Source: Candidatus Limiplasma pullicola
GTDB lineage: Bacteria > Bacillota > Clostridia > Christensenellales > Aristaeellaceae
Assembly: GCA_018710985.1 (NCBI GenBank)
Contig: DVIV01000040.1
Location: 31,930 to 95,929 of the forward strand
Direction: 5' to 3'
Length of the DNA stretch: 64,000 nt
Of the stretch, positions 1-64,000 are shown one piece after another; the first letter of the stretch is position 1; the number at the start of each line of letters is the position of its first letter. The position numbers were made by a program, and so were the translations under genes. The notes below the pieces were generated by a model. That model saw nothing but the letters and a program-made list of their open reading frames with translations. It did not search any database and was not told where the DNA came from.

Positions 1-320
1 ATAGCGGTGGGCAAAGCCAGAATGGCGCGGGGACGGGCAAACATATGCTTGCCGATGGCCTTGAGCACAAAGCCCTTAAGCATGAAGCTGACCAGCTCGT
101 AATCGGAGATGGCACCCTCGCGCAGGGGGCGGATGGCCAGGATATTGCCCGGCGTGCGTCCGATCATACGCTTGGCCTCGTCACCAAAGGCAAGAATATC
201 GCGGCTGTCGCGATCGATGGCCACCACGGTGGGCTCGCGCAGAATGATGCCCTTTCCCTTCATATAGATCAGGATTTGCGAAGTGCCCAGATCAATTCCG
301 ATGTCGCTGATGCTTGCCAT
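1..320 (-). CDS. mreB: Rod shape-determining protein MreB/Mbl (N-terminal part, truncated by window edge)
   Basis: Reverse translation MASISDIGIDLGTSQILIYMKGKGIILREPTVVAIDRDSRDILAFGDEAKRMIGRTPGNI...; actin-like phosphate-1 motif; adjacent to spoIIID as in B. subtilis spoIIID-mbl. Confidence 0.92.
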   Translation of the reverse strand, partial: MASISDIGIDLGTSQILIYMKGKGIILREPTVVAIDRDSRDILAFGDEAKRMIGRTPGNILAIRPLREGAISDYELVSFMLKGFVLKAIGKHMFARPRAILALPTA

Positions 321-438
321 TCGCTCGAACTCCTTTTCCATTTGCAATCAAGGGCACAACAAAGAAAAGCGTACACGCCCCTGACCTTTACCTATTCGCC
401 ATGGAAAAGGCAAATCCTGCTTGCGGGGGAAAACCCGA

Positions 439-687
439 TCAGCTGTGAAGGTATTTCCGGCGGGTGGCCTCCCCTCCGCGCAGGTGGCGCACGGACTTGT
501 TATAGCTTAACACACGCCGCACCTGACGATACAGCGTTTGATTAATCTTGGGCAGGCGCTCGTCCATGTCCTTGTGCACGGAGGATTTGCTGACCCCAAA
601 ATGACGTGCTGCTCCCCGAACGGTTGCGCCTGTGTCCGCGATATACTGCCCGATGCGGATGCACCGCTCCTGAATGCGATCATGCAC
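439..687 (-). CDS. spoIIID: Sporulation transcriptional regulator SpoIIID
   Basis: 82 aa MHDRIQERCIRIGQYIADTGATVRGAARHFGVSKSSVHKDMDERLPKIN...; characteristic HTH. Confidence 0.95.
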   Translation of the reverse strand: MHDRIQERCIRIGQYIADTGATVRGAARHFGVSKSSVHKDMDERLPKINQTLYRQVRRVLSYNKSVRHLRGGEATRRKYLHS

Positions 688-839
688 CTTTCAACCCCTC
701 CAAACGTTTTGGAAAGGATATGCGCTGCCCGCGGGCAACTTGCCTGGCGGCTCGCGCGTAAAAAGCGCATGGCGTACCGTGCCCGGCATGCGCGAAAGGC
801 CGCAGGCGGTGAAGCCTGCGGCCCTGCAAGGGGGAAAGA

Positions 840-1235
840 TCAGAGGCCGAAGCCCGAAGAGGCGTCCGTCAGCCACAGGCCATGCAGATTGCAGAATGCA
901 TAGGCGGCCACAACCTGTTCCATGGGAGCCAGCCGGAAGGAAGCACGCGGCGCCTGGCCCGCCGCGAGGTCGATGACGTGGAAGCCGTTTCCGGTCTCCA
1001 GAATGACCCACTCGATGAGGTGTTCCTCCGTCATGGGATGGGCCTGGATGCCGACGGCGATTTCAACCTGATCGCCTGCCTGGTAGATGGCGGGCAGGTG
1101 CTTTTCCGTCGCTCCGTCGCTCAGGCCCGGCACGAGCAAGGTCATGGGAGAGCCGCAGCAGGTCAGGGGAACGCGGCTGTCCGTCAGTTTGTAGGCAATG
1201 TTTCCGCAGTGTTCGCAGATATAGAAATTCATCAT
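840..1235 (-). CDS. dfx: Desulfoferrodoxin-type superoxide reductase
   Basis: N-terminal CEHCG...CC rubredoxin-like Fe site; C-terminal EEHLIEWV and CNLHGLW SOR motifs. Confidence 0.9.
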   Translation of the reverse strand: MMNFYICEHCGNIAYKLTDSRVPLTCCGSPMTLLVPGLSDGATEKHLPAIYQAGDQVEIAVGIQAHPMTEEHLIEWVILETGNGFHVIDLAAGQAPRASFRLAPMEQVVAAYAFCNLHGLWLTDASSGFGL

Positions 1236-1248
1236 GGGAATGTCTCCT

Positions 1249-1815
1249 TTACAGATGGTTGGTTTCGGATGAGATGGCTTCGGCCGTGCGGTGGGAAACG
1301 ACGGCGGTGATCAGCTCGATCACCCCGGTGATCATCAGCACGATTCCAAACAGCCGGATCACGATATGAACGGCCGAGAAGGGGTTGACCATCAGCAGGA
1401 TGCCCAGCAGGGCCGGGAAGAAGCAGGACATGGCAAGGGGAATCATCGCCGGGCTGTCCAGCTCGATGGCCCCAATGGTCAGGGGAACCTTGCCCAGAGC
1501 GTCTACCAGCAGCAGCGCGCCCAGCACCAGCGGCAGGAAGGCCAGCAGGGTTTGCGGCCAGATCAGGGAAGCCACGGTGAAAAGCAGGGGAACGACGGTC
1601 AGGAACAGGTCGCCGCCGCTTGCCAGGCCTTCCTTGCGTCCCTGGATATAGCGCACCAGATGGCTGACTGCGTAGACGGCGGAGCCTGCGGCTAGCGCCC
1701 AGATGAAGAAGGTGCCGCTTGCAACGGGGTTGAGCAGAAGGGGAAGACCCAGAAACATGTAGAGAATGGCGATCCACACGGAAGCGGTCGAGGTCAGGAA
1801 AAAGTAAGACATCAT
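1249..1815 (-). CDS. HdeD-like / DUF308 multi-pass membrane protein
   Basis: 188 aa, six hydrophobic helices, internal DUF308-type duplication (IWALAAGSAVYAVSHLVRYIQGRK / VIELITAVVSHRTAE). Confidence 0.75.
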   Translation of the reverse strand: MMSYFFLTSTASVWIAILYMFLGLPLLLNPVASGTFFIWALAAGSAVYAVSHLVRYIQGRKEGLASGGDLFLTVVPLLFTVASLIWPQTLLAFLPLVLGALLLVDALGKVPLTIGAIELDSPAMIPLAMSCFFPALLGILLMVNPFSAVHIVIRLFGIVLMITGVIELITAVVSHRTAEAISSETNHL

Positions 1816-1878
1816 GAATACCTCCTAGATGATATTGCCCTATTGGGGCGGAGTGGGGAAAAGGAGATGGGTCGAGGG

Positions 1879-2343
1879 TCAGGGGTTCATAACCCATACC
1901 ATGTAGTTCAGATAGCCCGCGAAGCTCACCCAGAGCAGATAGGGCATCTGCATCCAGGCGGCAGCCCGGCTGACGGAATGAAAGGCGAGCATCATCACCA
2001 CGATCATGAACCACATCAGGGCCAGGCACAGCAGGGCGGCCAGGAATTGTCCCGCGCCGAAGAACAGAAGGCTCCAGCAGAAGTTCAGCGCCAGCTGAAG
2101 GCTCCAGGCGACCACCGCGCGGGATGTGCCCGGTCCGCCCTTTCGCACGACCAGCGCCAGCCCCAGTCCCATGAGCACATACAGCACGGTCCATACGATG
2201 GGAAAGACGGCGTCCGGCGGGGTGAGCGGCGATTTGATCAGCAGCGGGTACATACCTTCCAGCCCGGCGCGAGAGAGGGAGGCCGACAGGCTCCCGACCG
2301 TCAGGGCCAGCAGGGGAAAGAGAAGGAAAGCAAGCTTTTTCAT
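1879..2343 (-). CDS. TspO/MBR family tryptophan-rich sensory protein
   Basis: 154 aa; KSPLTPPDAVFPIVWTVLYVLMG, ALNFCWSLLFFG, LPYLLWVSFAGYLN-type TspO motifs. Confidence 0.93.
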   Translation of the reverse strand: MKKLAFLLFPLLALTVGSLSASLSRAGLEGMYPLLIKSPLTPPDAVFPIVWTVLYVLMGLGLALVVRKGGPGTSRAVVAWSLQLALNFCWSLLFFGAGQFLAALLCLALMWFMIVVMMLAFHSVSRAAAWMQMPYLLWVSFAGYLNYMVWVMNP

Positions 2344-2361
2344 ATCAAGCGCCTCCGCTGC

Positions 2362-2979
2362 TCAGGAGTGGCACGCTCTGCGGCCGGACAGGGACTCGGC
2401 AAACAGGGCGATGCCGGAAACCGTCAGATAGATGCCCCAGACGGAGGTCAGGGTGAACCAGCTGACCACCGGGTTGGCCAGAATGACCAGGCTGAGCAGC
2501 AGGTTGAGGATGCCGCTTGCCATGATCCAGCCCGAGCCGGACGCTCTTTGCAGGGCGAAGAAGGTGGAAATCTGGGAAATGCCCGCGGCTATCGTCAGGA
2601 AACCAGCCACATAGGAGAGGCTTGCAATCATCTGCAGGGTGCCGTAGACGCCGCTCAGCCCGCTCCACAGCGTAAAGCCTGAGAACAGCAGCAGCATGAT
2701 GCCGTTTACCAGCGACCAGCCGCTCCGCGCCTCCTTCGGGGCGCGGAAGAAAGCTACGGTTTGGGAAATGCCGTACACCATCAGCCCGGCGGTGAGCAGG
2801 TAGGCCATCCCCACCCCCACCGAAATGGGGGTGAAGAAGGTCAGAAGGCCCAGGACAGCCAACACGATGGAGGCCACGATGCCGGTTTTGCGGTTGACCG
2901 GGCGGGAAGCCGTTTCGGCGCCGCCGGTCGCGCCTGAAGCCGGGGGAAGATCATAGGGGAAAACAGGATGCTTATTCAT
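2362..2979 (-). CDS. HdeD-like / DUF308 membrane protein
   Basis: 205 aa; repeated hydrophobic helices with HdeD-like pattern (AYLLTAGLMVYGISQTVAFFR; VWGIYLTVSGIALFAES). Confidence 0.75.
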   Translation of the reverse strand: MNKHPVFPYDLPPASGATGGAETASRPVNRKTGIVASIVLAVLGLLTFFTPISVGVGMAYLLTAGLMVYGISQTVAFFRAPKEARSGWSLVNGIMLLLFSGFTLWSGLSGVYGTLQMIASLSYVAGFLTIAAGISQISTFFALQRASGSGWIMASGILNLLLSLVILANPVVSWFTLTSVWGIYLTVSGIALFAESLSGRRACHS

Positions 2980-3021
2980 GGGACCTACGCTCCTTTTGAA
3001 AGGGTCGGTGGAGGAAAGAAA

Positions 3022-4797
3022 TCAAACCAGCCGGTAGTGCTCCAGCAATTCCAGAAGGATGGTCCCATCCAGCTTGTCCAGACCGGCGTGCAGCGTCATC
3101 TTGAGCGGCAGGGGGAGCTTCATGTCGGTCAGCTTGCGGCCGTCCAGCAGGTAGTAGGTGGCATTGAGCAGGCAGCGGACATCATAGGCGGAATTGAACA
3201 CCTCGGGCACGCCCCGCTCCACGTCCAACAGGGTATAGACGGCCTCCATGGCGGTGCGCACGGAGTATTCGGTGGTGAAAATCGTGTCCCGTTCCGTCTG
3301 GGCGAACTGGCCCAGGAAGGCGAAGTTTACGCACTCATCGGGGACGACAGCGGGACGGTCGCCGGCGGCGCGGGGCATGAAGAAGGCCGTGACATAGGGC
3401 ATCATGCAGGGCACGGTGCTGGCGCTCTGACGGGCCAGGGTTTCGATCCTGTCTTCCTCAACGCCCAGGTGGTAGAGCCATTCCATGCAGATCTCGGCGC
3501 CGGTGCACTCGCTCATGGGCTTGCCCACATAGTCGCCCGGACGGTCGGGATAGAGGCCGTAGATCCAGCCCACCAGCTGATCTGCGGGCTGCGCCTTGAA
3601 ATGCGGCTGGCGGTTGAAGGTCCAGCTCATCAGCCAGGCGGAGTCGCGCACCGTGACGATGCCTCCGGTCACCACCTTGCCCGAATAGGGATCGCGCTGG
3701 CAGATTTCCCTAACGTAGGGAGCGATTTTTTCATCCAGCAGCGTCACCGTGGCGGATTCCCACTTGGTGGCCTCGATGTCGGAGCAGAATTTCTCGGGAC
3801 GGCCGAACTGAGGATGCTGCAGCGCGATGTTTTTCCACAGGGTCCAGCTTGCGCCTTCGCCGGATGTCACCTCCAGCACGGGCGCGTGCTCGTTGTCGCC
3901 CAGGGCGGAGGACTCCGTGCAGGACCCGTTGGTGACGAACACCAGATCGTTTTCCGTAAGGTCGATGGTCTCTTCCTGCCCATCGCGCATCATGAGAATC
4001 TGATGGGCGATCTTTTTGCCGGGAAGGAAGTGGAACAGCACGTTGGTTACGGTCACGCCGTAGTGAAACTGTACTCCGTTGTCCTGCAGGTAGCGTACCA
4101 GCGGGAGAATCAGCGATTCATACTGGTTGTAGCGGGTGAACTTGAGCGCCGACAGGTCGGGCAGGCCGCCGATGTGATGCAGGAAGCGGTGCAGGTAGAG
4201 CTTCATCTCCAGGGCGGAGTGCCATTTCTCAAAGGCGAACATGGTCTGCCAGTACATCCAGAAATCGGAGCGGTAGAACTCGTCCGTGAAAACGTCGTCG
4301 ATCGTCTTGTCATACAGGGATTCGTCGGTGGCGAAGAAGAGCTTGAGCAGCTCCATGGCGGCCTCGTCGCTGAGGTTAAAGCGGTTGCGGGTGTTGGCGC
4401 TCTCTCCCTGGCGCAGCGTGGCGCGATTCTTGGAGAAGTTGGGATCGTCCTTGTTAAGCCAGTAGAATTCGTCCAGAACGCTGGCGTCCTCCACCTCCAG
4501 CGAGGGAATGGAGCGGTACAGGGCCCAGAGACATTCGTAATGGTTTTCCATCTCCCGGCCGCCGCGGATGACAAAGCCCAGCTCCGGGTTCAGGATGCCG
4601 TCGCAGGCGCCGCCGGGCAGAGCGGCTTCCTCGAGGATGTGGATGCGCTCACCCGCAACCTGTCCGTCACGGATCAGGAAAGCGGCGGCAGCCAGGCTGG
4701 CAAGGCCGGAGCCTACCAGCCAAGCGGATTTCTGATCGGCGTCGTGCGGCTTGCGGGGACGGGCAAAGGCTTCGTAGTTTCCATTGGTGTAGTACAT
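3022..4797 (-). CDS. ohyA: Oleate hydratase
   Basis: 591 aa MYYTNGNYEAFARPRKP...AWLVGSGLASLAAAAFLIRDGQVAGERIHILEEAALPGGACDG; FAD-binding and oleate hydratase family signatures throughout. Confidence 0.95.
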   Translation of the reverse strand: MYYTNGNYEAFARPRKPHDADQKSAWLVGSGLASLAAAAFLIRDGQVAGERIHILEEAALPGGACDGILNPELGFVIRGGREMENHYECLWALYRSIPSLEVEDASVLDEFYWLNKDDPNFSKNRATLRQGESANTRNRFNLSDEAAMELLKLFFATDESLYDKTIDDVFTDEFYRSDFWMYWQTMFAFEKWHSALEMKLYLHRFLHHIGGLPDLSALKFTRYNQYESLILPLVRYLQDNGVQFHYGVTVTNVLFHFLPGKKIAHQILMMRDGQEETIDLTENDLVFVTNGSCTESSALGDNEHAPVLEVTSGEGASWTLWKNIALQHPQFGRPEKFCSDIEATKWESATVTLLDEKIAPYVREICQRDPYSGKVVTGGIVTVRDSAWLMSWTFNRQPHFKAQPADQLVGWIYGLYPDRPGDYVGKPMSECTGAEICMEWLYHLGVEEDRIETLARQSASTVPCMMPYVTAFFMPRAAGDRPAVVPDECVNFAFLGQFAQTERDTIFTTEYSVRTAMEAVYTLLDVERGVPEVFNSAYDVRCLLNATYYLLDGRKLTDMKLPLPLKMTLHAGLDKLDGTILLELLEHYRLV

Positions 4798-4861
4798 ATC
4801 AGTGTACCTCCTGATTGATGTTGAGGAGGGGAGTCCCGCCAGGCGCGACGCTCTTCCTTAC

Positions 4862-4909
4862 ATGACGATCATACAGGAAGCGGAAAAGAAAAGAGGTTGT
4901 TTGAACAAC
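4862..4909 (-). promoter_or_regulatory. Putative ohyA promoter: TATGAT -10 (4873-4868) preceded by palindrome GTTGTT-N2-AACAAC (4896-4909)
   Basis: Perfect 6-bp inverted repeat centred 34.5 nt upstream of the downstream end of the -10, i.e. about -41 from a predicted TSS; no good -35 hexamer. Confidence 0.45.
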
Positions 4910-4986
4910 GCAATTCAAATCTTTTGAGATTTTATTTTTTGAAACGCAAAAAGCCGCATCAGCGGCGGCGGGGCAAGGACCGGAGC

Positions 4987-5028
4987 TCAAAAAAGCTCCG
5001 CAGCCTGCCGGAAGCAGGGCGCGGAGCA
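4987..5028 (-). terminator. Rho-independent terminator downstream of the Crp/Fnr gene
   Basis: Minus-strand GCTCCGC...GCGGAGC stem followed by TTTTTT; a second stem CCGC..GCGG + TTTTT follows at about 4950-4970. Confidence 0.75.
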
Positions 5029-5044
5029 TCTGAATCAAAACGGT

Positions 5045-5758
5045 TTATTCACTTTTCAGGTTGGGGTCCGGTTCATCGTCCGTAATGGGCATTTCCACAA
5101 GCAGCTCAAAGCGGCTCTTCTCAAACTGAATGAGCCCTTCATCCCGCATCTTGCACAGCTCGTTGGACATGGCGCTGCGGTCGACAAACAGATAGTCGGC
5201 CAGGTCCTGCCGGTTCAGGGGAATGACGAAGGTGCGGCTGCCTGCCTTGTGATATTGGACGGAAAGGTAATCCTGAAGCCGTTCGCGAATGGAACGGCGG
5301 ATGCTGTCCTCCAGCTTGCGGGTCAGGCGTTGGCCCTGCTGCGCCACAGCCACCGCGAGGTTTTGCAGAAAACGGATCTGTGCGGGAACGGTCAGCCGGT
5401 TCTGCCGCAGCAGCGTGTCCACCGTCAGAAAAAGAAGCTCGGTTTTCTCCGTGGCAACGGCGGAAATGTGCAGCCGGTAGCGGCCGATGGCGTTTAGAAG
5501 GCCGATGGCGTCCCCCGGCCCCAACGTATCCATCAGGTTGCTGTTTCCGCTGGCGTCCACATGCGAAAGGTGGAGCCCGCCGGAGAGCAGGATGCCGACC
5601 TCACCCATCGCGTCCCCGTCCCGTACAACCACGGCTTTGGACGGAAATACCTGCCGCCTGGCATGCGTGGCCTCAAGCACGTCCAGCACCTCTCCGTCCG
5701 TCATGTTGCGAAACAACATGCCCGATTTGAGCAGGCCCATATCAAGCGGTCTTTCCAT
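5045..5758 (-). CDS. Crp/Fnr family transcriptional regulator (no N-terminal Cys cluster)
   Basis: cNMP-binding-type N-domain and C-terminal HTH (NRQDLADYLFVDRSAMSNELCKMRDEGLI). ORF extends to 5794, but a TATAAT lies just upstream of that ATG and the ATG at 5758 has upstream GGAG. Confidence 0.9.
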   Translation of the reverse strand: MERPLDMGLLKSGMLFRNMTDGEVLDVLEATHARRQVFPSKAVVVRDGDAMGEVGILLSGGLHLSHVDASGNSNLMDTLGPGDAIGLLNAIGRYRLHISAVATEKTELLFLTVDTLLRQNRLTVPAQIRFLQNLAVAVAQQGQRLTRKLEDSIRRSIRERLQDYLSVQYHKAGSRTFVIPLNRQDLADYLFVDRSAMSNELCKMRDEGLIQFEKSRFELLVEMPITDDEPDPNLKSE

Positions 5759-5963
5759 GGCTCCGATACGCTCCTTGACCCGTGAAGGGACCATTTATCA
5801 CACTGTCATTATAACAGATTTTCCCTGCCCTTCAAAGCCGTGACAAGAACTTTTCCCTGCACACACAAGGGGCCGGGAAGGGTTTTTGCGATCCGGCGCC
5901 AAATGCGTGCCCCATAATCCGGACCCTTCCTGCCGGAGCAAACGATGGACCATGGAGGATGGC

Positions 5964-6198
5964 ATGATTCAGCTCAAACCCATTGACGAGAGCAACTATC
6001 AGAAAATTCTGGCTATGGAGCTGCCACGCGGGCAACACGGCTTTATAGCGTCCCATGCCATTTCGCTGGCGCAGCGACGGCAGCCGGACGGTGCTGCCGC
6101 TGTCCATGGAGATTCACCATGCGGCCGCCGACGGCTTCCACATCGCCCGCTTTTTCCGTGAGGTGGAACAGCTGGCAGGGGAGCTGGAACTGGACTGA
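5964..6198 (+). pseudogene. Remnant: GNAT acetyltransferase N-terminus joined out of frame to a chloramphenicol-acetyltransferase-like C-terminus
   Basis: Frame A MIQLKPIDESNYQKILAMELPRGQHGFIASHAISLAQ (GNAT); +1-shifted frame TVLPLSMEIHHAAADGFHIARFFREVEQLAGELELD* (CAT HHxxxDG catalytic motif). Confidence 0.65.
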
Positions 6199-6284
6199 CG
6201 GCGGCTTGGAGCACGGCGGAGAGAAAAAAATACGCGCATCGCCCAAACGGGCGATGCGCGCTGTTGCCTTGTCAGGCTGGAATC

Positions 6285-8915
<2,631 letters not shown>

Positions 8916-9206
8916 AGGGTCTCTGTCTCCTTCTCGTTTTCTTGGCGAGGACGAATCACCGGCGGAACCCATCCCCAATGCTCATCCTTCCTCTCAACTG
9001 GTCCAGTATACACGTTTGCGACAGAAATTTCAAGAGCCTATTTGGCATATATACCCAAACTGACGCATAGAAAAATGCGTTTTGCACGCGCAGGGAGGCA
9101 ACTTGCGAAGAAGGGGCGCGCATGCTATACTGAAACCGGTCGTTTTTCGTCCGAAACGTGCGCAAACTCATGCATGCGGGAGAGAACCATTGATCTTTCT
9201 TTATGA

Positions 9207-11786
9207 TTGTTTCAGGAAGCTCTGGGGGAGGAATACGCCTTGAAGCAGAAAAAACGGACAGCGGCGGCGCTTCTGATACTAGCCTTTTTGATTCCGGTGT
9301 TCCTCTTTGCATGCGTGATGCTGCTGTGCCGCGTCACGCCCTTTGGCGACAAGACGCTCCTGATCTGGGACGCGGACGGGCAGTACTCCGCGTTTCTGGC
9401 CGCGGCGCAGCGGATAGTAACCGGTCAGGCCGATCCCCTGTATTCGCTTGAAAAGAGCGCCGGTTCCTCGCTGGCGGGTTTGACCGCGTATTACATGGCT
9501 TCACCGCTCAATGTGCTCACGGCGTTGTTTGCACCCGGGGATATCGTTTCGGCCTTCCAGGCGATTGTGCTTGTCAAGATTGGTCTTAGCGGGCTGACAT
9601 TCATGATCCTGCTGCGCAGGCGCAACGGAGCAGGATGGTCGGGACTTCTGTTTTCCACGGCCTATGCGCTTGCAGGCTATACCGCCAGCTATTTTTGGAA
9701 CATCATGTGGATGGATGCTCTGATTGCGCTGCCATTGATTGCACTGGGCATCCACGGCATCGTCGAGGGGCGGGGCGGCAGGCTTTTGTATGTACTGGCC
9801 TTGTGGTATGCGCTGTTTAGCAATTATTATACAGGCTTCATGCTGTGCCTGTTTTCGGTGCTGTGGTTCGTTTACCTCTATGCGGACGCACGCCTGCAGG
9901 GTCGCAGGCCACGTTTTGTGAGAACTGCGGGCACGTTTGCCGTCTCGTCTCTGCTGGCCGGCGGGCTGGCTGCCGTGATGCTGGTTCCGGCATTCCTGGC
10001 GCTGCGCAGGGGATACCAGGTCTTTTCGCTGGAGGAACCGCTCAACGAGCGCATGTTTCCCCTGATCGAGCTGCTGTCCAAGCTCTTTACCGGAGCGGCC
10101 AGCTTTGATCTGCTTCGTTCCGACCTGCCCAGCATCTATGTCGGCCTGCCCATGCTGGCGCTGTTTGGCAGCTATGCGCTGAATCCGGCGTTTTCCGCCC
10201 GCAGGCGGGCGCTGTCGGCGGGGCTGGTGGGGGTATTCCTCATCAGCTTCCAGATGAGCGGTCCCTATCTTCTGTGGCATGGGCTGGACCTGCCGCAGGC
10301 TATGCCCGCGCGTTTTTCATTTCTGTTCTGCTTCGTGCTGATTGATCTGGCCTATGAGTCGTTCCGGACCCTTTCGGCGCCCGGAGAGGGCCTCGCGCGG
10401 CGCATGGGTGCGATGGCGCTGGCTTTTTTTGCCGTCGTTTGCCTGATGTTTGATGGCGAGCTGCCGACCTATCTGGCCTATGAAACGGTCTGTTTGGATG
10501 TGCTGTGCTTCCTGACCGCGTGCGGGCTGATTGCGCTGCTGGTCACCCGGCGCAGGCGCGCGGCGCTGGTCTGCCTGTGCCTGATGCAGGCGGTCTGCCT
10601 GGTGCTCAACGGCTACTTTTCCATCCACCGGCTGGAGGAAGTCAACCAGCGCAGCGCACAGGAAGATACGGCCTACGTGCAAAAGAATGCCGCCCTCGTT
10701 GCCCGCATTCAGGAGCAGGATGACGGCCTCTACCGCATGGAGCGCAACCAGACGCGGTCGGAGAATGATCCCCTGTATTTTGGGTATCATGGAGTTAGCC
10801 ACTACAGCTCCGATTTTGACGCGGAATTTCTGCGCTTTCTGGGTCGGATGGGCTTTAACCACACCCATTACCGCATTGAGTATGGCAGTGGCAACACCCC
10901 GGTGCTGGAGGGGCTGATGGGCATCAAATACATTCTGCGCACGGACGGCGCCTCGCTGGCAGACCCACCCGACAGCTATACGCAGCTGTGGCGGGAGGGC
11001 GACACGACAGCCTGGCTGAATCCCTACGCCCTGCCACTGGCCGTACTGGCTCCGCCGGACGAAGTGGAGAGCATGGGGGTGGGCGAGGACCCCTTCCATA
11101 ACCAGAACCTGCTGGTTCAGGACCTTTCCGGCACCGATGTGCAGGTCTTTACGCCGGTGGAGGATGTGAGCTGCCATTGTGAAAACGGCACGATGTACGT
11201 TTCCTTTACGCAGCGCGCGAACCAGCGGTATTACCTCAGGGCCAGCGGAAGCTGGTTTTCGCTCAACGGCGGTCCGATGGAAAGCGAGGACCGCTTCATC
11301 GGCTGCGTGGCGCTGCCGGTTGTGGCGGAAGATACGCAGACTACGCTGTCAGCCTATCTGGGCGAGGGGGCAGAAGGAACCTGCTATCTGGTCACTTTTG
11401 ACGAGGAGGCGTTCCAAAGCGCCTGGGAAAAGGTGATGGCCCGCGGCTGTCAGACGCAAAGCGAGCGGGATTCGGTAATTGAGGTAACGGTGCCTGAGCG
11501 TGCGGAGGCCTCGCAGCTGATGCTGACCATTCCCTATGACGCGGGATGGCAGGTGGAGGTGGACGGCGTGGCGGCAGAAACGACGTCCCGTTACGGACAC
11601 TTCCTGGCGGTTGATCTGGAACCGGGCGCGCATACGGTAACGCTTCGATTCCTGCCGCGGGGGCTTATGGCAGGGGCCGTGATCAGCGGCCTGTCGCTGC
11701 TGGCGGTGGCGGCCTGGCAGATTGCCGCTTTCAGGCGGCGCAGACACAGGCCCGTAAAAGACGCGCGCTGCGGTGAGAAGAGGTAA
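9207..11786 (+). CDS. YfhO family membrane protein (probable glycosyltransferase-type)
   Basis: 859 aa multi-pass; YFWNIMWMDALIALPLIALGIHGIVEGR; C-terminal beta domain PYDAGWQVEVDGV; true start may be TTG at 9240. Confidence 0.85.
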   Translation: MFQEALGEEYALKQKKRTAAALLILAFLIPVFLFACVMLLCRVTPFGDKTLLIWDADGQYSAFLAAAQRIVTGQADPLYSLEKSAGSSLAGLTAYYMASPLNVLTALFAPGDIVSAFQAIVLVKIGLSGLTFMILLRRRNGAGWSGLLFSTAYALAGYTASYFWNIMWMDALIALPLIALGIHGIVEGRGGRLLYVLALWYALFSNYYTGFMLCLFSVLWFVYLYADARLQGRRPRFVRTAGTFAVSSLLAGGLAAVMLVPAFLALRRGYQVFSLEEPLNERMFPLIELLSKLFTGAASFDLLRSDLPSIYVGLPMLALFGSYALNPAFSARRRALSAGLVGVFLISFQMSGPYLLWHGLDLPQAMPARFSFLFCFVLIDLAYESFRTLSAPGEGLARRMGAMALAFFAVVCLMFDGELPTYLAYETVCLDVLCFLTACGLIALLVTRRRRAALVCLCLMQAVCLVLNGYFSIHRLEEVNQRSAQEDTAYVQKNAALVARIQEQDDGLYRMERNQTRSENDPLYFGYHGVSHYSSDFDAEFLRFLGRMGFNHTHYRIEYGSGNTPVLEGLMGIKYILRTDGASLADPPDSYTQLWREGDTTAWLNPYALPLAVLAPPDEVESMGVGEDPFHNQNLLVQDLSGTDVQVFTPVEDVSCHCENGTMYVSFTQRANQRYYLRASGSWFSLNGGPMESEDRFIGCVALPVVAEDTQTTLSAYLGEGAEGTCYLVTFDEEAFQSAWEKVMARGCQTQSERDSVIEVTVPERAEASQLMLTIPYDAGWQVEVDGVAAETTSRYGHFLAVDLEPGAHTVTLRFLPRGLMAGAVISGLSLLAVAAWQIAAFRRRRHRPVKDARCGEKR

Positions 11787-12889
11787 TGCGCATGGCGATT
11801 CCCTACAGCAGGACCCTTTTCGGTCCTCTGCAATGGTACAGCGTTTTGATTGTGACGGGGATTCTGCTGGCCATCTGGCTGGCGGGACGCGAGGAACGCA
11901 GGCTCGGCCTGCCGCGCGATACGGTGATTGACCTGGCGCTGATCGTGGTGCCCTGCGGCATCATCGGCGCAAGGCTCTATTATGTCGCCATGACGTGGGA
12001 GCTGTTCCGCAGCAACCCCATTTCGATTCTCTATATCTGGGAGGGCGGCATCGCCATCTATGGCGGGGTTATCGGCGGAGCGCTGGGGGCGTGGGTCTAT
12101 GCCCGCAGGAAAAAACTCCCCTTTCTCAGGCTTCTGGATATGATCGCGCCGGGGCTTTTGCTGGCGCAGGCCATCGGCCGCTGGGGCAACTATTTCAACA
12201 TGGAGGCCTACGGGCCCGAAATCGCCAATCCGGCCTTTCAGTTCTTTCCCATTGGCGTGCTGATTCCGTCGGGAGGCGGCTATGTGTGGCACATGGCCAC
12301 CTTCTTCTATGAATCGCTGTGGAACGCGGCGGGCTTTGCGGCGCTGTGGGCCATGCGCCGCCGGGTCCGGGAACCGGGGGGCGTCATGTGTTGGTACCTG
12401 CTTATCTATGGCAGCGGCCGCTTTATCATTGAGCGCCTGCGGGAGGACAGCCTTTACCTGGGCGGCCTGCGCGTATCGCAGTACCTGAGCCTGCTCCTGT
12501 GTCTGGCGGCGGCGGGGGTCATCCTCGTGCGCGCGATGCGGGGAAATCGGCCCGCGCAGGGGATGTCGCTGGTCTGTGGAGGCCTGTGTATTGCGCGCTG
12601 GGCCGCGCTGGAAACGCCCTGGCTGTATGCGCTGCTCCTGGCAGCGGCGCTGGGGCTGGGCATCTTGGCCTGCAGGAGCGCGGGACTTTCGCCTGCGCGG
12701 CTGCTGGTTCCCTTTGCGCTGGATGCGGCCGGGCTGCTGGCGGCGCTGTGGATGGCGGGCGTCGGCCTGCACCTGCATACGCTCCTTTGCAGCCTGACGC
12801 TGCCCGTGTACGTTGCGGCCCTGTGCCGCTGGAAAAAAGAAGCAGACATACAAGGAGAGGAGACGGCCCCATGCCGGTCGGAACCGTAA
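11786..12889 (+). CDS. lgt: Prolipoprotein diacylglyceryl transferase with C-terminal membrane extension
   Basis: GARLYYVAMTWELF, EGGIAIYGGVIGG, AQAIGRWGNYFNMEAYG, YGSGRFIIERLREDSL Lgt signatures. Confidence 0.93.
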   Translation: MRMAIPYSRTLFGPLQWYSVLIVTGILLAIWLAGREERRLGLPRDTVIDLALIVVPCGIIGARLYYVAMTWELFRSNPISILYIWEGGIAIYGGVIGGALGAWVYARRKKLPFLRLLDMIAPGLLLAQAIGRWGNYFNMEAYGPEIANPAFQFFPIGVLIPSGGGYVWHMATFFYESLWNAAGFAALWAMRRRVREPGGVMCWYLLIYGSGRFIIERLREDSLYLGGLRVSQYLSLLLCLAAAGVILVRAMRGNRPAQGMSLVCGGLCIARWAALETPWLYALLLAAALGLGILACRSAGLSPARLLVPFALDAAGLLAALWMAGVGLHLHTLLCSLTLPVYVAALCRWKKEADIQGEETAPCRSEP

Positions 12890-14031
12890 AAAATCTGGTG
12901 TACGGGCTTGCACTGCCCGTGCTGGGACAGCGCCCCGCCTGGCGTGCGCGGCGAGATGGGGAGGAAGCCCTCGCGCGGGCATTGTGGCGCAAACGGTGCG
13001 TGGGCGCATGCGTGCAGCGCTTTGAGAAGGGAAGCCTGAGCGAATGCGTCTGCGTTGGGTATGCGGCACTGGAGCCGCAAAAGCGACCCGTAGCGCCGGA
13101 TACGGTGTTTCGCACGGCGTCGGTGGCCAAGATGGTCACGGCGCTGCTGGTGTTTCGCCTGCAAACGCTGGGCCGCCTCAGCGTGACGGAGGATATCAGC
13201 GATCTGCTGGGCCGCCGCGTATGCAACCCGCATTGCCCGGAGGCCCCCATCACCCTGGGCATGCTGCTGAGCCACACCTCCGGCATCGTGGACTCGCCGG
13301 CGTATTTCGATGCCTTCGGCCGCGGCACGCCGCTGAGCGAGCTCCTGGCCGATCCGCGGAGCTATCTGCCGGCTGTGCCGGGAACGACGTTTCGCTACAG
13401 CAACCTGGCGGCGGGCATGGTGGCCAGCCTTCTGGAAAAGCGCTTTGATCTGAGTTTTGAGCAGCTGATGCAGCGGGAACTGCTGGAGCCGCTGGGCGTT
13501 TCGGGTACGTTCGACCCCTCCGGGCTGGACGCTGCGGATGTGGCGGACAGCTACCGTGTGCTGCCGCCCGCGCGGGCCTTCAGCGCGGCGCAGCGCATCG
13601 CTTCGGCCGAACCGATGAAGGAGCCGGACCCGGAGCGGCGCTACCTGCCCGCAGCGGGCAACCTGTTCATCACCGCGCCGGAACTGGCACGGCTTGTGCT
13701 GGTGGCCTGGGGCGGCGGCAACGGCTTTCTGGATGCGCGGAGCCTGGAGGAGATGCGCCGTCCCGTGGCGGGCTGGCCGGAAAAGGCCGTGAACATGCGC
13801 CATGGGATGGGGCTGCTGACGCTGGACGATCCTGCGGTTTGCAGCCACAGGCTGTGGGGGCATCAGGGCTTTGCCTATGGCGCGGTGAACGGCGTGTTTT
13901 TCGACGAGGCGGGCAGCGGCTTCGTGCTGCTGGACAGCGGATGCAGCGAGCAGCGCGTGGGGCATCTGGCGCAGGTCAACCGTGAGCTGATCCGCCTTTG
14001 CCTGGACGGCGGAAAGGATGGACGGCCATGA
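12871..14031 (+). CDS. Beta-lactamase family serine hydrolase
   Basis: SVAK (SxxK), YSN motif, LLSHTSGI; ATG at 12871 overlaps lgt 3' end. Confidence 0.88.
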   Translation: MPVGTVKNLVYGLALPVLGQRPAWRARRDGEEALARALWRKRCVGACVQRFEKGSLSECVCVGYAALEPQKRPVAPDTVFRTASVAKMVTALLVFRLQTLGRLSVTEDISDLLGRRVCNPHCPEAPITLGMLLSHTSGIVDSPAYFDAFGRGTPLSELLADPRSYLPAVPGTTFRYSNLAAGMVASLLEKRFDLSFEQLMQRELLEPLGVSGTFDPSGLDAADVADSYRVLPPARAFSAAQRIASAEPMKEPDPERRYLPAAGNLFITAPELARLVLVAWGGGNGFLDARSLEEMRRPVAGWPEKAVNMRHGMGLLTLDDPAVCSHRLWGHQGFAYGAVNGVFFDEAGSGFVLLDSGCSEQRVGHLAQVNRELIRLCLDGGKDGRP

Positions 14032-14663
14032 TGGATGTCGTTGCCGCGGTGGAAGAAAGCAGGCGGGGGGCGCTCGTTCGCTTTGAAAGCGGTGAAAAGC
14101 TGTGGTTCGGCCGTGCGGCCTGGCTGGAGCACGCTTCGCTTCAGCCGGGCGATACGGAGGATCTCGAGGCCCTGAAGCAATGGCTGCTGCCGCGTCAGTA
14201 TCCGCAGGCGCTGGGGGGCGCGGTGCGCCTGCTGGCCGCGCGGGCCCGTTCCACGGGCGAGATCCGTCAGAAGCTGACGGCCTATGGCTACATGGACGAT
14301 ACCGTGGACATGGTGCTTTATAAGCTGGAAAAGGAAGGCCTGGTGGACGACGAGGCCTTCGCCCGCGAGTGGGCTGCCGCGCGCATGCGGCATCAGATGG
14401 GGCGTTCGCGCATCCTGCGTGAGCTGATGCAGAAGGGCGTGAGCCGCGACACAGCGGAGCGCGCCGTGGCGGAGCTGGACGAGGAGGAAGGCGACGCCGC
14501 CGCGGTGGCGCTGGCGCAAAAGCTGCTGCGGCGCTATGCGGACGAAGCGGACGCAAAAAAGGCCATGGCAAAGCTGATGGCCGCCATGGCCCGCAGGGGA
14601 TATGATTTTGAGCATGCACGCCGCGCCGTGGAAGAGGCGCTGAAAGCGGCACGGGAGGAATAG
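14028..14663 (+). CDS. recX: Recombination regulator RecX
   Basis: LLAARARSTGEIRQKLTAYGY...VDDEAFAREWAAARMRHQMGRSRILRELMQKGV. Confidence 0.92.
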   Translation: MMDVVAAVEESRRGALVRFESGEKLWFGRAAWLEHASLQPGDTEDLEALKQWLLPRQYPQALGGAVRLLAARARSTGEIRQKLTAYGYMDDTVDMVLYKLEKEGLVDDEAFAREWAAARMRHQMGRSRILRELMQKGVSRDTAERAVAELDEEEGDAAAVALAQKLLRRYADEADAKKAMAKLMAAMARRGYDFEHARRAVEEALKAAREE

Positions 14664-14667
14664 GGCC

Positions 14668-15900
14668 TTACCGGTGCGCATAAATGCGCATTTCCAGGAC
14701 ATTGCTTTCGGGGTCCCGCAGCTCGCTTTCCAGGTATTCGAAATACGCGCCTGGCGTGACAAAGCCGTTGGGCGGCAGCAGGTTGAGCCCTGTGCCGGCG
14801 GCGATAATCTGCGCCATGGCGCAGCAGTTGGTGCGCATCACGTTGTAAAGGCGGAAAACGCCGCGCCGCACCTTGTAAAACCGTGCGTCAAAGCCGTATT
14901 CCGGACGGCCCTGCGGCGTCCAGGGCTCGCAGTCGTTTTTCAGACGGGTCCGCATGCCGCCCTCCAGCGCGTCGGCGGCTTCCTTGCTCAGGCCAAGCGT
15001 AAAGCCGATCAGCAGCTTGCGCTCGATGGCCTGGCAGTAGGGAATGTAGCCCTCCGTGGGACAGACCAGAATCACGCCGTCCGACAGCGCGCCGAACAGG
15101 CGGTTGCTGCTCTCGTCGTAACAGCCGTAGGAGTAGGTAACGCCCCGCAGGCTGACCACCACGTGCCCGAAGCCGAAGGCCACGTTTTTGCCCAGATGGA
15201 AGACCACTTCCAGCGTTTCGGGCCAGCTTTCGTGCGCGGGCACGGGCTTGGGCACCACGATGTCCTGCGTGAGCGTCGCATACTGTGCGCTGAGCCGCCG
15301 GAGCACCACGGAAGGAAGGAGCGCCGTCAGCAGCACGGGCGGATGAACACGCAGCCGGCTGAGCAAGCGGCTGCTTTCCACGTTGCGGTTGATGAGCACG
15401 CCCAGCAGGTCCATCAGCTGCCACAGGGCATAGACCAGCAGATAGACGCCCGCAAGCCACTGCAGCGCGCGTCCCGCGGAATAGCCCCACAGCAGGCTGA
15501 CGCCTACGGCCAGCGAAACGGCGGCCAGCAGGGCGAATTTCACCTTGCCCCGCTCATGCATCATGGTCAGCTGCACCACATAGCCCACCTGCGCCGCACA
15601 CACCAGCAGCGACCACAGGCCTATCGCCAGGGTCACGCTCTTCATCAGCACGCCGGGGAAGAACGCCGCAAGCAGCCCCGCGCCCAGCGATACCACGCCG
15701 GAAAGCAGCGCGTGCGGATGCGCCTCACGCCGCTGAAACAGCGAGACGGACAGCGCTGCCGCGCCGTTGACCAGAAGCGCGGCGGTGAGCAGCGCATGCA
15801 GCCAGCGCTGCGTAAAACCCGGCGCAAGCAGGATCATCAGACCCAGAGCCGCCATCACCGCGAAGCGCGCCAGCAGGCTCAGCGGCGTCAGGGCCCGCAT
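14668..15900 (-). CDS. DUF308/HdeD-like membrane domain fused to a C-terminal possible papain-like (H...C) domain
   Basis: Six hydrophobic helices then VAFGFGHVVVSLRGVTYSYGCYDE...NVMRTNCCAMAQIIAAGTGL; ORF opens to 15960 but ATG at 15900 has AAGGGG upstream. Confidence 0.6.
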   Translation of the reverse strand: MRALTPLSLLARFAVMAALGLMILLAPGFTQRWLHALLTAALLVNGAAALSVSLFQRREAHPHALLSGVVSLGAGLLAAFFPGVLMKSVTLAIGLWSLLVCAAQVGYVVQLTMMHERGKVKFALLAAVSLAVGVSLLWGYSAGRALQWLAGVYLLVYALWQLMDLLGVLINRNVESSRLLSRLRVHPPVLLTALLPSVVLRRLSAQYATLTQDIVVPKPVPAHESWPETLEVVFHLGKNVAFGFGHVVVSLRGVTYSYGCYDESSNRLFGALSDGVILVCPTEGYIPYCQAIERKLLIGFTLGLSKEAADALEGGMRTRLKNDCEPWTPQGRPEYGFDARFYKVRRGVFRLYNVMRTNCCAMAQIIAAGTGLNLLPPNGFVTPGAYFEYLESELRDPESNVLEMRIYAHR

Positions 15901-15916
15901 GGGACGGGCTGGCCCC

Positions 15917-16282
15917 TTAACCGCGCTGCGCATGGCGGCGGATGGCGTCGAAAGTTTCATCGCTCAAATCGTGCTCGATCTTGCACGCGTCGGCTCGGGC
16001 CACGGATTCGCTCACGCCCAGCCGGATGAGAAAGCTGGTGAGCAGATTGTGCCTTTCCCAGATGCGGCGCGCGATGGCTTCGCCCTGCTCGGTCAGGGTG
16101 ATGCGGTTGTCGTCCCCCATCAGGATATAGCCGTTTTCACGCAGGCGCTTCATGGCAAAGCTCACCGACGGCTTGGTCACGCCCAGGTGAGCGGCGATGT
16201 CCACCGAGCGCGCAGAGCCATGCTCCTCGCAAAACATCAATATGGTTTCAAGATAATCCTCAGCGGATTCATGAATATTCAT
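15917..16282 (-). CDS. DtxR/MntR family metal-dependent transcriptional regulator
   Basis: MNIHESAEDYLETILMFCEEHGSARSVDIAAHLGVTKPSVSFAMKRLRENGYI. Confidence 0.94.
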   Translation of the reverse strand: MNIHESAEDYLETILMFCEEHGSARSVDIAAHLGVTKPSVSFAMKRLRENGYILMGDDNRITLTEQGEAIARRIWERHNLLTSFLIRLGVSESVARADACKIEHDLSDETFDAIRRHAQRG

Positions 16283-16418
16283 ACGGGAAACCTCCTTTGC
16301 GTTATCCTATCATATCCGGAGGGAAAACACAATGCGTCATGTTGACAACCACCCCGCGATACGATAGAATAAGGACCCTTACATACCCTTCCGGACCGGA
16401 AGGAAATCAGGGAGTTGC

Positions 16419-16988
16419 TTGTATATGGAACTGGTCCTCATCGGCGTGGGATTGTCGATGGATGCTTTTGCGGTGGCACTTTGCAAAGGATTGGGCATGC
16501 GCCGCATCAACTATGCCCACGCGGCGGTCATCGCGCTGTTTTTCGGCGTATTTCAGGCCGTGATGCCCCTGATCGGCTGGGTGCTGGGCACGCAGTTCGC
16601 GCGCTACATCACATCGGTCGATCACTGGATCGCCTTTGCTTTGCTTGGTTACATCGGCGGCAAAATGATCTGGGACGCGCTGCATGAGGCGCCGGAAACC
16701 GCCCCGTGCGCGTCGGAGGCCAAACTGGACCTCAGGGAGCTGTTCATGCTGGCGGTCGCCACCAGCATCGACGCGCTGGCCGTGGGCATTACCTTTGCGT
16801 TTTTGAAGGTGAGCATTGTTCCTGCGGTGCTGACCATCGGCGTGATCACCTTCGCCCTCTCCTTCGCAGGGGTGGTGGTGGGAAACCGTTTCGGCACGCG
16901 CTTTCAGAAAAAGGCGGAAATTGCGGGCGGCACGGTGCTGGTGCTCATCGGATTGAAAATCCTGCTGGAGCACATCGGCCTGCTCTGA
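16419..16988 (+). CDS. mntP: Manganese efflux pump MntP
   Basis: GLSMDAFAVALCKGLGM, ATSIDALAVGITFAF, LIGLKILLEHIG. Confidence 0.95.
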   Translation: MYMELVLIGVGLSMDAFAVALCKGLGMRRINYAHAAVIALFFGVFQAVMPLIGWVLGTQFARYITSVDHWIAFALLGYIGGKMIWDALHEAPETAPCASEAKLDLRELFMLAVATSIDALAVGITFAFLKVSIVPAVLTIGVITFALSFAGVVVGNRFGTRFQKKAEIAGGTVLVLIGLKILLEHIGLL

Positions 16989-16993
16989 GACCG

Positions 16994-17206
16994 TCAGAGC
17001 GCATCGTCCTCATCGCTGACGGGGCTGTCAAACTGGGGGCTGAACCAGTCCGTATTCTTCAGCGCGTCCAGGGACTCGCGGGAGATGACGGTGCCGGTGC
17101 CCAGGCAGGCGTTGCAGCGGTAGCCGCACGAGGGGCATACGCAGGCCATGCCGTCGGTTTCGGACTGAATCATGTATGCCTCACAATGCGGGCATCCGCA
17201 GCGCAT
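16994..17206 (-). CDS. Small double zinc-ribbon protein
   Basis: 70 aa with CGCPHC, CVCPSCGYRCNAC. Confidence 0.6.
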   Translation of the reverse strand: MRCGCPHCEAYMIQSETDGMACVCPSCGYRCNACLGTGTVISRESLDALKNTDWFSPQFDSPVSDEDDAL

Positions 17207-17279
17207 GGCGCGTCGCCTCCTTTAATATTCCACAAGAGAGTGCAGCCATTGTAGCACAAAACGGCACGAAACGCAAAGC

Positions 17280-17699
17280 ATGCGTTTTTTGGGAGGGGAG
17301 AAGCCTGTGAAGAGGAGCAAGGGCGCGAGGCTGGGCTGCCTGCTGGCGGCCTGTCTGATGCTGGTGTGCGCCTGTGCGGCCAATCCGCCGCACGAGGAGC
17401 TGTACCAGAAGCTGCTGAACTACTTTGAGAGCCTGGGCTACTCGTGCGAGCTTACACCCCTTGCGGACGGTAGGGACGTGCCCATCGCGGGCCCCGACGC
17501 ATGGGACAGCCTGCTGCTGGATGGCCGGGAGGAAGTGCTGGTCTACTTTGACGAGAGCAACCGCGCCGATTACCTCAGCAGCCGTGTGGATGCGGAGCGG
17601 TACGGCCTGGCAACCCGTTTCGGGCTGCGCTTCGTGCTGGTGTACGGCGGCACGGACGAGGGCGTGCGGGAGGCGCTGGAAGATATTCCAAACGAATGA
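17280..17699 (+). CDS. Putative small lipoprotein of unknown function
   Basis: Signal LLAACLMLVCAC with lipobox-like VCAC; conserved-looking C-terminal domain. Confidence 0.55.
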   Translation: MRFLGGEKPVKRSKGARLGCLLAACLMLVCACAANPPHEELYQKLLNYFESLGYSCELTPLADGRDVPIAGPDAWDSLLLDGREEVLVYFDESNRADYLSSRVDAERYGLATRFGLRFVLVYGGTDEGVREALEDIPNE

Positions 17700-17729
17700 C
17701 GGGGGCGGCAGTTCGCCGCCCCCTTTTTG
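17700..17729 (+). terminator. Rho-independent terminator
   Basis: GGGGGCGGCAGTTCGCCGCCCCCTTTTT. Confidence 0.8.
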
Positions 17730-17811
17730 TGTCAAACGGCCTTCGCGAGACATCTGTTGCCATGAGCCAGCATAGCCGGCCGTTTCCACGCAGCACTCCC
17801 GCAATGCAAGA

Positions 17812-17844
17812 CAAAAAATCCGTCCTTCGGAGTCCGAAGGGCGG
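17812..17844 (-). terminator. Rho-independent terminator downstream of degV
   Basis: Minus strand CCGCCCTTCGGACTCCGAAGGACGGATTTTTT. Confidence 0.75.
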
Positions 17845-17862
17845 AAGGGAAGGGCGGCCTTT

Positions 17863-18765
17863 TTATCGTACCCGCTCGTCGCCCCAGAAGAACAGAGCCA
17901 CGGTGCCCGGGCCGGTATGGCTGCCGATGGTGGTGCCGATGCTGTTGATTTCGACCTTGCCGTTGAGCTTGGGGAAGTGTTCCTCCACCAGGCGCGCCAC
18001 GGCCTGCGCGTCCTCCATGCAGGCGGAGTTGGAGATGTAGCACTTGCCGCTGTAATCCGGCCCGTCCTGAGCATGCTCCACCATGCGCGCGGCGATTTCC
18101 CGGATGACCTTGTTCTTGCCGCGGATCTTGAAGCGGGGAATCAGGCGGCCCAGGTCGTCCATGTTGAGCAGGGGGCAGATGTGAAGCATCGTGCCGAACC
18201 AGCCGCTGGCCTTGGAAATGCGGCCGCCGCGCACGTAGAAGGTCAGGTCGGTGGAAAAGAACCAGTGGTGCAGTTTGAGGCGGTTCTGCTCGGTCCAGTC
18301 GCGCAGGTCCTCCAGCGCCATGCCGCCGTCGCGCAGGTCGGCCAGCTTGTCCATCAGCAGGCCGTAGCCGGAGGAGGCGCCCAGGGAATCGACCACGTAG
18401 ATCTTGCGGTCCGGGAACTTCGCAGCCAGTTCGTCGCGGGCCAGGCAGGCGGAGTTGTAGGTGCCGGAGATGCCGCTGGACAGCGTTACATGCAGAATAT
18501 CAAGCCCCTGCTCCAGAAAGGGGGTAAAGTAGGACACGTATTCATCTACGTTGACCTGGGAGGTGCGGGTTTCCGCACCGTCGGCCATCGCCTGGTAGAA
18601 GGCGTCAAAGGACATGGTCTTGCCCAGATCGTCGCTGTAGGACTTGCCGTCCAGCATATAGTGGAAGCAGATATAATGAATATCGCGTTCGCGGAAATGC
18701 TGTTCGCTCAGGTCGGCGGTAGAGCAGCAGCTCAGGATGTAGTTTGCCATGGTCGGGTCACTCAC
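17863..18765 (-). CDS. DegV family fatty-acid-binding protein
   Basis: ILSCCSTADLSEQHFRERDIHYICFHYMLDGKSYSDDLG...SGISGTYNSA...SLGASSGYGLL. Confidence 0.95.
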   Translation of the reverse strand: MSDPTMANYILSCCSTADLSEQHFRERDIHYICFHYMLDGKSYSDDLGKTMSFDAFYQAMADGAETRTSQVNVDEYVSYFTPFLEQGLDILHVTLSSGISGTYNSACLARDELAAKFPDRKIYVVDSLGASSGYGLLMDKLADLRDGGMALEDLRDWTEQNRLKLHHWFFSTDLTFYVRGGRISKASGWFGTMLHICPLLNMDDLGRLIPRFKIRGKNKVIREIAARMVEHAQDGPDYSGKCYISNSACMEDAQAVARLVEEHFPKLNGKVEINSIGTTIGSHTGPGTVALFFWGDERVR

Positions 18766-18835
18766 TTTCTCTATTTACGGCTGATGCCAGAGATGCACTT
18801 TCAGCATCATGGGGAGGACTGAAACGCCTCCCTAT

Positions 18836-19663
18836 CTACATTTCGTTTTGATGGGACAAAATTCCTGCTTGCGCGGGGTCGTTATCGTATTCCACGCGGG
18901 TCAGTTCCAGCCCGAAGGCGGGCGCCGTCGTGCCCAGGCCCAGCCTGTCGCCGCGGTCCAGCGCGCGCGCAAAGGCGTCCGGCGAAAGCCGCCCGGTGCC
19001 GATATCCACCAGCGTGCCCGCGATGATGCGCACCATGTTGTACAAAAAGGCGTTGCCCCGCACGGTGAGGGTGATGAGCGGACCTTCCTGGCGCAGGGCG
19101 GCCTCCGTCAGGGTGCGCACGGTGGTTTTGGCGGTGCCGCCGGATGCCTGAAAGGCCGCAAAGTCATGCGTGCCCAACAGGGCGGGCAGGCTTTTTCGCA
19201 TGCGGTCCAGATCCAGCGGCCGTGGCACATGGGCGGTCAGGCTCCGCATAAGCGCGCTGGCATGCGGCGCGTTGTGGATGCGGTAGGTATAGCGCTTGCC
19301 GCGCGCATCAAAACGCGCGTGGAAATCGGACGGGACCGCGTATCCCTCCAGCACGCGGATATCGGGCGGAAGCAGCGTGTTGAGCGCGAAGGGATACTTG
19401 TCCGCGGGAATGCGGCTCAAGGTATCAAAGTGGGCACGCTGGCCCAGGGCATGCACGCCCGCGTCGGTGCGGCTGGCGCCCGTCACGCGCGTCTTTTCCC
19501 CGGTCAGGCGGGCGAGCGCTTCCTCCAGCACCTGCTGCACGCTCAGGGCGTTGTCCTGCCACTGCCAGCCCGCATAGGCGGTGCCGTCGTAGCTGACGGT
19601 CAGCAGCACGCGGTGCGTTCCCACGGGCGCACGCTCTTTGACGATGGGCGGCAGCGCGCTCAT
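18836..19663 (-). CDS. truA: tRNA pseudouridine(38-40) synthase TruA
   Basis: VSYDGTAYAGWQWQ, SRTDAGVHALGQ, FLYNMVRIIAGTLVDIG. Confidence 0.95.
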   Translation of the reverse strand: MSALPPIVKERAPVGTHRVLLTVSYDGTAYAGWQWQDNALSVQQVLEEALARLTGEKTRVTGASRTDAGVHALGQRAHFDTLSRIPADKYPFALNTLLPPDIRVLEGYAVPSDFHARFDARGKRYTYRIHNAPHASALMRSLTAHVPRPLDLDRMRKSLPALLGTHDFAAFQASGGTAKTTVRTLTEAALRQEGPLITLTVRGNAFLYNMVRIIAGTLVDIGTGRLSPDAFARALDRGDRLGLGTTAPAFGLELTRVEYDNDPAQAGILSHQNEM

Positions 19664-20466
19664 TTCAGCCACATCCCGGCAAAAATCGTCACCAGCAGCG
19701 TCCCCACGGTGGCCAGCAGCGCCCACAGGTCGCTTTGCGTATAGCGGAGCACGCGCAGGCGGGTACGGCCTTCGCCGCCGTGGTAGCAGCGCGCCTCCAT
19801 GGCCATGGCCAGGTCGCCCGCGCGGCGGAAGGCGCTGACGAACAGCGGCACCAGCAGCGGAATCATGGCCTTGGCGCGCTTGAGCAGGTTGCCGCTTTCA
19901 AAATCCGCGCCGCGGGCCATCTGCGCCTTCATGATCTTGTCCGCTTCCTCAATCAGCGTGGGGATGAAGCGAAGCGCAATGGTCATCATCATGGCCAGCT
20001 CATGCGCGGGAAAGCGGATGACCTTGAGGGGACTGAGCAGCTTTTCCAGGCCGTCGCTTAAGGCTACCGGAGAGGTGGTCAGGGTGAGCAGCGAGGTGCC
20101 CGCCACCAGAAACACCAGGCGCATGCTGAAATGCACAGCGGTGAGGAACCCTTCCTGCGTGATGCGCAGGAATCCCCAGTCCACCCACACCGTTGTGCCG
20201 GCGGAGAAAAACAGGTTGAGTATGAAGGTCAGAATCAGCAGAAACCGAAGCGGCTTCACGGATTTAAGCAGCCTTTTGGCCGACAGGCCCGACAGGCGCG
20301 AGGCCACAAGCAGGTAGGCCAGCGGAATCACGTACCACACGGGGCTGGTGACGCAGAAGATGACGGCGATGTAGAGAATGGTCAGAATGATCTTGCAGCG
20401 CGGGTCCAGGCGATGAATGACCGTGTCGCCCGGAATGTACTGGCCCAGCGTGATGTCCCTCAGCAT
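19660..20466 (-). CDS. ecfT: ECF transporter transmembrane protein EcfT
   Basis: MLRDITLGQYIPGDTVIHRLDPRCKI; two AR[GA] coupling motifs (MKAQMARGADFE, AMEARCYHGG). Confidence 0.93.
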   Translation of the reverse strand: MLRDITLGQYIPGDTVIHRLDPRCKIILTILYIAVIFCVTSPVWYVIPLAYLLVASRLSGLSAKRLLKSVKPLRFLLILTFILNLFFSAGTTVWVDWGFLRITQEGFLTAVHFSMRLVFLVAGTSLLTLTTSPVALSDGLEKLLSPLKVIRFPAHELAMMMTIALRFIPTLIEEADKIMKAQMARGADFESGNLLKRAKAMIPLLVPLFVSAFRRAGDLAMAMEARCYHGGEGRTRLRVLRYTQSDLWALLATVGTLLVTIFAGMWLK

Positions 20467-21323
20467 GCACGGCCCTCCTTTTTCAGCGCCAGAATGGCGC
20501 TGTACACCTCATCAAGCGTATAGAGATCCTCCGGCAGCGGGAAACCCTCGGCAATCAGCGCATGGGTGAGCTCCGCCGCCTGGGGCACGCCCAGGCCGAT
20601 GGAACGCAGCTTTTCCTGCTGGATGAATACCTCGCGCGGCGTGCCGGTCATCACCAGCTCGCCCCGGCTCATCACCACCAGGCGGGTGGCCAGCGTGGAG
20701 ATATCGTCCATGCTGTGGCTGACCATGATTACCGTCAGTCCACCCGCGGCGTGCAGGTCGCGGATCATCTGAAGGATGCTGTTTCGCCCCGCGGGGTCCA
20801 GCCCGGCGGTGGGCTCGTCCAGAATCAGCACGCGCGGCTGCATGGCCAGCACGCCCGCAATGGCCACGCGGCGCATCTGGCCGCCGCTGAGCTCGAAGGG
20901 CGAGCGCTCGGCCACATCGTCATAGTTCAGGCCCACCTGCTCCATCGCCCCGCGCACGCGCCTGTCGATCTCCTCCGCATCCAGCCCCATGTTGCGGGGG
21001 CCGAAGGCGATGTCCTTGGCCACGGTTTCTTCAAACAGCTGGTATTCCGGATACTGAAACACCAGCCCGACCTTTTTTCGCACCTCCAGCAGGCTTACGC
21101 CCTTCTGGGTCAGGTCCAGCCCGTCCACCACCACGCGGCCGGAGGTGGGCTTGATCAGGCCGTTCAAATGCTGCACCAGCGTGGTCTTGCCGCTGCCCGT
21201 GTGGCCCAGCAGACCGATGAGCTCGCCATCCTCGATGGTCAGGCTCACATCGTTGAGCGCCACGGCGGAAAAGGGGCTGCCGGGCATATAGGTATGCGTG
21301 AGATGCTCTACTTGGATGGGCAT
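20460..21323 (-). CDS. ecfA2: ECF transporter ATP-binding protein EcfA2
   Basis: Walker A GHTGSGKTTL, LSGGQMRRVAIAGVLAM, Walker B VLILDEP. Confidence 0.93.
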   Translation of the reverse strand: MPIQVEHLTHTYMPGSPFSAVALNDVSLTIEDGELIGLLGHTGSGKTTLVQHLNGLIKPTSGRVVVDGLDLTQKGVSLLEVRKKVGLVFQYPEYQLFEETVAKDIAFGPRNMGLDAEEIDRRVRGAMEQVGLNYDDVAERSPFELSGGQMRRVAIAGVLAMQPRVLILDEPTAGLDPAGRNSILQMIRDLHAAGGLTVIMVSHSMDDISTLATRLVVMSRGELVMTGTPREVFIQQEKLRSIGLGVPQAAELTHALIAEGFPLPEDLYTLDEVYSAILALKKEGRAC

Positions 21324-22165
21324 AGCGCTTTTTTCAGCTCCTTTACCATATCGGCCACGGTGAGAATGCCGTCGGGCAGGCTGAGGCCACCCGCGTTGAG
21401 GCGCATGGCCAGCTCGGCCATGGGGGGTACGTCCAGGCCCAGGGCCTTGACTTTCTCCACCTGCGAGAACACCGCGGCGGGCGTGCCGTCCAGCGCGATT
21501 TTGCCCTTGTCCAGCACCACCACGCGGTCGGCCACGGCGGCTTCCTCCATGAAGTGCGTAATCCAGATCACCGTCATGCCCTGCTCGCGGTTGAGCTTGC
21601 GAACGGTCGCCAGCACGTCGGCGCGGCCCGCAGGGTCCAGCATGGCTGTGGCCTCGTCCAGAATCATGACTTCCGGCTGCATGGCCAGTACGCCGGCCAC
21701 GGCCACGCGCTGCTTCTGCCCGCCGCTGAGCATGTGCGGGGCGAAGGAGGCGCGCTCGGTCATGCGCACGGCGGCCAGTGCCGCGTCGATGCGGGGAATC
21801 ATGTCCTCGTGCGGCACGCCCAGGTTTTCCAGGCCGAAGGCCACGTCCTCGCGCACCACATTGGCCACGATCTGGTTGTCCGGGTTCTGGAACACCATGC
21901 CCGCGTGCCGCCTGATGTGCCAGACCTCCTCGTCCTGCGCGGTATCCAGCCCGCAGACCAGCACGCGGCCTTCCGTGGGCAGGTAGAGCGCGTTCATCAG
22001 CTTGGCCAGCGTGCTCTTGCCGCTGCCGTTGTGCCCCAGCACCGCCACAAACGAGCCTTTCGTCACGCTCAGGCTCACGTGGTCCACGGCGGCCACATCC
22101 TCCTCGTCATATTGGTAGCAGACATCCTCGGTCCGCATGGGATAGAAATCGCTTTTGTCTGGCAT
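21308..22165 (-). CDS. ecfA1: ECF transporter ATP-binding protein EcfA1
   Basis: GHNGSGKSTLAKLMNAL, LSGGQKQRVAVAGVLAM, VMILDEA. Confidence 0.93.
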   Translation of the reverse strand: MPDKSDFYPMRTEDVCYQYDEEDVAAVDHVSLSVTKGSFVAVLGHNGSGKSTLAKLMNALYLPTEGRVLVCGLDTAQDEEVWHIRRHAGMVFQNPDNQIVANVVREDVAFGLENLGVPHEDMIPRIDAALAAVRMTERASFAPHMLSGGQKQRVAVAGVLAMQPEVMILDEATAMLDPAGRADVLATVRKLNREQGMTVIWITHFMEEAAVADRVVVLDKGKIALDGTPAAVFSQVEKVKALGLDVPPMAELAMRLNAGGLSLPDGILTVADMVKELKKALCPSK

Positions 22166-22177
22166 GTTCCGACTCCT

Positions 22178-22642
22178 TTATGCTTGGTAGGGAAACGGGT
22201 CCAGCCCGGAAAGCAGGTCGGGGGCGTTTTCCCCGGCCCAGCGCACCGCGCTCAGGCGGTCGCGGTCCAGCTGCTCCCGCAGCGCCTCCAGCGAGGGAAA
22301 CGTCTGCTCCGGCCTCAGGTAGAGGCAATAGGCCAGCGTCAGTCCCAGGCCGTAGAGGTCCCTGTGCGCGTGCCCCAGCAGATGGGCCTCCACCGTGGCC
22401 ATGCCCTCGGGCACGGTGGGGTGGCGGCCCTGATTGATGATGCACACATAGCCGCGGCTTTCGCCGTCCAGCTGCGCCACGCCCACGTAGACCCCCTCGC
22501 GCGGCCAGGCGCGGCTTTGCGGGTCGTAGGCGATGTTGGCCGTGGGAAAGCCCAGCCGGCTGCCCAGCCGCTTGCCGCGCACCACGCGTCCGTGAAAGAT
22601 GAACAGGGCCGTGCCGCAGGGCAGGGCAGAGGGAATGGGCAT
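22178..22642 (-). CDS. Stand-alone riboflavin kinase-domain protein
   Basis: LFIFHGRVVRGKRLGSRLGFPTANI...EGMATVEAHLLGHAHRDLYG...RPEQTFPSLEALREQLDRD; no FMN adenylyltransferase domain. Confidence 0.88.
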   Translation of the reverse strand: MPIPSALPCGTALFIFHGRVVRGKRLGSRLGFPTANIAYDPQSRAWPREGVYVGVAQLDGESRGYVCIINQGRHPTVPEGMATVEAHLLGHAHRDLYGLGLTLAYCLYLRPEQTFPSLEALREQLDRDRLSAVRWAGENAPDLLSGLDPFPYQA

Positions 22643-22924
22643 GGCGGCGCTCCTTTCCTGAAAAAAAGAATGGAAAGCGCAAGTATTATACTTCATAGAG
22701 GCTGGAAACGCAAATCAAAATGAACGTTTCCGGCTTTTTTTCCGCGCGCGGGTCCGCATGCCGTCCCGCAACCTTAGCATGCCCTTAGCGGCACAGGGGC
22801 GCAAATCGCGGCTTGTGCGCCGGGACCGGCTGTTGTATAATAAAGTGTCGCTTTGTGTGCATCGCGTGCCGGGCGGCGATGGTTTTGACAGGACTGATCA
22901 ATTCTGTGGGAAGGAACGATGTAG

Positions 22925-23956
22925 ATGCGCAAGGCTTTTGTTTCCGCCGCGGGCGTGCTCGCGGCGCTGATGGCGGTATCCCTGACGTTTTTGATTCCCT
23001 CCGGCGCGGTCACGGAGGAGGCGCAGCAGCGCTATCTGGACGCCGCATACGAAAAATATGAGGAAGAAGAGGACGGATGGGACGAGGCATCTTTGCCCAC
23101 GCCCGACGCCGTGCTGGCCAGCGCCGTATTCAGCGACATTTTGCCCGCCGCCACGGTGGACGCGCTGCCCATCGACCTCTTCGCACCCGGCAACACGCCG
23201 ATCGCGGCCAACTATACCGAAAACGGCTACCGCGACGATACCATCATCGTGGAGCTGGAGCAGCAGCGCATGTACGACAGCGACGTGTTCATTGCCTATG
23301 TCAAGATCGCTACGCCCTCGCAGCTGCGCACGGCGGTGGCGGGGCAGAAGATCAGCTCCTCCAGCACCAACCTGACCACGACCATCTGCCAGAACTACAA
23401 CGGTATCGTGGCCATCAACGGCGACTATTTCACCAAAACCAAGGCCGGCTATATCGTGCGCATGGGCGAGACGTACCGTGAGATTACCAGCAAGAACATG
23501 GACCTCTTGCTCATTGACGAGCTGGGCGATTTTCACATCTACCTCCACGGCCATGACGTGCAGGAAAACGGCGTTGCCTCCTTCCTGTCCGAGCATGAGA
23601 TCGTCAACGGCTTCTTCTTCGGCCCTGCGCTGGTGGTGGACGGCGAGGTGCAGGAGATTCCCGAAAACTATCAGTTTGATCCCCATCAGAAAAACCCGCG
23701 CGCGGGCATTGCGCAGCTGGGTACGCTGACCTACGCGCTGGTGGCGGTCAACGGCCGCACCGACCAGTCCGCGGGCGTGACGCTGGCGGAGTTCGCCGAC
23801 ATCATGGGCCAGCTCGGAGCCAGGCAGGCATACAACCTGGACGGCGGCAACAGCGCTACGCTGGCCTTTAACGGCGAGGTCTACAACGACAAGCCCCAGG
23901 CCGAGCGCTCCGTGACCGATATCATCTACTTTGCCAGCGCAACCGCGGGGGAATGA
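22925..23956 (+). CDS. Phosphodiester glycosidase family protein (NAGPA-like)
   Basis: GIVAINGDYF, RAGIAQLGTLTYALVAVNGRTDQSAGVTLAEFADIMGQLGARQAYNLDGGNSATL. Confidence 0.9.
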   Translation: MRKAFVSAAGVLAALMAVSLTFLIPSGAVTEEAQQRYLDAAYEKYEEEEDGWDEASLPTPDAVLASAVFSDILPAATVDALPIDLFAPGNTPIAANYTENGYRDDTIIVELEQQRMYDSDVFIAYVKIATPSQLRTAVAGQKISSSSTNLTTTICQNYNGIVAINGDYFTKTKAGYIVRMGETYREITSKNMDLLLIDELGDFHIYLHGHDVQENGVASFLSEHEIVNGFFFGPALVVDGEVQEIPENYQFDPHQKNPRAGIAQLGTLTYALVAVNGRTDQSAGVTLAEFADIMGQLGARQAYNLDGGNSATLAFNGEVYNDKPQAERSVTDIIYFASATAGE

Positions 23957-24984
23957 GGCCGATGGACAGCACCTTTTCCGTTCTGGGGCTGACGGCGCAT
24001 GCCTACGGCCTTTGCGCAAGCGCCGCGGCGCTCGTGCTGCTGGGCGGCATGGCTTTGCTGTCCCGCAGGCGGCGAATGCCCGCGGGGCTGGTGGCCGTGT
24101 TCGGCCTGCTGGGCATCCCGCTGGGCATCGTGTGCGCGCGGGCGCTGTACTGTGCGTTCCATCTGTCCGACTTCTGGGAAACCTATGAAAACCCGTGGCT
24201 GATGCTGCGCTTCTTCGACGGCGGGCTGTCCATGCCGGGGCTGCTGGCGGGGCTTGCGCTGGCGGCCGTACTCACCGCGAAGCTGATGAAGGTACGTCCT
24301 GCCGCCGTGCTGGACGTGATGTGCATACCGCTGGGCCTGTCCATCGCGCTTTTGCGCCTGGGGGAGCAGTTTACCGACCTGGGTGTGGGCAAGGCCGTTG
24401 AGGAAAGCGCGCTGACCGCTGCGATGCCTTGGCTGTTTTTGCAAAGCCGCATGGGCGTGGCGGTGGTGTACCGGCTCAACGTGTGGGCTTATGAGGCGGT
24501 GGCGGGCGTGCTGATTTTTGCCGCTACGCTGGCGGCTTCCCGCTGGCTGAGCCGCCGGGAGCATTCCCGTGAGGGGGATACCGCACTGTTTTTCATGGCA
24601 CTGCTGGGCGCCTCTCAGATTTTGCTGGAAAGCCTGCGGGATGACGGGCACATGCTGGTGATATTCCTGCGTGTGGGACAGCTGGCCGCGGCCGTGATGA
24701 CAGTGGCCGCCGCTGCGGTCCTCAGCGCGCGCTGTGCACGCCTCGCTGGAGGGAAGGCCCGGCTGTGGCTTGGCTGGGGTGTGATGCTGCTGTGCATGGC
24801 GGGCGTTGTGCTGCTGGAGTTTTCGCTGGACGGCCGCCTCTCCTGGGGGGAGCCGTCCATGGGCCGCGATTACGCGCTGATGGCCGTGCTGTGCGCGGGA
24901 ATATTCGCCGTTCCCGCCTCGCTGCTGCGCGCGGTGTGCGGCGGCGTGCGGGCGTGCCGGACACAGGGAGGCGCCGACGTATGA
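23953..24984 (+). CDS. Lgt-superfamily membrane protein (degenerate prolipoprotein diacylglyceryl transferase paralog)
   Basis: IVCARALYCAFHLSDFWETY...FFDGGLSMPGLLAGL...LGLSIALLRLGEQF aligns with Lgt topology but lacks the RWGNYFNxE core. Confidence 0.65.
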   Translation: MRPMDSTFSVLGLTAHAYGLCASAAALVLLGGMALLSRRRRMPAGLVAVFGLLGIPLGIVCARALYCAFHLSDFWETYENPWLMLRFFDGGLSMPGLLAGLALAAVLTAKLMKVRPAAVLDVMCIPLGLSIALLRLGEQFTDLGVGKAVEESALTAAMPWLFLQSRMGVAVVYRLNVWAYEAVAGVLIFAATLAASRWLSRREHSREGDTALFFMALLGASQILLESLRDDGHMLVIFLRVGQLAAAVMTVAAAAVLSARCARLAGGKARLWLGWGVMLLCMAGVVLLEFSLDGRLSWGEPSMGRDYALMAVLCAGIFAVPASLLRAVCGGVRACRTQGGADV

Positions 24985-25448
24985 CCAGCGCGTGGACGCG
25001 GGAGACGCCCATCGGGCCCCTGACCCTGACGGAGGAGGACGGCGCGCTGACGGGGGTGCTGTTCGGTCCGGACGCGCCGCGGGGCGCGCTCGTTGCGGAA
25101 ACGCCGCTCATCCGGCGGGCGTTTGCGCAGCTGGAGGAATACTTCCGCGGCGAGCGCACGGCCTTCGACCTGCCGCTGAATGCCCGAGGCACACTGTTTC
25201 AGCGGCGCTGCTGGCAGGCGCTGCTTGCGATTCCCTATGGGCAGACGCGCACCTATGCCCAGCAGGCGCAGGCCGTGGGCAGCCCGCGCGCCTGCCGCGC
25301 CGTGGGCATGGCCAATCACCGGAATCCTCTGCCGGTGCTGATTCCCTGCCATCGCGTGGTGGGGGCGGACGGAAGCCTGACCGGTTACGCGGGAGGGCTC
25401 AGAATCAAACAAATGCTCCTTGAAATAGAACAATCCCGGAAAGGATGA
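24981..25448 (+). CDS. ogt: Methylated-DNA--protein-cysteine methyltransferase
   Basis: Active site LPVLIPCHRVVGADGSLTGYAGGLRIKQMLLEIE. Confidence 0.95.
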   Translation: MTSAWTRETPIGPLTLTEEDGALTGVLFGPDAPRGALVAETPLIRRAFAQLEEYFRGERTAFDLPLNARGTLFQRRCWQALLAIPYGQTRTYAQQAQAVGSPRACRAVGMANHRNPLPVLIPCHRVVGADGSLTGYAGGLRIKQMLLEIEQSRKG

Positions 25449-27214
25449 TCGAAATGATCCACCGCAAGACCAAGATCGTATGCACGCTCGGCCCCTCCAC
25501 CGAGGACGACGCCGTCCTCCGCGAACTGATCCTGTCGGGCATGAACGTGGCCCGGCTCAACTTTTCCCATGGCACGCATGAAACGCATCTGAACAATATC
25601 CGCCGCATCGAGGCGTTCCGGAGGGAACTGAACCTGCCCATCGCCATCATGCTGGATACCAAGGGGCCGGAGATCCGCCTGGAAACCTTTGAAAACGGCA
25701 AGGTCCAGCTCAAGAAGGGGCAGACCTTCACGCTGGTGACCCAGAGCGTGGTGGGAAACGCCGAGCGCGCCTCCATCACCTACCCCGACCTGCCGCGCGA
25801 CATCCAGGAAGGAACCACCATTCTCATCGATGACGGACTGGTGGGCATGACCGTGCGCAGCCTCACCGCCAGTGAAATCGTCTGCATCGTCAACAACGAT
25901 GGCGTCATCTCCGACCGCAAGAGCGTCAACGTTCCCGACGTGGACCTCAGCATGCCCTACCTTAGCCAAAAGGACCGCGAGGACATCGCCTTCGGCGTCA
26001 AAAACGGCGTGGATTTCGTGGCTGCCTCCTTCACCCGCAGCGCGGAGGACATTCTCGACGTTCGTAAGCTCTTCAGCGCCCTGGGCCGCACCAACGTGTC
26101 CATCATCGCCAAGATCGAAAACATGCAGGGCGTGCAGAACATCGACGAAATTCTGCGCGTGAGCGACGGCATCATGGTGGCCCGCGGCGATCTGGGCGTG
26201 GAAATTCCGCTGGAAAAGGTGCCCGTCATCCAGAAGATGCTCATTCACAAGGCATACTCCTCCGGCAAGCAGGTCATCACCGCCACGCAGATGCTCGACA
26301 GCATGATGAAGAACCCGCGCCCCACCCGTGCCGAGGCGGCCGACGTGGCCAACGCCATCTACGACGGCACCAGCGCCATCATGCTTTCGGGCGAGACGGC
26401 GGCGGGACAGTATCCGGTGGAAGCTGTGCAGACCATGGCGCGCATCGCCATGTCCGCCGAGGCGGATATCAACTACCGCAAGCGCTTCAAGGAGCGCGAC
26501 ACCGATCTCACGCCCGATGTGACCAACGCCATTTCGCACGCCACCTGCACCTCGGCGCACGACCTGGGCGCGGCGGCCATCCTGACCGTCACCAAGGGCG
26601 GGCGCACCGCGCGCATGATCTCCAAATACCGCCCCAGCTGCCCCATCATCTGCTGCACCACGGACGAGACCGTGTGCCGTCAGCTCAATCTGAGCTGGGG
26701 TGTGATTCCTCTGGTGATCGAGGAGGTCACCAACACCGACGATCTGTTCGAACGCGCCGTGCAGGCGGGCGAGGAAGCCGGGCTTTTGCACGACGGCGAG
26801 CTGGTGGTGATGACCGCCGGCGTGCCGCTGGGCATCAGCGGCACTACCAACCTGATGAAGGTGCATGTGGTGGGCCACATTCTGGTCACGGGCCACGGCG
26901 TTACGGAGCAGAGCTGCTGCGGCAGCCTGTGCGTGTGCCGTAACAGCGAGGAAGCCCTGCGCACCTTCCAGGACGGCGACATTCTGGTCATCTCCCAGAC
27001 GAGCAACGCGCTCCTGCCCCTGGTGCGCAAGGCCAGCGGCCTGATTCTGGAGGATTCCAATCCCAACGGACACGGCGCCATCGCAGGCATGAGCCTGAAC
27101 ATCCCCGTGATTATCGGCGCGGAAAACGCCACCCGCATCCTTAAGAGCGGCGCTGTCGTCACGCTGGACGCCGAGCGCGGCATGGTCAGCTGCAACTCCA
27201 CCCGGTCCATGTAA
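25445..27214 (+). CDS. pyk: Pyruvate kinase with C-terminal PEP-utilizer (phospho-His) domain
   Basis: KTKIVCTLGPSTEDD, MLDTKGPEIR, MVARGDLGVEIP, C-terminal VISQTSNALLPLVRKASGLILEDSNPNGHGAI. Confidence 0.97.
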   Translation: MIEMIHRKTKIVCTLGPSTEDDAVLRELILSGMNVARLNFSHGTHETHLNNIRRIEAFRRELNLPIAIMLDTKGPEIRLETFENGKVQLKKGQTFTLVTQSVVGNAERASITYPDLPRDIQEGTTILIDDGLVGMTVRSLTASEIVCIVNNDGVISDRKSVNVPDVDLSMPYLSQKDREDIAFGVKNGVDFVAASFTRSAEDILDVRKLFSALGRTNVSIIAKIENMQGVQNIDEILRVSDGIMVARGDLGVEIPLEKVPVIQKMLIHKAYSSGKQVITATQMLDSMMKNPRPTRAEAADVANAIYDGTSAIMLSGETAAGQYPVEAVQTMARIAMSAEADINYRKRFKERDTDLTPDVTNAISHATCTSAHDLGAAAILTVTKGGRTARMISKYRPSCPIICCTTDETVCRQLNLSWGVIPLVIEEVTNTDDLFERAVQAGEEAGLLHDGELVVMTAGVPLGISGTTNLMKVHVVGHILVTGHGVTEQSCCGSLCVCRNSEEALRTFQDGDILVISQTSNALLPLVRKASGLILEDSNPNGHGAIAGMSLNIPVIIGAENATRILKSGAVVTLDAERGMVSCNSTRSM

Positions 27215-27236
27215 GCCCACGCAGGAGGAGAGAGCC

Positions 27237-27677
27237 ATGAACGTACTGGTCAGCGCATGCCTGATGGGATTCCGGTGCCGCTATGACGGCGGTACGCAGC
27301 GCCTGGCCTGTCTGGATGCGCTCAGGGAGCGGCATGTGCTGATTCCCGTGTGCCCCGAAGTGATGGGCGGCTTGCCCACCCCGCGAGAACCCTCCGAAAT
27401 CCGGGACGGACGGGTGATGTCGCGCGACGGGCGGGATGTGACGCTGGTCTTTCTTCGCGGGGCGCAGGAAGCGGCCCGACTGGCGCAGGCCTGCGGATGC
27501 GAGTGCGCGCTGCTCAAGGAGCGCAGCCCCTCCTGCGGCCTGGGAAAGGTATACGACGGAACCTTCACCGGCACGCTCACGGAGGGCGACGGAGTATGCG
27601 CCCGGCTGCTGACGGACCGCGGCGTACGGGTGATCGGCGAATCGGGCGTGGAAGAACTGCTGAAAACGGAAAGCTGA
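27237..27677 (+). CDS. DUF523 family protein
   Basis: VLVSACLMGFRCRYDGG, PVCPEVMGGLPTPREPSEI, LLKERSPSCG. Confidence 0.93.
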   Translation: MNVLVSACLMGFRCRYDGGTQRLACLDALRERHVLIPVCPEVMGGLPTPREPSEIRDGRVMSRDGRDVTLVFLRGAQEAARLAQACGCECALLKERSPSCGLGKVYDGTFTGTLTEGDGVCARLLTDRGVRVIGESGVEELLKTES

Positions 27678-27683
27678 AAAAAC

Positions 27684-27728
27684 AAAAAGGACTGCCGTGC
27701 TCCGAAAGCGCGGCAGCCCCCTTTTTTT
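27684..27728. terminator. Bidirectional terminator between convergent genes
   Basis: AAAAAGGACTGCCGTGCTCCGAAAGCGCGGCAGCCCCCTTTTTTT. Confidence 0.85.
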
Positions 27729-27731
27729 GGT

Positions 27732-28682
27732 TTACTTGACGGCCTGGAAGAAGTAGCGGCTCACGTAGCCGGTCACGCCGTCAATCTCGGCCTTGCACCA
27801 CACGTCGCCGACCTCAAGGACGGTGAATTCCGTGCCCACGGGATGCGCCTTGATGATCGGAGAGCTCAGGCCGGGAGCAGTACGGAAGTTGACGATGTAG
27901 TTGCCGTTGGGGTTCACCAGCTTGGCGGTGAAGGGCGTCTGGGGCAGCGTGGAGCTGCCGCCGCCGGAGGTGGAACCGGTCACCTTGATGAATTTCTTCA
28001 TCATGTAGCCGTTTTTGCCACCCACCGTCACCTTGTAGAAGCTGCCGCTTTCACCCAGCAGCTGCACGCTGGTGCCATTGCGGTAGTAGCCCAGGACGCG
28101 GGCATCCGTGCTGGCGGTTTCGCGCAGCAGGAGCACCTGGTTGGCGCCGGGGTTATTGACCACGCCGGTCTTGGGATAGCCGGTGGTGGTACCGCTACCG
28201 CCGCTGCTCTGGGAGGCGCTGAGGTACTGGCTGGCCATATAGCCGGTCATGCCCTGCACGCTCACCTTGTACCAGCCGTTGCCGCGCAGCAGGACGGTGA
28301 CCTCCGTACCGGGCTTGAAGCTGGTGATGATGTTGCCTTCCAGGCTGGGCAGGTCGCGCAGGTTCAGGCCGCGGCCGGTGTTGGTGCGCACGTAGAGCGT
28401 GCTGCCGCTGGACGTGTCGGAAAGGTACTTGCTCATCACATAGCCCTCCAGACCGTTCACGCGCACCTTGCTCCATTCGCCCATGTCCTCAAGGACCGTC
28501 ATCCACGTGCCGGTGGGGTACTGCCTGAGCACCTGCGCCGACAGGGAGGGCTCCGCGCGCATGTTCAGCGCGCCGCCCTGGACGACCTTGCTGACCTCGG
28601 CCAGCGAGACCAGCGGCAGCATCAGCGCCAGAATCAGCGCCAGCGCCGGGAGGCATCTTTTGTAGAGAGGGGTCTTTTGCAT
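27732..28682 (-). CDS. Secreted protein with multiple bacterial SH3 domains
   Basis: Signal peptide; four repeats such as GGALNMRAEPSLSAQVLRQYPTGTWMTVLEDMGEWSKVRVNGLEGYVMSKYL. Confidence 0.92.
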   Translation of the reverse strand: MQKTPLYKRCLPALALILALMLPLVSLAEVSKVVQGGALNMRAEPSLSAQVLRQYPTGTWMTVLEDMGEWSKVRVNGLEGYVMSKYLSDTSSGSTLYVRTNTGRGLNLRDLPSLEGNIITSFKPGTEVTVLLRGNGWYKVSVQGMTGYMASQYLSASQSSGGSGTTTGYPKTGVVNNPGANQVLLLRETASTDARVLGYYRNGTSVQLLGESGSFYKVTVGGKNGYMMKKFIKVTGSTSGGGSSTLPQTPFTAKLVNPNGNYIVNFRTAPGLSSPIIKAHPVGTEFTVLEVGDVWCKAEIDGVTGYVSRYFFQAVK

Positions 28683-29029
28683 AATTGGGATACCTCCTTT
28701 TTGTTTTGGCCAAGGGGTTGCCCCTTGCCGTTCTCTCATCTGACGAACCAGCGCGCGCCTTTCCTTCCGGAAATGGCCCCTTCATCCATCCAATATCAGG
28801 AAAACCAAGCCGGAAACGCCATATCTGTGGATGAAACTGGAAAACGGGTAGGTCCTGTTCTGCGCAGGCAGTGCGCTCTATGCTCCCTGGAGCGGCTGAA
28901 TTTTCCAGATCAGTGGTTGAAAAAATGGCATGCCTTCGCTGTAGCTTCCGGTTTTGGCAGGCATTGTTTGCAGCGCGCATGCTTCGATCGGGCAACATAG
29001 CGGTACGCCTGTGGAAAGGAGACGAAGGC

Positions 29030-29515
29030 ATGCTGACGAGCCTCAACCGCATGGTAGGGCTGCCCGTGGTTTGGCAGGACCGACAGCTGGGATACGTGGA
29101 GCGCGCGGTGCCCGACGCGCGTGCACGCCGGCTCAGCGGCGTGGTGGTGCGCAAGGGCATTGGACCGGCCAAATGGGTTTCCAGCGACGGGATCGCAGTG
29201 GTGGGCAGTCGGTGCGTGCTCATCCGGCAAAAGCCGCGAGCCGTTCCGGACGGCCGGCCGGGCAGTCTGGGGCGCGCTTTCCTGACGACGGGAGAGTGCG
29301 TGGGCGAGGTGACAGACGTGATTCTCCATGGCGACTCGCTTCGTCTGGAGGCCCTGGAGCTGAGTCCCGGCCCGGTCTACCGGCTGCTGGGCAGGCGCGC
29401 CTACGCGGCGCAGTACCGTGTGAACGAGGGCGCACGGGAGGGCGAGGTCGTCGTGCCGAGGCTTCTGACATGGGCGCAGCTGAAGCGGACATTGGGAGAG
29501 GAGGACGGCGGATGA
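29030..29515 (+). CDS. PRC-barrel domain protein
   Basis: MLTSLNRMVGLPVVWQDRQLGYVERAVPDARARRLSGVVVRKG; duplicated PRC-barrel pattern. Confidence 0.75.
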   Translation: MLTSLNRMVGLPVVWQDRQLGYVERAVPDARARRLSGVVVRKGIGPAKWVSSDGIAVVGSRCVLIRQKPRAVPDGRPGSLGRAFLTTGECVGEVTDVILHGDSLRLEALELSPGPVYRLLGRRAYAAQYRVNEGAREGEVVVPRLLTWAQLKRTLGEEDGG

Positions 29516-29655
29516 GCATGCTCAAAACGGCGGCGGCAGGCGCGATCGGCTTTGCGGTAGGCGCGGGCGCGATGCTGATGCCCGGCAATCAGAAACTTAA
29601 GAAACAGGCGCAGAAGCAGATGGACAAGCTGGTCAGAATGGCCAAGATGTGGTAA
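29512..29655 (+). CDS. 47-aa small membrane-associated protein
   Basis: MSMLKTAAAGAIGFAVGAGAMLMPGNQKLKKQAQKQMDKLVRMAKMW; start codon overlaps upstream stop. Confidence 0.6.
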   Translation: MSMLKTAAAGAIGFAVGAGAMLMPGNQKLKKQAQKQMDKLVRMAKMW

Positions 29656-29721
29656 GCCTTTCCGGGCGGCGCCTGACAATCGGGCGCCGCCCGTACAGGC
29701 TTCGCGGAAAGGAGCGGCGCT

Positions 29722-30768
29722 ATGCAGCGAAACGAGGCGAGCCTTCTTCGCGTGCGCTTCCTGTGGATCGGCGCAGCGCTGGCGGCGGCCTTTTGGGCGC
29801 GCGAACTGATCTGGCAGGCCGCCACGCAGCTGTTTTTCGGCATGCTGGTGGCGCTGGCGGCGCTGCCGGTGATGAAGCGGCTGGAAAAGCGCTTTTCGCC
29901 CGCCACGGCCGCCACGCTGTCCATGACCAGCCTGAGCGCGCTCGCGCTGACGTCCGTACTGCTGCTCGCCCCGGCGCTCATACGCCAGGGCAGGCAGCTG
30001 GTGGCGCTTTTGCCCGTGCTCTATAACGCGGCGGAGGAATGGTTGGCACGCGCGCAAGGCTGGCTGGCGGAAAACGGCATCTCGCTGGGCGGGGAGCTGC
30101 GTGGGTCGCTGCTGAGCAGGGGCGAAGAGGCGCTCGGCGCCGCCGCGCCCGCGGCCATGGCCTGGGTGGGCGGCATGGCGGGCAGCCTTGGCAAATGGAT
30201 GCTCGCGCCCGTGTTCGGGTTTTACTTTTTGCGCGACCGCAGGCAGATCGGACAGTGGCTTCTGTCGCTGATCCCGATGGAAAAAAGAACGATGACCGTT
30301 CAGATTCTGCGCGAGATGCGCCGGGAAACGGCGGGCTACCTGCGCGGACAACTGATGGTGTCGGCTGTGGTAGGCGGGCTGACCGCCCTGGGCCTCATGT
30401 TTTGCGGGGTCCCTGCATGGCTGCTGCTGGGCGTGATCATGGGCGTGCTGGAGCTGATTCCCTATGTGGGCCCCTTCCTGGGCGGTGTGCTGGTGGCGCT
30501 GTTTTCCCTGCCCGGCGGGCTGGGACGCACGCTGTGGGCGCTGGGCGTGGTCGTCGTGGTGCAGCAATTGGAGGGTGGCATGCTCTCTCCCCAGCTAATG
30601 AGCGACGCCACCCGCCTGCATCCCGTTGCGGTGGTGCTGTGCGTGATGCTGGGCGGCGCGGCGGGCGGCGTCGGGGGGATTCTTCTGTCGGTGCCGCTGC
30701 TGCTTTGCGCGCGCGCGGCGCTTCGGGTGGTCAGCCTGCGGCGGTCGCGGGACGCCGGACAGGCATAG
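29722..30768 (+). CDS. AI-2E family transporter
   Basis: 348 aa multi-pass; LGVIMGVLELIPYVGPFLGGVLVAL...VVVVVQQLEGGMLSPQLM. Confidence 0.93.
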   Translation: MQRNEASLLRVRFLWIGAALAAAFWARELIWQAATQLFFGMLVALAALPVMKRLEKRFSPATAATLSMTSLSALALTSVLLLAPALIRQGRQLVALLPVLYNAAEEWLARAQGWLAENGISLGGELRGSLLSRGEEALGAAAPAAMAWVGGMAGSLGKWMLAPVFGFYFLRDRRQIGQWLLSLIPMEKRTMTVQILREMRRETAGYLRGQLMVSAVVGGLTALGLMFCGVPAWLLLGVIMGVLELIPYVGPFLGGVLVALFSLPGGLGRTLWALGVVVVVQQLEGGMLSPQLMSDATRLHPVAVVLCVMLGGAAGGVGGILLSVPLLLCARAALRVVSLRRSRDAGQA

Positions 30769-30865
30769 CTTAGAAACGGATTAAAAACCAAGAAATGCTT
30801 TGCAAAGGCAGGAAATTGGTGTATAATCATTTCTGTATCACCTCTGAAGGAGGAGGAACCGGCTT

Positions 30866-31126
30866 ATGAACGAAATGAATGGAACGACGAAGTTTTCGCC
30901 CGTCGTGGAGGGGGGCAACGACGCCAGCACCATCCTTTCGCATGTATACCGTGCTCTGCAGGCCAAAGGCTACGACCCGGTGACCCAGCTGGTGGGCTAT
31001 CTGATTTCAGGCGATCCCACCTATATCACCAGCTACGGTCAGGCGCGCAGCATGATCTGCCGTCTGGAACGCGACGAGATCATGGAAGAGCTGGTCAGGG
31101 TCTATCTGCAGGGGCTGGACGGCTGA
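30866..31126 (+). CDS. IreB family regulatory phosphoprotein (UPF0297)
   Basis: [55 protein letters not shown]. Confidence 0.96.
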
Positions 31127-31127
31127 T

Positions 31128-31556
31128 ATGGCGGGACGGATTCTGGCGCTGGATGTGGGCGACGTGCGCATCGGCGTGGCCGTGAGCGACCCCACGGGTA
31201 CCATTGCCCAGCCGCTGGAGGTCTACCGCCGCGTGGGCTACGGCCCCGACAGCCGGTATGTGGCGGCGCTTTGTCAGCGCCTGGAATGCGAAAGCGTGCT
31301 GCTGGGCCTGCCGCTGAACATGGACGGCAGCGCGGGTCCGCAGGCACAAAAGGTGATGGACTTTGGCGCGGTGCTGGAAAAAGCGGGGCTGAAGGTTCAC
31401 TATCAGGATGAGCGGCTGACCACTGTCACGGCCGAGGCGGTGCTCATCGACTCCGGCGTGCGCCGGGAGGACCGCAGGCGGCACGTGGATAAGCTGGCCG
31501 CCACGGTCATACTGGAACAATGGCTGGCCTCACAGGGCCGGCGGAAAGAGGAATGA
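31128..31556 (+). CDS. ruvX: Putative Holliday junction resolvase RuvX/YqgF
   Basis: ILALDVGDVRIGVAVSDPTG, VLLGLPLNMDGSAGPQAQ, DERLTTVTAE. Confidence 0.95.
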   Translation: MAGRILALDVGDVRIGVAVSDPTGTIAQPLEVYRRVGYGPDSRYVAALCQRLECESVLLGLPLNMDGSAGPQAQKVMDFGAVLEKAGLKVHYQDERLTTVTAEAVLIDSGVRREDRRRHVDKLAATVILEQWLASQGRRKEE

Positions 31557-31885
31557 ACATGCAGGAGAACGACAACCTGGTACAGCTCCAGGACGAAAAC
31601 GGCAGGGACGTCAACTTTGAGCATCTCATGACCATCGAGCACGAGGGCAATTATTACGTGGTTCTTGAGGCGACGGAGGACACCGACGACTGCAAGGAGG
31701 GCGAGGCCATCATCCTCAAAATCGTCCGTGACGAGGAAAGCGACGAGGACGTGTACGCCACCATCGAGGACGAGGCGGAGTTCAACGCCGTGTTTGACAA
31801 GTGCATGGCCGCCATGGAGGAAGAGGACGAGGCCGCCGCGCTGGAGATGGAAGCCGTTGATCTCGACGACGGGGACGAGGAGTAA
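31553..31885 (+). CDS. DUF1292 domain-containing protein
   Basis: LTIEHEGNYYVVLEAT...VYATIEDEAEFNAVF acidic protein next to ruvX. Confidence 0.9.
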   Translation: MNMQENDNLVQLQDENGRDVNFEHLMTIEHEGNYYVVLEATEDTDDCKEGEAIILKIVRDEESDEDVYATIEDEAEFNAVFDKCMAAMEEEDEAAALEMEAVDLDDGDEE

Positions 31886-31888
31886 TCC

Positions 31889-32434
31889 ATGCCGAGGCTG
31901 TTGGGCGAGCGCGTGATGCTGCGCGAATACAGGGCAGACGACATCGGAGACATCCGCAAGTGGGTCAACGACGCCGAAACCACCCGCTATCTGTCCACGC
32001 GCTTCTGGCCCCCGCAGACCATGGTGGACAGCGAGGAGTTTCTCTCCCGGATGCTGCAAAGCAGCCACAATGCCTATAACTTCGTCATCGCAGACCGCGC
32101 AGACGAGCGCTATCTCGGACAGCTGGACATGTTTCGCGTGGACTGGCGGCTGCGGTGCGGCGAACTGGGCATGGTTATCGGCAGCGCAGAAAACCGGGGC
32201 CAGGGCCTGGGCCGTGAGGCGCTTGGGCTGATGCAGCGCTTTGCCTTCCGCACGCTGGGCCTGGAGCGGCTGGAAATGGAGGTCCACATGGAAAACGACG
32301 CTGCGCGCCGGTGCTATGAAAAAGCCGGTTTCGTGCTGGAAGGCGTCAAGCGCCACGCCTTTTTTACCGACGGGCGCTTCTGCGATGTGGGCATCCTAAG
32401 CATCCTAAGCGACGAATACGAGGCCCGCGCATGA
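31889..32434 (+). CDS. GNAT family N-acetyltransferase (RimJ/RimL type)
   Basis: VMLREYRADDIGDIRKWVNDAETTRYL...GELGMVIGSAENRGQGLGREALGLM. Confidence 0.92.
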   Translation: MPRLLGERVMLREYRADDIGDIRKWVNDAETTRYLSTRFWPPQTMVDSEEFLSRMLQSSHNAYNFVIADRADERYLGQLDMFRVDWRLRCGELGMVIGSAENRGQGLGREALGLMQRFAFRTLGLERLEMEVHMENDAARRCYEKAGFVLEGVKRHAFFTDGRFCDVGILSILSDEYEARA

Positions 32435-32463
32435 CACCACGCGCTGCCGGTTCGCATATCGTG

Positions 32464-32500
32464 AACCATCCCGGACCGAAGGGCCCTGGGATGGTTTTTT
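32464..32500 (+). terminator. Rho-independent terminator
   Basis: AACCATCCCGGACC..GGGCCCTGGGATGGTTTTTT. Confidence 0.8.
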
Positions 32501-32610
32501 GTCATGCAGCCGGAAACGGGTCCGGGGATTGACTTTGATACCCGCTTTCGGATAGAATATATCTTTGTGAGGACTTTGAGCCTCCTAACGGCCGGGAGGG
32601 AACATCGACC

Positions 32611-33942
32611 ATGGGAAAGATCGTGGCCAAATTCGGCGGCAGCTCGCTTTCGGATGCGGGCCAGTTTGGAAAGGTCAGGCAGATCATTGAAATGGACGCG
32701 CGGCGCTGCTACGTGGTGCCCAGCGCCCCCGGAAAGCGCTTTGACGGCGATGAGAAGGTGACGGACCTGCTCTATCGCACCTACCGCCTCCATCGGGAGG
32801 GAAAGGATTTCATGCCTGCGTTTTCGCAGGTGCGGGACCGCTTTGTCTCCATCGCGTCCCAACTGGGGCTGAAGGTGGATATCGCGTCCCATCTGGACGA
32901 AATCGAACGGGACATCCTTGCCGGAGCCAGCGAGGACTATTGCGCAAGCCGCGGAGAATACCTCAACGGCCTGCTGCTGGCGGATTATCTGGGTTATCAT
33001 TTTCTGGACCCCAAGGACTTCATCTTCTTCTCCCAGGACGGGACCTTTGACAGCGAGCGCACCAACGCGACGCTGGCCGCCGTGCTTTCGCACACGGACC
33101 GGGCTGTGATTCCGGGCTTTTACGGAAGCGGCGCGGACGGGCGCATCCGCACCTTCTCCCGCGGGGGCAGCGACGTGTCCGGCGCCATTGTGGCGCGTGC
33201 GGCCTATGCCGATATGTACGAAAACTGGACCGACGTGAGCGGCTTTCTGATGGCCGACCCGCACGTGGTGCCCAATGCGCGCGCCATCCGCAGCATCACC
33301 TACCGCGAGCTGCGCGAACTGTCCTACATGGGCGCGACCGTGCTGCACGAGGACAGCGTGTTTCCCGTGCACCGCGCGGGCATTCCCACCAACATCCGCA
33401 ACACCAACGCGCCCTCCGAGCGCGGCACGCTGATCACGCACGGCTCGGTGGAGGAGAAAAACCCCTATGTCATCACGGGCATCGCGGGCAAGCTGGGCTT
33501 CAGCGTCATTTCCGTGGAAAAGGCCATGATGAACAGCGAGCACGGCTTCGGCCGCCGCGTTTTGCAGGCCGTGGAGGAAAACGGCCTTTCCTTTGAACAC
33601 CTGCCCACGGGCATCGACACCATGTGTGTGGTGCTTTCCACGGCGGAGCTCGCACCCGTGCGCGACCGCGTGGTCAAGCGCATCATGGAGCTGACCGAGC
33701 CCGATACCGTGACCATCCACGATAACATGGGCATCATCGCCACGGTGGGCCGCGGCATGATCCACAACCCCGGCACCGCCGCGAGGCTGTTTTCGGCGCT
33801 CAGCCGCGAGCACGTTAACGTACGCATGATCGACCAGGGCAGCAGCGAGCTGAGCATTCTGGTGGGCGTGGACAGCGGCGACTTCCAGCCCGCCATCCGC
33901 GCCATCTATCACGAGTTTGTGGGCGGCGCGGAGCAGCAGTAG
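32611..33942 (+). CDS. lysC: Aspartate kinase
   Basis: GKIVAKFGGSSLSDAGQF...FSRGGSDVSGAIVARAAYADMYENWTDVSGFLMADP; C-terminal ACT domains. Confidence 0.94.
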   Translation: MGKIVAKFGGSSLSDAGQFGKVRQIIEMDARRCYVVPSAPGKRFDGDEKVTDLLYRTYRLHREGKDFMPAFSQVRDRFVSIASQLGLKVDIASHLDEIERDILAGASEDYCASRGEYLNGLLLADYLGYHFLDPKDFIFFSQDGTFDSERTNATLAAVLSHTDRAVIPGFYGSGADGRIRTFSRGGSDVSGAIVARAAYADMYENWTDVSGFLMADPHVVPNARAIRSITYRELRELSYMGATVLHEDSVFPVHRAGIPTNIRNTNAPSERGTLITHGSVEEKNPYVITGIAGKLGFSVISVEKAMMNSEHGFGRRVLQAVEENGLSFEHLPTGIDTMCVVLSTAELAPVRDRVVKRIMELTEPDTVTIHDNMGIIATVGRGMIHNPGTAARLFSALSREHVNVRMIDQGSSELSILVGVDSGDFQPAIRAIYHEFVGGAEQQ

Positions 33943-33976
33943 GCGCGCCTGTGCAAAAGATGAAGGGGATGGCCGC

Positions 33977-35554
33977 ATGAAGAAACGCGAAACCGCTTGG
34001 CATTCCCGCGCGCATCGCGTGTGGTTCGGCATCTGTACGGTGTGCCTTTCCCTCTACATCGCCTATGCGACCTGCTTGAGCCAGAGCGGCTTTCTGACCG
34101 GCAGCGTGCAGACCGTTGCGGCGCTGTGCGCGTTCGTCGCGCTCAGCGCGGCGCTGTGCCGTCTGCTGCCCGTGGGATGCGAGCGGCTGGCCGGCTTTTC
34201 GCCCGCGCCGAAGCCCGGCGGCGGGCGTCGCGTCTTTTGGGCTGCGATGGCCATTTCGGTGGTTCTCTTCGGCTGTGCGTTTGCGGCCTGCTGGCCCGGC
34301 GGCGTGAGCTACGACGCGTCCAACCAGTGGCGTCAGGCCCATTCCGGAGAGTTCAACAACTGGCATCCCGTCTTTCACACGCTGCTGATCTGGCTGGTCA
34401 CGCGGGTGTGGGACAGCTATCCCTTCGCGGTATGCGTGCAGATTGCCGCTTTTTCGGCGGCCATGGCGTATCTGACCTCCACGCTAAACCGCCGCGGCGT
34501 ACCCGCCTGGCTGGCGCTTGGCGCGCATGCGCTGGTATGCGCGTCGCTCCCCGTGCGCAACACCCTGATGTACCTGGGCAAGGACAGCGCCATGAGCGCC
34601 GCCGTGGTGGTGCTCGCAGCGCAGGCCGTCAACATGCTCCATACGCGGGGCGGATGGCTCAAACGCCCGCGCAATGCCGTCTGCTTCGGCCTGATGCTGG
34701 CCGCAGCCACCCTTTTGCGCCACAATGCCATTCTATGGACGCTGCCCCTGCTCCTATGCGGACTTCTGTGCTTTCCATGGGGCCGCAGAGGCGCTGCGCT
34801 GGCCGCCGGCGCAGCGGCGCTGGCGCTGGCTTTGGTGCGGGGGCCGCTCTACGGAGCGCTGGACGTGGTCTACCCCGACAACACCACGGAGGAGAGCGTG
34901 GGCATCCCCATGACCATCCTCTGGGATGTACGGGCTCAGGCGCCGGAGGCGCTGGACGGGGAAACGGCCGCATTTCTTTCCGCGCTTGCAGCGGACGGGG
35001 AATGGGAGGACGCCTATCAGCTTCATCGCTACAACAGCATCAAATTCACCTATGACCGCGAGCTGATCGCCGAACGCTCCGTCACGGACATCCTGTCCAT
35101 GGCGGGCCGGGCCGCGCTGGCCGCGCCGCGGCTGGCGTTTGAGACCATCAACGGCGTAACCGGCCTGGTCTGGGACGTAACCGGTCAGAATCGTGGCTAC
35201 GAGACTGTGAGCAACTCCGGCGATCTGCCGGAGGCACACTATGGCCGGGCCACGCTCAACCGGCTGGGACAGGCGGCATTGGCCGTGATCGACGCGCCGC
35301 TGGCATGGGCGCCGGCGCGGTGGCTGACCGAAAACATCGGGGCACAGCTGCTCCTGATGCTGCTTGCGGCGCTATGGACGCTGCGCCGGCGGGGCGTAGA
35401 CGTGTTGGCGTTGGCCCTGCCCGTGCTGTGCTACGACCTGGGCACTATGCTGCTTTTGTGCGGCGATGACGCGCGGTTTTTCCAGTGCTCCATGGCCGTA
35501 TGCATTCCATGCATACTCGCGATGCTCTATTTGCCAAAGCTTGAGGAGGCCTGA
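33977..35554 (+). CDS. Multi-pass membrane protein, DUF6020-like
   Basis: FAACWPGGVSYDASNQWRQAHSGEFNNWHPVFHTLLIWLVTRVWDSY; about 11 hydrophobic helices. Confidence 0.75.
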   Translation: MKKRETAWHSRAHRVWFGICTVCLSLYIAYATCLSQSGFLTGSVQTVAALCAFVALSAALCRLLPVGCERLAGFSPAPKPGGGRRVFWAAMAISVVLFGCAFAACWPGGVSYDASNQWRQAHSGEFNNWHPVFHTLLIWLVTRVWDSYPFAVCVQIAAFSAAMAYLTSTLNRRGVPAWLALGAHALVCASLPVRNTLMYLGKDSAMSAAVVVLAAQAVNMLHTRGGWLKRPRNAVCFGLMLAAATLLRHNAILWTLPLLLCGLLCFPWGRRGAALAAGAAALALALVRGPLYGALDVVYPDNTTEESVGIPMTILWDVRAQAPEALDGETAAFLSALAADGEWEDAYQLHRYNSIKFTYDRELIAERSVTDILSMAGRAALAAPRLAFETINGVTGLVWDVTGQNRGYETVSNSGDLPEAHYGRATLNRLGQAALAVIDAPLAWAPARWLTENIGAQLLLMLLAALWTLRRRGVDVLALALPVLCYDLGTMLLLCGDDARFFQCSMAVCIPCILAMLYLPKLEEA

Positions 35555-35559
35555 CCGAG

Positions 35560-36321
35560 GTGCCTTTGACCGCACATATGTTTCTGATCGTCTGCCCGCT
35601 GGCGTTGCTGGCGGGCTTCGTGGATGCCGTGGCCGGCGGCGGGGGGCTGATCTCGCTGCCGGCTTACTATCTGGCCGGGCTTCCCGCCAGCACGGCTGCG
35701 GGCACCAACAAGCTCTCAGCCACCATGGGCACGGTGCTGGCGGTGTATCAATATGGAAAGTCGGGGAAAATACAGAGGCGCATCGGCCTGACCTCGGGCA
35801 TCGCGGCGGCGGCGGCCAGCGCGCTGGGCGTGCTGCTCATGAAGCAGCTGCCGGACCATACGGTACGCGTGCTGGTGATGTGCTGCATCCCGGTGGCGGC
35901 CGTCTTCACCCTCCGCGGTCACGGCAAGGGGCAGCAGGAGCATCTCCATACCGCCCGGGTCACGATGCTGCTGGCGCTGGCTGTGGGCCTGTGCGTGGGA
36001 TTTTACGATGGACTGGTCGGACCGGGCACGGGCACGTTTCTGATTTTACTTTTTGTTCACATTTTTTGGCTTGAGGATGTCACGGCCAGCGGAACGGCCA
36101 AGGTAACCAACCTGTGCAGCAACCTCGCGGCCCTGACCAGCCTGCTTTTGCCCGGCGATGTGCTATGGCTTTTGGGCCTGCCCGCCGGACTGTGCGCCAT
36201 GCTGGGGGCCGAGCTGGGCAGTCGCCTGACGCTGAAGAAGGGCAGCCGGTTCGTGCGCGGGATGATGCTGTGCGTGCTTTTCCTGCTTCTTGCCAAAATG
36301 ATTACGGATATGTTACAATAA
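35560..36321 (+). CDS. TSUP (TauE/SafE) family sulfite exporter
   Basis: LLAGFVDAVAGGGGLISLPAYYLAGLPASTAAGTNKLSATMGT; VGFYDGLVGPGTGTF. Confidence 0.94.
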   Translation: MPLTAHMFLIVCPLALLAGFVDAVAGGGGLISLPAYYLAGLPASTAAGTNKLSATMGTVLAVYQYGKSGKIQRRIGLTSGIAAAAASALGVLLMKQLPDHTVRVLVMCCIPVAAVFTLRGHGKGQQEHLHTARVTMLLALAVGLCVGFYDGLVGPGTGTFLILLFVHIFWLEDVTASGTAKVTNLCSNLAALTSLLLPGDVLWLLGLPAGLCAMLGAELGSRLTLKKGSRFVRGMMLCVLFLLLAKMITDMLQ

Positions 36322-36351
36322 AAGTTGCCATGAACTTGGAGGTGCGCCTGG

Positions 36352-36741
36352 ATGAATCAACCCGATCTTTCACGCGAGATACGTCTTATCGTACCCGCCC
36401 GCCAGAACTACGCCCTGATTGCCAGCATGACGCTTTGCGGGCTGGGGATGTCGGCGGGGCTGGATATGGACCTGCTGGGCGATCTGCGCACCGTGACCTG
36501 TGAATGCATGGACTGTCTGCTTCATCAGGCGGGGTGCCCTGAAAGCATCGAGGTATGCGCGCGCGTGGAGGCCGGCCGGCTATGTGTTGGCTTCCATGCG
36601 GTTTCTCGCCGGCGGACGCAGGCGGCCGACGCGATGGACCTGGATATCACCCGCGGGGTTTTGGAAACGCTGATGCCGCAGGTGCGGCTCAAGCAGGATG
36701 GCGACGGCGTGTACGGCATCGAATGCTCGATGCCCGTCTAG
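36352..36741 (+). CDS. RsbW-like anti-sigma factor (HATPase fold, atypical N-box)
   Basis: 130 aa immediately upstream of a sigma-B-type gene; LRTVTCECMDCLLHQAG at the N-box position. Confidence 0.7.
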   Translation: MNQPDLSREIRLIVPARQNYALIASMTLCGLGMSAGLDMDLLGDLRTVTCECMDCLLHQAGCPESIEVCARVEAGRLCVGFHAVSRRRTQAADAMDLDITRGVLETLMPQVRLKQDGDGVYGIECSMPV

Positions 36742-36755
36742 GAGCGGAGGCAGCC

Positions 36756-37490
36756 ATGAACGACGAGCACTTGATTCCTCTGCTGGAAAGGTATGCCGCC
36801 GGTCGGGACCCCGCCCTTCGGGACGAGCTGTTCGAGCGTTACCTGCCGCTGGCGCGGGCGGTGGCGCGCAAGTTTTCCGGCCGCGGCGTGGAAACGGAGG
36901 ATCTGGAGCAGGTGGCCGGCATGGCGCTGCTCAAGGCGCTGGAGCGCTTTGACCCGGCGCGGGGCTTTCGCTTTGTCACCTACGCGGTGCCCACCATCAC
37001 CGGCGACGTGCGCAACTATTTGCGCGACAGGAGCGGACTGATGCGCATGCCGCGCGACACGCGCCAGCGCCTCTACCAGATGACGCAGGAGCAGGAGCGC
37101 TTTGAGCGCGAGCACCTGCGCGCGCCCACCGCAACGGAGCTGGCGGAGCGCATGGGCATCGCGCCCGAAGCGTTTCTGGCCCTGCTGAGCCTGCGCTCGC
37201 AGAATGAGGCGGTGTCGCTGGATACGCCCGTGGGTGAGGAGGGCGATACGTGCCTGTCCGACCTGCTGGGCAGCGCAGACGACCGCTTTGAACGCATGGA
37301 GCGCAGCGAGTGGGCCCAGTGGCTTTTGTCCAAGGTGGGCGAGACGGAGCGCGAGCTGCTTACCCTGCGTTACCGCGACGGCCTGGGCCAGCGCGAAACG
37401 GCCAAACGGCTGGGCATTTCCCAAATGCAGGTATCAAGGCTGGAACGGCGCGCGCTCAGCCGTCTGCGCGCCATCGAAGCGCAGGCGTAG
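36756..37490 (+). CDS. SigB/SigF/SigG-group RNA polymerase sigma factor
   Basis: DLEQVAGMALLKALERFDPARGFRFVTYAVPTITGDVRNYLRDRSG; region 4.2 GLGQRETAKRLGISQMQVSRLERRAL. Confidence 0.93.
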   Translation: MNDEHLIPLLERYAAGRDPALRDELFERYLPLARAVARKFSGRGVETEDLEQVAGMALLKALERFDPARGFRFVTYAVPTITGDVRNYLRDRSGLMRMPRDTRQRLYQMTQEQERFEREHLRAPTATELAERMGIAPEAFLALLSLRSQNEAVSLDTPVGEEGDTCLSDLLGSADDRFERMERSEWAQWLLSKVGETERELLTLRYRDGLGQRETAKRLGISQMQVSRLERRALSRLRAIEAQA

Positions 37491-37523
37491 TGAACCTGAA
37501 GAAGTGAAAGGAGGCTGGCGGGT

Positions 37524-39089
37524 TTGCAATCGGACCCCAATCAACCGCAGAATCCTTATCCGCAGGGACCTTCCGGCCCCGTGAACTGGCAGCAGCCCAC
37601 CGGCGTGCCGCCGCAGCCGCCTCCCGGTATGGAGGGGCAGGGCTGGCAGGGTGCGCCGGGTTGGCCGCAGGGTCAGCCGGGCGGCTATCCGGGCTACGGC
37701 TATCAGCAGCCCATGTACACGCTGGAGCAACTGCAGCAGATGTACACGCCCGAGCAGCTCCAACAGATGTTTACGCCGGAGCAGCTGCAGCAAATGCAAT
37801 ATGAGGCCTGCATGCAGCAGGCGCCGGCCATGCCCACCATGCAGCAGCCCATGCAGGAGCTGCCCCACAGGCGCAAAAAACGCAAAAAGAAGCCGACCGG
37901 CAAGGGCGGCGGACAGTTTTGGAAGGTGCTTGTCGCGCTGGTGATTATCAGCGGGGGAGCCTGGTATTTCCTCAAGGATATGGTGGGTACCCAGGCGCAG
38001 AGCACCGCGGTGGTGGAAGCGGGCACGCTCGGAACCTCCTACACGGGCGATGCGCTGATTGTGCGCAATGAAACCGCCTACGACGAGGAGGGCGTGCAGT
38101 ACATCGACTATGTGGCCCAGGAGGGCAGCGTGGTCTATCGCGGCGACGTGATCTGCTACGTCTACTCCACCGGCTACAGCACCAAGGAAATGACCGCTCT
38201 GCAGGACTGCCGCGACGCCATCAAGGACTATCAGCAGACGCTGCTCAAGAGCGAAACCAACTTTGACCAGAAGATGATCCGGCTGGAAACCGATGTGATC
38301 GAGCGGGGACTTGAGGTCAGGAGTCTGGTGCAGGGCGCCCGCGGCAACCTCGGCAACCAGGAAACCATTCTGGAGACCGCCATCAATCAGCGGCAGAGCT
38401 ATTTCCGCAGCAAGTATTCCAGCGATATGCGCCTCAACCGCCTCTACGATGACGAAACCAACCAGCAGCGCCGCATCGACAGCTGGATCAACCAGACGGT
38501 GGCCACGCAGGAAAGCATCGTCAGCTTTTATACCGACGGTTTCGAGTATGCCCTGAGCCCTTCGGAATATGAGAAATACACTCCCTCGCAGGTGCGCGCC
38601 ATGATCAATGGCGAGCGCCCCGAAACCTCCACCGCCGCGCGCGGACGTACCAACCTGTACCGGCTGGTCAAGCAAAACAACTACGCCGTGCTCATGCTGG
38701 TTCGCAACACCAACTGGAATCCCGTTGAGGGAACCACCTACAAGCTGGTTTTGGAACAGTTCACCAACACCGTGGTGGACGCGCAGGTGCTCTCCTTCAC
38801 CCGTTCTGGCGGCGAGCTGCTCCTTCGCCTGGCGGTGATTGGCGATGTGCGGGATGTGCTGTATATGCGCACCTGCCAGGCCCAGCTGGGTGAGTATGTG
38901 GACTGCCTGCTGGTGCCGGAGGGCGCGCTCTACGTCCAGAACGACACCACAGGCGTGGTGGTGGTTTCGGAAAGCGCACAGAACTTTGTACCCGTAACCG
39001 TGCACCGGCAGGAAAACGGAAAGGCGTATGTATCGCCCGTGCAAACCGGGCTGCTCACCGCCGGTCAGACCGTGCGGCTGTTCAAGTAG
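37524..39089 (+). CDS. HlyD-like membrane protein with Pro/Gln-rich cytoplasmic N-terminus (TTG start)
   Basis: N-terminal low complexity, KKRKKKP then one TM helix, HlyD-like barrel-sandwich/coiled-coil region; upstream of ylmE-sepF. Confidence 0.75.
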   Translation: MQSDPNQPQNPYPQGPSGPVNWQQPTGVPPQPPPGMEGQGWQGAPGWPQGQPGGYPGYGYQQPMYTLEQLQQMYTPEQLQQMFTPEQLQQMQYEACMQQAPAMPTMQQPMQELPHRRKKRKKKPTGKGGGQFWKVLVALVIISGGAWYFLKDMVGTQAQSTAVVEAGTLGTSYTGDALIVRNETAYDEEGVQYIDYVAQEGSVVYRGDVICYVYSTGYSTKEMTALQDCRDAIKDYQQTLLKSETNFDQKMIRLETDVIERGLEVRSLVQGARGNLGNQETILETAINQRQSYFRSKYSSDMRLNRLYDDETNQQRRIDSWINQTVATQESIVSFYTDGFEYALSPSEYEKYTPSQVRAMINGERPETSTAARGRTNLYRLVKQNNYAVLMLVRNTNWNPVEGTTYKLVLEQFTNTVVDAQVLSFTRSGGELLLRLAVIGDVRDVLYMRTCQAQLGEYVDCLLVPEGALYVQNDTTGVVVVSESAQNFVPVTVHRQENGKAYVSPVQTGLLTAGQTVRLFK

Positions 39090-39110
39090 GAAAGGCGCTG
39101 GTGACGAAAG

Positions 39111-39854
39111 ATGGAAGAAAAAATGCGGGAAACGGCTGAAAAGCAAGCGCCGTCAGGGCTTGTGGAACAGCTGGACCCTGAGGTGCTTCGGCGGAATGTG
39201 TCGAAGATTTTGGAGGATTTGAATAAAAATCGCTTTCAAAATTCTCCCCCAGCACGTCTGGTAGCCGTTACCAAAACGGTGGGGCCGGATGTGATCAATC
39301 AGCTGAAAGCCTTGAATATCCTGGATATTGGCGAAAATCGTGCCCAGGTGGCGCTGCCCAAGCTGCCAAAAATCGCGCCGGAATTTCATTTGCATTGGAT
39401 TGGAAGGTTGCAAACCAACAAAGTCAAAGGTATAATAGACCATGTGTGTATGCTGCATACGCTGGACCGCCTCGCCCTGGCGCAGGAGGTGGAGCGCCGC
39501 GCGGCGGAGCACGGACGCGTTCTGCCCGCGCTGGTACAGATCAACATTGCGCGGGAGCCGCAAAAGGGCGGCATGCCGCCGGAGGAGGCCCTGGATTTCC
39601 TTCGGCAGATGCGCGATTTCCCCAATATCCACGTCGAGGGGCTGATGAGCATCATGCCGCTCGGCGCACCGCCGGATGTGCTTCAATCCCTGTTCCGGGG
39701 CATGCGCACACTGTTTGAGCGCCTGCGGGACGAGGCGGTCGAGGGCGTGGAAATGCGGGAATTGTCCATGGGCATGTCCAACGATTATCAGATCGCCGCG
39801 CGAGAGGGCGCAACGATGGTGCGAATCGGTACGGCGCTGTACCGCCGGGACTGA
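39111..39854 (+). CDS. YggS family PLP homeostasis protein
   Basis: LVAVTKTVGPDVINQL, FHLHWIGRLQTNKVKGI, LSMGMSNDYQIAAREGATMVRIGTALY. Confidence 0.96.
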   Translation: MEEKMRETAEKQAPSGLVEQLDPEVLRRNVSKILEDLNKNRFQNSPPARLVAVTKTVGPDVINQLKALNILDIGENRAQVALPKLPKIAPEFHLHWIGRLQTNKVKGIIDHVCMLHTLDRLALAQEVERRAAEHGRVLPALVQINIAREPQKGGMPPEEALDFLRQMRDFPNIHVEGLMSIMPLGAPPDVLQSLFRGMRTLFERLRDEAVEGVEMRELSMGMSNDYQIAAREGATMVRIGTALYRRD

Positions 39855-39881
39855 AGCATTCGCCATAGGGGGTTCGTTGAG

Positions 39882-40949
39882 TTGGGAATCTTTCGGAGGA
39901 TCGGGGACTGGCTGACGGAAAAGAGCGAGCGGTTTATCCGCGGCGAGTCGGATGGTACGGGCGGATACTACGCCACGCGTGAAGCCGAGCAGGCGTACGG
40001 CGGCATGGGTATGGATCAGGAACCCGTGCAGGACGGTGCGGAGGGCGAAGAAGCGCCCCGCAGGCAGCCGCTGGACCCCTTTGGCCATGGCGAGGGGGAA
40101 TATGGCGGACGTGTACCCTATCGCAGCCGGTATGATCTGGAGCGGGAACGGGAAGCGCAGCGTGAGGCGCAGCAGGCTGCTGCCCAGCAGCAGGCCCCCG
40201 TGCAGCAGCCGCAGATGCAGGCCCCCATGCAGCTGTCTTATGGCCAGCAGCAAAGTTATGGCCAGCAGCAGGGCTATGCGCAACCCCAGGGCTACGCGCG
40301 CCAGCAGAGCTATCCCCAGCAGCAGGCGGGCTATGACCGCGCGCCCCAGCAGCAGGGCTATGGCCAGCAGGCGAGCAATGTGGTGCCCTTTCCGGGCATG
40401 CAGCGCGCTGCGGACGGTTCCGTGTACGCCCACGTGGAGTATATCGTCCTGCTGCGCAGCCGAAACGAGTGCAAGGACGTTATCGCCTATATCAAGTCCA
40501 ATGCCTCCGTGTTTTTGAATATGGAGTTTATCGCAAGCGACAGCGAGCGTCAGCGCTGCGTGGACATGCTCAGCGGCGCAGCCTACACGCTTGGCTGCGC
40601 GCTCAACAAGATCTCCCCGCGCGGCATCTACCTGATTTCCTCGCCCTCCGTGCGCGTGGTGCTTGACCCTGCCATGCAGAAATTCACCGCCGCGCCCGAG
40701 GCCCAGGGCTATGCCCGGCAGCAGTATGAGGGCGACGGGTACCGCTATGGCGGCTATCAGCAGGCAGCTGAGCCGGAGGCTCAGCAGCCGGTCATGGGCT
40801 TCTCCTCCGGCTCACCCACAACGCGCTTTCAGGCGCAGGGCACGCAGCGGATGCCCGCCAGCTTCGGCAGCATGATGGCAGGCGGAGCGACGGGCGCCTA
40901 TACCGCCGTGGGCGGAGCGACGGGCCGCTACGCCGCCATGCAGCAGTAA
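39882..40949 (+). CDS. sepF: Cell division protein SepF with expanded Gln/Tyr-rich linker (TTG start)
   Basis: N-term MGIFRRIGDWLTEK amphipathic membrane anchor; C-term ECKDVIAYIKSNASVFLNMEFIASDSERQRCVDMLSGAAYTLGCALNKISPRGIYLISSPSV. Confidence 0.92.
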   Translation: MGIFRRIGDWLTEKSERFIRGESDGTGGYYATREAEQAYGGMGMDQEPVQDGAEGEEAPRRQPLDPFGHGEGEYGGRVPYRSRYDLEREREAQREAQQAAAQQQAPVQQPQMQAPMQLSYGQQQSYGQQQGYAQPQGYARQQSYPQQQAGYDRAPQQQGYGQQASNVVPFPGMQRAADGSVYAHVEYIVLLRSRNECKDVIAYIKSNASVFLNMEFIASDSERQRCVDMLSGAAYTLGCALNKISPRGIYLISSPSVRVVLDPAMQKFTAAPEAQGYARQQYEGDGYRYGGYQQAAEPEAQQPVMGFSSGSPTTRFQAQGTQRMPASFGSMMAGGATGAYTAVGGATGRYAAMQQ

Positions 40950-40962
40950 GGAGGACGTACCA

Positions 40963-41241
40963 ATGATATCCACCCTGCTGGGGATCGTTGCCTGGCTGCT
41001 CCGGCTGGCGAGTACGCTGCTGCTGATCTACTGCATCATGAGCTTTGTCATGCCGGGCACTGACCTGATGCGCAAAGCCGCTTCCTATGTGGAACCGGTG
41101 CTTCGCCCCTTCCGCGAGCTGCTGTACCGCTACTTTCCCAGGCTGAGGACGTTTCCGGTGGACTTTTCCCCCCTGGCGGTGTGGCTTTTGATTGATGTGA
41201 TCACCCTGCTGCTCAACCTGCTGCGGCGCGCGGTGCTGTGA
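40963..41241 (+). CDS. YggT family membrane protein
   Basis: 92 aa, two hydrophobic segments; VEPVLRPFRELLYRYFPRLRTFPVDFSPLAVWLLIDVI. Confidence 0.92.
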   Translation: MISTLLGIVAWLLRLASTLLLIYCIMSFVMPGTDLMRKAASYVEPVLRPFRELLYRYFPRLRTFPVDFSPLAVWLLIDVITLLLNLLRRAVL

Positions 41242-42002
41242 TGCGCGGCGAGGAAGATCCGGCGCTGCTTGCACGCCGGCTGGACGAGCTTGCGGCGCGC
41301 GCAGAGCGGACCGGCCAGCCTTGCTTTACCGGTTTTCTCACCCCGCCCGAAGCGGACATGGCAATGGCGTCCGCCCGCCGGCAGGGAATTGAGGTGAGGC
41401 TGGAGGGCGGCTATGAGGATGCGGAGCGCCGCATGGCCCGCTTCACGCCCCCGGACGGATGGGAGGAACCCTTTCCCATCACGGCGCTGGAAGCGACCTG
41501 GCCGCATCAGACGGCCCCCGGCCACAGGGATTTGCTGGGAAGCGTGCTGGGGCTGGGCATCCGCCGCTCGTGCGTGGGGGATATCGTGGTTCTGGCCGAC
41601 CGGGCCTACCTGTTCCTGGAGACCCAGCTGGCGGAGCATGTAACGCTGTCCCTCACCTCGGCAGGACGTGTGCAGATCAGGACGCGAATGCTGGAAGCCT
41701 GGCCCGCTGTGGAGCCTCCACAGGGGGTGGAGGTGCGTGACACGGTGTCCAGCCTGCGGCTGGATGCGGTGGTCAGCGGCGGGTTTGGGCTGTCGCGCGC
41801 TGCGGCGGCCGAGCTGATCGCCGCGGGGCATGTGAAGCTCAGGCATCTGCCCACCCAGCGCCCCGACGCGCGCGTTGGCGAGGGCGACGCGATCTCCGCG
41901 CGCGGCTATGGTCGTCTGGTAATCGACCAGGTCGGAGCGCCCACCAAAAAAGGCCGTCTGCCATTAAGGCTGATACGATACGGCGCGAGCCGGAAGCACT
42001 GA
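41241..42002 (+). CDS. ylmH: YlmH-type S4-domain RNA-binding protein
   Basis: FTGFLTPPEADMA...ITALEATWPHQTAPGHRDLLGSVLGLGIRRSCVGDIVV; S4 domain RLDAVVSGGFGLSRAAAAELIAAGHVKLR. Confidence 0.94.
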   Translation: MRGEEDPALLARRLDELAARAERTGQPCFTGFLTPPEADMAMASARRQGIEVRLEGGYEDAERRMARFTPPDGWEEPFPITALEATWPHQTAPGHRDLLGSVLGLGIRRSCVGDIVVLADRAYLFLETQLAEHVTLSLTSAGRVQIRTRMLEAWPAVEPPQGVEVRDTVSSLRLDAVVSGGFGLSRAAAAELIAAGHVKLRHLPTQRPDARVGEGDAISARGYGRLVIDQVGAPTKKGRLPLRLIRYGASRKH

Positions 42003-42029
42003 ATCGGAGACGACGAAAGGAGAATGACC

Positions 42030-42539
42030 ATGGCATTGACGATCGACGATATCTACGACAAAGAGTTTGCACTCAAGGGCGGCGGATACGACCGCAACGA
42101 CGTGGACCAGTTTTTGGACGAAATCTGCGACGAAATGACCAATATGCAGGAGCGCATCGACCAGCTGGAAAGCGATTTGAGCAAGGCGCGCGCCGAGGCG
42201 GAGGCCGCCCGTCAGTCCGTCAAACCCGCGCCCCAGCCCGTGGCCAAGGCTGAACCCGCCGTGGCCAAGACCAGCCAAACGCTGGAGAGCATTCTGCTCA
42301 GCGCCCAGCGCCTGGCGGATGAAGCCGTGGAGAACGCCAACGCCAAGGCCGAAACCATCGTCAAGGAAGCGCAGGAAAAGGCCAGCCAGATCGTCGACGA
42401 CGCGCAGACCGAGCGCGAAACCCTCAGCAGCGAGCTGGAGTCCATGCGCAAGGCCGCCGCGGAATACAAGGACAGCTTTTTGGCAATGGTCAACAAGTAT
42501 AAGTCCATGCTGGAAGGCGAGGGCTTTTTCAAAAAGTAA
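42030..42539 (+). CDS. divIVA: DivIVA domain-containing protein
   Basis: TIDDIYDKEFALKGGGYDRNDVDQFLDEICDEMTNM then long coiled coil. Confidence 0.94.
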   Translation: MALTIDDIYDKEFALKGGGYDRNDVDQFLDEICDEMTNMQERIDQLESDLSKARAEAEAARQSVKPAPQPVAKAEPAVAKTSQTLESILLSAQRLADEAVENANAKAETIVKEAQEKASQIVDDAQTERETLSSELESMRKAAAEYKDSFLAMVNKYKSMLEGEGFFKK

Positions 42540-42552
42540 GACATAGCTAATC

Positions 42553-42583
42553 AAGCGCCGCCGGTGATCCGGCGGCGCTTTTC
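42553..42583. terminator. Terminator between convergent divIVA and rlmA-like genes
   Basis: AAGCGCCGCCGGTGATCCGGCGGCGCTTTT. Confidence 0.8.
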
Positions 42584-43424
42584 ACCGCATACGGCAGCGC
42601 AGCACCCGCACGTCGATGGTGATTTGCGCCAGTGCGATCCTTTCCAGCGCCTCCGGCGGCACGGAGAAGGTCAGGGGCGTCATGCGCAGGAAATCGCGCG
42701 AATCCGCCGGCGTGAGAGGCGCGACGAACCGCACGGGCGTCTCCGAGAGCACCTGCGCATGCGCGCGGAGATGAGCAAGCACCGAGGCGTTGTCATACGC
42801 GCCGCCGCGAAGATGCTCCGCCACCGCCTCGCGGACCTCGCGCAGGTAATCCGGGCCGGGCACGACCTTGATCAGCTCCCCGTCCGGCGCGAGCACGCGG
42901 CGAAACTCGGCGTAGTCGGCAGGGGAAAAGACGCTTAGCACCGCGTCGGCTGCGCCGTTTTTCACAGGCAGGCGCTTGAGGTCGGCCACGAACCAGCCGC
43001 CCCGCTCCGCCGAACGGGCCGCCAGGGCCACCGCTTCGCGGTTCAGGTCCAGGCCGATCACCTGAGCGCCGGGAAAGCGCGCCTGCACGGTGCGGGCATA
43101 GTACCCCTCTCCGCATCCGGCGTCCAACAGCATGAAGGGACCGGAGCGGTCTGCGAGCATGGCGCACAGCGCGTCCCGCACGGGCGCGTAAAAGCCGCCC
43201 GCAAACACACGGCCGCGGCTTTCAAAGAGGGTTTCGTCATATTTGTCGCCGCTCTGCCGGTGGTCGGGCGCCAGGTTGACGTAGCCCCGGCGGCTCAGGT
43301 CATAGCAATGGCCGTTTTCGCAGATCAGGCTCTGCTCCGTCAGGGCAAACGCGCCGCCGCACCTGGGGCATTGCAGCGCGTGCAGGAGGGGCGAGAGCCG
43401 CCCAGCCAGAATTGCCGGTTTCAT
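42582..43424 (-). CDS. RlmA-type 23S rRNA (guanine-N1)-methyltransferase
   Basis: Zn-finger LQCPRCGGAFALTEQSLICENGHCYDLSRRGYVNL...LLDAGCGEGYYARTV. Confidence 0.92.
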   Translation of the reverse strand: MKPAILAGRLSPLLHALQCPRCGGAFALTEQSLICENGHCYDLSRRGYVNLAPDHRQSGDKYDETLFESRGRVFAGGFYAPVRDALCAMLADRSGPFMLLDAGCGEGYYARTVQARFPGAQVIGLDLNREAVALAARSAERGGWFVADLKRLPVKNGAADAVLSVFSPADYAEFRRVLAPDGELIKVVPGPDYLREVREAVAEHLRGGAYDNASVLAHLRAHAQVLSETPVRFVAPLTPADSRDFLRMTPLTFSVPPEALERIALAQITIDVRVLRCRMR

Positions 43425-43512
43425 AGAGCACTTCCTTTGAAAAAAGATGCTACAACATTCGACAGCGGGGCGCTTGCTCCCTGCCGCACGTCGGAAGGAT
43501 GGGGAAATACCA

Positions 43513-44376
43513 ATGTGGGTGATGATGGCGCTGCTCTCCGCCCTGTTTGCGGGCGCGACGGCCATATTGAGCAAAATGGGCGTGCGGGATACGGATTCCA
43601 CCGTGGCCACGGCCATTCGGACCACGCTGGTGCTGGCGTTCGCGTGGCTGCTGGTGCTGGCGCAGGGCCTGCAGGCGCAGCTGAGTCAGCTCTCGGTCAG
43701 GACATACCTGTTTCTGGCGATGTCCGGGCTGTGCACGGGCGCGTCGTGGCTGTGCTACTTCCATGCGCTGAAGCTGGGCACGGTCAACCAGGTCACGCCC
43801 GTGGACAAGAGCTCCACGGTGCTGACGATGCTTTTGGCGTGGGTCCTGCTGGGCGAGTCCATCACCTGGCTGAAAGCCGCCGCGATGGCCGGGATCATGG
43901 CGGGTACGCTTTTGATGATCGAGCGCCGGCCCGAAGCCGCCCCCGCCGCCCCGCGCGGGCGCGGCTGGCTTCTCTACGCGGCGCTTTCTGCGGTGTTTGC
44001 CGCGCTGACCGCTATTCTGGGCAAGGTGGGCATCGAAAACGTCCCAAGCGACCTGGGCACCGCGCTTCGCACCGTGGTGGTGCTGGCTATGGCTTGGGTG
44101 ATGGTGTTTGTGACCGGGCGGCAGCGCGAGGTCCGGGCCGTGGGCCGGCGCGACCTGAGATTCATTCTGCTCTCCGGCGTGGCGACGGGCCTGAGCTGGC
44201 TGTGCTATTACCGCGCGCTGCAGGAGGGTCCGGCCAGCGTGGTCGTGCCGCTGGACAAACTCAGCGTGGTGGTGACCATCGTATTCAGCCGCGTGTTCCT
44301 TGGCGAGCGCCTTTCGCGCCGCGCGCTGGCGGGTTTTGTGCTGCTGGTGGCCGGTACGGGACTGCTGCTATTGTAA
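43513..44376 (+). CDS. EamA/DMT family transporter
   Basis: Two 5-TM EamA repeats; LCYFHALKLGTVNQVTPVDKSS; LCYYRALQEGPASVVVPLDKLS. Confidence 0.93.
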   Translation: MWVMMALLSALFAGATAILSKMGVRDTDSTVATAIRTTLVLAFAWLLVLAQGLQAQLSQLSVRTYLFLAMSGLCTGASWLCYFHALKLGTVNQVTPVDKSSTVLTMLLAWVLLGESITWLKAAAMAGIMAGTLLMIERRPEAAPAAPRGRGWLLYAALSAVFAALTAILGKVGIENVPSDLGTALRTVVVLAMAWVMVFVTGRQREVRAVGRRDLRFILLSGVATGLSWLCYYRALQEGPASVVVPLDKLSVVVTIVFSRVFLGERLSRRALAGFVLLVAGTGLLLL

Positions 44377-44414
44377 TCATATTGCAAATATTTTCACAAA
44401 GCGTGCCTTACCCC

Positions 44415-44444
44415 TTGCAAAACATAGCGCATTTTTGGTAAAAT
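44415..44444 (+). promoter_or_regulatory. Sigma-A-like promoter for gap
   Basis: TTGCAA-N18-TAAAAT. Confidence 0.6.
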
Positions 44445-44483
44445 ACTTCTTGGGAACAACAATGTTTTAGGAGGTACCCGCCA

Positions 44484-45512
44484 ATGGTGAAAGTAGCTAT
44501 TAACGGCTTCGGCCGCATCGGTCGCCTGGCTTTCCGTCAGATGTTCGGTGCCGAGGGTTATGAAGTGGTCGCCATCAACGACCTGACCAGCCCGAAGATG
44601 CTTGCCCATCTTCTCAAGTATGACACCGCTCAGGGCTCCTACTGCGGTCATATCGGGGAAAACAAGCATACGGTCGAAGCCACTGAGGATTCCATCATCG
44701 TCGATGGAAAGGAAATCAAGATCTACGCCGAGAAGGACGCCGCCAACTGCCCCTGGGGCAAGCTGGACGTGGACGTCGTGCTGGAGTGCACCGGCTTCTA
44801 TTGCAGCAAGGAAAAGAGCCAGGCCCACATCAACGCCGGCGCCAAGAAGGTCGTCATCTCTGCGCCCGCTGGCAATGATCTGCCCACCATCGTGTACTCC
44901 GTCAACGAGAACACGCTGACCAAGGAAGACAAGATCATTTCCGCCGCTTCCTGCACCACCAACTGCCTCGCTCCCATGGCCAAGGCGCTCAACGACGCCT
45001 ATCCCGTACAGAGCGGCATCATGACCACCGTGCACGCCTATACCGGCGACCAGATGATCCTGGACGGCCCGCACCGCAAGGGCGACCTTCGCCGTGCCCG
45101 CGCTGGCGCGCAGAACATCGTTCCCAACTCCACCGGCGCTGCCAAGGCGATCGGCCTGGTCATCCCCGAGCTCAATGGCAAGCTGATCGGCTCCGCTCAG
45201 CGCGTGCCCGTCTGCACCGGCTCCACCACCATCCTGGTGGCGGTTGTCAAGGGCAAGGATGTGACCAAGGATTCCATCAATGCCGCCATGAAGGCCGCCG
45301 CTTCCGCCTCTTACGGCTACAACGAGGAAGCCATCGTTTCCTCCGACGTGATCGGCATGAAGTACGGCTCTCTGTTTGATGCCACCCAGACCATGGTTGC
45401 CAAGATCGACGACGACACCTATCAGGTGCAGGTCGTGTCCTGGTACGACAACGAGAACAGCTACACCAGCCAGATGGTCCGCACCATCAAGTACTTCGCT
45501 GAGCTGGGCTGA
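44484..45512 (+). CDS. gap: Glyceraldehyde-3-phosphate dehydrogenase (NAD), type I
   Basis: [19 protein letters not shown]...[17 protein letters not shown]...[16 protein letters not shown]. Confidence 0.97.
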
Positions 45513-45568
45513 GAAGCGGTCTGAGCCGTTCGCGCCCGATGGGCTGAATGGCTGCCAGGAAAAAAGCG

Positions 45569-45613
45569 AAAAACTTTCCCCCGCCTTTCCCATGGGAGAG
45601 GCGGGGGTTTTGC
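45569..45613. terminator. Bidirectional terminator between gap and the SLOG-family gene
   Basis: AAAACTTTCCCCCGCCTTTCCCATGGGAGAGGCGGGGGTTTT. Confidence 0.8.
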
Positions 45614-45614
45614 T

Positions 45615-46103
45615 TTATTTGAAGAACAGCACGCGCGCGATGCGGCCCGTCTTGTGGGCATAGGCCAGCGTGCCTGCGGTGCCGCCGCGACCGCGCCCGT
45701 CATAGACCGCGATCACGAGTTGGGAGCGGTCCACCATGAAGCGGTTGCGATTTCGATAGACGCCGTCATGATAGTGCTCGCTGACGACGTGGACCTCGGT
45801 GCAGGCGTCAAGCAGGGCGGCGGTTTCGGGGTCGGAGGCAAGGCGCTCGAAGCGTTGTCGGAAGGGGATGGCGGCCAACAGGTGAAGGCCGGGATGCTCG
45901 CGCCCTTTTTGCGCCACCAGCCGTGCAAACAGCAAATCAATCCCTTCGGCAAAGCCGCTGAAAAAGGAATCATATCCCTCTGCGATGGCTCGGTCGATCT
46001 CGGCGGACAGCGCGGCGGTGATTTCGGGCAGCTTGCCGGCGGGGATGTCGCGGTGGCCGGTGACGCAGCAGGTTTTGGACATAACGATTCCTCCAATGTT
46101 CAA
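45615..46103 (-). CDS. SLOG / DUF1273 (YpsA-like) family protein
   Basis: CCVTGHRDIPAGKL...AIAEGYDSFFSGFAEGIDLLFARLV...RNRFMVDRSQLVIAVYDGRGRGGTAGTLAYA. Confidence 0.88.
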   Translation of the reverse strand: MNIGGIVMSKTCCVTGHRDIPAGKLPEITAALSAEIDRAIAEGYDSFFSGFAEGIDLLFARLVAQKGREHPGLHLLAAIPFRQRFERLASDPETAALLDACTEVHVVSEHYHDGVYRNRNRFMVDRSQLVIAVYDGRGRGGTAGTLAYAHKTGRIARVLFFK

Positions 46104-46210
46104 TGAAAACTTCTGCGGTGTTTATTTTAATAGAATCGACCTTTTATGTCAATCAAAATAAAGAAAACATATTTGTGAATGCTGCCCTCCTATCCGATAC
46201 AATCTATTAC

Positions 46211-46549
46211 ATGGAGAGGAGGGAGATTTCCGTGCGGTATGAAGAGTTTCTTCCTCTGCGGCTGACGCAGCTGAGAATGCAGAAAAATGTTTCTGCACGC
46301 GATATGTCCCTCTCTTTGGGACAGGCCAACAACTATATCAACTCCATTGAAAACCGCAAGGCGCTGCCCTCCATGCAGTCCTTCTTCTACATCTGCGAAT
46401 ACCTGGGCGTCACGCCGCAGGAGTTTTTTGACGAGGGCAATACCTGCCCCGTGCGCCTGCGCGAGCTGGTGGATGAGGCCAAACACCTCGACGACAACGC
46501 CCTGGGCCATCTGCTGGCCCTGATCCGGGAGCTGAGCGCCAGGCGCTGA
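46211..46549 (+). CDS. XRE-family helix-turn-helix transcriptional regulator
   Basis: LRLTQLRMQKNVSARDMSLSLGQANNYINSIENRKALPSMQSFFYICEYLGVTPQEFF. Confidence 0.9.
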   Translation: MERREISVRYEEFLPLRLTQLRMQKNVSARDMSLSLGQANNYINSIENRKALPSMQSFFYICEYLGVTPQEFFDEGNTCPVRLRELVDEAKHLDDNALGHLLALIRELSARR

Positions 46550-46562
46550 GCCCCCTTTTTCA

Positions 46563-46591
46563 TTGACAAATCCGCCCGTTTTCGGTACAAT
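46563..46591 (+). promoter_or_regulatory. Consensus sigma-A promoter upstream of the glycine riboswitch
   Basis: TTGACA-N17-TACAAT. Confidence 0.85.
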
Positions 46592-46614
46592 ACAATCAAA
46601 CAAAGCCATATGAC

Positions 46615-46797
46615 CTCGGATGAAGGGTTCGGGAGAGACCGGCATGCCCGGCGCCGAAGGGGCGAAACTCTCAGGCAAAAAGACCGTACCCCGACGAAGC
46701 TCTGGAAAGCGTTGCGCACCACCGAAGAAGCAATCCCGCCCCGGCGGGAGAATCTTTCAGGTCACAGGACAGAGGCGGCAAGATGCCGTGCTCTGTT
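46615..46797 (+). ncRNA. Tandem glycine riboswitch (two aptamers)
   Basis: Aptamer I GGGAGAGACCGGCATGCCCGGCGCCGAAGGGGCGAAACTCTCAGGCAAAAAGACCG; aptamer II GCTCTGGAAAGCG...CACCGAAGAAGCAATCC...AATCTTTCAGGTCACAGGACAGAGG; directly upstream of gcvT. Confidence 0.94.
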
Positions 46798-46843
46798 TTC
46801 TTGGTTTGTCTGTTCTTTCACAAATTCAGAAGGGGGAATGACA

Positions 46844-47923
46844 ATGGACCTCAAAACGCCGCTGTACGACTGCCATGTGGCGCTGGAGGGGCGCATGGTA
46901 CCCTTTGCGGGCTATGTGCTGCCGGTGCAGTATCCCACGGGTGTGATCCGCGAGCATATGGCCGTGCGCGAGGCCTGCGGCCTGTTTGACGTCAGCCATA
47001 TGGGCGAGGTGCTCTACAGGGGGCCGGATGCCCTGGCCAATCTGCAAAAGCTGCTTACCAACGACTTCTCCACCATGCGCGACGGCAAGGTACGCTACAG
47101 CGTGATGTGCAATCCCCAGGGCGGCGTGGTGGATGATCTGATCGTCTACCGCTTTTCCCAGGATGCCTACTGGGTGGTGGTCAACGCGGCCAACCGCCAC
47201 AAGGACGTAAACTGGATGCGCGAGAACCTCTTTGGCGACTGCGAGCTGACCGACATGAGCGACTCCGTGGCCCAGCTGGCCCTCCAGGGCCCAAAGGCCG
47301 GCGCCATCTTTGCCAAGGTTTGCGATCAGGAGCCGCCCACGGGCTACTACACCTTCATCCCGGAGATGACGGTCGCGGGGGTCAAATGCCTCGTTTCGCG
47401 CACGGGCTACACCGGCGAGGACGGCTTTGAGCTCTACTGCGCCAATGCCGACGCGCCCGCCCTGTGGAACGCGCTGCTGGAGGCGGGGAAGGACGACGGG
47501 CTCATTCCCTGCGGCCTGGGCGCGCGCGATACGCTGCGCCTGGAGGCGGCCATGCCGCTCTACGGCCATGAGATGGACGATACCGTCACCCCCTTTGAAA
47601 CGGGCCTGGGTTGGGCGGTCAAGATGCAAAAGGACGACTTCATCGGCAGGTCCGCGCTGGCAGGGAACGAGCAGCCCGCGCGCCGCCGCGTGGGCATCGA
47701 GATCACGGGCCGCGGCATCGCCCGCGAACACTGCGACGTGTACCTGGACGGAAAGAAGATCGGCGTCACCACCTCCGGCACGCATTGCCCCTATCTGGGC
47801 AAGGCCGTGGCTATGGCGCTCATCGACGGCCCGGCGGAGGACGGCGCGCTCACCGTGGATGTGCGCGGCCGCCAGATCGAGGCGAAATTCATCCCCCTGC
47901 CCTTCTATCAGCGCAAGAAATAA
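46844..47923 (+). CDS. gcvT: Glycine cleavage system T protein (aminomethyltransferase)
   Basis: FAGYVLPVQYPTGVIREHMAVREACGLFDVSHMGEV...CLVSRTGYTGEDGFELY. Confidence 0.96.
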   Translation: MDLKTPLYDCHVALEGRMVPFAGYVLPVQYPTGVIREHMAVREACGLFDVSHMGEVLYRGPDALANLQKLLTNDFSTMRDGKVRYSVMCNPQGGVVDDLIVYRFSQDAYWVVVNAANRHKDVNWMRENLFGDCELTDMSDSVAQLALQGPKAGAIFAKVCDQEPPTGYYTFIPEMTVAGVKCLVSRTGYTGEDGFELYCANADAPALWNALLEAGKDDGLIPCGLGARDTLRLEAAMPLYGHEMDDTVTPFETGLGWAVKMQKDDFIGRSALAGNEQPARRRVGIEITGRGIAREHCDVYLDGKKIGVTTSGTHCPYLGKAVAMALIDGPAEDGALTVDVRGRQIEAKFIPLPFYQRKK

Positions 47924-47947
47924 ACATTTCGCAAGGAGGAACCTGTT

Positions 47948-48322
47948 ATGAACATTCCCGCGGAGCTTCGTTACACCAAAACCCACGAGTGGATCAAGGA
48001 AGAAAACGGCATCGTCACCGTCGGCCTGTCCGACTTCGCGCAGCAGGAGCTGGGCGATCTGGTCTTTGTGAACCTGCCCCAGGTGGGCGACGCGGTCACG
48101 GCGGGCGAGGCTTTCGCCGACGTGGAGTCCGTCAAGGCCGTGAGCGACGTGTACAGCCCCGTCACCGGCGCCGTCTGCGAAATCAACGAGGCCCTGCTCG
48201 ACGCCCCCGAAAGCATCAACCAGGACCCCTACGGCGCGTGGTTCATCCGCGTGGAGAACGTGACCGACACCGTCGAAACCCTGTCCGCCGAGGAATATGA
48301 GGCCATGCCGAAGGAGGGCTGA
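47948..48322 (+). CDS. gcvH: Glycine cleavage system H protein
   Basis: [38 protein letters not shown]...[19 protein letters not shown] (lipoyl Lys). Confidence 0.97.
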
Positions 48323-48326
48323 TTCC

Positions 48327-49646
48327 ATGGGCAGCTATGTACCCGTCACCCCCGAGGAGCGCCGCGCGATGCTCGAGCGCGTCGGCCTGCCTTCGGTGGA
48401 GGCGCTCTACGCCGACGTGCCGGAGGGCGTGCTTCTCAAGGAGCCGCCCGTGTTCACCGGCGGCTTTTCGGAACTGGAGGTCCGCCGCCACATGGAGCGG
48501 CTCGCGGAGCAAAACCGCGTGTTCAGCACCATTCTGCGCGGCGCGGGGGCCTATGATCACTACATTCCCGCCATCGTGCGCGCCATCCCGGCCAAGGAGG
48601 CGTTTCTGACCGCCTACACGCCCTATCAGGCCGAGATCAGCCAGGGCCTCTTGCAGTCCATCTTTGAATATCAGACCATGATCTGCCGCCTCACCGGCAT
48701 GGACGTGGCCAACGCCTCGGTCTATGACGGCGCGAGCGCGGCGGCGGAGGCGTGCGCCATGGTGCGCGAGCGCCGCCGCACGGTGACGCTGGTGTCGGCC
48801 TGCGCGCACCCGGACGTGATCGCCACCATCCGCACCTACTGCTGGGGCTCCAACCACGAGATGCGCCTCATCCCCGAAAGGGACGGCGTGACGGATCTGG
48901 ACGCCCTGCGGGATGCTCTGGACGATCAGGTGAGCGGCGTGTACCTGGCCTCGCCCAACTTCCTGGGCGGGCTGGAGGACGTGAGCGCCGCGGCGGAAAT
49001 CTGCCACGCTGCGGGCGCGAAGCTCATTGTGGGCGCCAATCCCATGGCGCTGGCCCTTTTTAAAACTCCCGGCGAGGCAGGGGCGGACGTGTGCGTGGGC
49101 GACGGACAGCCCCTGGGCATGCCGCTGAGCTACGGCGGGCCGTATGTGGGCTTCATGGCTGCGCGCGCCGCTCTGATGCGCAAGCTCCCCGGCCGCATCG
49201 TGGGCCAGACCACCGACGTGGACGGAAAGCGCGCCTTCGTGCTCACGCTTCAGGCCCGCGAGCAGCACATCCGCCGCGAGAAGGCGGGCAGCAACATCTG
49301 CTCCAATCAGGCGCTGTGCGCGCTCACGGCGGCGTGCTATCTGGGCGCGGTGGGCCCTGACGGCCTTCGCGAGGTGGCCCGCCAGTGCTATGACAAGGCG
49401 CATTATTTTGCCGAGAAGCTTTCCTCCATCGGCCTGCCCCGGCGCGAGAAGGGCCCGTTCTTCCACGAGTTCGCCACGGAGTGCCCGGGCGGCGCGGAGA
49501 AGATGCTGGTGGCGCTGGAGGAGCGCGACATCCTGGGCGGCCAGCCGATGGGCGACGGCCGCGTGCTGTGGTGCGTGACGGAAAAGGCCGAGCGCAAACG
49601 GCTGGATGAGGCCGTGGCCGTAATCCGGGAGGTGACGAACCTGTGA
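48327..49646 (+). CDS. gcvPA: Glycine dehydrogenase (decarboxylating) subunit 1
   Basis: YVPVTPEERRAMLERVG...FLTAYTPYQAEISQGLLQSIFEYQTMICRLTGMDVANAS. Confidence 0.97.
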   Translation: MGSYVPVTPEERRAMLERVGLPSVEALYADVPEGVLLKEPPVFTGGFSELEVRRHMERLAEQNRVFSTILRGAGAYDHYIPAIVRAIPAKEAFLTAYTPYQAEISQGLLQSIFEYQTMICRLTGMDVANASVYDGASAAAEACAMVRERRRTVTLVSACAHPDVIATIRTYCWGSNHEMRLIPERDGVTDLDALRDALDDQVSGVYLASPNFLGGLEDVSAAAEICHAAGAKLIVGANPMALALFKTPGEAGADVCVGDGQPLGMPLSYGGPYVGFMAARAALMRKLPGRIVGQTTDVDGKRAFVLTLQAREQHIRREKAGSNICSNQALCALTAACYLGAVGPDGLREVARQCYDKAHYFAEKLSSIGLPRREKGPFFHEFATECPGGAEKMLVALEERDILGGQPMGDGRVLWCVTEKAERKRLDEAVAVIREVTNL

Positions 49647-51058
49647 AGCTGATTTTTGAACAGTCTCATCCGGGACACAGAAGCCATTTCCTGCCCGCCT
49701 CGGACGTGCCCGCCGCGGCGCTGCCGGAGGATCTTGCGCGAGCATCCGCGCTGGATCTGCCGGAGCTGACCGAAAGCGAGCTGGCGCGCCACTATGAGGC
49801 GCTGGCCCAGCAGGTGCATGGCGTGAACAAGGGGTTCTATCCCCTGGGCAGCTGCACCATGAAATACAATCCCCGCATCGACGAGGACGCGGCGGCCCTG
49901 CCGGGCTTCACCGGCGTGCATCCGCTCCAGTCCGAAACGACCTCCCGCGGCTGCCGCGAGGTGCTGCGTCAGGCCGAGGAGCGGCTCACCGCCGTGACCG
50001 GCATGGACCGCATGACCTTCCAGCCCGCCGCGGGCGCGCATGGCGAGTACATGGGGCTTTTGCTCATCAAGGCGTACCATGAGCGCCGGGGCGACAAAAA
50101 CCGCACCAAGGTGCTCGTGCCCGACTCGGCCCACGGCACCAACCCCGCCAGCGCGGCCATGTGCGGCTATCAGGTGGTGAGCATCCCCAGCGACGCAAAC
50201 GGACTGGTGGATCTGGAAAAGCTGCGCGAGGCGGCGGGCCCCGACACGGCGGCCCTCATGCTGACCAATCCCAACACCGTGGGCCTGTTTGACCCCAATA
50301 TCCTTGAAATCACGCGCATCGTGCATCAGGCGGGCGGGCTGTGCTACTACGACGGGGCGAACCTCAACGCCATCATGGGCTGGGCGCGTCCCGGCGACAT
50401 GGGCTTTGACGTGGTGCACTTGAACCTGCACAAGACCTTCGCCACCCCGCACGGCGGCGGCGGCCCGGGCTCCGGTCCTGTGGGCTGCAAGGCGTTTCTG
50501 GCGGGCTTCCTGCCCGGCAGCGCGCTGGCCACGGGCGGCGAGGCCCCCTGCCAGGTGCGCGCCTTCCACGGCAACTTCCTCGTGGTGGTCAAGGCGCTGG
50601 CCTATCTGGACACGCTGGGTGGCGAGGGCATCCGCGAGGCGGCCGCGCAGGCCGTGCTCAACGCCAACTACCTGATGCATCTGCTGCGTGACGGCGGCTA
50701 TCCCATGGCCTTTGACCACACCTGCATGCACGAGTTCGTCATCACGCTGGAGAAGCTCAAGCACGAGAAGGATGTCTCCGCGCTGGATGTGGCCAAGGCG
50801 CTGCTGGACCACGGCATGCACCCGCCGACGATGTACTTCCCGCTGATCGTGCATGAGGCGCTGATGGTGGAGCCGACGGAGACCGAGAGCAAGGAATCGC
50901 TGGAGGCCGCCGCTGAAAGCTACCTTGAGGTGCTGGCCGAGGCCAACGAAAACCCGGCGGACATGCACAGCCGTCCGCTGCATACCTATGTGCGCCGGCT
51001 GGACGAGGTGACCGCGGCGCGCAGCCCCATCGTCAAGTATGAAGCTCCTTCTGCTTGA
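49643..51058 (+). CDS. gcvPB: Glycine dehydrogenase (decarboxylating) subunit 2
   Basis: FYPLGSCTMKYNPRIDEDAAALPGFTGVHPLQ...FDVVHLNLHKTFATPHGGGGPGSGPVG. Confidence 0.97.
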   Translation: MKLIFEQSHPGHRSHFLPASDVPAAALPEDLARASALDLPELTESELARHYEALAQQVHGVNKGFYPLGSCTMKYNPRIDEDAAALPGFTGVHPLQSETTSRGCREVLRQAEERLTAVTGMDRMTFQPAAGAHGEYMGLLLIKAYHERRGDKNRTKVLVPDSAHGTNPASAAMCGYQVVSIPSDANGLVDLEKLREAAGPDTAALMLTNPNTVGLFDPNILEITRIVHQAGGLCYYDGANLNAIMGWARPGDMGFDVVHLNLHKTFATPHGGGGPGSGPVGCKAFLAGFLPGSALATGGEAPCQVRAFHGNFLVVVKALAYLDTLGGEGIREAAAQAVLNANYLMHLLRDGGYPMAFDHTCMHEFVITLEKLKHEKDVSALDVAKALLDHGMHPPTMYFPLIVHEALMVEPTETESKESLEAAAESYLEVLAEANENPADMHSRPLHTYVRRLDEVTAARSPIVKYEAPSA

Positions 51059-52010
51059 GACGAACGGCACCGACCCCTACAAAAACCTCGCGCTGGAGGA
51101 GCACCTGCTCACCCGCGTGCGGGAGGATGAGGCGCTTCTCTACCTGTGGCAGAACGCGCACACGGTGGTCATCGGCCAAAACCAGAACGCGCTGCGGGAG
51201 GTGAACCTCTCGCGCCTGCGGGCGGACGGCGGGCATCTGGCCCGCCGCCTCTCCGGGGGCGGGGCGGTGTATCATGACCTGGGAAACCTGAACTTCACCT
51301 TTGTTTTGCCCAAAGCGGCCTATGACCTCGCGCGCCAGACGCGCGTCATCCTGGAGGCGGCGCGCCTTTTAGGCGCGCCTGCCGAGGCCTCCGGCCGCAA
51401 CGACATTCTGGCCGGCGGCCGCAAGTTCTCCGGCAACGCCTACTACCGCCGGGGGGAAACCTGGTATCACCATGGCACGCTGCTGGTGGACTCCGACCTC
51501 GACGCGCTGGGTCGCTACCTCAACGTGTCCCCGGAAAAGCTGGCGGCGCGGGGTGTGGCTTCGGTGCGAAGCCGTGTGTGCAACCTGAGCGAATGCGCGC
51601 CGGGTGCGACCGTGGAAAAAGCACGCCGGGCCATGGCCGCCGCCTTTTCATCGGCCTATGGCGAAAAAGTGGAGATGTTCAACCAAAATCGCATCAAAAA
51701 CAATGAGATTGAGGAGATCAAACGGCGGATTTCTGCGGAAAACTATCTGATGGGGGAGAATAAACCCTTTTTGCTTTCGCTCCAGCGCCGCTTCGCGTGG
51801 GGCGGGCTGGAACTGGCGCTGAACATGCGCGCGGGCCGCATATCGGACTGCCGCGCGTATTCGGACGCGATGGAGGAAAGCGAGATCGCCGCTTTGCCCG
51901 CCCGTCTGGCAGGCTGCGCCGTGGATGGCGTGGCCTTTGCGAAGGCGCTTGCGGGCTGGGGCGGGGAGGACATGAGGCGCGACGTGCTGGACATGCTGCT
52001 GGAGCTGTGA
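51039..52010 (+). CDS. lplA: Lipoate--protein ligase
   Basis: LALEEHLLTRVREDEALLYLWQNAHTVVIGQNQN...RRLSGGGAVYHDLGNLNFTF...SGRNDILAGGRKFSGNAY. Confidence 0.95.
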   Translation: MKLLLLETNGTDPYKNLALEEHLLTRVREDEALLYLWQNAHTVVIGQNQNALREVNLSRLRADGGHLARRLSGGGAVYHDLGNLNFTFVLPKAAYDLARQTRVILEAARLLGAPAEASGRNDILAGGRKFSGNAYYRRGETWYHHGTLLVDSDLDALGRYLNVSPEKLAARGVASVRSRVCNLSECAPGATVEKARRAMAAAFSSAYGEKVEMFNQNRIKNNEIEEIKRRISAENYLMGENKPFLLSLQRRFAWGGLELALNMRAGRISDCRAYSDAMEESEIAALPARLAGCAVDGVAFAKALAGWGGEDMRRDVLDMLLEL

Positions 52011-52034
52011 GCGCCGCGCGGACGGGAGGAACGC

Positions 52035-53339
52035 ATGGACCATGAGCTTTTGATTCTCGGCGCGGGCCCCGGCGGCTATGAGGCGGCCATCCGCGCGGCA
52101 CAGCTGGGCCTGAACGTGGGCCTGATCGAGCGGGAGGCGGTGGGGGGCACATGCCTCAACCGCGGCTGCATCCCCACCAAGACGCTCCTGCACGACGCGG
52201 CCCCCGGAGCGGACTTCGCCGCCCTCGGCGCGCGCAAGGAGCAGGTGGTTTCCACACTTCGTCAGGGCGTGGAAGGGCTGCTCAAAAAGCGCCGCGTGAC
52301 GGTGTACCGCGGCACGGGCGTGCTCACCGACGCGCATACCATCGAGGTGGACGGGCAGGCGGTCACGGGTGAAAAGCTGCTGCTGGCCCCCGGCTCGCGC
52401 CCCGCGCTGCCGCCGGTGGAGGGCATCGAAAGGGCCCTCACCTCGGATGATCTGCTGCGGGAGCCGAGGCCGCTGGACAGCCTGCTCATTCTGGGCGGCG
52501 GGGTGATCGGCGTGGAGATGGCGGCTTTCTATGCCGCAACCGGCACGAAGGTGACCATCGTGGAGGCGCAGGAGCGCCTGCTTCCGCAGATGGACCGCGA
52601 GATCTCCCAGAACCTGCAAATGATCTTCAAGCGCCAGGGCCTCGGCGTGCGCACGCGCACCCTTGCGCGCCGCATCGTGGAGGGCGGCGAGGGCGTTGTG
52701 ATGGAGCTGGACGGCGGAGAAACGCTCACCGCGTCGGCCGTGCTGGCAGCCGTGGGCCGCAGGCCCAACACCGACGGCCTGTGGGCGCCGGGCGTGGCGC
52801 TGGAGATGGACCGCGCCTTCATCCGCGTAAACGAGCGCTTTGAAACCAGCCTGCCGGGCGTCTATGCCATCGGCGACGCCATCGGCGGGATGATGCTGGC
52901 GCATGCGGCCTCGGCACAGGGACTGACGGTGGTGCATGCAATAGCAGGGGAAGAAGCGCCGCTGTGCCTTGACGCGATTCCCGCGTGCGTGTATGTTTCG
53001 CCCGAGATCGCCTGCGTGGGGCTCACTCAGGCGGACTGCCAGCAGCGTGGCATCGAGGCCAAAGTGGGCAAGGCTCTCATGGGCGCGAACGGCCGTACCC
53101 TCATCGCAAATGGCCAGCGCGGATTCATCAAGGTGGTTGTGGATGCGCAGGACGGCCGCGTGCTGGGCGCTCAGCTCATGTGCGAGCGGGCCACCGACAT
53201 GATCGACTCCTTCACCGTAGCCATTGCCAACGGCATGACCGCAAAGCAGCTCATGCGCGCCGTGCGTCCGCATCCCACATTCCTGGAGGCCGTGGGCGAA
53301 GCGCTGGACGCGCTGGAGGGCCGGGCCATCCACGCATGA
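52035..53339 (+). CDS. lpdA: Dihydrolipoyl dehydrogenase
   Basis: LLILGAGPGGYEAAIRAAQLG...GGTCLNRGCIPTKTLLH...AIGDAIGGMMLAHAAS...RPHPTFLEAVGEAL. Confidence 0.96.
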   Translation: MDHELLILGAGPGGYEAAIRAAQLGLNVGLIEREAVGGTCLNRGCIPTKTLLHDAAPGADFAALGARKEQVVSTLRQGVEGLLKKRRVTVYRGTGVLTDAHTIEVDGQAVTGEKLLLAPGSRPALPPVEGIERALTSDDLLREPRPLDSLLILGGGVIGVEMAAFYAATGTKVTIVEAQERLLPQMDREISQNLQMIFKRQGLGVRTRTLARRIVEGGEGVVMELDGGETLTASAVLAAVGRRPNTDGLWAPGVALEMDRAFIRVNERFETSLPGVYAIGDAIGGMMLAHAASAQGLTVVHAIAGEEAPLCLDAIPACVYVSPEIACVGLTQADCQQRGIEAKVGKALMGANGRTLIANGQRGFIKVVVDAQDGRVLGAQLMCERATDMIDSFTVAIANGMTAKQLMRAVRPHPTFLEAVGEALDALEGRAIHA

Positions 53340-53346
53340 CAGCCAA

Positions 53347-53386
53347 CAAAAGGCGCTTTCCGAAGCCTTCGGAAAGCGCCTTTTTC
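53347..53386. terminator. Bidirectional terminator between lpdA and the kinase gene
   Basis: AAAAGGCGCTTTCCGAAGCCTTCGGAAAGCGCCTTTTT. Confidence 0.85.
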
Positions 53387-53387
53387 G

Positions 53388-54311
53388 CTATGGCGCAGGT
53401 TTCATGAAGCGGCTGAGGCCGTTGAGAGGGCGCGCGTCCAGCTGCGGCTGCGCGTCCTCCGGGGAAACGGCCAGCAGCTGGGTCAGTTCGACGTCCTCCG
53501 GGCGATGGTCCGGTATCGGGTCCAGCATGCGCAGCACCGCGTCCCGCAATTCGCCGGGCAGGGCAGGGGAGAGCGTGATGTCCCCTCCGTCGAGCGCGGC
53601 TTCATACAGATAGGTGTATTTGGCATGATCAAAGACGGGCAGCTCGCCCGTCCATACGCGGTGGATCAGCGCGCCGAAGGCGAAGGTATCCAGCTTCGGC
53701 CCCAGCGGCGCATCCTGGCCGGCCATGTAGAGAAACGCTTCCGGCGAAAGATAGACGGGATCGCCCTCAAGGTCGCGCTGGTTCTGCGGCGGATCGTCCT
53801 TGAGAAAACCGCTGTCCAGGTCGATCAGGCGGATGCGGTAGCCGCCAGGCCGCCTGAGCAGCAGCACATGGTCGGGCTTGAGGTCCGCATGCACCACGCC
53901 CTGCGTATGCAGCCGCTGCAGGCACAGCGCCAGATCGGAAAGAATATGCCGCTTCTCGCGTTCATCCAGCCCCGCCGCATCATCCGCCGTCAGATCGGAA
54001 GGAAAAACCGCCTCGCTGGCGGCATAATAGCGCCGCTCGAAACGGAAGAAATCCAGCACAGGCACCAGCGTATCCCCGATCACGCAGGACAGCGCCGCAT
54101 AGAGCCGCTGCTTTTGCGCCTCAAAGGCCTCGCAGCGCTCGCGCTGGCGGCAGCCCAGCGGCGTGGAGGGGTCCGCCGGATAGACGGGGGAGAGAAACTG
54201 CTTTAGAAAATACTTTTCCAATCCGCGCGCGGCAATGCACCAGCGCGCGCTTCCGCTGCCCACGGTGCGCAGCGGCGTGAGGGGTCTATACCCGCCAATC
54301 AAACCGCTCAT
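53388..54311 (-). CDS. Ser/Thr protein kinase-like protein
   Basis: KYFLKQFLSP (VAIK-like), GVVHADLKPDHVLLL (catalytic loop), IRLIDLDSG (DFG position), GDPVYLSPEAFLY. Confidence 0.85.
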   Translation of the reverse strand: MSGLIGGYRPLTPLRTVGSGSARWCIAARGLEKYFLKQFLSPVYPADPSTPLGCRQRERCEAFEAQKQRLYAALSCVIGDTLVPVLDFFRFERRYYAASEAVFPSDLTADDAAGLDEREKRHILSDLALCLQRLHTQGVVHADLKPDHVLLLRRPGGYRIRLIDLDSGFLKDDPPQNQRDLEGDPVYLSPEAFLYMAGQDAPLGPKLDTFAFGALIHRVWTGELPVFDHAKYTYLYEAALDGGDITLSPALPGELRDAVLRMLDPIPDHRPEDVELTQLLAVSPEDAQPQLDARPLNGLSRFMKPAP

Positions 54312-55263
54312 GGGTGCCTCCCTCCGTCCAGTCATACGCCATACGGTATTCCTGCCACCTGGAGCGCGCAAAGCTCACGTCGCGCCGCTTTCTGCGCACG
54401 GGGGTGATAAAGCGCTTTTGCAAGAGCGCGCGCCGGGGCGCCAGCGCCTCCCGCGCGGCTTCGATGCTTTCAAAGCCCAGCGGGGCCAGCAGCAGCGTCG
54501 CGTCATCATGCGCGGCCTTTTTCAGCTGGTTCAGCAGCCGGCGTTCCCAGCCGTCCCAGTCGGTGCTGGCGCGCAGGGTGTTGAGCAGCAGCATTTCAAA
54601 TTCCATGGGCGTGGGCAGGCACCCGAAGGCCCCGTCGGTCGCCACCACCAGCACACAGGGCTTGGGTACGCGCAGACGGCGCATGCTGAGCGCTACCGGC
54701 GCATCCGCGCTGACCAGCGCGCTGAGGGGGCGGTCGCGGTACAGGCTTTCAAAGGGGTCGGGATCGCCGCGCAGGTGATCGCGCGTGCATTGATGCAGCC
54801 CGCTTGCATCCAGCACAAAACCCCGGCTGTCGCCTGCCCAGAGAAAGCACAGGTCGCTGGCAAAGGAGGGACCGGACGCGATGGCTGCGCACAGCGTGGT
54901 GGGCAGGCTGCGCTGCATGCTGCCCACGATGCGGGAAGCAGCGGGACAATGCTTTTGGGCAAAGCTGCGGAACAGGCTTTCCAGCTCGCCTCCCAGCTCG
55001 CGGCACAGCTGCTCGCCCTCGGCTTTGGAGCCCGGCATGGGCGGATGATCGCCCGCCCACGCGGAGAGGGCGTGCGTGGCCAGCCGCGACCCGGCAAACG
55101 CGCCGGTATGATCGCCAAGGGTCTCATAGCGCCGGCTGCCGAGCCCGCCGCATCCGTCCGCCACGCAAAGCAGCGCGCCCTCTCCGACGGCGCGCATGCA
55201 AAAGCTGTCCTCCCCGGAGCCGGGCAGAACAGCATACTGGGCACAAAGCAGACGCTGGGACAC
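54286..55263 (-). CDS. PP2C-family protein phosphatase (GTG start)
   Basis: GEGALLCVADGCGGLGSRRYE; DLCFLWAGDSRGFVLD; VLVVATDGAFGCL; HDDATLLL. Confidence 0.88.
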   Translation of the reverse strand: MSQRLLCAQYAVLPGSGEDSFCMRAVGEGALLCVADGCGGLGSRRYETLGDHTGAFAGSRLATHALSAWAGDHPPMPGSKAEGEQLCRELGGELESLFRSFAQKHCPAASRIVGSMQRSLPTTLCAAIASGPSFASDLCFLWAGDSRGFVLDASGLHQCTRDHLRGDPDPFESLYRDRPLSALVSADAPVALSMRRLRVPKPCVLVVATDGAFGCLPTPMEFEMLLLNTLRASTDWDGWERRLLNQLKKAAHDDATLLLAPLGFESIEAAREALAPRRALLQKRFITPVRRKRRDVSFARSRWQEYRMAYDWTEGGTHERFDWRV

Positions 55264-55283
55264 GGGCGGCGCTCCCTTCCGCG

Positions 55284-55985
55284 TCAAATAGTATTGCAAA
55301 CGGCATCCAGCACCTGCCGGTACTCCACGTCCAGCAGCCCTTCGCTGACCGTTTGCACATGAATGACCTGGCCCCATTCGGAGGAGATTCGGTTCCAGGA
55401 GGGCGCGTCCGGCGCAAAGATCAGCAGGCGCTTGGCGTTTTCGTCCATGCTGCCGCCCAGCTGCTCATCCTCCCACCACAGGCTGAGTTCGTCAAAATCC
55501 TTGGCCATCCCTTCGGGATACCAGGGGGCAATTTTGCCGTGACCCAGGTCATGCGTGGGCGCATCCGACCACATGACGATGATGTGGCGCTTCTTCACAC
55601 CCTCGCGCGTCCAGTCGCTGCGGATGGCGTAGGCCAGGGCCTCCAGACCGTCCTCCGGAATATCGCCGCCGCCCTTGGCGGTGATGCCGTTGACGCAGTC
55701 GTAGAGCATCTGCGCCTGATCGGGCAGCACAAAAAAGTCGCTGCTGAGCATGGCGTCATCCCCATCGGCCACGTAATCGCGGAAGGCGATCACCCGCACG
55801 CGCAGCTGGTCGATCACCTTGTGCTTTTTCTCCATTTCCGCCACGATGTCGCGGTAGAGGTTGAGTGCGTTTTGCTTGACCAGATCCAGCACGTGGCGCA
55901 TGCTGCCCGTGGCGTCGATGCAAAAAACCATGTCTACATGGTAGGTCAGTTTGTACCCTTCCAAACGGATCGGACCTCCCCACAA
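55284..55985 (-). CDS. vWA domain protein (TerY-like)
   Basis: MIDAS YHVDMVFCIDATGSM; FRDYVADGDD; GGGDIPEDGLEALAYAI; IVMWSDAPTHDLG. Confidence 0.88.
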   Translation of the reverse strand: MWGGPIRLEGYKLTYHVDMVFCIDATGSMRHVLDLVKQNALNLYRDIVAEMEKKHKVIDQLRVRVIAFRDYVADGDDAMLSSDFFVLPDQAQMLYDCVNGITAKGGGDIPEDGLEALAYAIRSDWTREGVKKRHIIVMWSDAPTHDLGHGKIAPWYPEGMAKDFDELSLWWEDEQLGGSMDENAKRLLIFAPDAPSWNRISSEWGQVIHVQTVSEGLLDVEYRQVLDAVCNTI

Positions 55986-56108
55986 ATGCGTTGTTCTTTC
56001 AAAAGGATTCTGCGTCAGCCCGTATTTTCCTGCCGAACGGGGAGGAAAAGAGGCGGCGGAGCACGAAATATTTTCTGATAATGCTTGATAAACGAAAGGG
56101 TCAGGGCG

Positions 56109-57125
56109 ATGAAGGTACGCAGGACCATCGGCGGGATGCTGTTTGGAATAGGCTGTGCGGTGATATTTGTGGGTATCCTGGCGACGGTGCTGCCCATGGT
56201 CCAGAACGACCAGCTGCAGCTGGTGCTGTCCTCATTTGAAATGCCGTCGGGCAATCTTATCGTCAGCGCCGTCAACGGCGCGATGACTTACGCGCTGCAT
56301 CATTGCTACGGGGTGCTGCTGTGCGGCATCGTACTGATGGCGGCCGGCATGGGGATTCTGCTGCACCGTTCACGCCGCCGCCCCGCACGCCGCAGGACGC
56401 CGTCACCCTACAGCCGCCCGACCTCCGCCCCCGCGCCCAAACCCGTGTGGCCGGAGGAGGATACCGACTGGTCGGCATGGAAGCCGCGGGAAACCAGAGC
56501 CAACCCCTTCGCCGGGGCGATTTATGAGGACCTTCCCTCCCGTACATCGTCTCCGCCGGTGCCGGCAGCCTACACGCCGCCGCCCATACTGCCTACCTCC
56601 AACGCCGCCGACGAGCCCTCGCCCTACGCCCGGCCCTTTGCGGAACCGCCCGTGCCGCCGCCCGTATCGGAGCCTGCTGATGCAGAGCCTTTCTTTGCGA
56701 CACCGTCTGCGCAGGCGGGAGCATCCATGCCGGAATCTCCAGCGCCGCCTGCTGTGGAGCCTTCCACTGCGGCACAGGCCATGCAGGAGCCGTCGGCAGC
56801 GTCCGCGCCGTTTGCCGTTTCGCAGAGGGATGCGCCCTCTGCTCCGCCTCCTGTTCCCGTCCCGCCCGCGCCGGCTGTGCCCGCTCATGCCGAGGCCGGC
56901 ACGCCCAGCCAGAGCGGGTCGCGCGTCATGATCCGCTCGACCATCGCCGTCAGAGCGGAAAAGCCCTCTCCTGCGCAATCGGAAGCCCCTGCGCCCGCGC
57001 AGCCCGCGTCGCGCAAGGTGGTGCTGGACGGCATCGCCTACGAGCCCAACGAGCCGCCGGAGGAGGAGGCTCCGCCGCCCGTATCCTCCCGAATCCGCAG
57101 CACGATGGGAAAGCACACGGTATAA
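56109..57125 (+). CDS. Membrane protein with long Pro/Ala-rich tail
   Basis: Two TM helices (IGGMLFGIGCAVIFVGILATVLPM; YGVLLCGIVLMAAGMGILL) then about 220 aa low-complexity Pro/Ala/Ser. Confidence 0.65.
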   Translation: MKVRRTIGGMLFGIGCAVIFVGILATVLPMVQNDQLQLVLSSFEMPSGNLIVSAVNGAMTYALHHCYGVLLCGIVLMAAGMGILLHRSRRRPARRRTPSPYSRPTSAPAPKPVWPEEDTDWSAWKPRETRANPFAGAIYEDLPSRTSSPPVPAAYTPPPILPTSNAADEPSPYARPFAEPPVPPPVSEPADAEPFFATPSAQAGASMPESPAPPAVEPSTAAQAMQEPSAASAPFAVSQRDAPSAPPPVPVPPAPAVPAHAEAGTPSQSGSRVMIRSTIAVRAEKPSPAQSEAPAPAQPASRKVVLDGIAYEPNEPPEEEAPPPVSSRIRSTMGKHTV

Positions 57126-57135
57126 TCGCATAGCT

Positions 57136-57174
57136 GAAAAGGGGAGCCGCCCGCAAGACGGCTCCCCTTTTGAA
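57136..57174 (+). terminator. Rho-independent terminator
   Basis: AAAAGGGGAGCCGCCCGCAAGACGGCTCCCCTTTTG. Confidence 0.8.
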
Positions 57175-57186
57175 TCCCCATGCAAA

Positions 57187-57217
57187 AGCGGCGTCCGGTT
57201 CATCCGGACGCCGCGGG
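57187..57217 (-). terminator. Strong stem-loop, probable terminator of the SH3/Ig gene
   Basis: GCGGCGTCCGGTTCATCCGGACGCCGC just 3' of the minus-strand stop; no strong T-run. Confidence 0.55.
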
Positions 57218-57223
57218 TTTGTG

Positions 57224-60205
57224 TTACTGGTTGAAGATCATTTCAAGAGACTCCATCATGATGTCGTTGGTACCGTCTTCGTTGATGATGGTGTCAACGG
57301 CGGTATCAGCGGTATCGGTCGTTTCAGTCGTTTGCGCTTCCTTGACCTGCAGGTTCACGGTGGAGAAGTGATTCGCGTCCGACTTCAGCGTGGCAGTCAC
57401 CGTGAGGGAAGTAGCGGTTTCATCCGCATCGACGGTTAAGAGGCCGCTGGCGCTGATGCTGGTTTTCTTTGACGCGCCGGACAACGTCCACAGAATGGGG
57501 TAGGCCTCGTCGTTCTCGCTATTATACACGATGGCCTCATTGTTGATCAGAGCAGTCAGCTGCAGGGTCTTGCCCTTGGTGACCGAGCCCGTGGCCGGCT
57601 GGATGGTCAGCTCGGTCGCGGCGGGAGCCTGGGATTCAGGCTCCGCCGCGGGCTGCTGCTCGGGTTCGGAGTAGGTCTGCTGCGTAGTATCAGCACTGAT
57701 CTGCTGCGTAGTGTCAGCGTCGGTCTGCTGCGTAGTATCAGCACTGGTCTGCTGCGTAGTATCAGCGCCGGTCTGCTGCGTAGTATCAGCACCGGTCTGC
57801 TGGGTAGTGTCGTCAGCGCCGGTCTGCTGGGTAGTGTCAGCGCCGGTCTGCTGCGTAGTATCAGCACCGGTCTGCTGGGTAGTGTCGTCAGCGCCGGTCT
57901 GCTGCGTAGTGTCAGCACCGGTCTGCTGGGTAGTGTCGTCAGCGCCGGTCTGCTGCGTAGTGTCAGCGCCGGTCTGCTGCGCGGGGTCTGTCTGTGAAGT
58001 AGTATCGTTTGCGGTGCTGGTGCCATCAATCACGTCGCCGGTTGTGGAGCTGGTGTTGGAGCCTTCCGACTGACTGGTCTGATCAGCACTTGTTACAGTG
58101 AAGCTCACATTCGCCGTGGCAATCTTGTTGTCGCCATAGGTGACTTGGAAGACGGCGGTGTAGGTACCTGCATCGAGGCCTTCGATGGGATTTATGGTGT
58201 AGTTATAGGTGCCGTGTGCGTCAATGGAGGCGGTAATGCCGTCAAGGTAGAAATCTCCTGAATCGCTGTCAAGGGTCAGCACGGCACTCGTGATGTTTAC
58301 TTCAGCGTCACTAGTGTTGGTGACGGTGAGGTTTTGTGGGTCAACCGGATCGTAACCTTCCTGCACCGTATCGAAAGTCACACCATCGATTTTCAGCTCA
58401 GACCCAGGCGTGGGAGTCGATTCCTTCACAATGAAGGTTACATCGCCTACGGTACTGCGCCCGCCATCATACGACACGGTGATTTTTGCGAGATAGTCCC
58501 TGGCGGCAAGGCCCGCCTTAGGCTGGATGGTCCAGGTGGTATCGGTTGCGCCGGCAGCAATCTGCGTGTTGCCTTGCGTGAGGGTAAAGTGATCATTATC
58601 GCTCGAAGCGACAGTGATGTTGGCGGTGGCATTGCCTTCATTCTTGATGGTCAGAGCCTGTGCGACAGGCTGCTCATAACCCTCGACCACTTCAGCAAAC
58701 GTGATCCCGTCAATGGAAAGCTTAGGCGCCTTGACCACGACCACCGCGGTTTCGCTGGAGGTGTCGGTGCCGGTGTAGGAGCCGGTGCCCGTCACGGTGA
58801 CGCTCAGCTTGTGGCCCTCATCCTCGGCGGCCACGGTGTAGCTGGCGGCAGTCGCGCCGGAGATGGCCGCGCCGTCACGGTTCCACTGATAGGTCACGGT
58901 GGCCTGCGCCGGGCTGGGCACGGCGGTCAGCGTGTCGCCCACGGAGGGAGCCGCGCCCACGGTGGGATTGCTGTCGTTGCGGATGACCACGTCGGCGACC
59001 GCCCTGGAGGCGCTCACGGCGGCGGTCAGACCGCTGCTCTGCGTGCCGCTGTACACGCCCGTGCCGGTAACGATCAGTTCGATCTGCTTGCCGACGTCAT
59101 TGGCGGTGACGGTATAGGTGGCCGCGTTGCTCACCTGATAGCCGCCCACCTTCCAGGCGTAGATCACGCTGGCTCCGGCCGGGTTGAGGGTAGCGGTCAT
59201 CACGTCGCCCACGACAGGCGCGATGGTGTTGAGGGTTACGCCCGTGAGGACGGTGTTGCTGAGCACGGCGTCGGTGGCCGCGCTGGTAACGGTGCCCTTG
59301 TAGGAGCCGGTGCCCGTTACGCGCAGCTGAATGGTCTTGCCCACGTCGTTGGCGTCGACGGTGTAGGTGGTGTTGGTGCTCTTGAGCACGCCGCCCACGA
59401 GCCATTCATAGCTGACGGTGGCGGTGCTGGGCGAGACGGCCTGCATGCTCAGCACGCTGCCCACCACGGGCATATAGTTGTTGAGGGTGACGCTGCTGAC
59501 TTCGTTGTTCTCGTGGTAGATGAGGAACTCGTTCATCATCCAGCCTACGCGGCTGCCCACGCGGATGCGGTCCCATACGGCGCCCTTCTGCAAAACGGCC
59601 ACCTTGGTGCCTACGCTGTAGACGCCGATCTTGGAATAGCTCTTGCTGGGGCCGGTGCGCAGGCGCACGCCGTAGCCGTTGCTGCTCCAGATGGTGGCGT
59701 AGCACAGCACGTTGCCGTCATCGGGATAGTCGCTGCCGAAGTGCAGGAACTGGCTCATCATATAGCCCACGGTGCCGCCGATGCTGATGCGGGACCAGTA
59801 GGTGCCGCGTTCCAGCACCGTGACCGGCGTGCCCACCGCATAGGTGCGGATGATGCGGTAGCCTGTGCCGGGGCCGGTGCGCAGGCGCACGCCGTAGCCG
59901 TTGTAGCTGGTGACATAAGCGGTGCCCTCGCTGGGGATGGAGCCGCCCACTCGCAGGTAATCGCCGTACATATAGCCGGTACGGCCGTCCGGGGTCTGAA
60001 CCTTGTACCAGCCGCCGCTGGAGCTGAGAATCTGCACCTGCGTGCCGGTATAATAGCTGGTAATGGTGCTCGCGCTGAAATTGGGCGCGGAGCGCAGCCT
60101 CAGCCAGCCACCGACAACGGTGGCGTAGGACGCTGCCATGGAGGTTGCGGGCAGAACGCTCAACAGCATTACCGCAACCAGTAGGACCGCAAGAAAACGT
60201 TTCAT
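57224..60205 (-). CDS. Large secreted SH3-repeat / Ig-like repeat surface protein
   Basis: Signal peptide MKRFLAVLLVAVMLLSVLPATSMA; three SH3 domains; repeated VTLN..PVVGDVMTAT...TYTVTANDVGKQIELIVTGTGVYSGT Ig-like units; Thr/Gln repeat tract. Confidence 0.9.
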   Translation of the reverse strand: MKRFLAVLLVAVMLLSVLPATSMAASYATVVGGWLRLRSAPNFSASTITSYYTGTQVQILSSSGGWYKVQTPDGRTGYMYGDYLRVGGSIPSEGTAYVTSYNGYGVRLRTGPGTGYRIIRTYAVGTPVTVLERGTYWSRISIGGTVGYMMSQFLHFGSDYPDDGNVLCYATIWSSNGYGVRLRTGPSKSYSKIGVYSVGTKVAVLQKGAVWDRIRVGSRVGWMMNEFLIYHENNEVSSVTLNNYMPVVGSVLSMQAVSPSTATVSYEWLVGGVLKSTNTTYTVDANDVGKTIQLRVTGTGSYKGTVTSAATDAVLSNTVLTGVTLNTIAPVVGDVMTATLNPAGASVIYAWKVGGYQVSNAATYTVTANDVGKQIELIVTGTGVYSGTQSSGLTAAVSASRAVADVVIRNDSNPTVGAAPSVGDTLTAVPSPAQATVTYQWNRDGAAISGATAASYTVAAEDEGHKLSVTVTGTGSYTGTDTSSETAVVVVKAPKLSIDGITFAEVVEGYEQPVAQALTIKNEGNATANITVASSDNDHFTLTQGNTQIAAGATDTTWTIQPKAGLAARDYLAKITVSYDGGRSTVGDVTFIVKESTPTPGSELKIDGVTFDTVQEGYDPVDPQNLTVTNTSDAEVNITSAVLTLDSDSGDFYLDGITASIDAHGTYNYTINPIEGLDAGTYTAVFQVTYGDNKIATANVSFTVTSADQTSQSEGSNTSSTTGDVIDGTSTANDTTSQTDPAQQTGADTTQQTGADDTTQQTGADTTQQTGADDTTQQTGADTTQQTGADTTQQTGADDTTQQTGADTTQQTGADTTQQTSADTTQQTDADTTQQISADTTQQTYSEPEQQPAAEPESQAPAATELTIQPATGSVTKGKTLQLTALINNEAIVYNSENDEAYPILWTLSGASKKTSISASGLLTVDADETATSLTVTATLKSDANHFSTVNLQVKEAQTTETTDTADTAVDTIINEDGTNDIMMESLEMIFNQ
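57673..57985 (-). repeat. In-frame tandem repeat encoding A-D-(D)-T-T-Q-Q-T-G (24/27 bp units)
   Basis: About 12 units of CTGCTGCGTAGTATCAGCACCGGT and 27-bp variants visible by eye. Confidence 0.95.
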
Positions 60206-60451
60206 CTGCTTATCCCTCCGATTTTCCGTTTGCCCGGGGTTGTTACGATCATAATACGAACGAGGAGGACAAAATCTTCCCTCATGTGGAATTTCATTGT
60301 ACAATCATTTGCAAAGGTTGTAAATAGCGATATATGGTGGTTTTCCTGGGTTTGCGGACACAATGCGCCCCATTTTGGCAAGGGTTGTTACAAAAATTGC
60401 GAATTAGGAAAAAAAGGAAGAAAGCGATTCGCTTCCTTCCCCCTCAATGGG

Positions 60452-60898
60452 CTATGCCTTCTGAGTAAAGCTGGTATGGCACCGGCTGCAGGTCACCGTG
60501 ACAACGCCCGTCCCGCGCGGCAGGCGCAACCAGGCCCGGCAGCCGGGGCAGCGGAAATACTTGTATTTCTTGCGGTTCTGAAAGCGTACCCTGGCCTGGC
60601 GGCGGGCGGTGCGGCGGCGCTCCATCATGGCCAGGTAGCGGCGGTTTTCAGCGGCGCGTTTGTCGTTGTTGCGCGAGAACATGCGGAAGATGCACAGCAC
60701 ATAGGCCGCGATGCCCGCCAGCGTGAGCAGAATGCCAAGCAGCGGCCAGAGGAAGAACCCCTGCACGCCTGAGAATATGGTGCCCAGCAGGTAGGCGATC
60801 AGCCCCGTCCACAGCAGCGCCATGGAGAGCTGGTCGGCGCCGTGGCGGCCGTTCATGAAGGAGCGAAGGGTTTGCTTGATCTTTTGCCAAAAGGTCAT
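60452..60898 (-). CDS. Membrane protein with C-terminal zinc ribbon
   Basis: Two TM helices then Arg-rich segment and FRCPGCRAWLRLPRGTGVVTVTCSRCHTSF. Confidence 0.8.
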   Translation of the reverse strand: MTFWQKIKQTLRSFMNGRHGADQLSMALLWTGLIAYLLGTIFSGVQGFFLWPLLGILLTLAGIAAYVLCIFRMFSRNNDKRAAENRRYLAMMERRRTARRQARVRFQNRKKYKYFRCPGCRAWLRLPRGTGVVTVTCSRCHTSFTQKA

Positions 60899-60922
60899 GG
60901 GAAAACCTCTTTTCTGGTCAGT

Positions 60923-61726
60923 TTAGCAATAGTAGAAGCCGCCGCGGCCGCCCAGGCAGCAGCAGTTGCACAGCATGTTTGCCAGGCATAGCGTCAGGCA
61001 CGGATTGGCGCACAGGTAGGAACCGAAGCCGCCCTGTGTCCCGCGCTGGCCATAGGCGCGGCTGCCGGCGTTGAGCTGCGCCAGCAGCTCGCGGAAAGCG
61101 GGCTCATCGGGGGCCATGTTGACCGCGGTGCGCGCGTCGTTGAGCGCCGCGATGCGGTTGCCCAGGCCCATGTTGGCCCGCGCGCTCCAATAGTACCAGG
61201 CGGCCTTGCGGTTTGTGGCGCCGTGCAGAAGGTTCAGCGCCTCGCTGTAGCGGCCCGACAGCACCGCCTGCGCGGCGGCGCGCAGCTCGGGATCATTTTC
61301 GGTGTAGGCGGTGGACTGGTAGTTGCGCCGCTGACCGCCGCCGAAGAGGTCCTCGAAATCGAAGCCGAAGCCGCCGAAATCAAAGCCGCCCTGACCGCCT
61401 CCGCCCGACGAGCCATAGCCGCCGCCATAGGAGCCATATCCAGAGCCTCCGTAGCTGCCGGAGGAACCATATCCCCCATAACCGCCGGAGGAGGAGCCGT
61501 ACCCGCTCCCGCCCTGCGAACCGTAGCCGCTGGGCCCGCCGGTCTGCCCCTTGTGCTTGATGAGCAACGTGTAGGCCTCGTTGACCTCCTTCATGCGGGC
61601 CTCGGCCTCCGCAGAGCCGTTGTTCAGATCGGGATGGTATTTTTTGGCCAGCTTGCGGTAGGCGGCCTTGATCTCATCGTCCGACGCGCCCGGTGACACG
61701 CCCAGTACCTCGTAGGGGTCTCTCAT
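60923..61726 (-). CDS. J-domain protein with Gly/Tyr/Ser-rich linker, TPR-like segment and Cys-rich tail
   Basis: [55 protein letters not shown] (HPD motif). Confidence 0.93.
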
Positions 61727-62625
61727 GCCCCGTCCTCCTTATGCCTTTGGGCGGACCCGCGGTCCGCCTCGCTTTCCTTGCGGGGCGCAGGTACGCCCCG
61801 CCTGCGTTCGCGCTTTGCCTGCTTGAGCCGGTAGCGCGTCCAGCAACCAGCATACAGGATATTTCGCAAAATGTCCATATCCTTTACCAGGGGCAAGGTC
61901 TCAAAGGCGTCGGTACTTTCGGCAATCAGCAGCGTCAGGCTTTCAAGAATCCGATCCTCGTAGTCGCCTTGCAGGCTCATGTCCCTCAGCGGGTTGTAGC
62001 GCCCGCGGCGGCGATCCGCCTCCAGATCGTCATAGGCATCCATCAGGTAGATGAAGCGGCCCAGCCCCTCCCCGATGCGCTGGAGCGTGTCGGCCCACAG
62101 ATCCTCCCGATAGCGGTAGATCGCGCCCAGCATGGAGGCGGTCAGGTTGGCCGCCGCGTCGGGCGAGGACGCGCCCTCGCGCTCCAGACGGCTGATGGCG
62201 GCCAGGCATCGCTCGATTTCCCCGCAGGTTTTGGGATAGGCCGCGGCCACGCGCGCATAGGCGTCGGCCAGCAAAGCGGCCTCGGCCCGGCCGGGAAGGC
62301 TGCGATCGTCGTGCCAGTCGTCCAGGCACTTGTGGTAGGCCAGCGCCAGGTTCATATCGCAGCAGTAGTCACAGAGCTCACTTTGAACATAGACATGCCG
62401 CCGGAAGGGATGGGGGAGGCAGCGGGCCGCGCCCTGCGTCTCATCCGGCTCGTAGAGTGAGCTGAGCAGCAGATATAAAAAGGTAATATCATAGCTGAGC
62501 GTCATGCGGCCCAGCGCGCCGTAGCGGCGCTTCAACGCGTGGCACAGGCCGCAGTAATAGGCGCGGTAGCGCTCGCGCTGCTCCTGGGTCAGCGCGCCGG
62601 CGGCGATGGTCACATAACCGAACAA
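61723..62625 (-). CDS. DUF5685-like Cys-containing protein (TTG start)
   Basis: [60 protein letters not shown]...[23 protein letters not shown]. Confidence 0.75.
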
Positions 62626-62647
62626 GCTGCGTTCCCTCCCCGCATGG

Positions 62648-64000
62648 TCAGTTCTGCGAGCCGCCCTCGCCGGAGGTGAAGGAGGCGTCCATCGCTCCGT
62701 CCTCACTGGAGGAGGCGGAATCGTCCGTAAAACGGCCCACGGACTGCAGCGCCTGGGTGAGATCCGCGATGGCGTCCTCCAGGGCGCGGTCGTCCTTCTG
62801 ATCCAGCGCGCCCTTGACGCGCTTGCGAAGCGTCTCGATGCGCTCGCGGTCCTCCGGGCCAAGCTTCTTCTGGGCGGACTTGGCCTGGTAGAGCAGCTCC
62901 TCGCCCCGGTTGCGCAGCTCCGCGGATTTGCGGCGCAGCGCATCCTCGGCGGCATAGCGCTCCGCGTCGCGGATGGCCTGGTCGATTTCGGCAGAGGACA
63001 TGTTGGAGCTCTGCGTGAGGGTGATCTCCTGATGCCTGCCGGTGCCCAGGTCCTTGGCGGACACGTTGACGATGCCGTTGGCGTCGATGGAGAAAGTCAC
63101 CTCGATCTGCGGAACGCCGCGCGGCGCCCGGCGGATGCCGCTCAGGCGGAAGCGCCCCAGCGTTTTGTTGCAGCTGGCGATTTCGCGCTCGCCCTGCAGA
63201 ACGTGAATGTCCACGCTGGTCTGGAAATTCGCGGCGGTGGTAAAGATCTGGCTGCGCTGCACGGGAAGGGTGGTATTGCGGTCGATGATGCGGCTGAACA
63301 CGTCGCCCATGGTTTCAATGCCCAGGGAAAGGGGCGTCACGTCCAAAAGCAGCAGGCCCTTGACCTCGCCCTGCAAAACGCCGCCCTGCAGCGCCGCGCC
63401 CATGGCCACGCACTCGTCGGGGTTGATGTCCTTGCTGGGCTCCTTGCCGGTAAAGCGCTTCACCGCCGCCTGCACGGCCGGGATGCGCGTGGAGCCGCCC
63501 ACGAGCAGCACACGGTTGAGATCGGCGGGCTTGAGCCCCGCGTCGCTCATGGCCTGGCGCACGGGTTCCATGGTGGCTTCCACCAGGTGAGCGGTCAGCT
63601 CGTCGAACTTGGCGCGCGTCAAGGACATCTCCAGGTGCTTGGGACCCGTCTTGTCCGAGGTGAGGAAGGGCAGGTTGATGGAAGCGGTGGTTGCCGAGCT
63701 GAGCTCAATCTTGGCCTTTTCCGCCGCTTCGCGGATACGGCTCATGGCGGTGGGGTCGCGGGTGAGGTCGATGCGCTCACGCCGCTTGAATTCCTCCACC
63801 AGATAGTTGGCCACGCAGTTGTCAAAGTCGTCGCCGCCCAGACGGTTGTTGCCCGCCGTGGCCAGCACCTCGATGACCTCGTTGTTGATATCCAGAATGG
63901 ACACATCAAACGTGCCGCCGCCCAGGTCAAAGACCATGATCTTCTGCGCGCCGCCCTTGTCCATGCCGTAGGCCAGCGCGGCGGCGGTGGGCTCGTTGAT
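62648..64000 (-). CDS. dnaK: Hsp70-family chaperone DnaK (N-terminus beyond window)
   Basis: [38 protein letters not shown]...[14 protein letters not shown]...[32 protein letters not shown]. Confidence 0.95.

Follow-up and report, generated by a model that had tools for sequence, protein, structure and literature searches.

Gene content and limits of the operon

The window analysed here, a stretch of 64,000 nucleotides from Candidatus Limiplasma pullicola, carries on its minus strand an oleate hydratase gene (ohyA) followed by hdA, tspO, hdB and dfx, with a regulator gene lying upstream of ohyA and co-directional with it. From the regulator promoter downwards, the features are:

5808-5835, minus strand: sigma-70-like promoter of the regulator gene, TTGAAG, 16 bp, TATAAT (consensus match only)
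5045-5794, minus strand: Crp/Fnr-type transcription regulator, 249 aa, start codon uncertain (Pfam); proposed activator of the operon
4989-5027, minus strand: intrinsic terminator following the regulator gene, hairpin plus T6 (folding energy of the stretch -28.4 kcal/mol, z -4.0)
4896-4909, minus strand: palindrome GTTGTTCAAACAAC, the operator to which the regulator is proposed to bind; unique in the genome, box and spacing common to relatives
4868-4873, minus strand: TATGAT, the -10 element of the ohyA promoter, exactly 22 bp past the operator
3022-4797, minus strand: ohyA, oleate hydratase, 591 aa (Pfam MCRA, NCBIfam)
2362-2979, minus strand: hdA, DUF308 membrane protein, 205 aa (Pfam)
1879-2343, minus strand: tspO, TspO/MBR-family membrane protein, 154 aa (Pfam TspO_MBR)
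1249-1815, minus strand: hdB, DUF308 membrane protein, 188 aa, six predicted helices (Pfam)
840-1235, minus strand: dfx, two-iron superoxide reductase (desulfoferrodoxin), 131 aa (Pfam, metal ligands)
795-824, minus strand: intrinsic terminator of the operon, hairpin plus short T-run (folding energy of the stretch -27.1 kcal/mol, z -4.0)

A preliminary description of this DNA had listed the five minus-strand genes as one operon; all five open reading frames are present where it placed them, with families assigned by Pfam. The tight packing it reported also stands, although its gaps of 43, 19, 64 and 14 bp are each one too high through a difference in counting, the intergenic distances being 42, 18, 63 and 13 bp. 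Its operon limits look right, because strong hairpins end the regulator gene (at about 4995-5027, between the regulator and the ohyA transcript) and dfx (at about 798-824, z -4.0 when folded against shuffled sequences), whilst the tested gaps inside the unit are no more stable when folded than their shuffled versions. No strong internal terminator was detected in the internal gaps that were folded, nor any convincing promoter inside the unit apart from that before ohyA. The genes ohyA-hdA-tspO-hdB-dfx are therefore predicted to form a single operon, with its promoter before ohyA and its terminator after dfx.

Identity of the encoded proteins

The assignment of OhyA is secure at the level of both family (Pfam MCRA, E 2.5e-222; PF06100, 739.5 bits) and function-specific model (NCBIfam NF010584 for oleate hydratase, 904 bits against a cutoff of 567). 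The protein is full-length and retains Glu82 and Tyr201 (S. aureus numbering), which are active-site residues of OhyA (PMC7948970), and hydration activity is accordingly predicted. Unsaturated fatty acids are detoxified by OhyA in Staphylococcus and lactobacilli (PMC7948970, PMC11429459), and hydroxy fatty acids from gut-bacterial oleate hydratases act on host receptors (PMC11004285, PMC8612147).

The membrane proteins are less readily named. Both hdA and hdB match DUF308, and the earlier label of 'HdeD-like' proved too specific: against an HdeD equivalog cutoff of 189 bits, hdA scores 47.5 and hdB gives no match, so that orthology to the acid-stress protein HdeD was rejected for both and the naming is kept at the level of the DUF308 family. 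The predicted model of hdB is a six-helix bundle for which a PDB search returned no significant match; the best, the acetate permease SatP (E 0.2, probability 0.95), serves as a lead only. TspO belongs to a porphyrin-binding family and is well supported by Pfam TspO_MBR (E 4.7e-40; PF03073, 137.1 bits against 24) and by matches to TspO chains in the PDB. Dfx passes for both the Desulfoferrodox and Desulfoferrod_N Pfam domains and falls below the TIGR00320 equivalog cutoff (107.3 vs 146.9 bits). Alignment to 1dfx places the desulforedoxin Cys4 site at C7, C10, C26 and C27 and shows the ligands of the His4Cys superoxide reductase centre to be kept (aligned residues E44, K45, H46, H66, H72, C115, H118).

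A Crp/Fnr-type regulator and its operator

The preliminary description overlooked both the Crp/Fnr regulator next door and the operator palindrome within the ohyA promoter. The regulator combines a cNMP_binding domain (PF00027, E 9.9e-12) with HTH_Crp_2 (PF13545, E 2.6e-8), both above their cutoffs. Orthologues are 61-71% identical in 12 other genomes and 97% identical in the sister species, with a clear gap between orthologues (312-371 bits) and paralogues (at most 158 bits), and the recognition region VDRSAxSNELCxMRDEGL is invariant among them. The phosphate-binding cassette of E. coli CRP contains a conserved Glu and an Arg-Ser/Thr pair. The window regulator has GLLNAIGRYRLH instead; the orthologues carry L, V or E where CRP has its Glu, and lack the Arg-Ser/Thr pair. 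Its one cysteine, C214, lies in the DNA-binding domain, and there is no N-terminal cluster of the FNR type. As the canonical cyclic-nucleotide residues are not conserved and there is one cysteine, the sequence disfavours both cAMP and an Fe-S centre as the signal. It is tempting to speculate that an anionic ligand might be bound by YRLH, a segment conserved in the ligand domain. A predicted model (pLDDT 69.8) is confident in the ligand domain only, with the helix-turn-helix part poor; its Foldseek matches (CRP, HcpR and CprK) confirm only the Crp/Fnr fold, and the ligand domain matched no fatty-acid sensor. The closest solved sequence is HcpR, solved relatives being only 15-22% identical.

The operator centre lies 29 bp before the -10 element, or about -41.5 relative to the predicted start site, and the sites listed above thus have the layout of a class II activated promoter: a palindrome near -41.5 at a fixed 22-bp spacing from the -10. 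The poor -35 region of the ohyA promoter fits this assignment, as it is expected of a class II activated promoter. With one mismatch allowed, this is the sole such site in the 2.78-Mb window genome, and a search for a second operator found none in the regulator gene's own promoter. The 22-bp spacing to a TAN3T -10 element is invariant at 21 promoters, as are GTTGT, AAC and the TA...T of the -10; this invariance arises partly by selection, since the promoters were picked by the box/-10 pattern, a choice that did not extend to the gene families downstream. Searching ten genomes for box, spacing and -10 together gave 24 matches, compared with 7 for a reversed-pattern control. The operator logic is well supported, and the regulator would, by this logic, bind the DNA and activate the operon. 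The Hcp genes of two genomes (G062 and G063) carry a related palindrome, taken as the site of another regulator.

Recurrence of the module in gut Clostridia

The module occurs in 14 genomes: those of the window (G000) and its sister species (G007), and twelve other gut Clostridia genomes, mostly Oscillospiraceae (G060-G067, G152, G177, G378 and G420), the last four of which were added by searching regions of further regulator-bearing genomes. Regulator orthologues were present in only 2/61 genomes of the organism's own order, and in 5/394 and 1/392 genomes in two further surveys; all but one of the regulator-bearing genomes from these surveys carry an ohyA of the clade that has the box. OhyA proteins of 75-84% identity come mainly from Oscillospiraceae (Flavonifractor, Gemmiger, Fournierella), with one Lachnospiraceae bin, and their loci hold regulator and DUF308 orthologues. 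Cultured relatives with the module include Flavonifractor sp. An92 and Fournierella massiliensis DSM 100451. The ohyA promoters of the relatives share the box, again 22 bp from the -10 (degenerate in G064); about 60 OhyA loci outside the boxed clade yielded one marginal box-like match only.

Membership of the module is uneven. The regulator is found in 14/14 genomes (frameshifted in G066), hdA and/or hdB likewise in 14/14 (hdA truncated in G063), and ohyA in 13/14 (the G420 copy having an internal deletion), the exception being G177, which has no ohyA yet retains regulator, operator, hdA, tspO and an esterase. The hdA orthologues are full-length at 30-48% identity and those of hdB 48-60% identical. 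In six genomes tspO lies beside the regulator or behind an operator (G000, G007, G061, G062, G063 and G177). Other recurring members are a PF06541 membrane protein, an Abhydrolase_3 esterase, a bacterial PH-domain protein and an LRR-SLH surface protein. The operator itself precedes tspO in G062 and G063, tspO or hdA-tspO directly in G177, hdA-tspO-esterase in G061, hdB or bPH-hdB in G064, G065 and G066, and PF06541 genes in G060, G062 and G063, whilst in G067 hdA sits beside the regulator and the boxed ohyA is elsewhere.

Conservation of the order ohyA-DUF308-tspO-DUF308-dfx across Clostridia had been proposed as a check on the operon. The exact order is confined to the window genome and one sister species, and was rejected as a conserved unit; what recurs is the gene set with its regulator and operator, in orders shuffled among the 12 other genomes and sometimes at separate loci. 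This strengthens the idea of a single system made up of ohyA, tspO and both DUF308 genes: in 12 other genomes these families come with a single regulator orthologue and a single operator, so that sequence comparison supports the idea more strongly than adjacency alone. The window genome appears to have gathered behind one operator genes that are scattered elsewhere but share that operator. The oxidative-stress component of the earlier interpretation fares less well: dfx joins the module in only three genomes (G000, G007 and G420, in the last again directly after hdB), which makes it a weakly supported, lineage-level addition. As the Dfx tree left the orthology of the window and G420 copies unsettled, recruitment may have occurred twice; Dfx was rejected as a core member and is regarded as a weaker one, belonging to the module in the window genome, the sister species and one distant genome.

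Origin of the locus

Within its own genus the unit is present only in the sister species, with proteins 97-100% identical. A congener (G015) has an empty site, where ppdK is directly followed by spoIIID and mreB; in the window genome the ppdK-spoIIID site contains gene debris, including the end of a chloramphenicol-acetyltransferase-like gene. In the OhyA tree all intact proteins with the box fall into a single clade (SH-aLRT 100), within which the window genome and its sister species join Flavonifractor (98), nested inside Oscillospiraceae. Empty site and nested clade together point to lateral acquisition, most simply from an Oscillospiraceae relative, with this direction presumed.

Proposed mechanism and alternatives

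The locus probably encodes a response to unsaturated long-chain fatty acids that is controlled by the regulator and was acquired laterally, with the five genes expressed as one class II-activated transcript. Gene identities, operon limits and the operator at its constant distance from the -10 come from sequence, as do the phylogeny, the empty site and the finding that regulator, operator and gene set recur; that the signal is a fatty acid is guessed from the enzyme under control, and the roles of the DUF308 proteins, TspO and Dfx in a lipid response are likewise presumed. The regulator would be made from its own promoter, terminated apart from the ohyA transcript, and would respond to a signal; binding to the one palindrome, whose centre lies about 41.5 bp before the ohyA start site, would then let it act as a class II activator and switch on a single five-gene transcript. 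OhyA would then detoxify unsaturated long-chain fatty acids, whilst TspO and the pair of DUF308 proteins, working in the membrane, might transport, bind or stabilise fatty acids or other hydrophobic molecules, and Dfx could remove superoxide arising from a damaged membrane or from oxygen exposure. A more specific version, in which the Crp/Fnr protein is itself the sensor of unsaturated fatty acids (or of their hydroxy products) and activates ohyA with DUF308 and TspO as an undescribed regulon of gut Clostridia, is tentative and on present evidence somewhat unlikely. G177, which keeps regulator, operator, hdA, tspO and esterase without ohyA, speaks against the fatty-acid reading: ohyA is therefore not indispensable to the system.

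Several other explanations must be considered. The frequency of redox sensing among Crp/Fnr proteins, the position of HcpR as the regulator's closest solved sequence, the presence of dfx in three module genomes and the binding of porphyrins by the TspO family would all suit a redox, oxygen or nitrosative-stress regulon, whose regulator senses oxygen, NO or heme/porphyrin, with OhyA as one flavoprotein target of several, TspO handling porphyrins and Dfx removing superoxide. We judge this unlikely, given a regulator with the single cysteine C214 and no Fe-S cysteine cluster, and a module that lacks dfx in 11/14 genomes and is dominated by ohyA, the esterase and membrane proteins. Less probable still is a system for production, in which OhyA makes hydroxy fatty acids for release, as signals to host or competitors, or for membrane modification, the alpha/beta hydrolase frees fatty acids from esters and DUF308, TspO or PF06541 proteins export or handle the product. 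The Abhydrolase_3 esterase and the PF06541 membrane protein do recur in the module, but neither is in the window operon and no dedicated exporter was identified; released 10-hydroxystearate is toxic to other bacteria (PMC12548398), and work cited there has sequestration benefiting lactobacilli. That the genes are neighbours by chance, or hitch-hikers on a mobile segment with no common function, might be argued from an exact order restricted to two sister species and from gene debris at the insertion edge. The same families stand under one operator at separate loci elsewhere, however, and as chance cannot place a common operator at separate loci, chance adjacency was rejected and this explanation is considered highly improbable.

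To return to a fatty-acid response, recurrence of these genes with their regulator and DNA switch in a dozen gut bacteria points to a common response, and provides a concrete regulator, operator and partner set for an oleate hydratase of gut Clostridia. It also ties DUF308 and bacterial TspO proteins, which have long been puzzling, to lipid chemistry through operators common to independent loci, making their function directly testable. Should a fatty-acid-sensing regulon prove true, it would give bacterial DUF308 and TspO proteins a first physiological role, in lipid handling.

Comparison with known systems

The preliminary description knew of no account of this gene combination as one system, and none was found in the open literature searched; within that same scope, no paper linked oleate hydratase to HdeD or TspO, or HdeD with TspO, and no description was found of how oleate hydratases are controlled in gut Clostridia. 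Papers pairing DUF308 with fatty acid in the open literature, judged by title, apparently consist mainly of DUF308x prefix matches. The E. coli acid-resistance membrane protein HdeD shares the DUF308 family with hdA and hdB, but the scores given above (47.5 against 189 for hdA, none for hdB) and a window without hdeA/hdeB context set them apart. CprK, HcpR and other non-cAMP Crp/Fnr regulators resemble the window regulator in fold, in a class II palindromic box and in a ligand domain for something other than a cyclic nucleotide, and differ in sequence (15-22% identity to solved relatives), box and gene set. S. aureus has an orthologous OhyA with identical catalytic residues alongside FarR/FarE, although no DUF308, TspO or Dfx partner has been described there and its ohyA is not robustly controlled by FarR or unsaturated fatty acid (PMC11669549). 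The vaginal lactobacilli use a TetR-type gene and the MmpL-type efflux pump farE where the window operon, which contains no FarE, has a presumed Crp/Fnr-type activator with DUF308, TspO and Dfx. Like the window locus, the lactobacillar system couples an oleate hydratase to a dedicated regulator family and membrane proteins, and there ohyA, farE and the TetR gene are induced by oleate (PMC11429459).

Further DUF308 and oleate hydratase genes

Window 14668-15960 (-): DUF308 protein of 430 aa (PF03729, 37.2 bits)
L259:11003-11836 (-), in comparison genome G420: ohyA adjoining the regulator, with an in-frame internal deletion
L009:3283-5880: big surface protein with leucine-rich repeats and S-layer homology domains, adjoining the regulator

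The product of 14668-15960 is the third DUF308 protein in the window; DUF308 forms its membrane half, and its C-terminal domain has no match in Pfam.

The G420 ohyA beside the regulator has lost residues ~210-560 with its reading frame kept and its operator intact; alternatively, an assembly error could have caused the deletion. Another OhyA (62%) lies elsewhere in this genome. The congener G012 carries, besides a 59% OhyA, a pair of distant OhyA-like genes (35-39% identity) on contig C24 (L185, loci L006/L007), which lie in opposite orientation and adjoin or overlap.

Surroundings of the regulator and related palindromes

Gene remnants lie between ppdK and the regulator (window 5886-6205, +). 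One frame encodes a C-terminus that resembles CAT (PF00302, E 1.4e-6); a second frame encodes an N-terminus resembling an acetyltransferase, MIQLKPIDESNYQKILAM, for which a Pfam search gave no match. The leucine-rich-repeat surface protein recurs next to the regulator at L009, L259, L260, L261 and L012, S-layer homology domains being named for the L009 copy; at L009 the shared upstream region contains an operator.

A related palindrome, with -10 spacing identical to the operator's, precedes the Hcp (Hybrid-cluster protein) genes of G063 (L247) and G062 (L252), where it is probably the site of a different, HcpR-like Crp/Fnr regulator.
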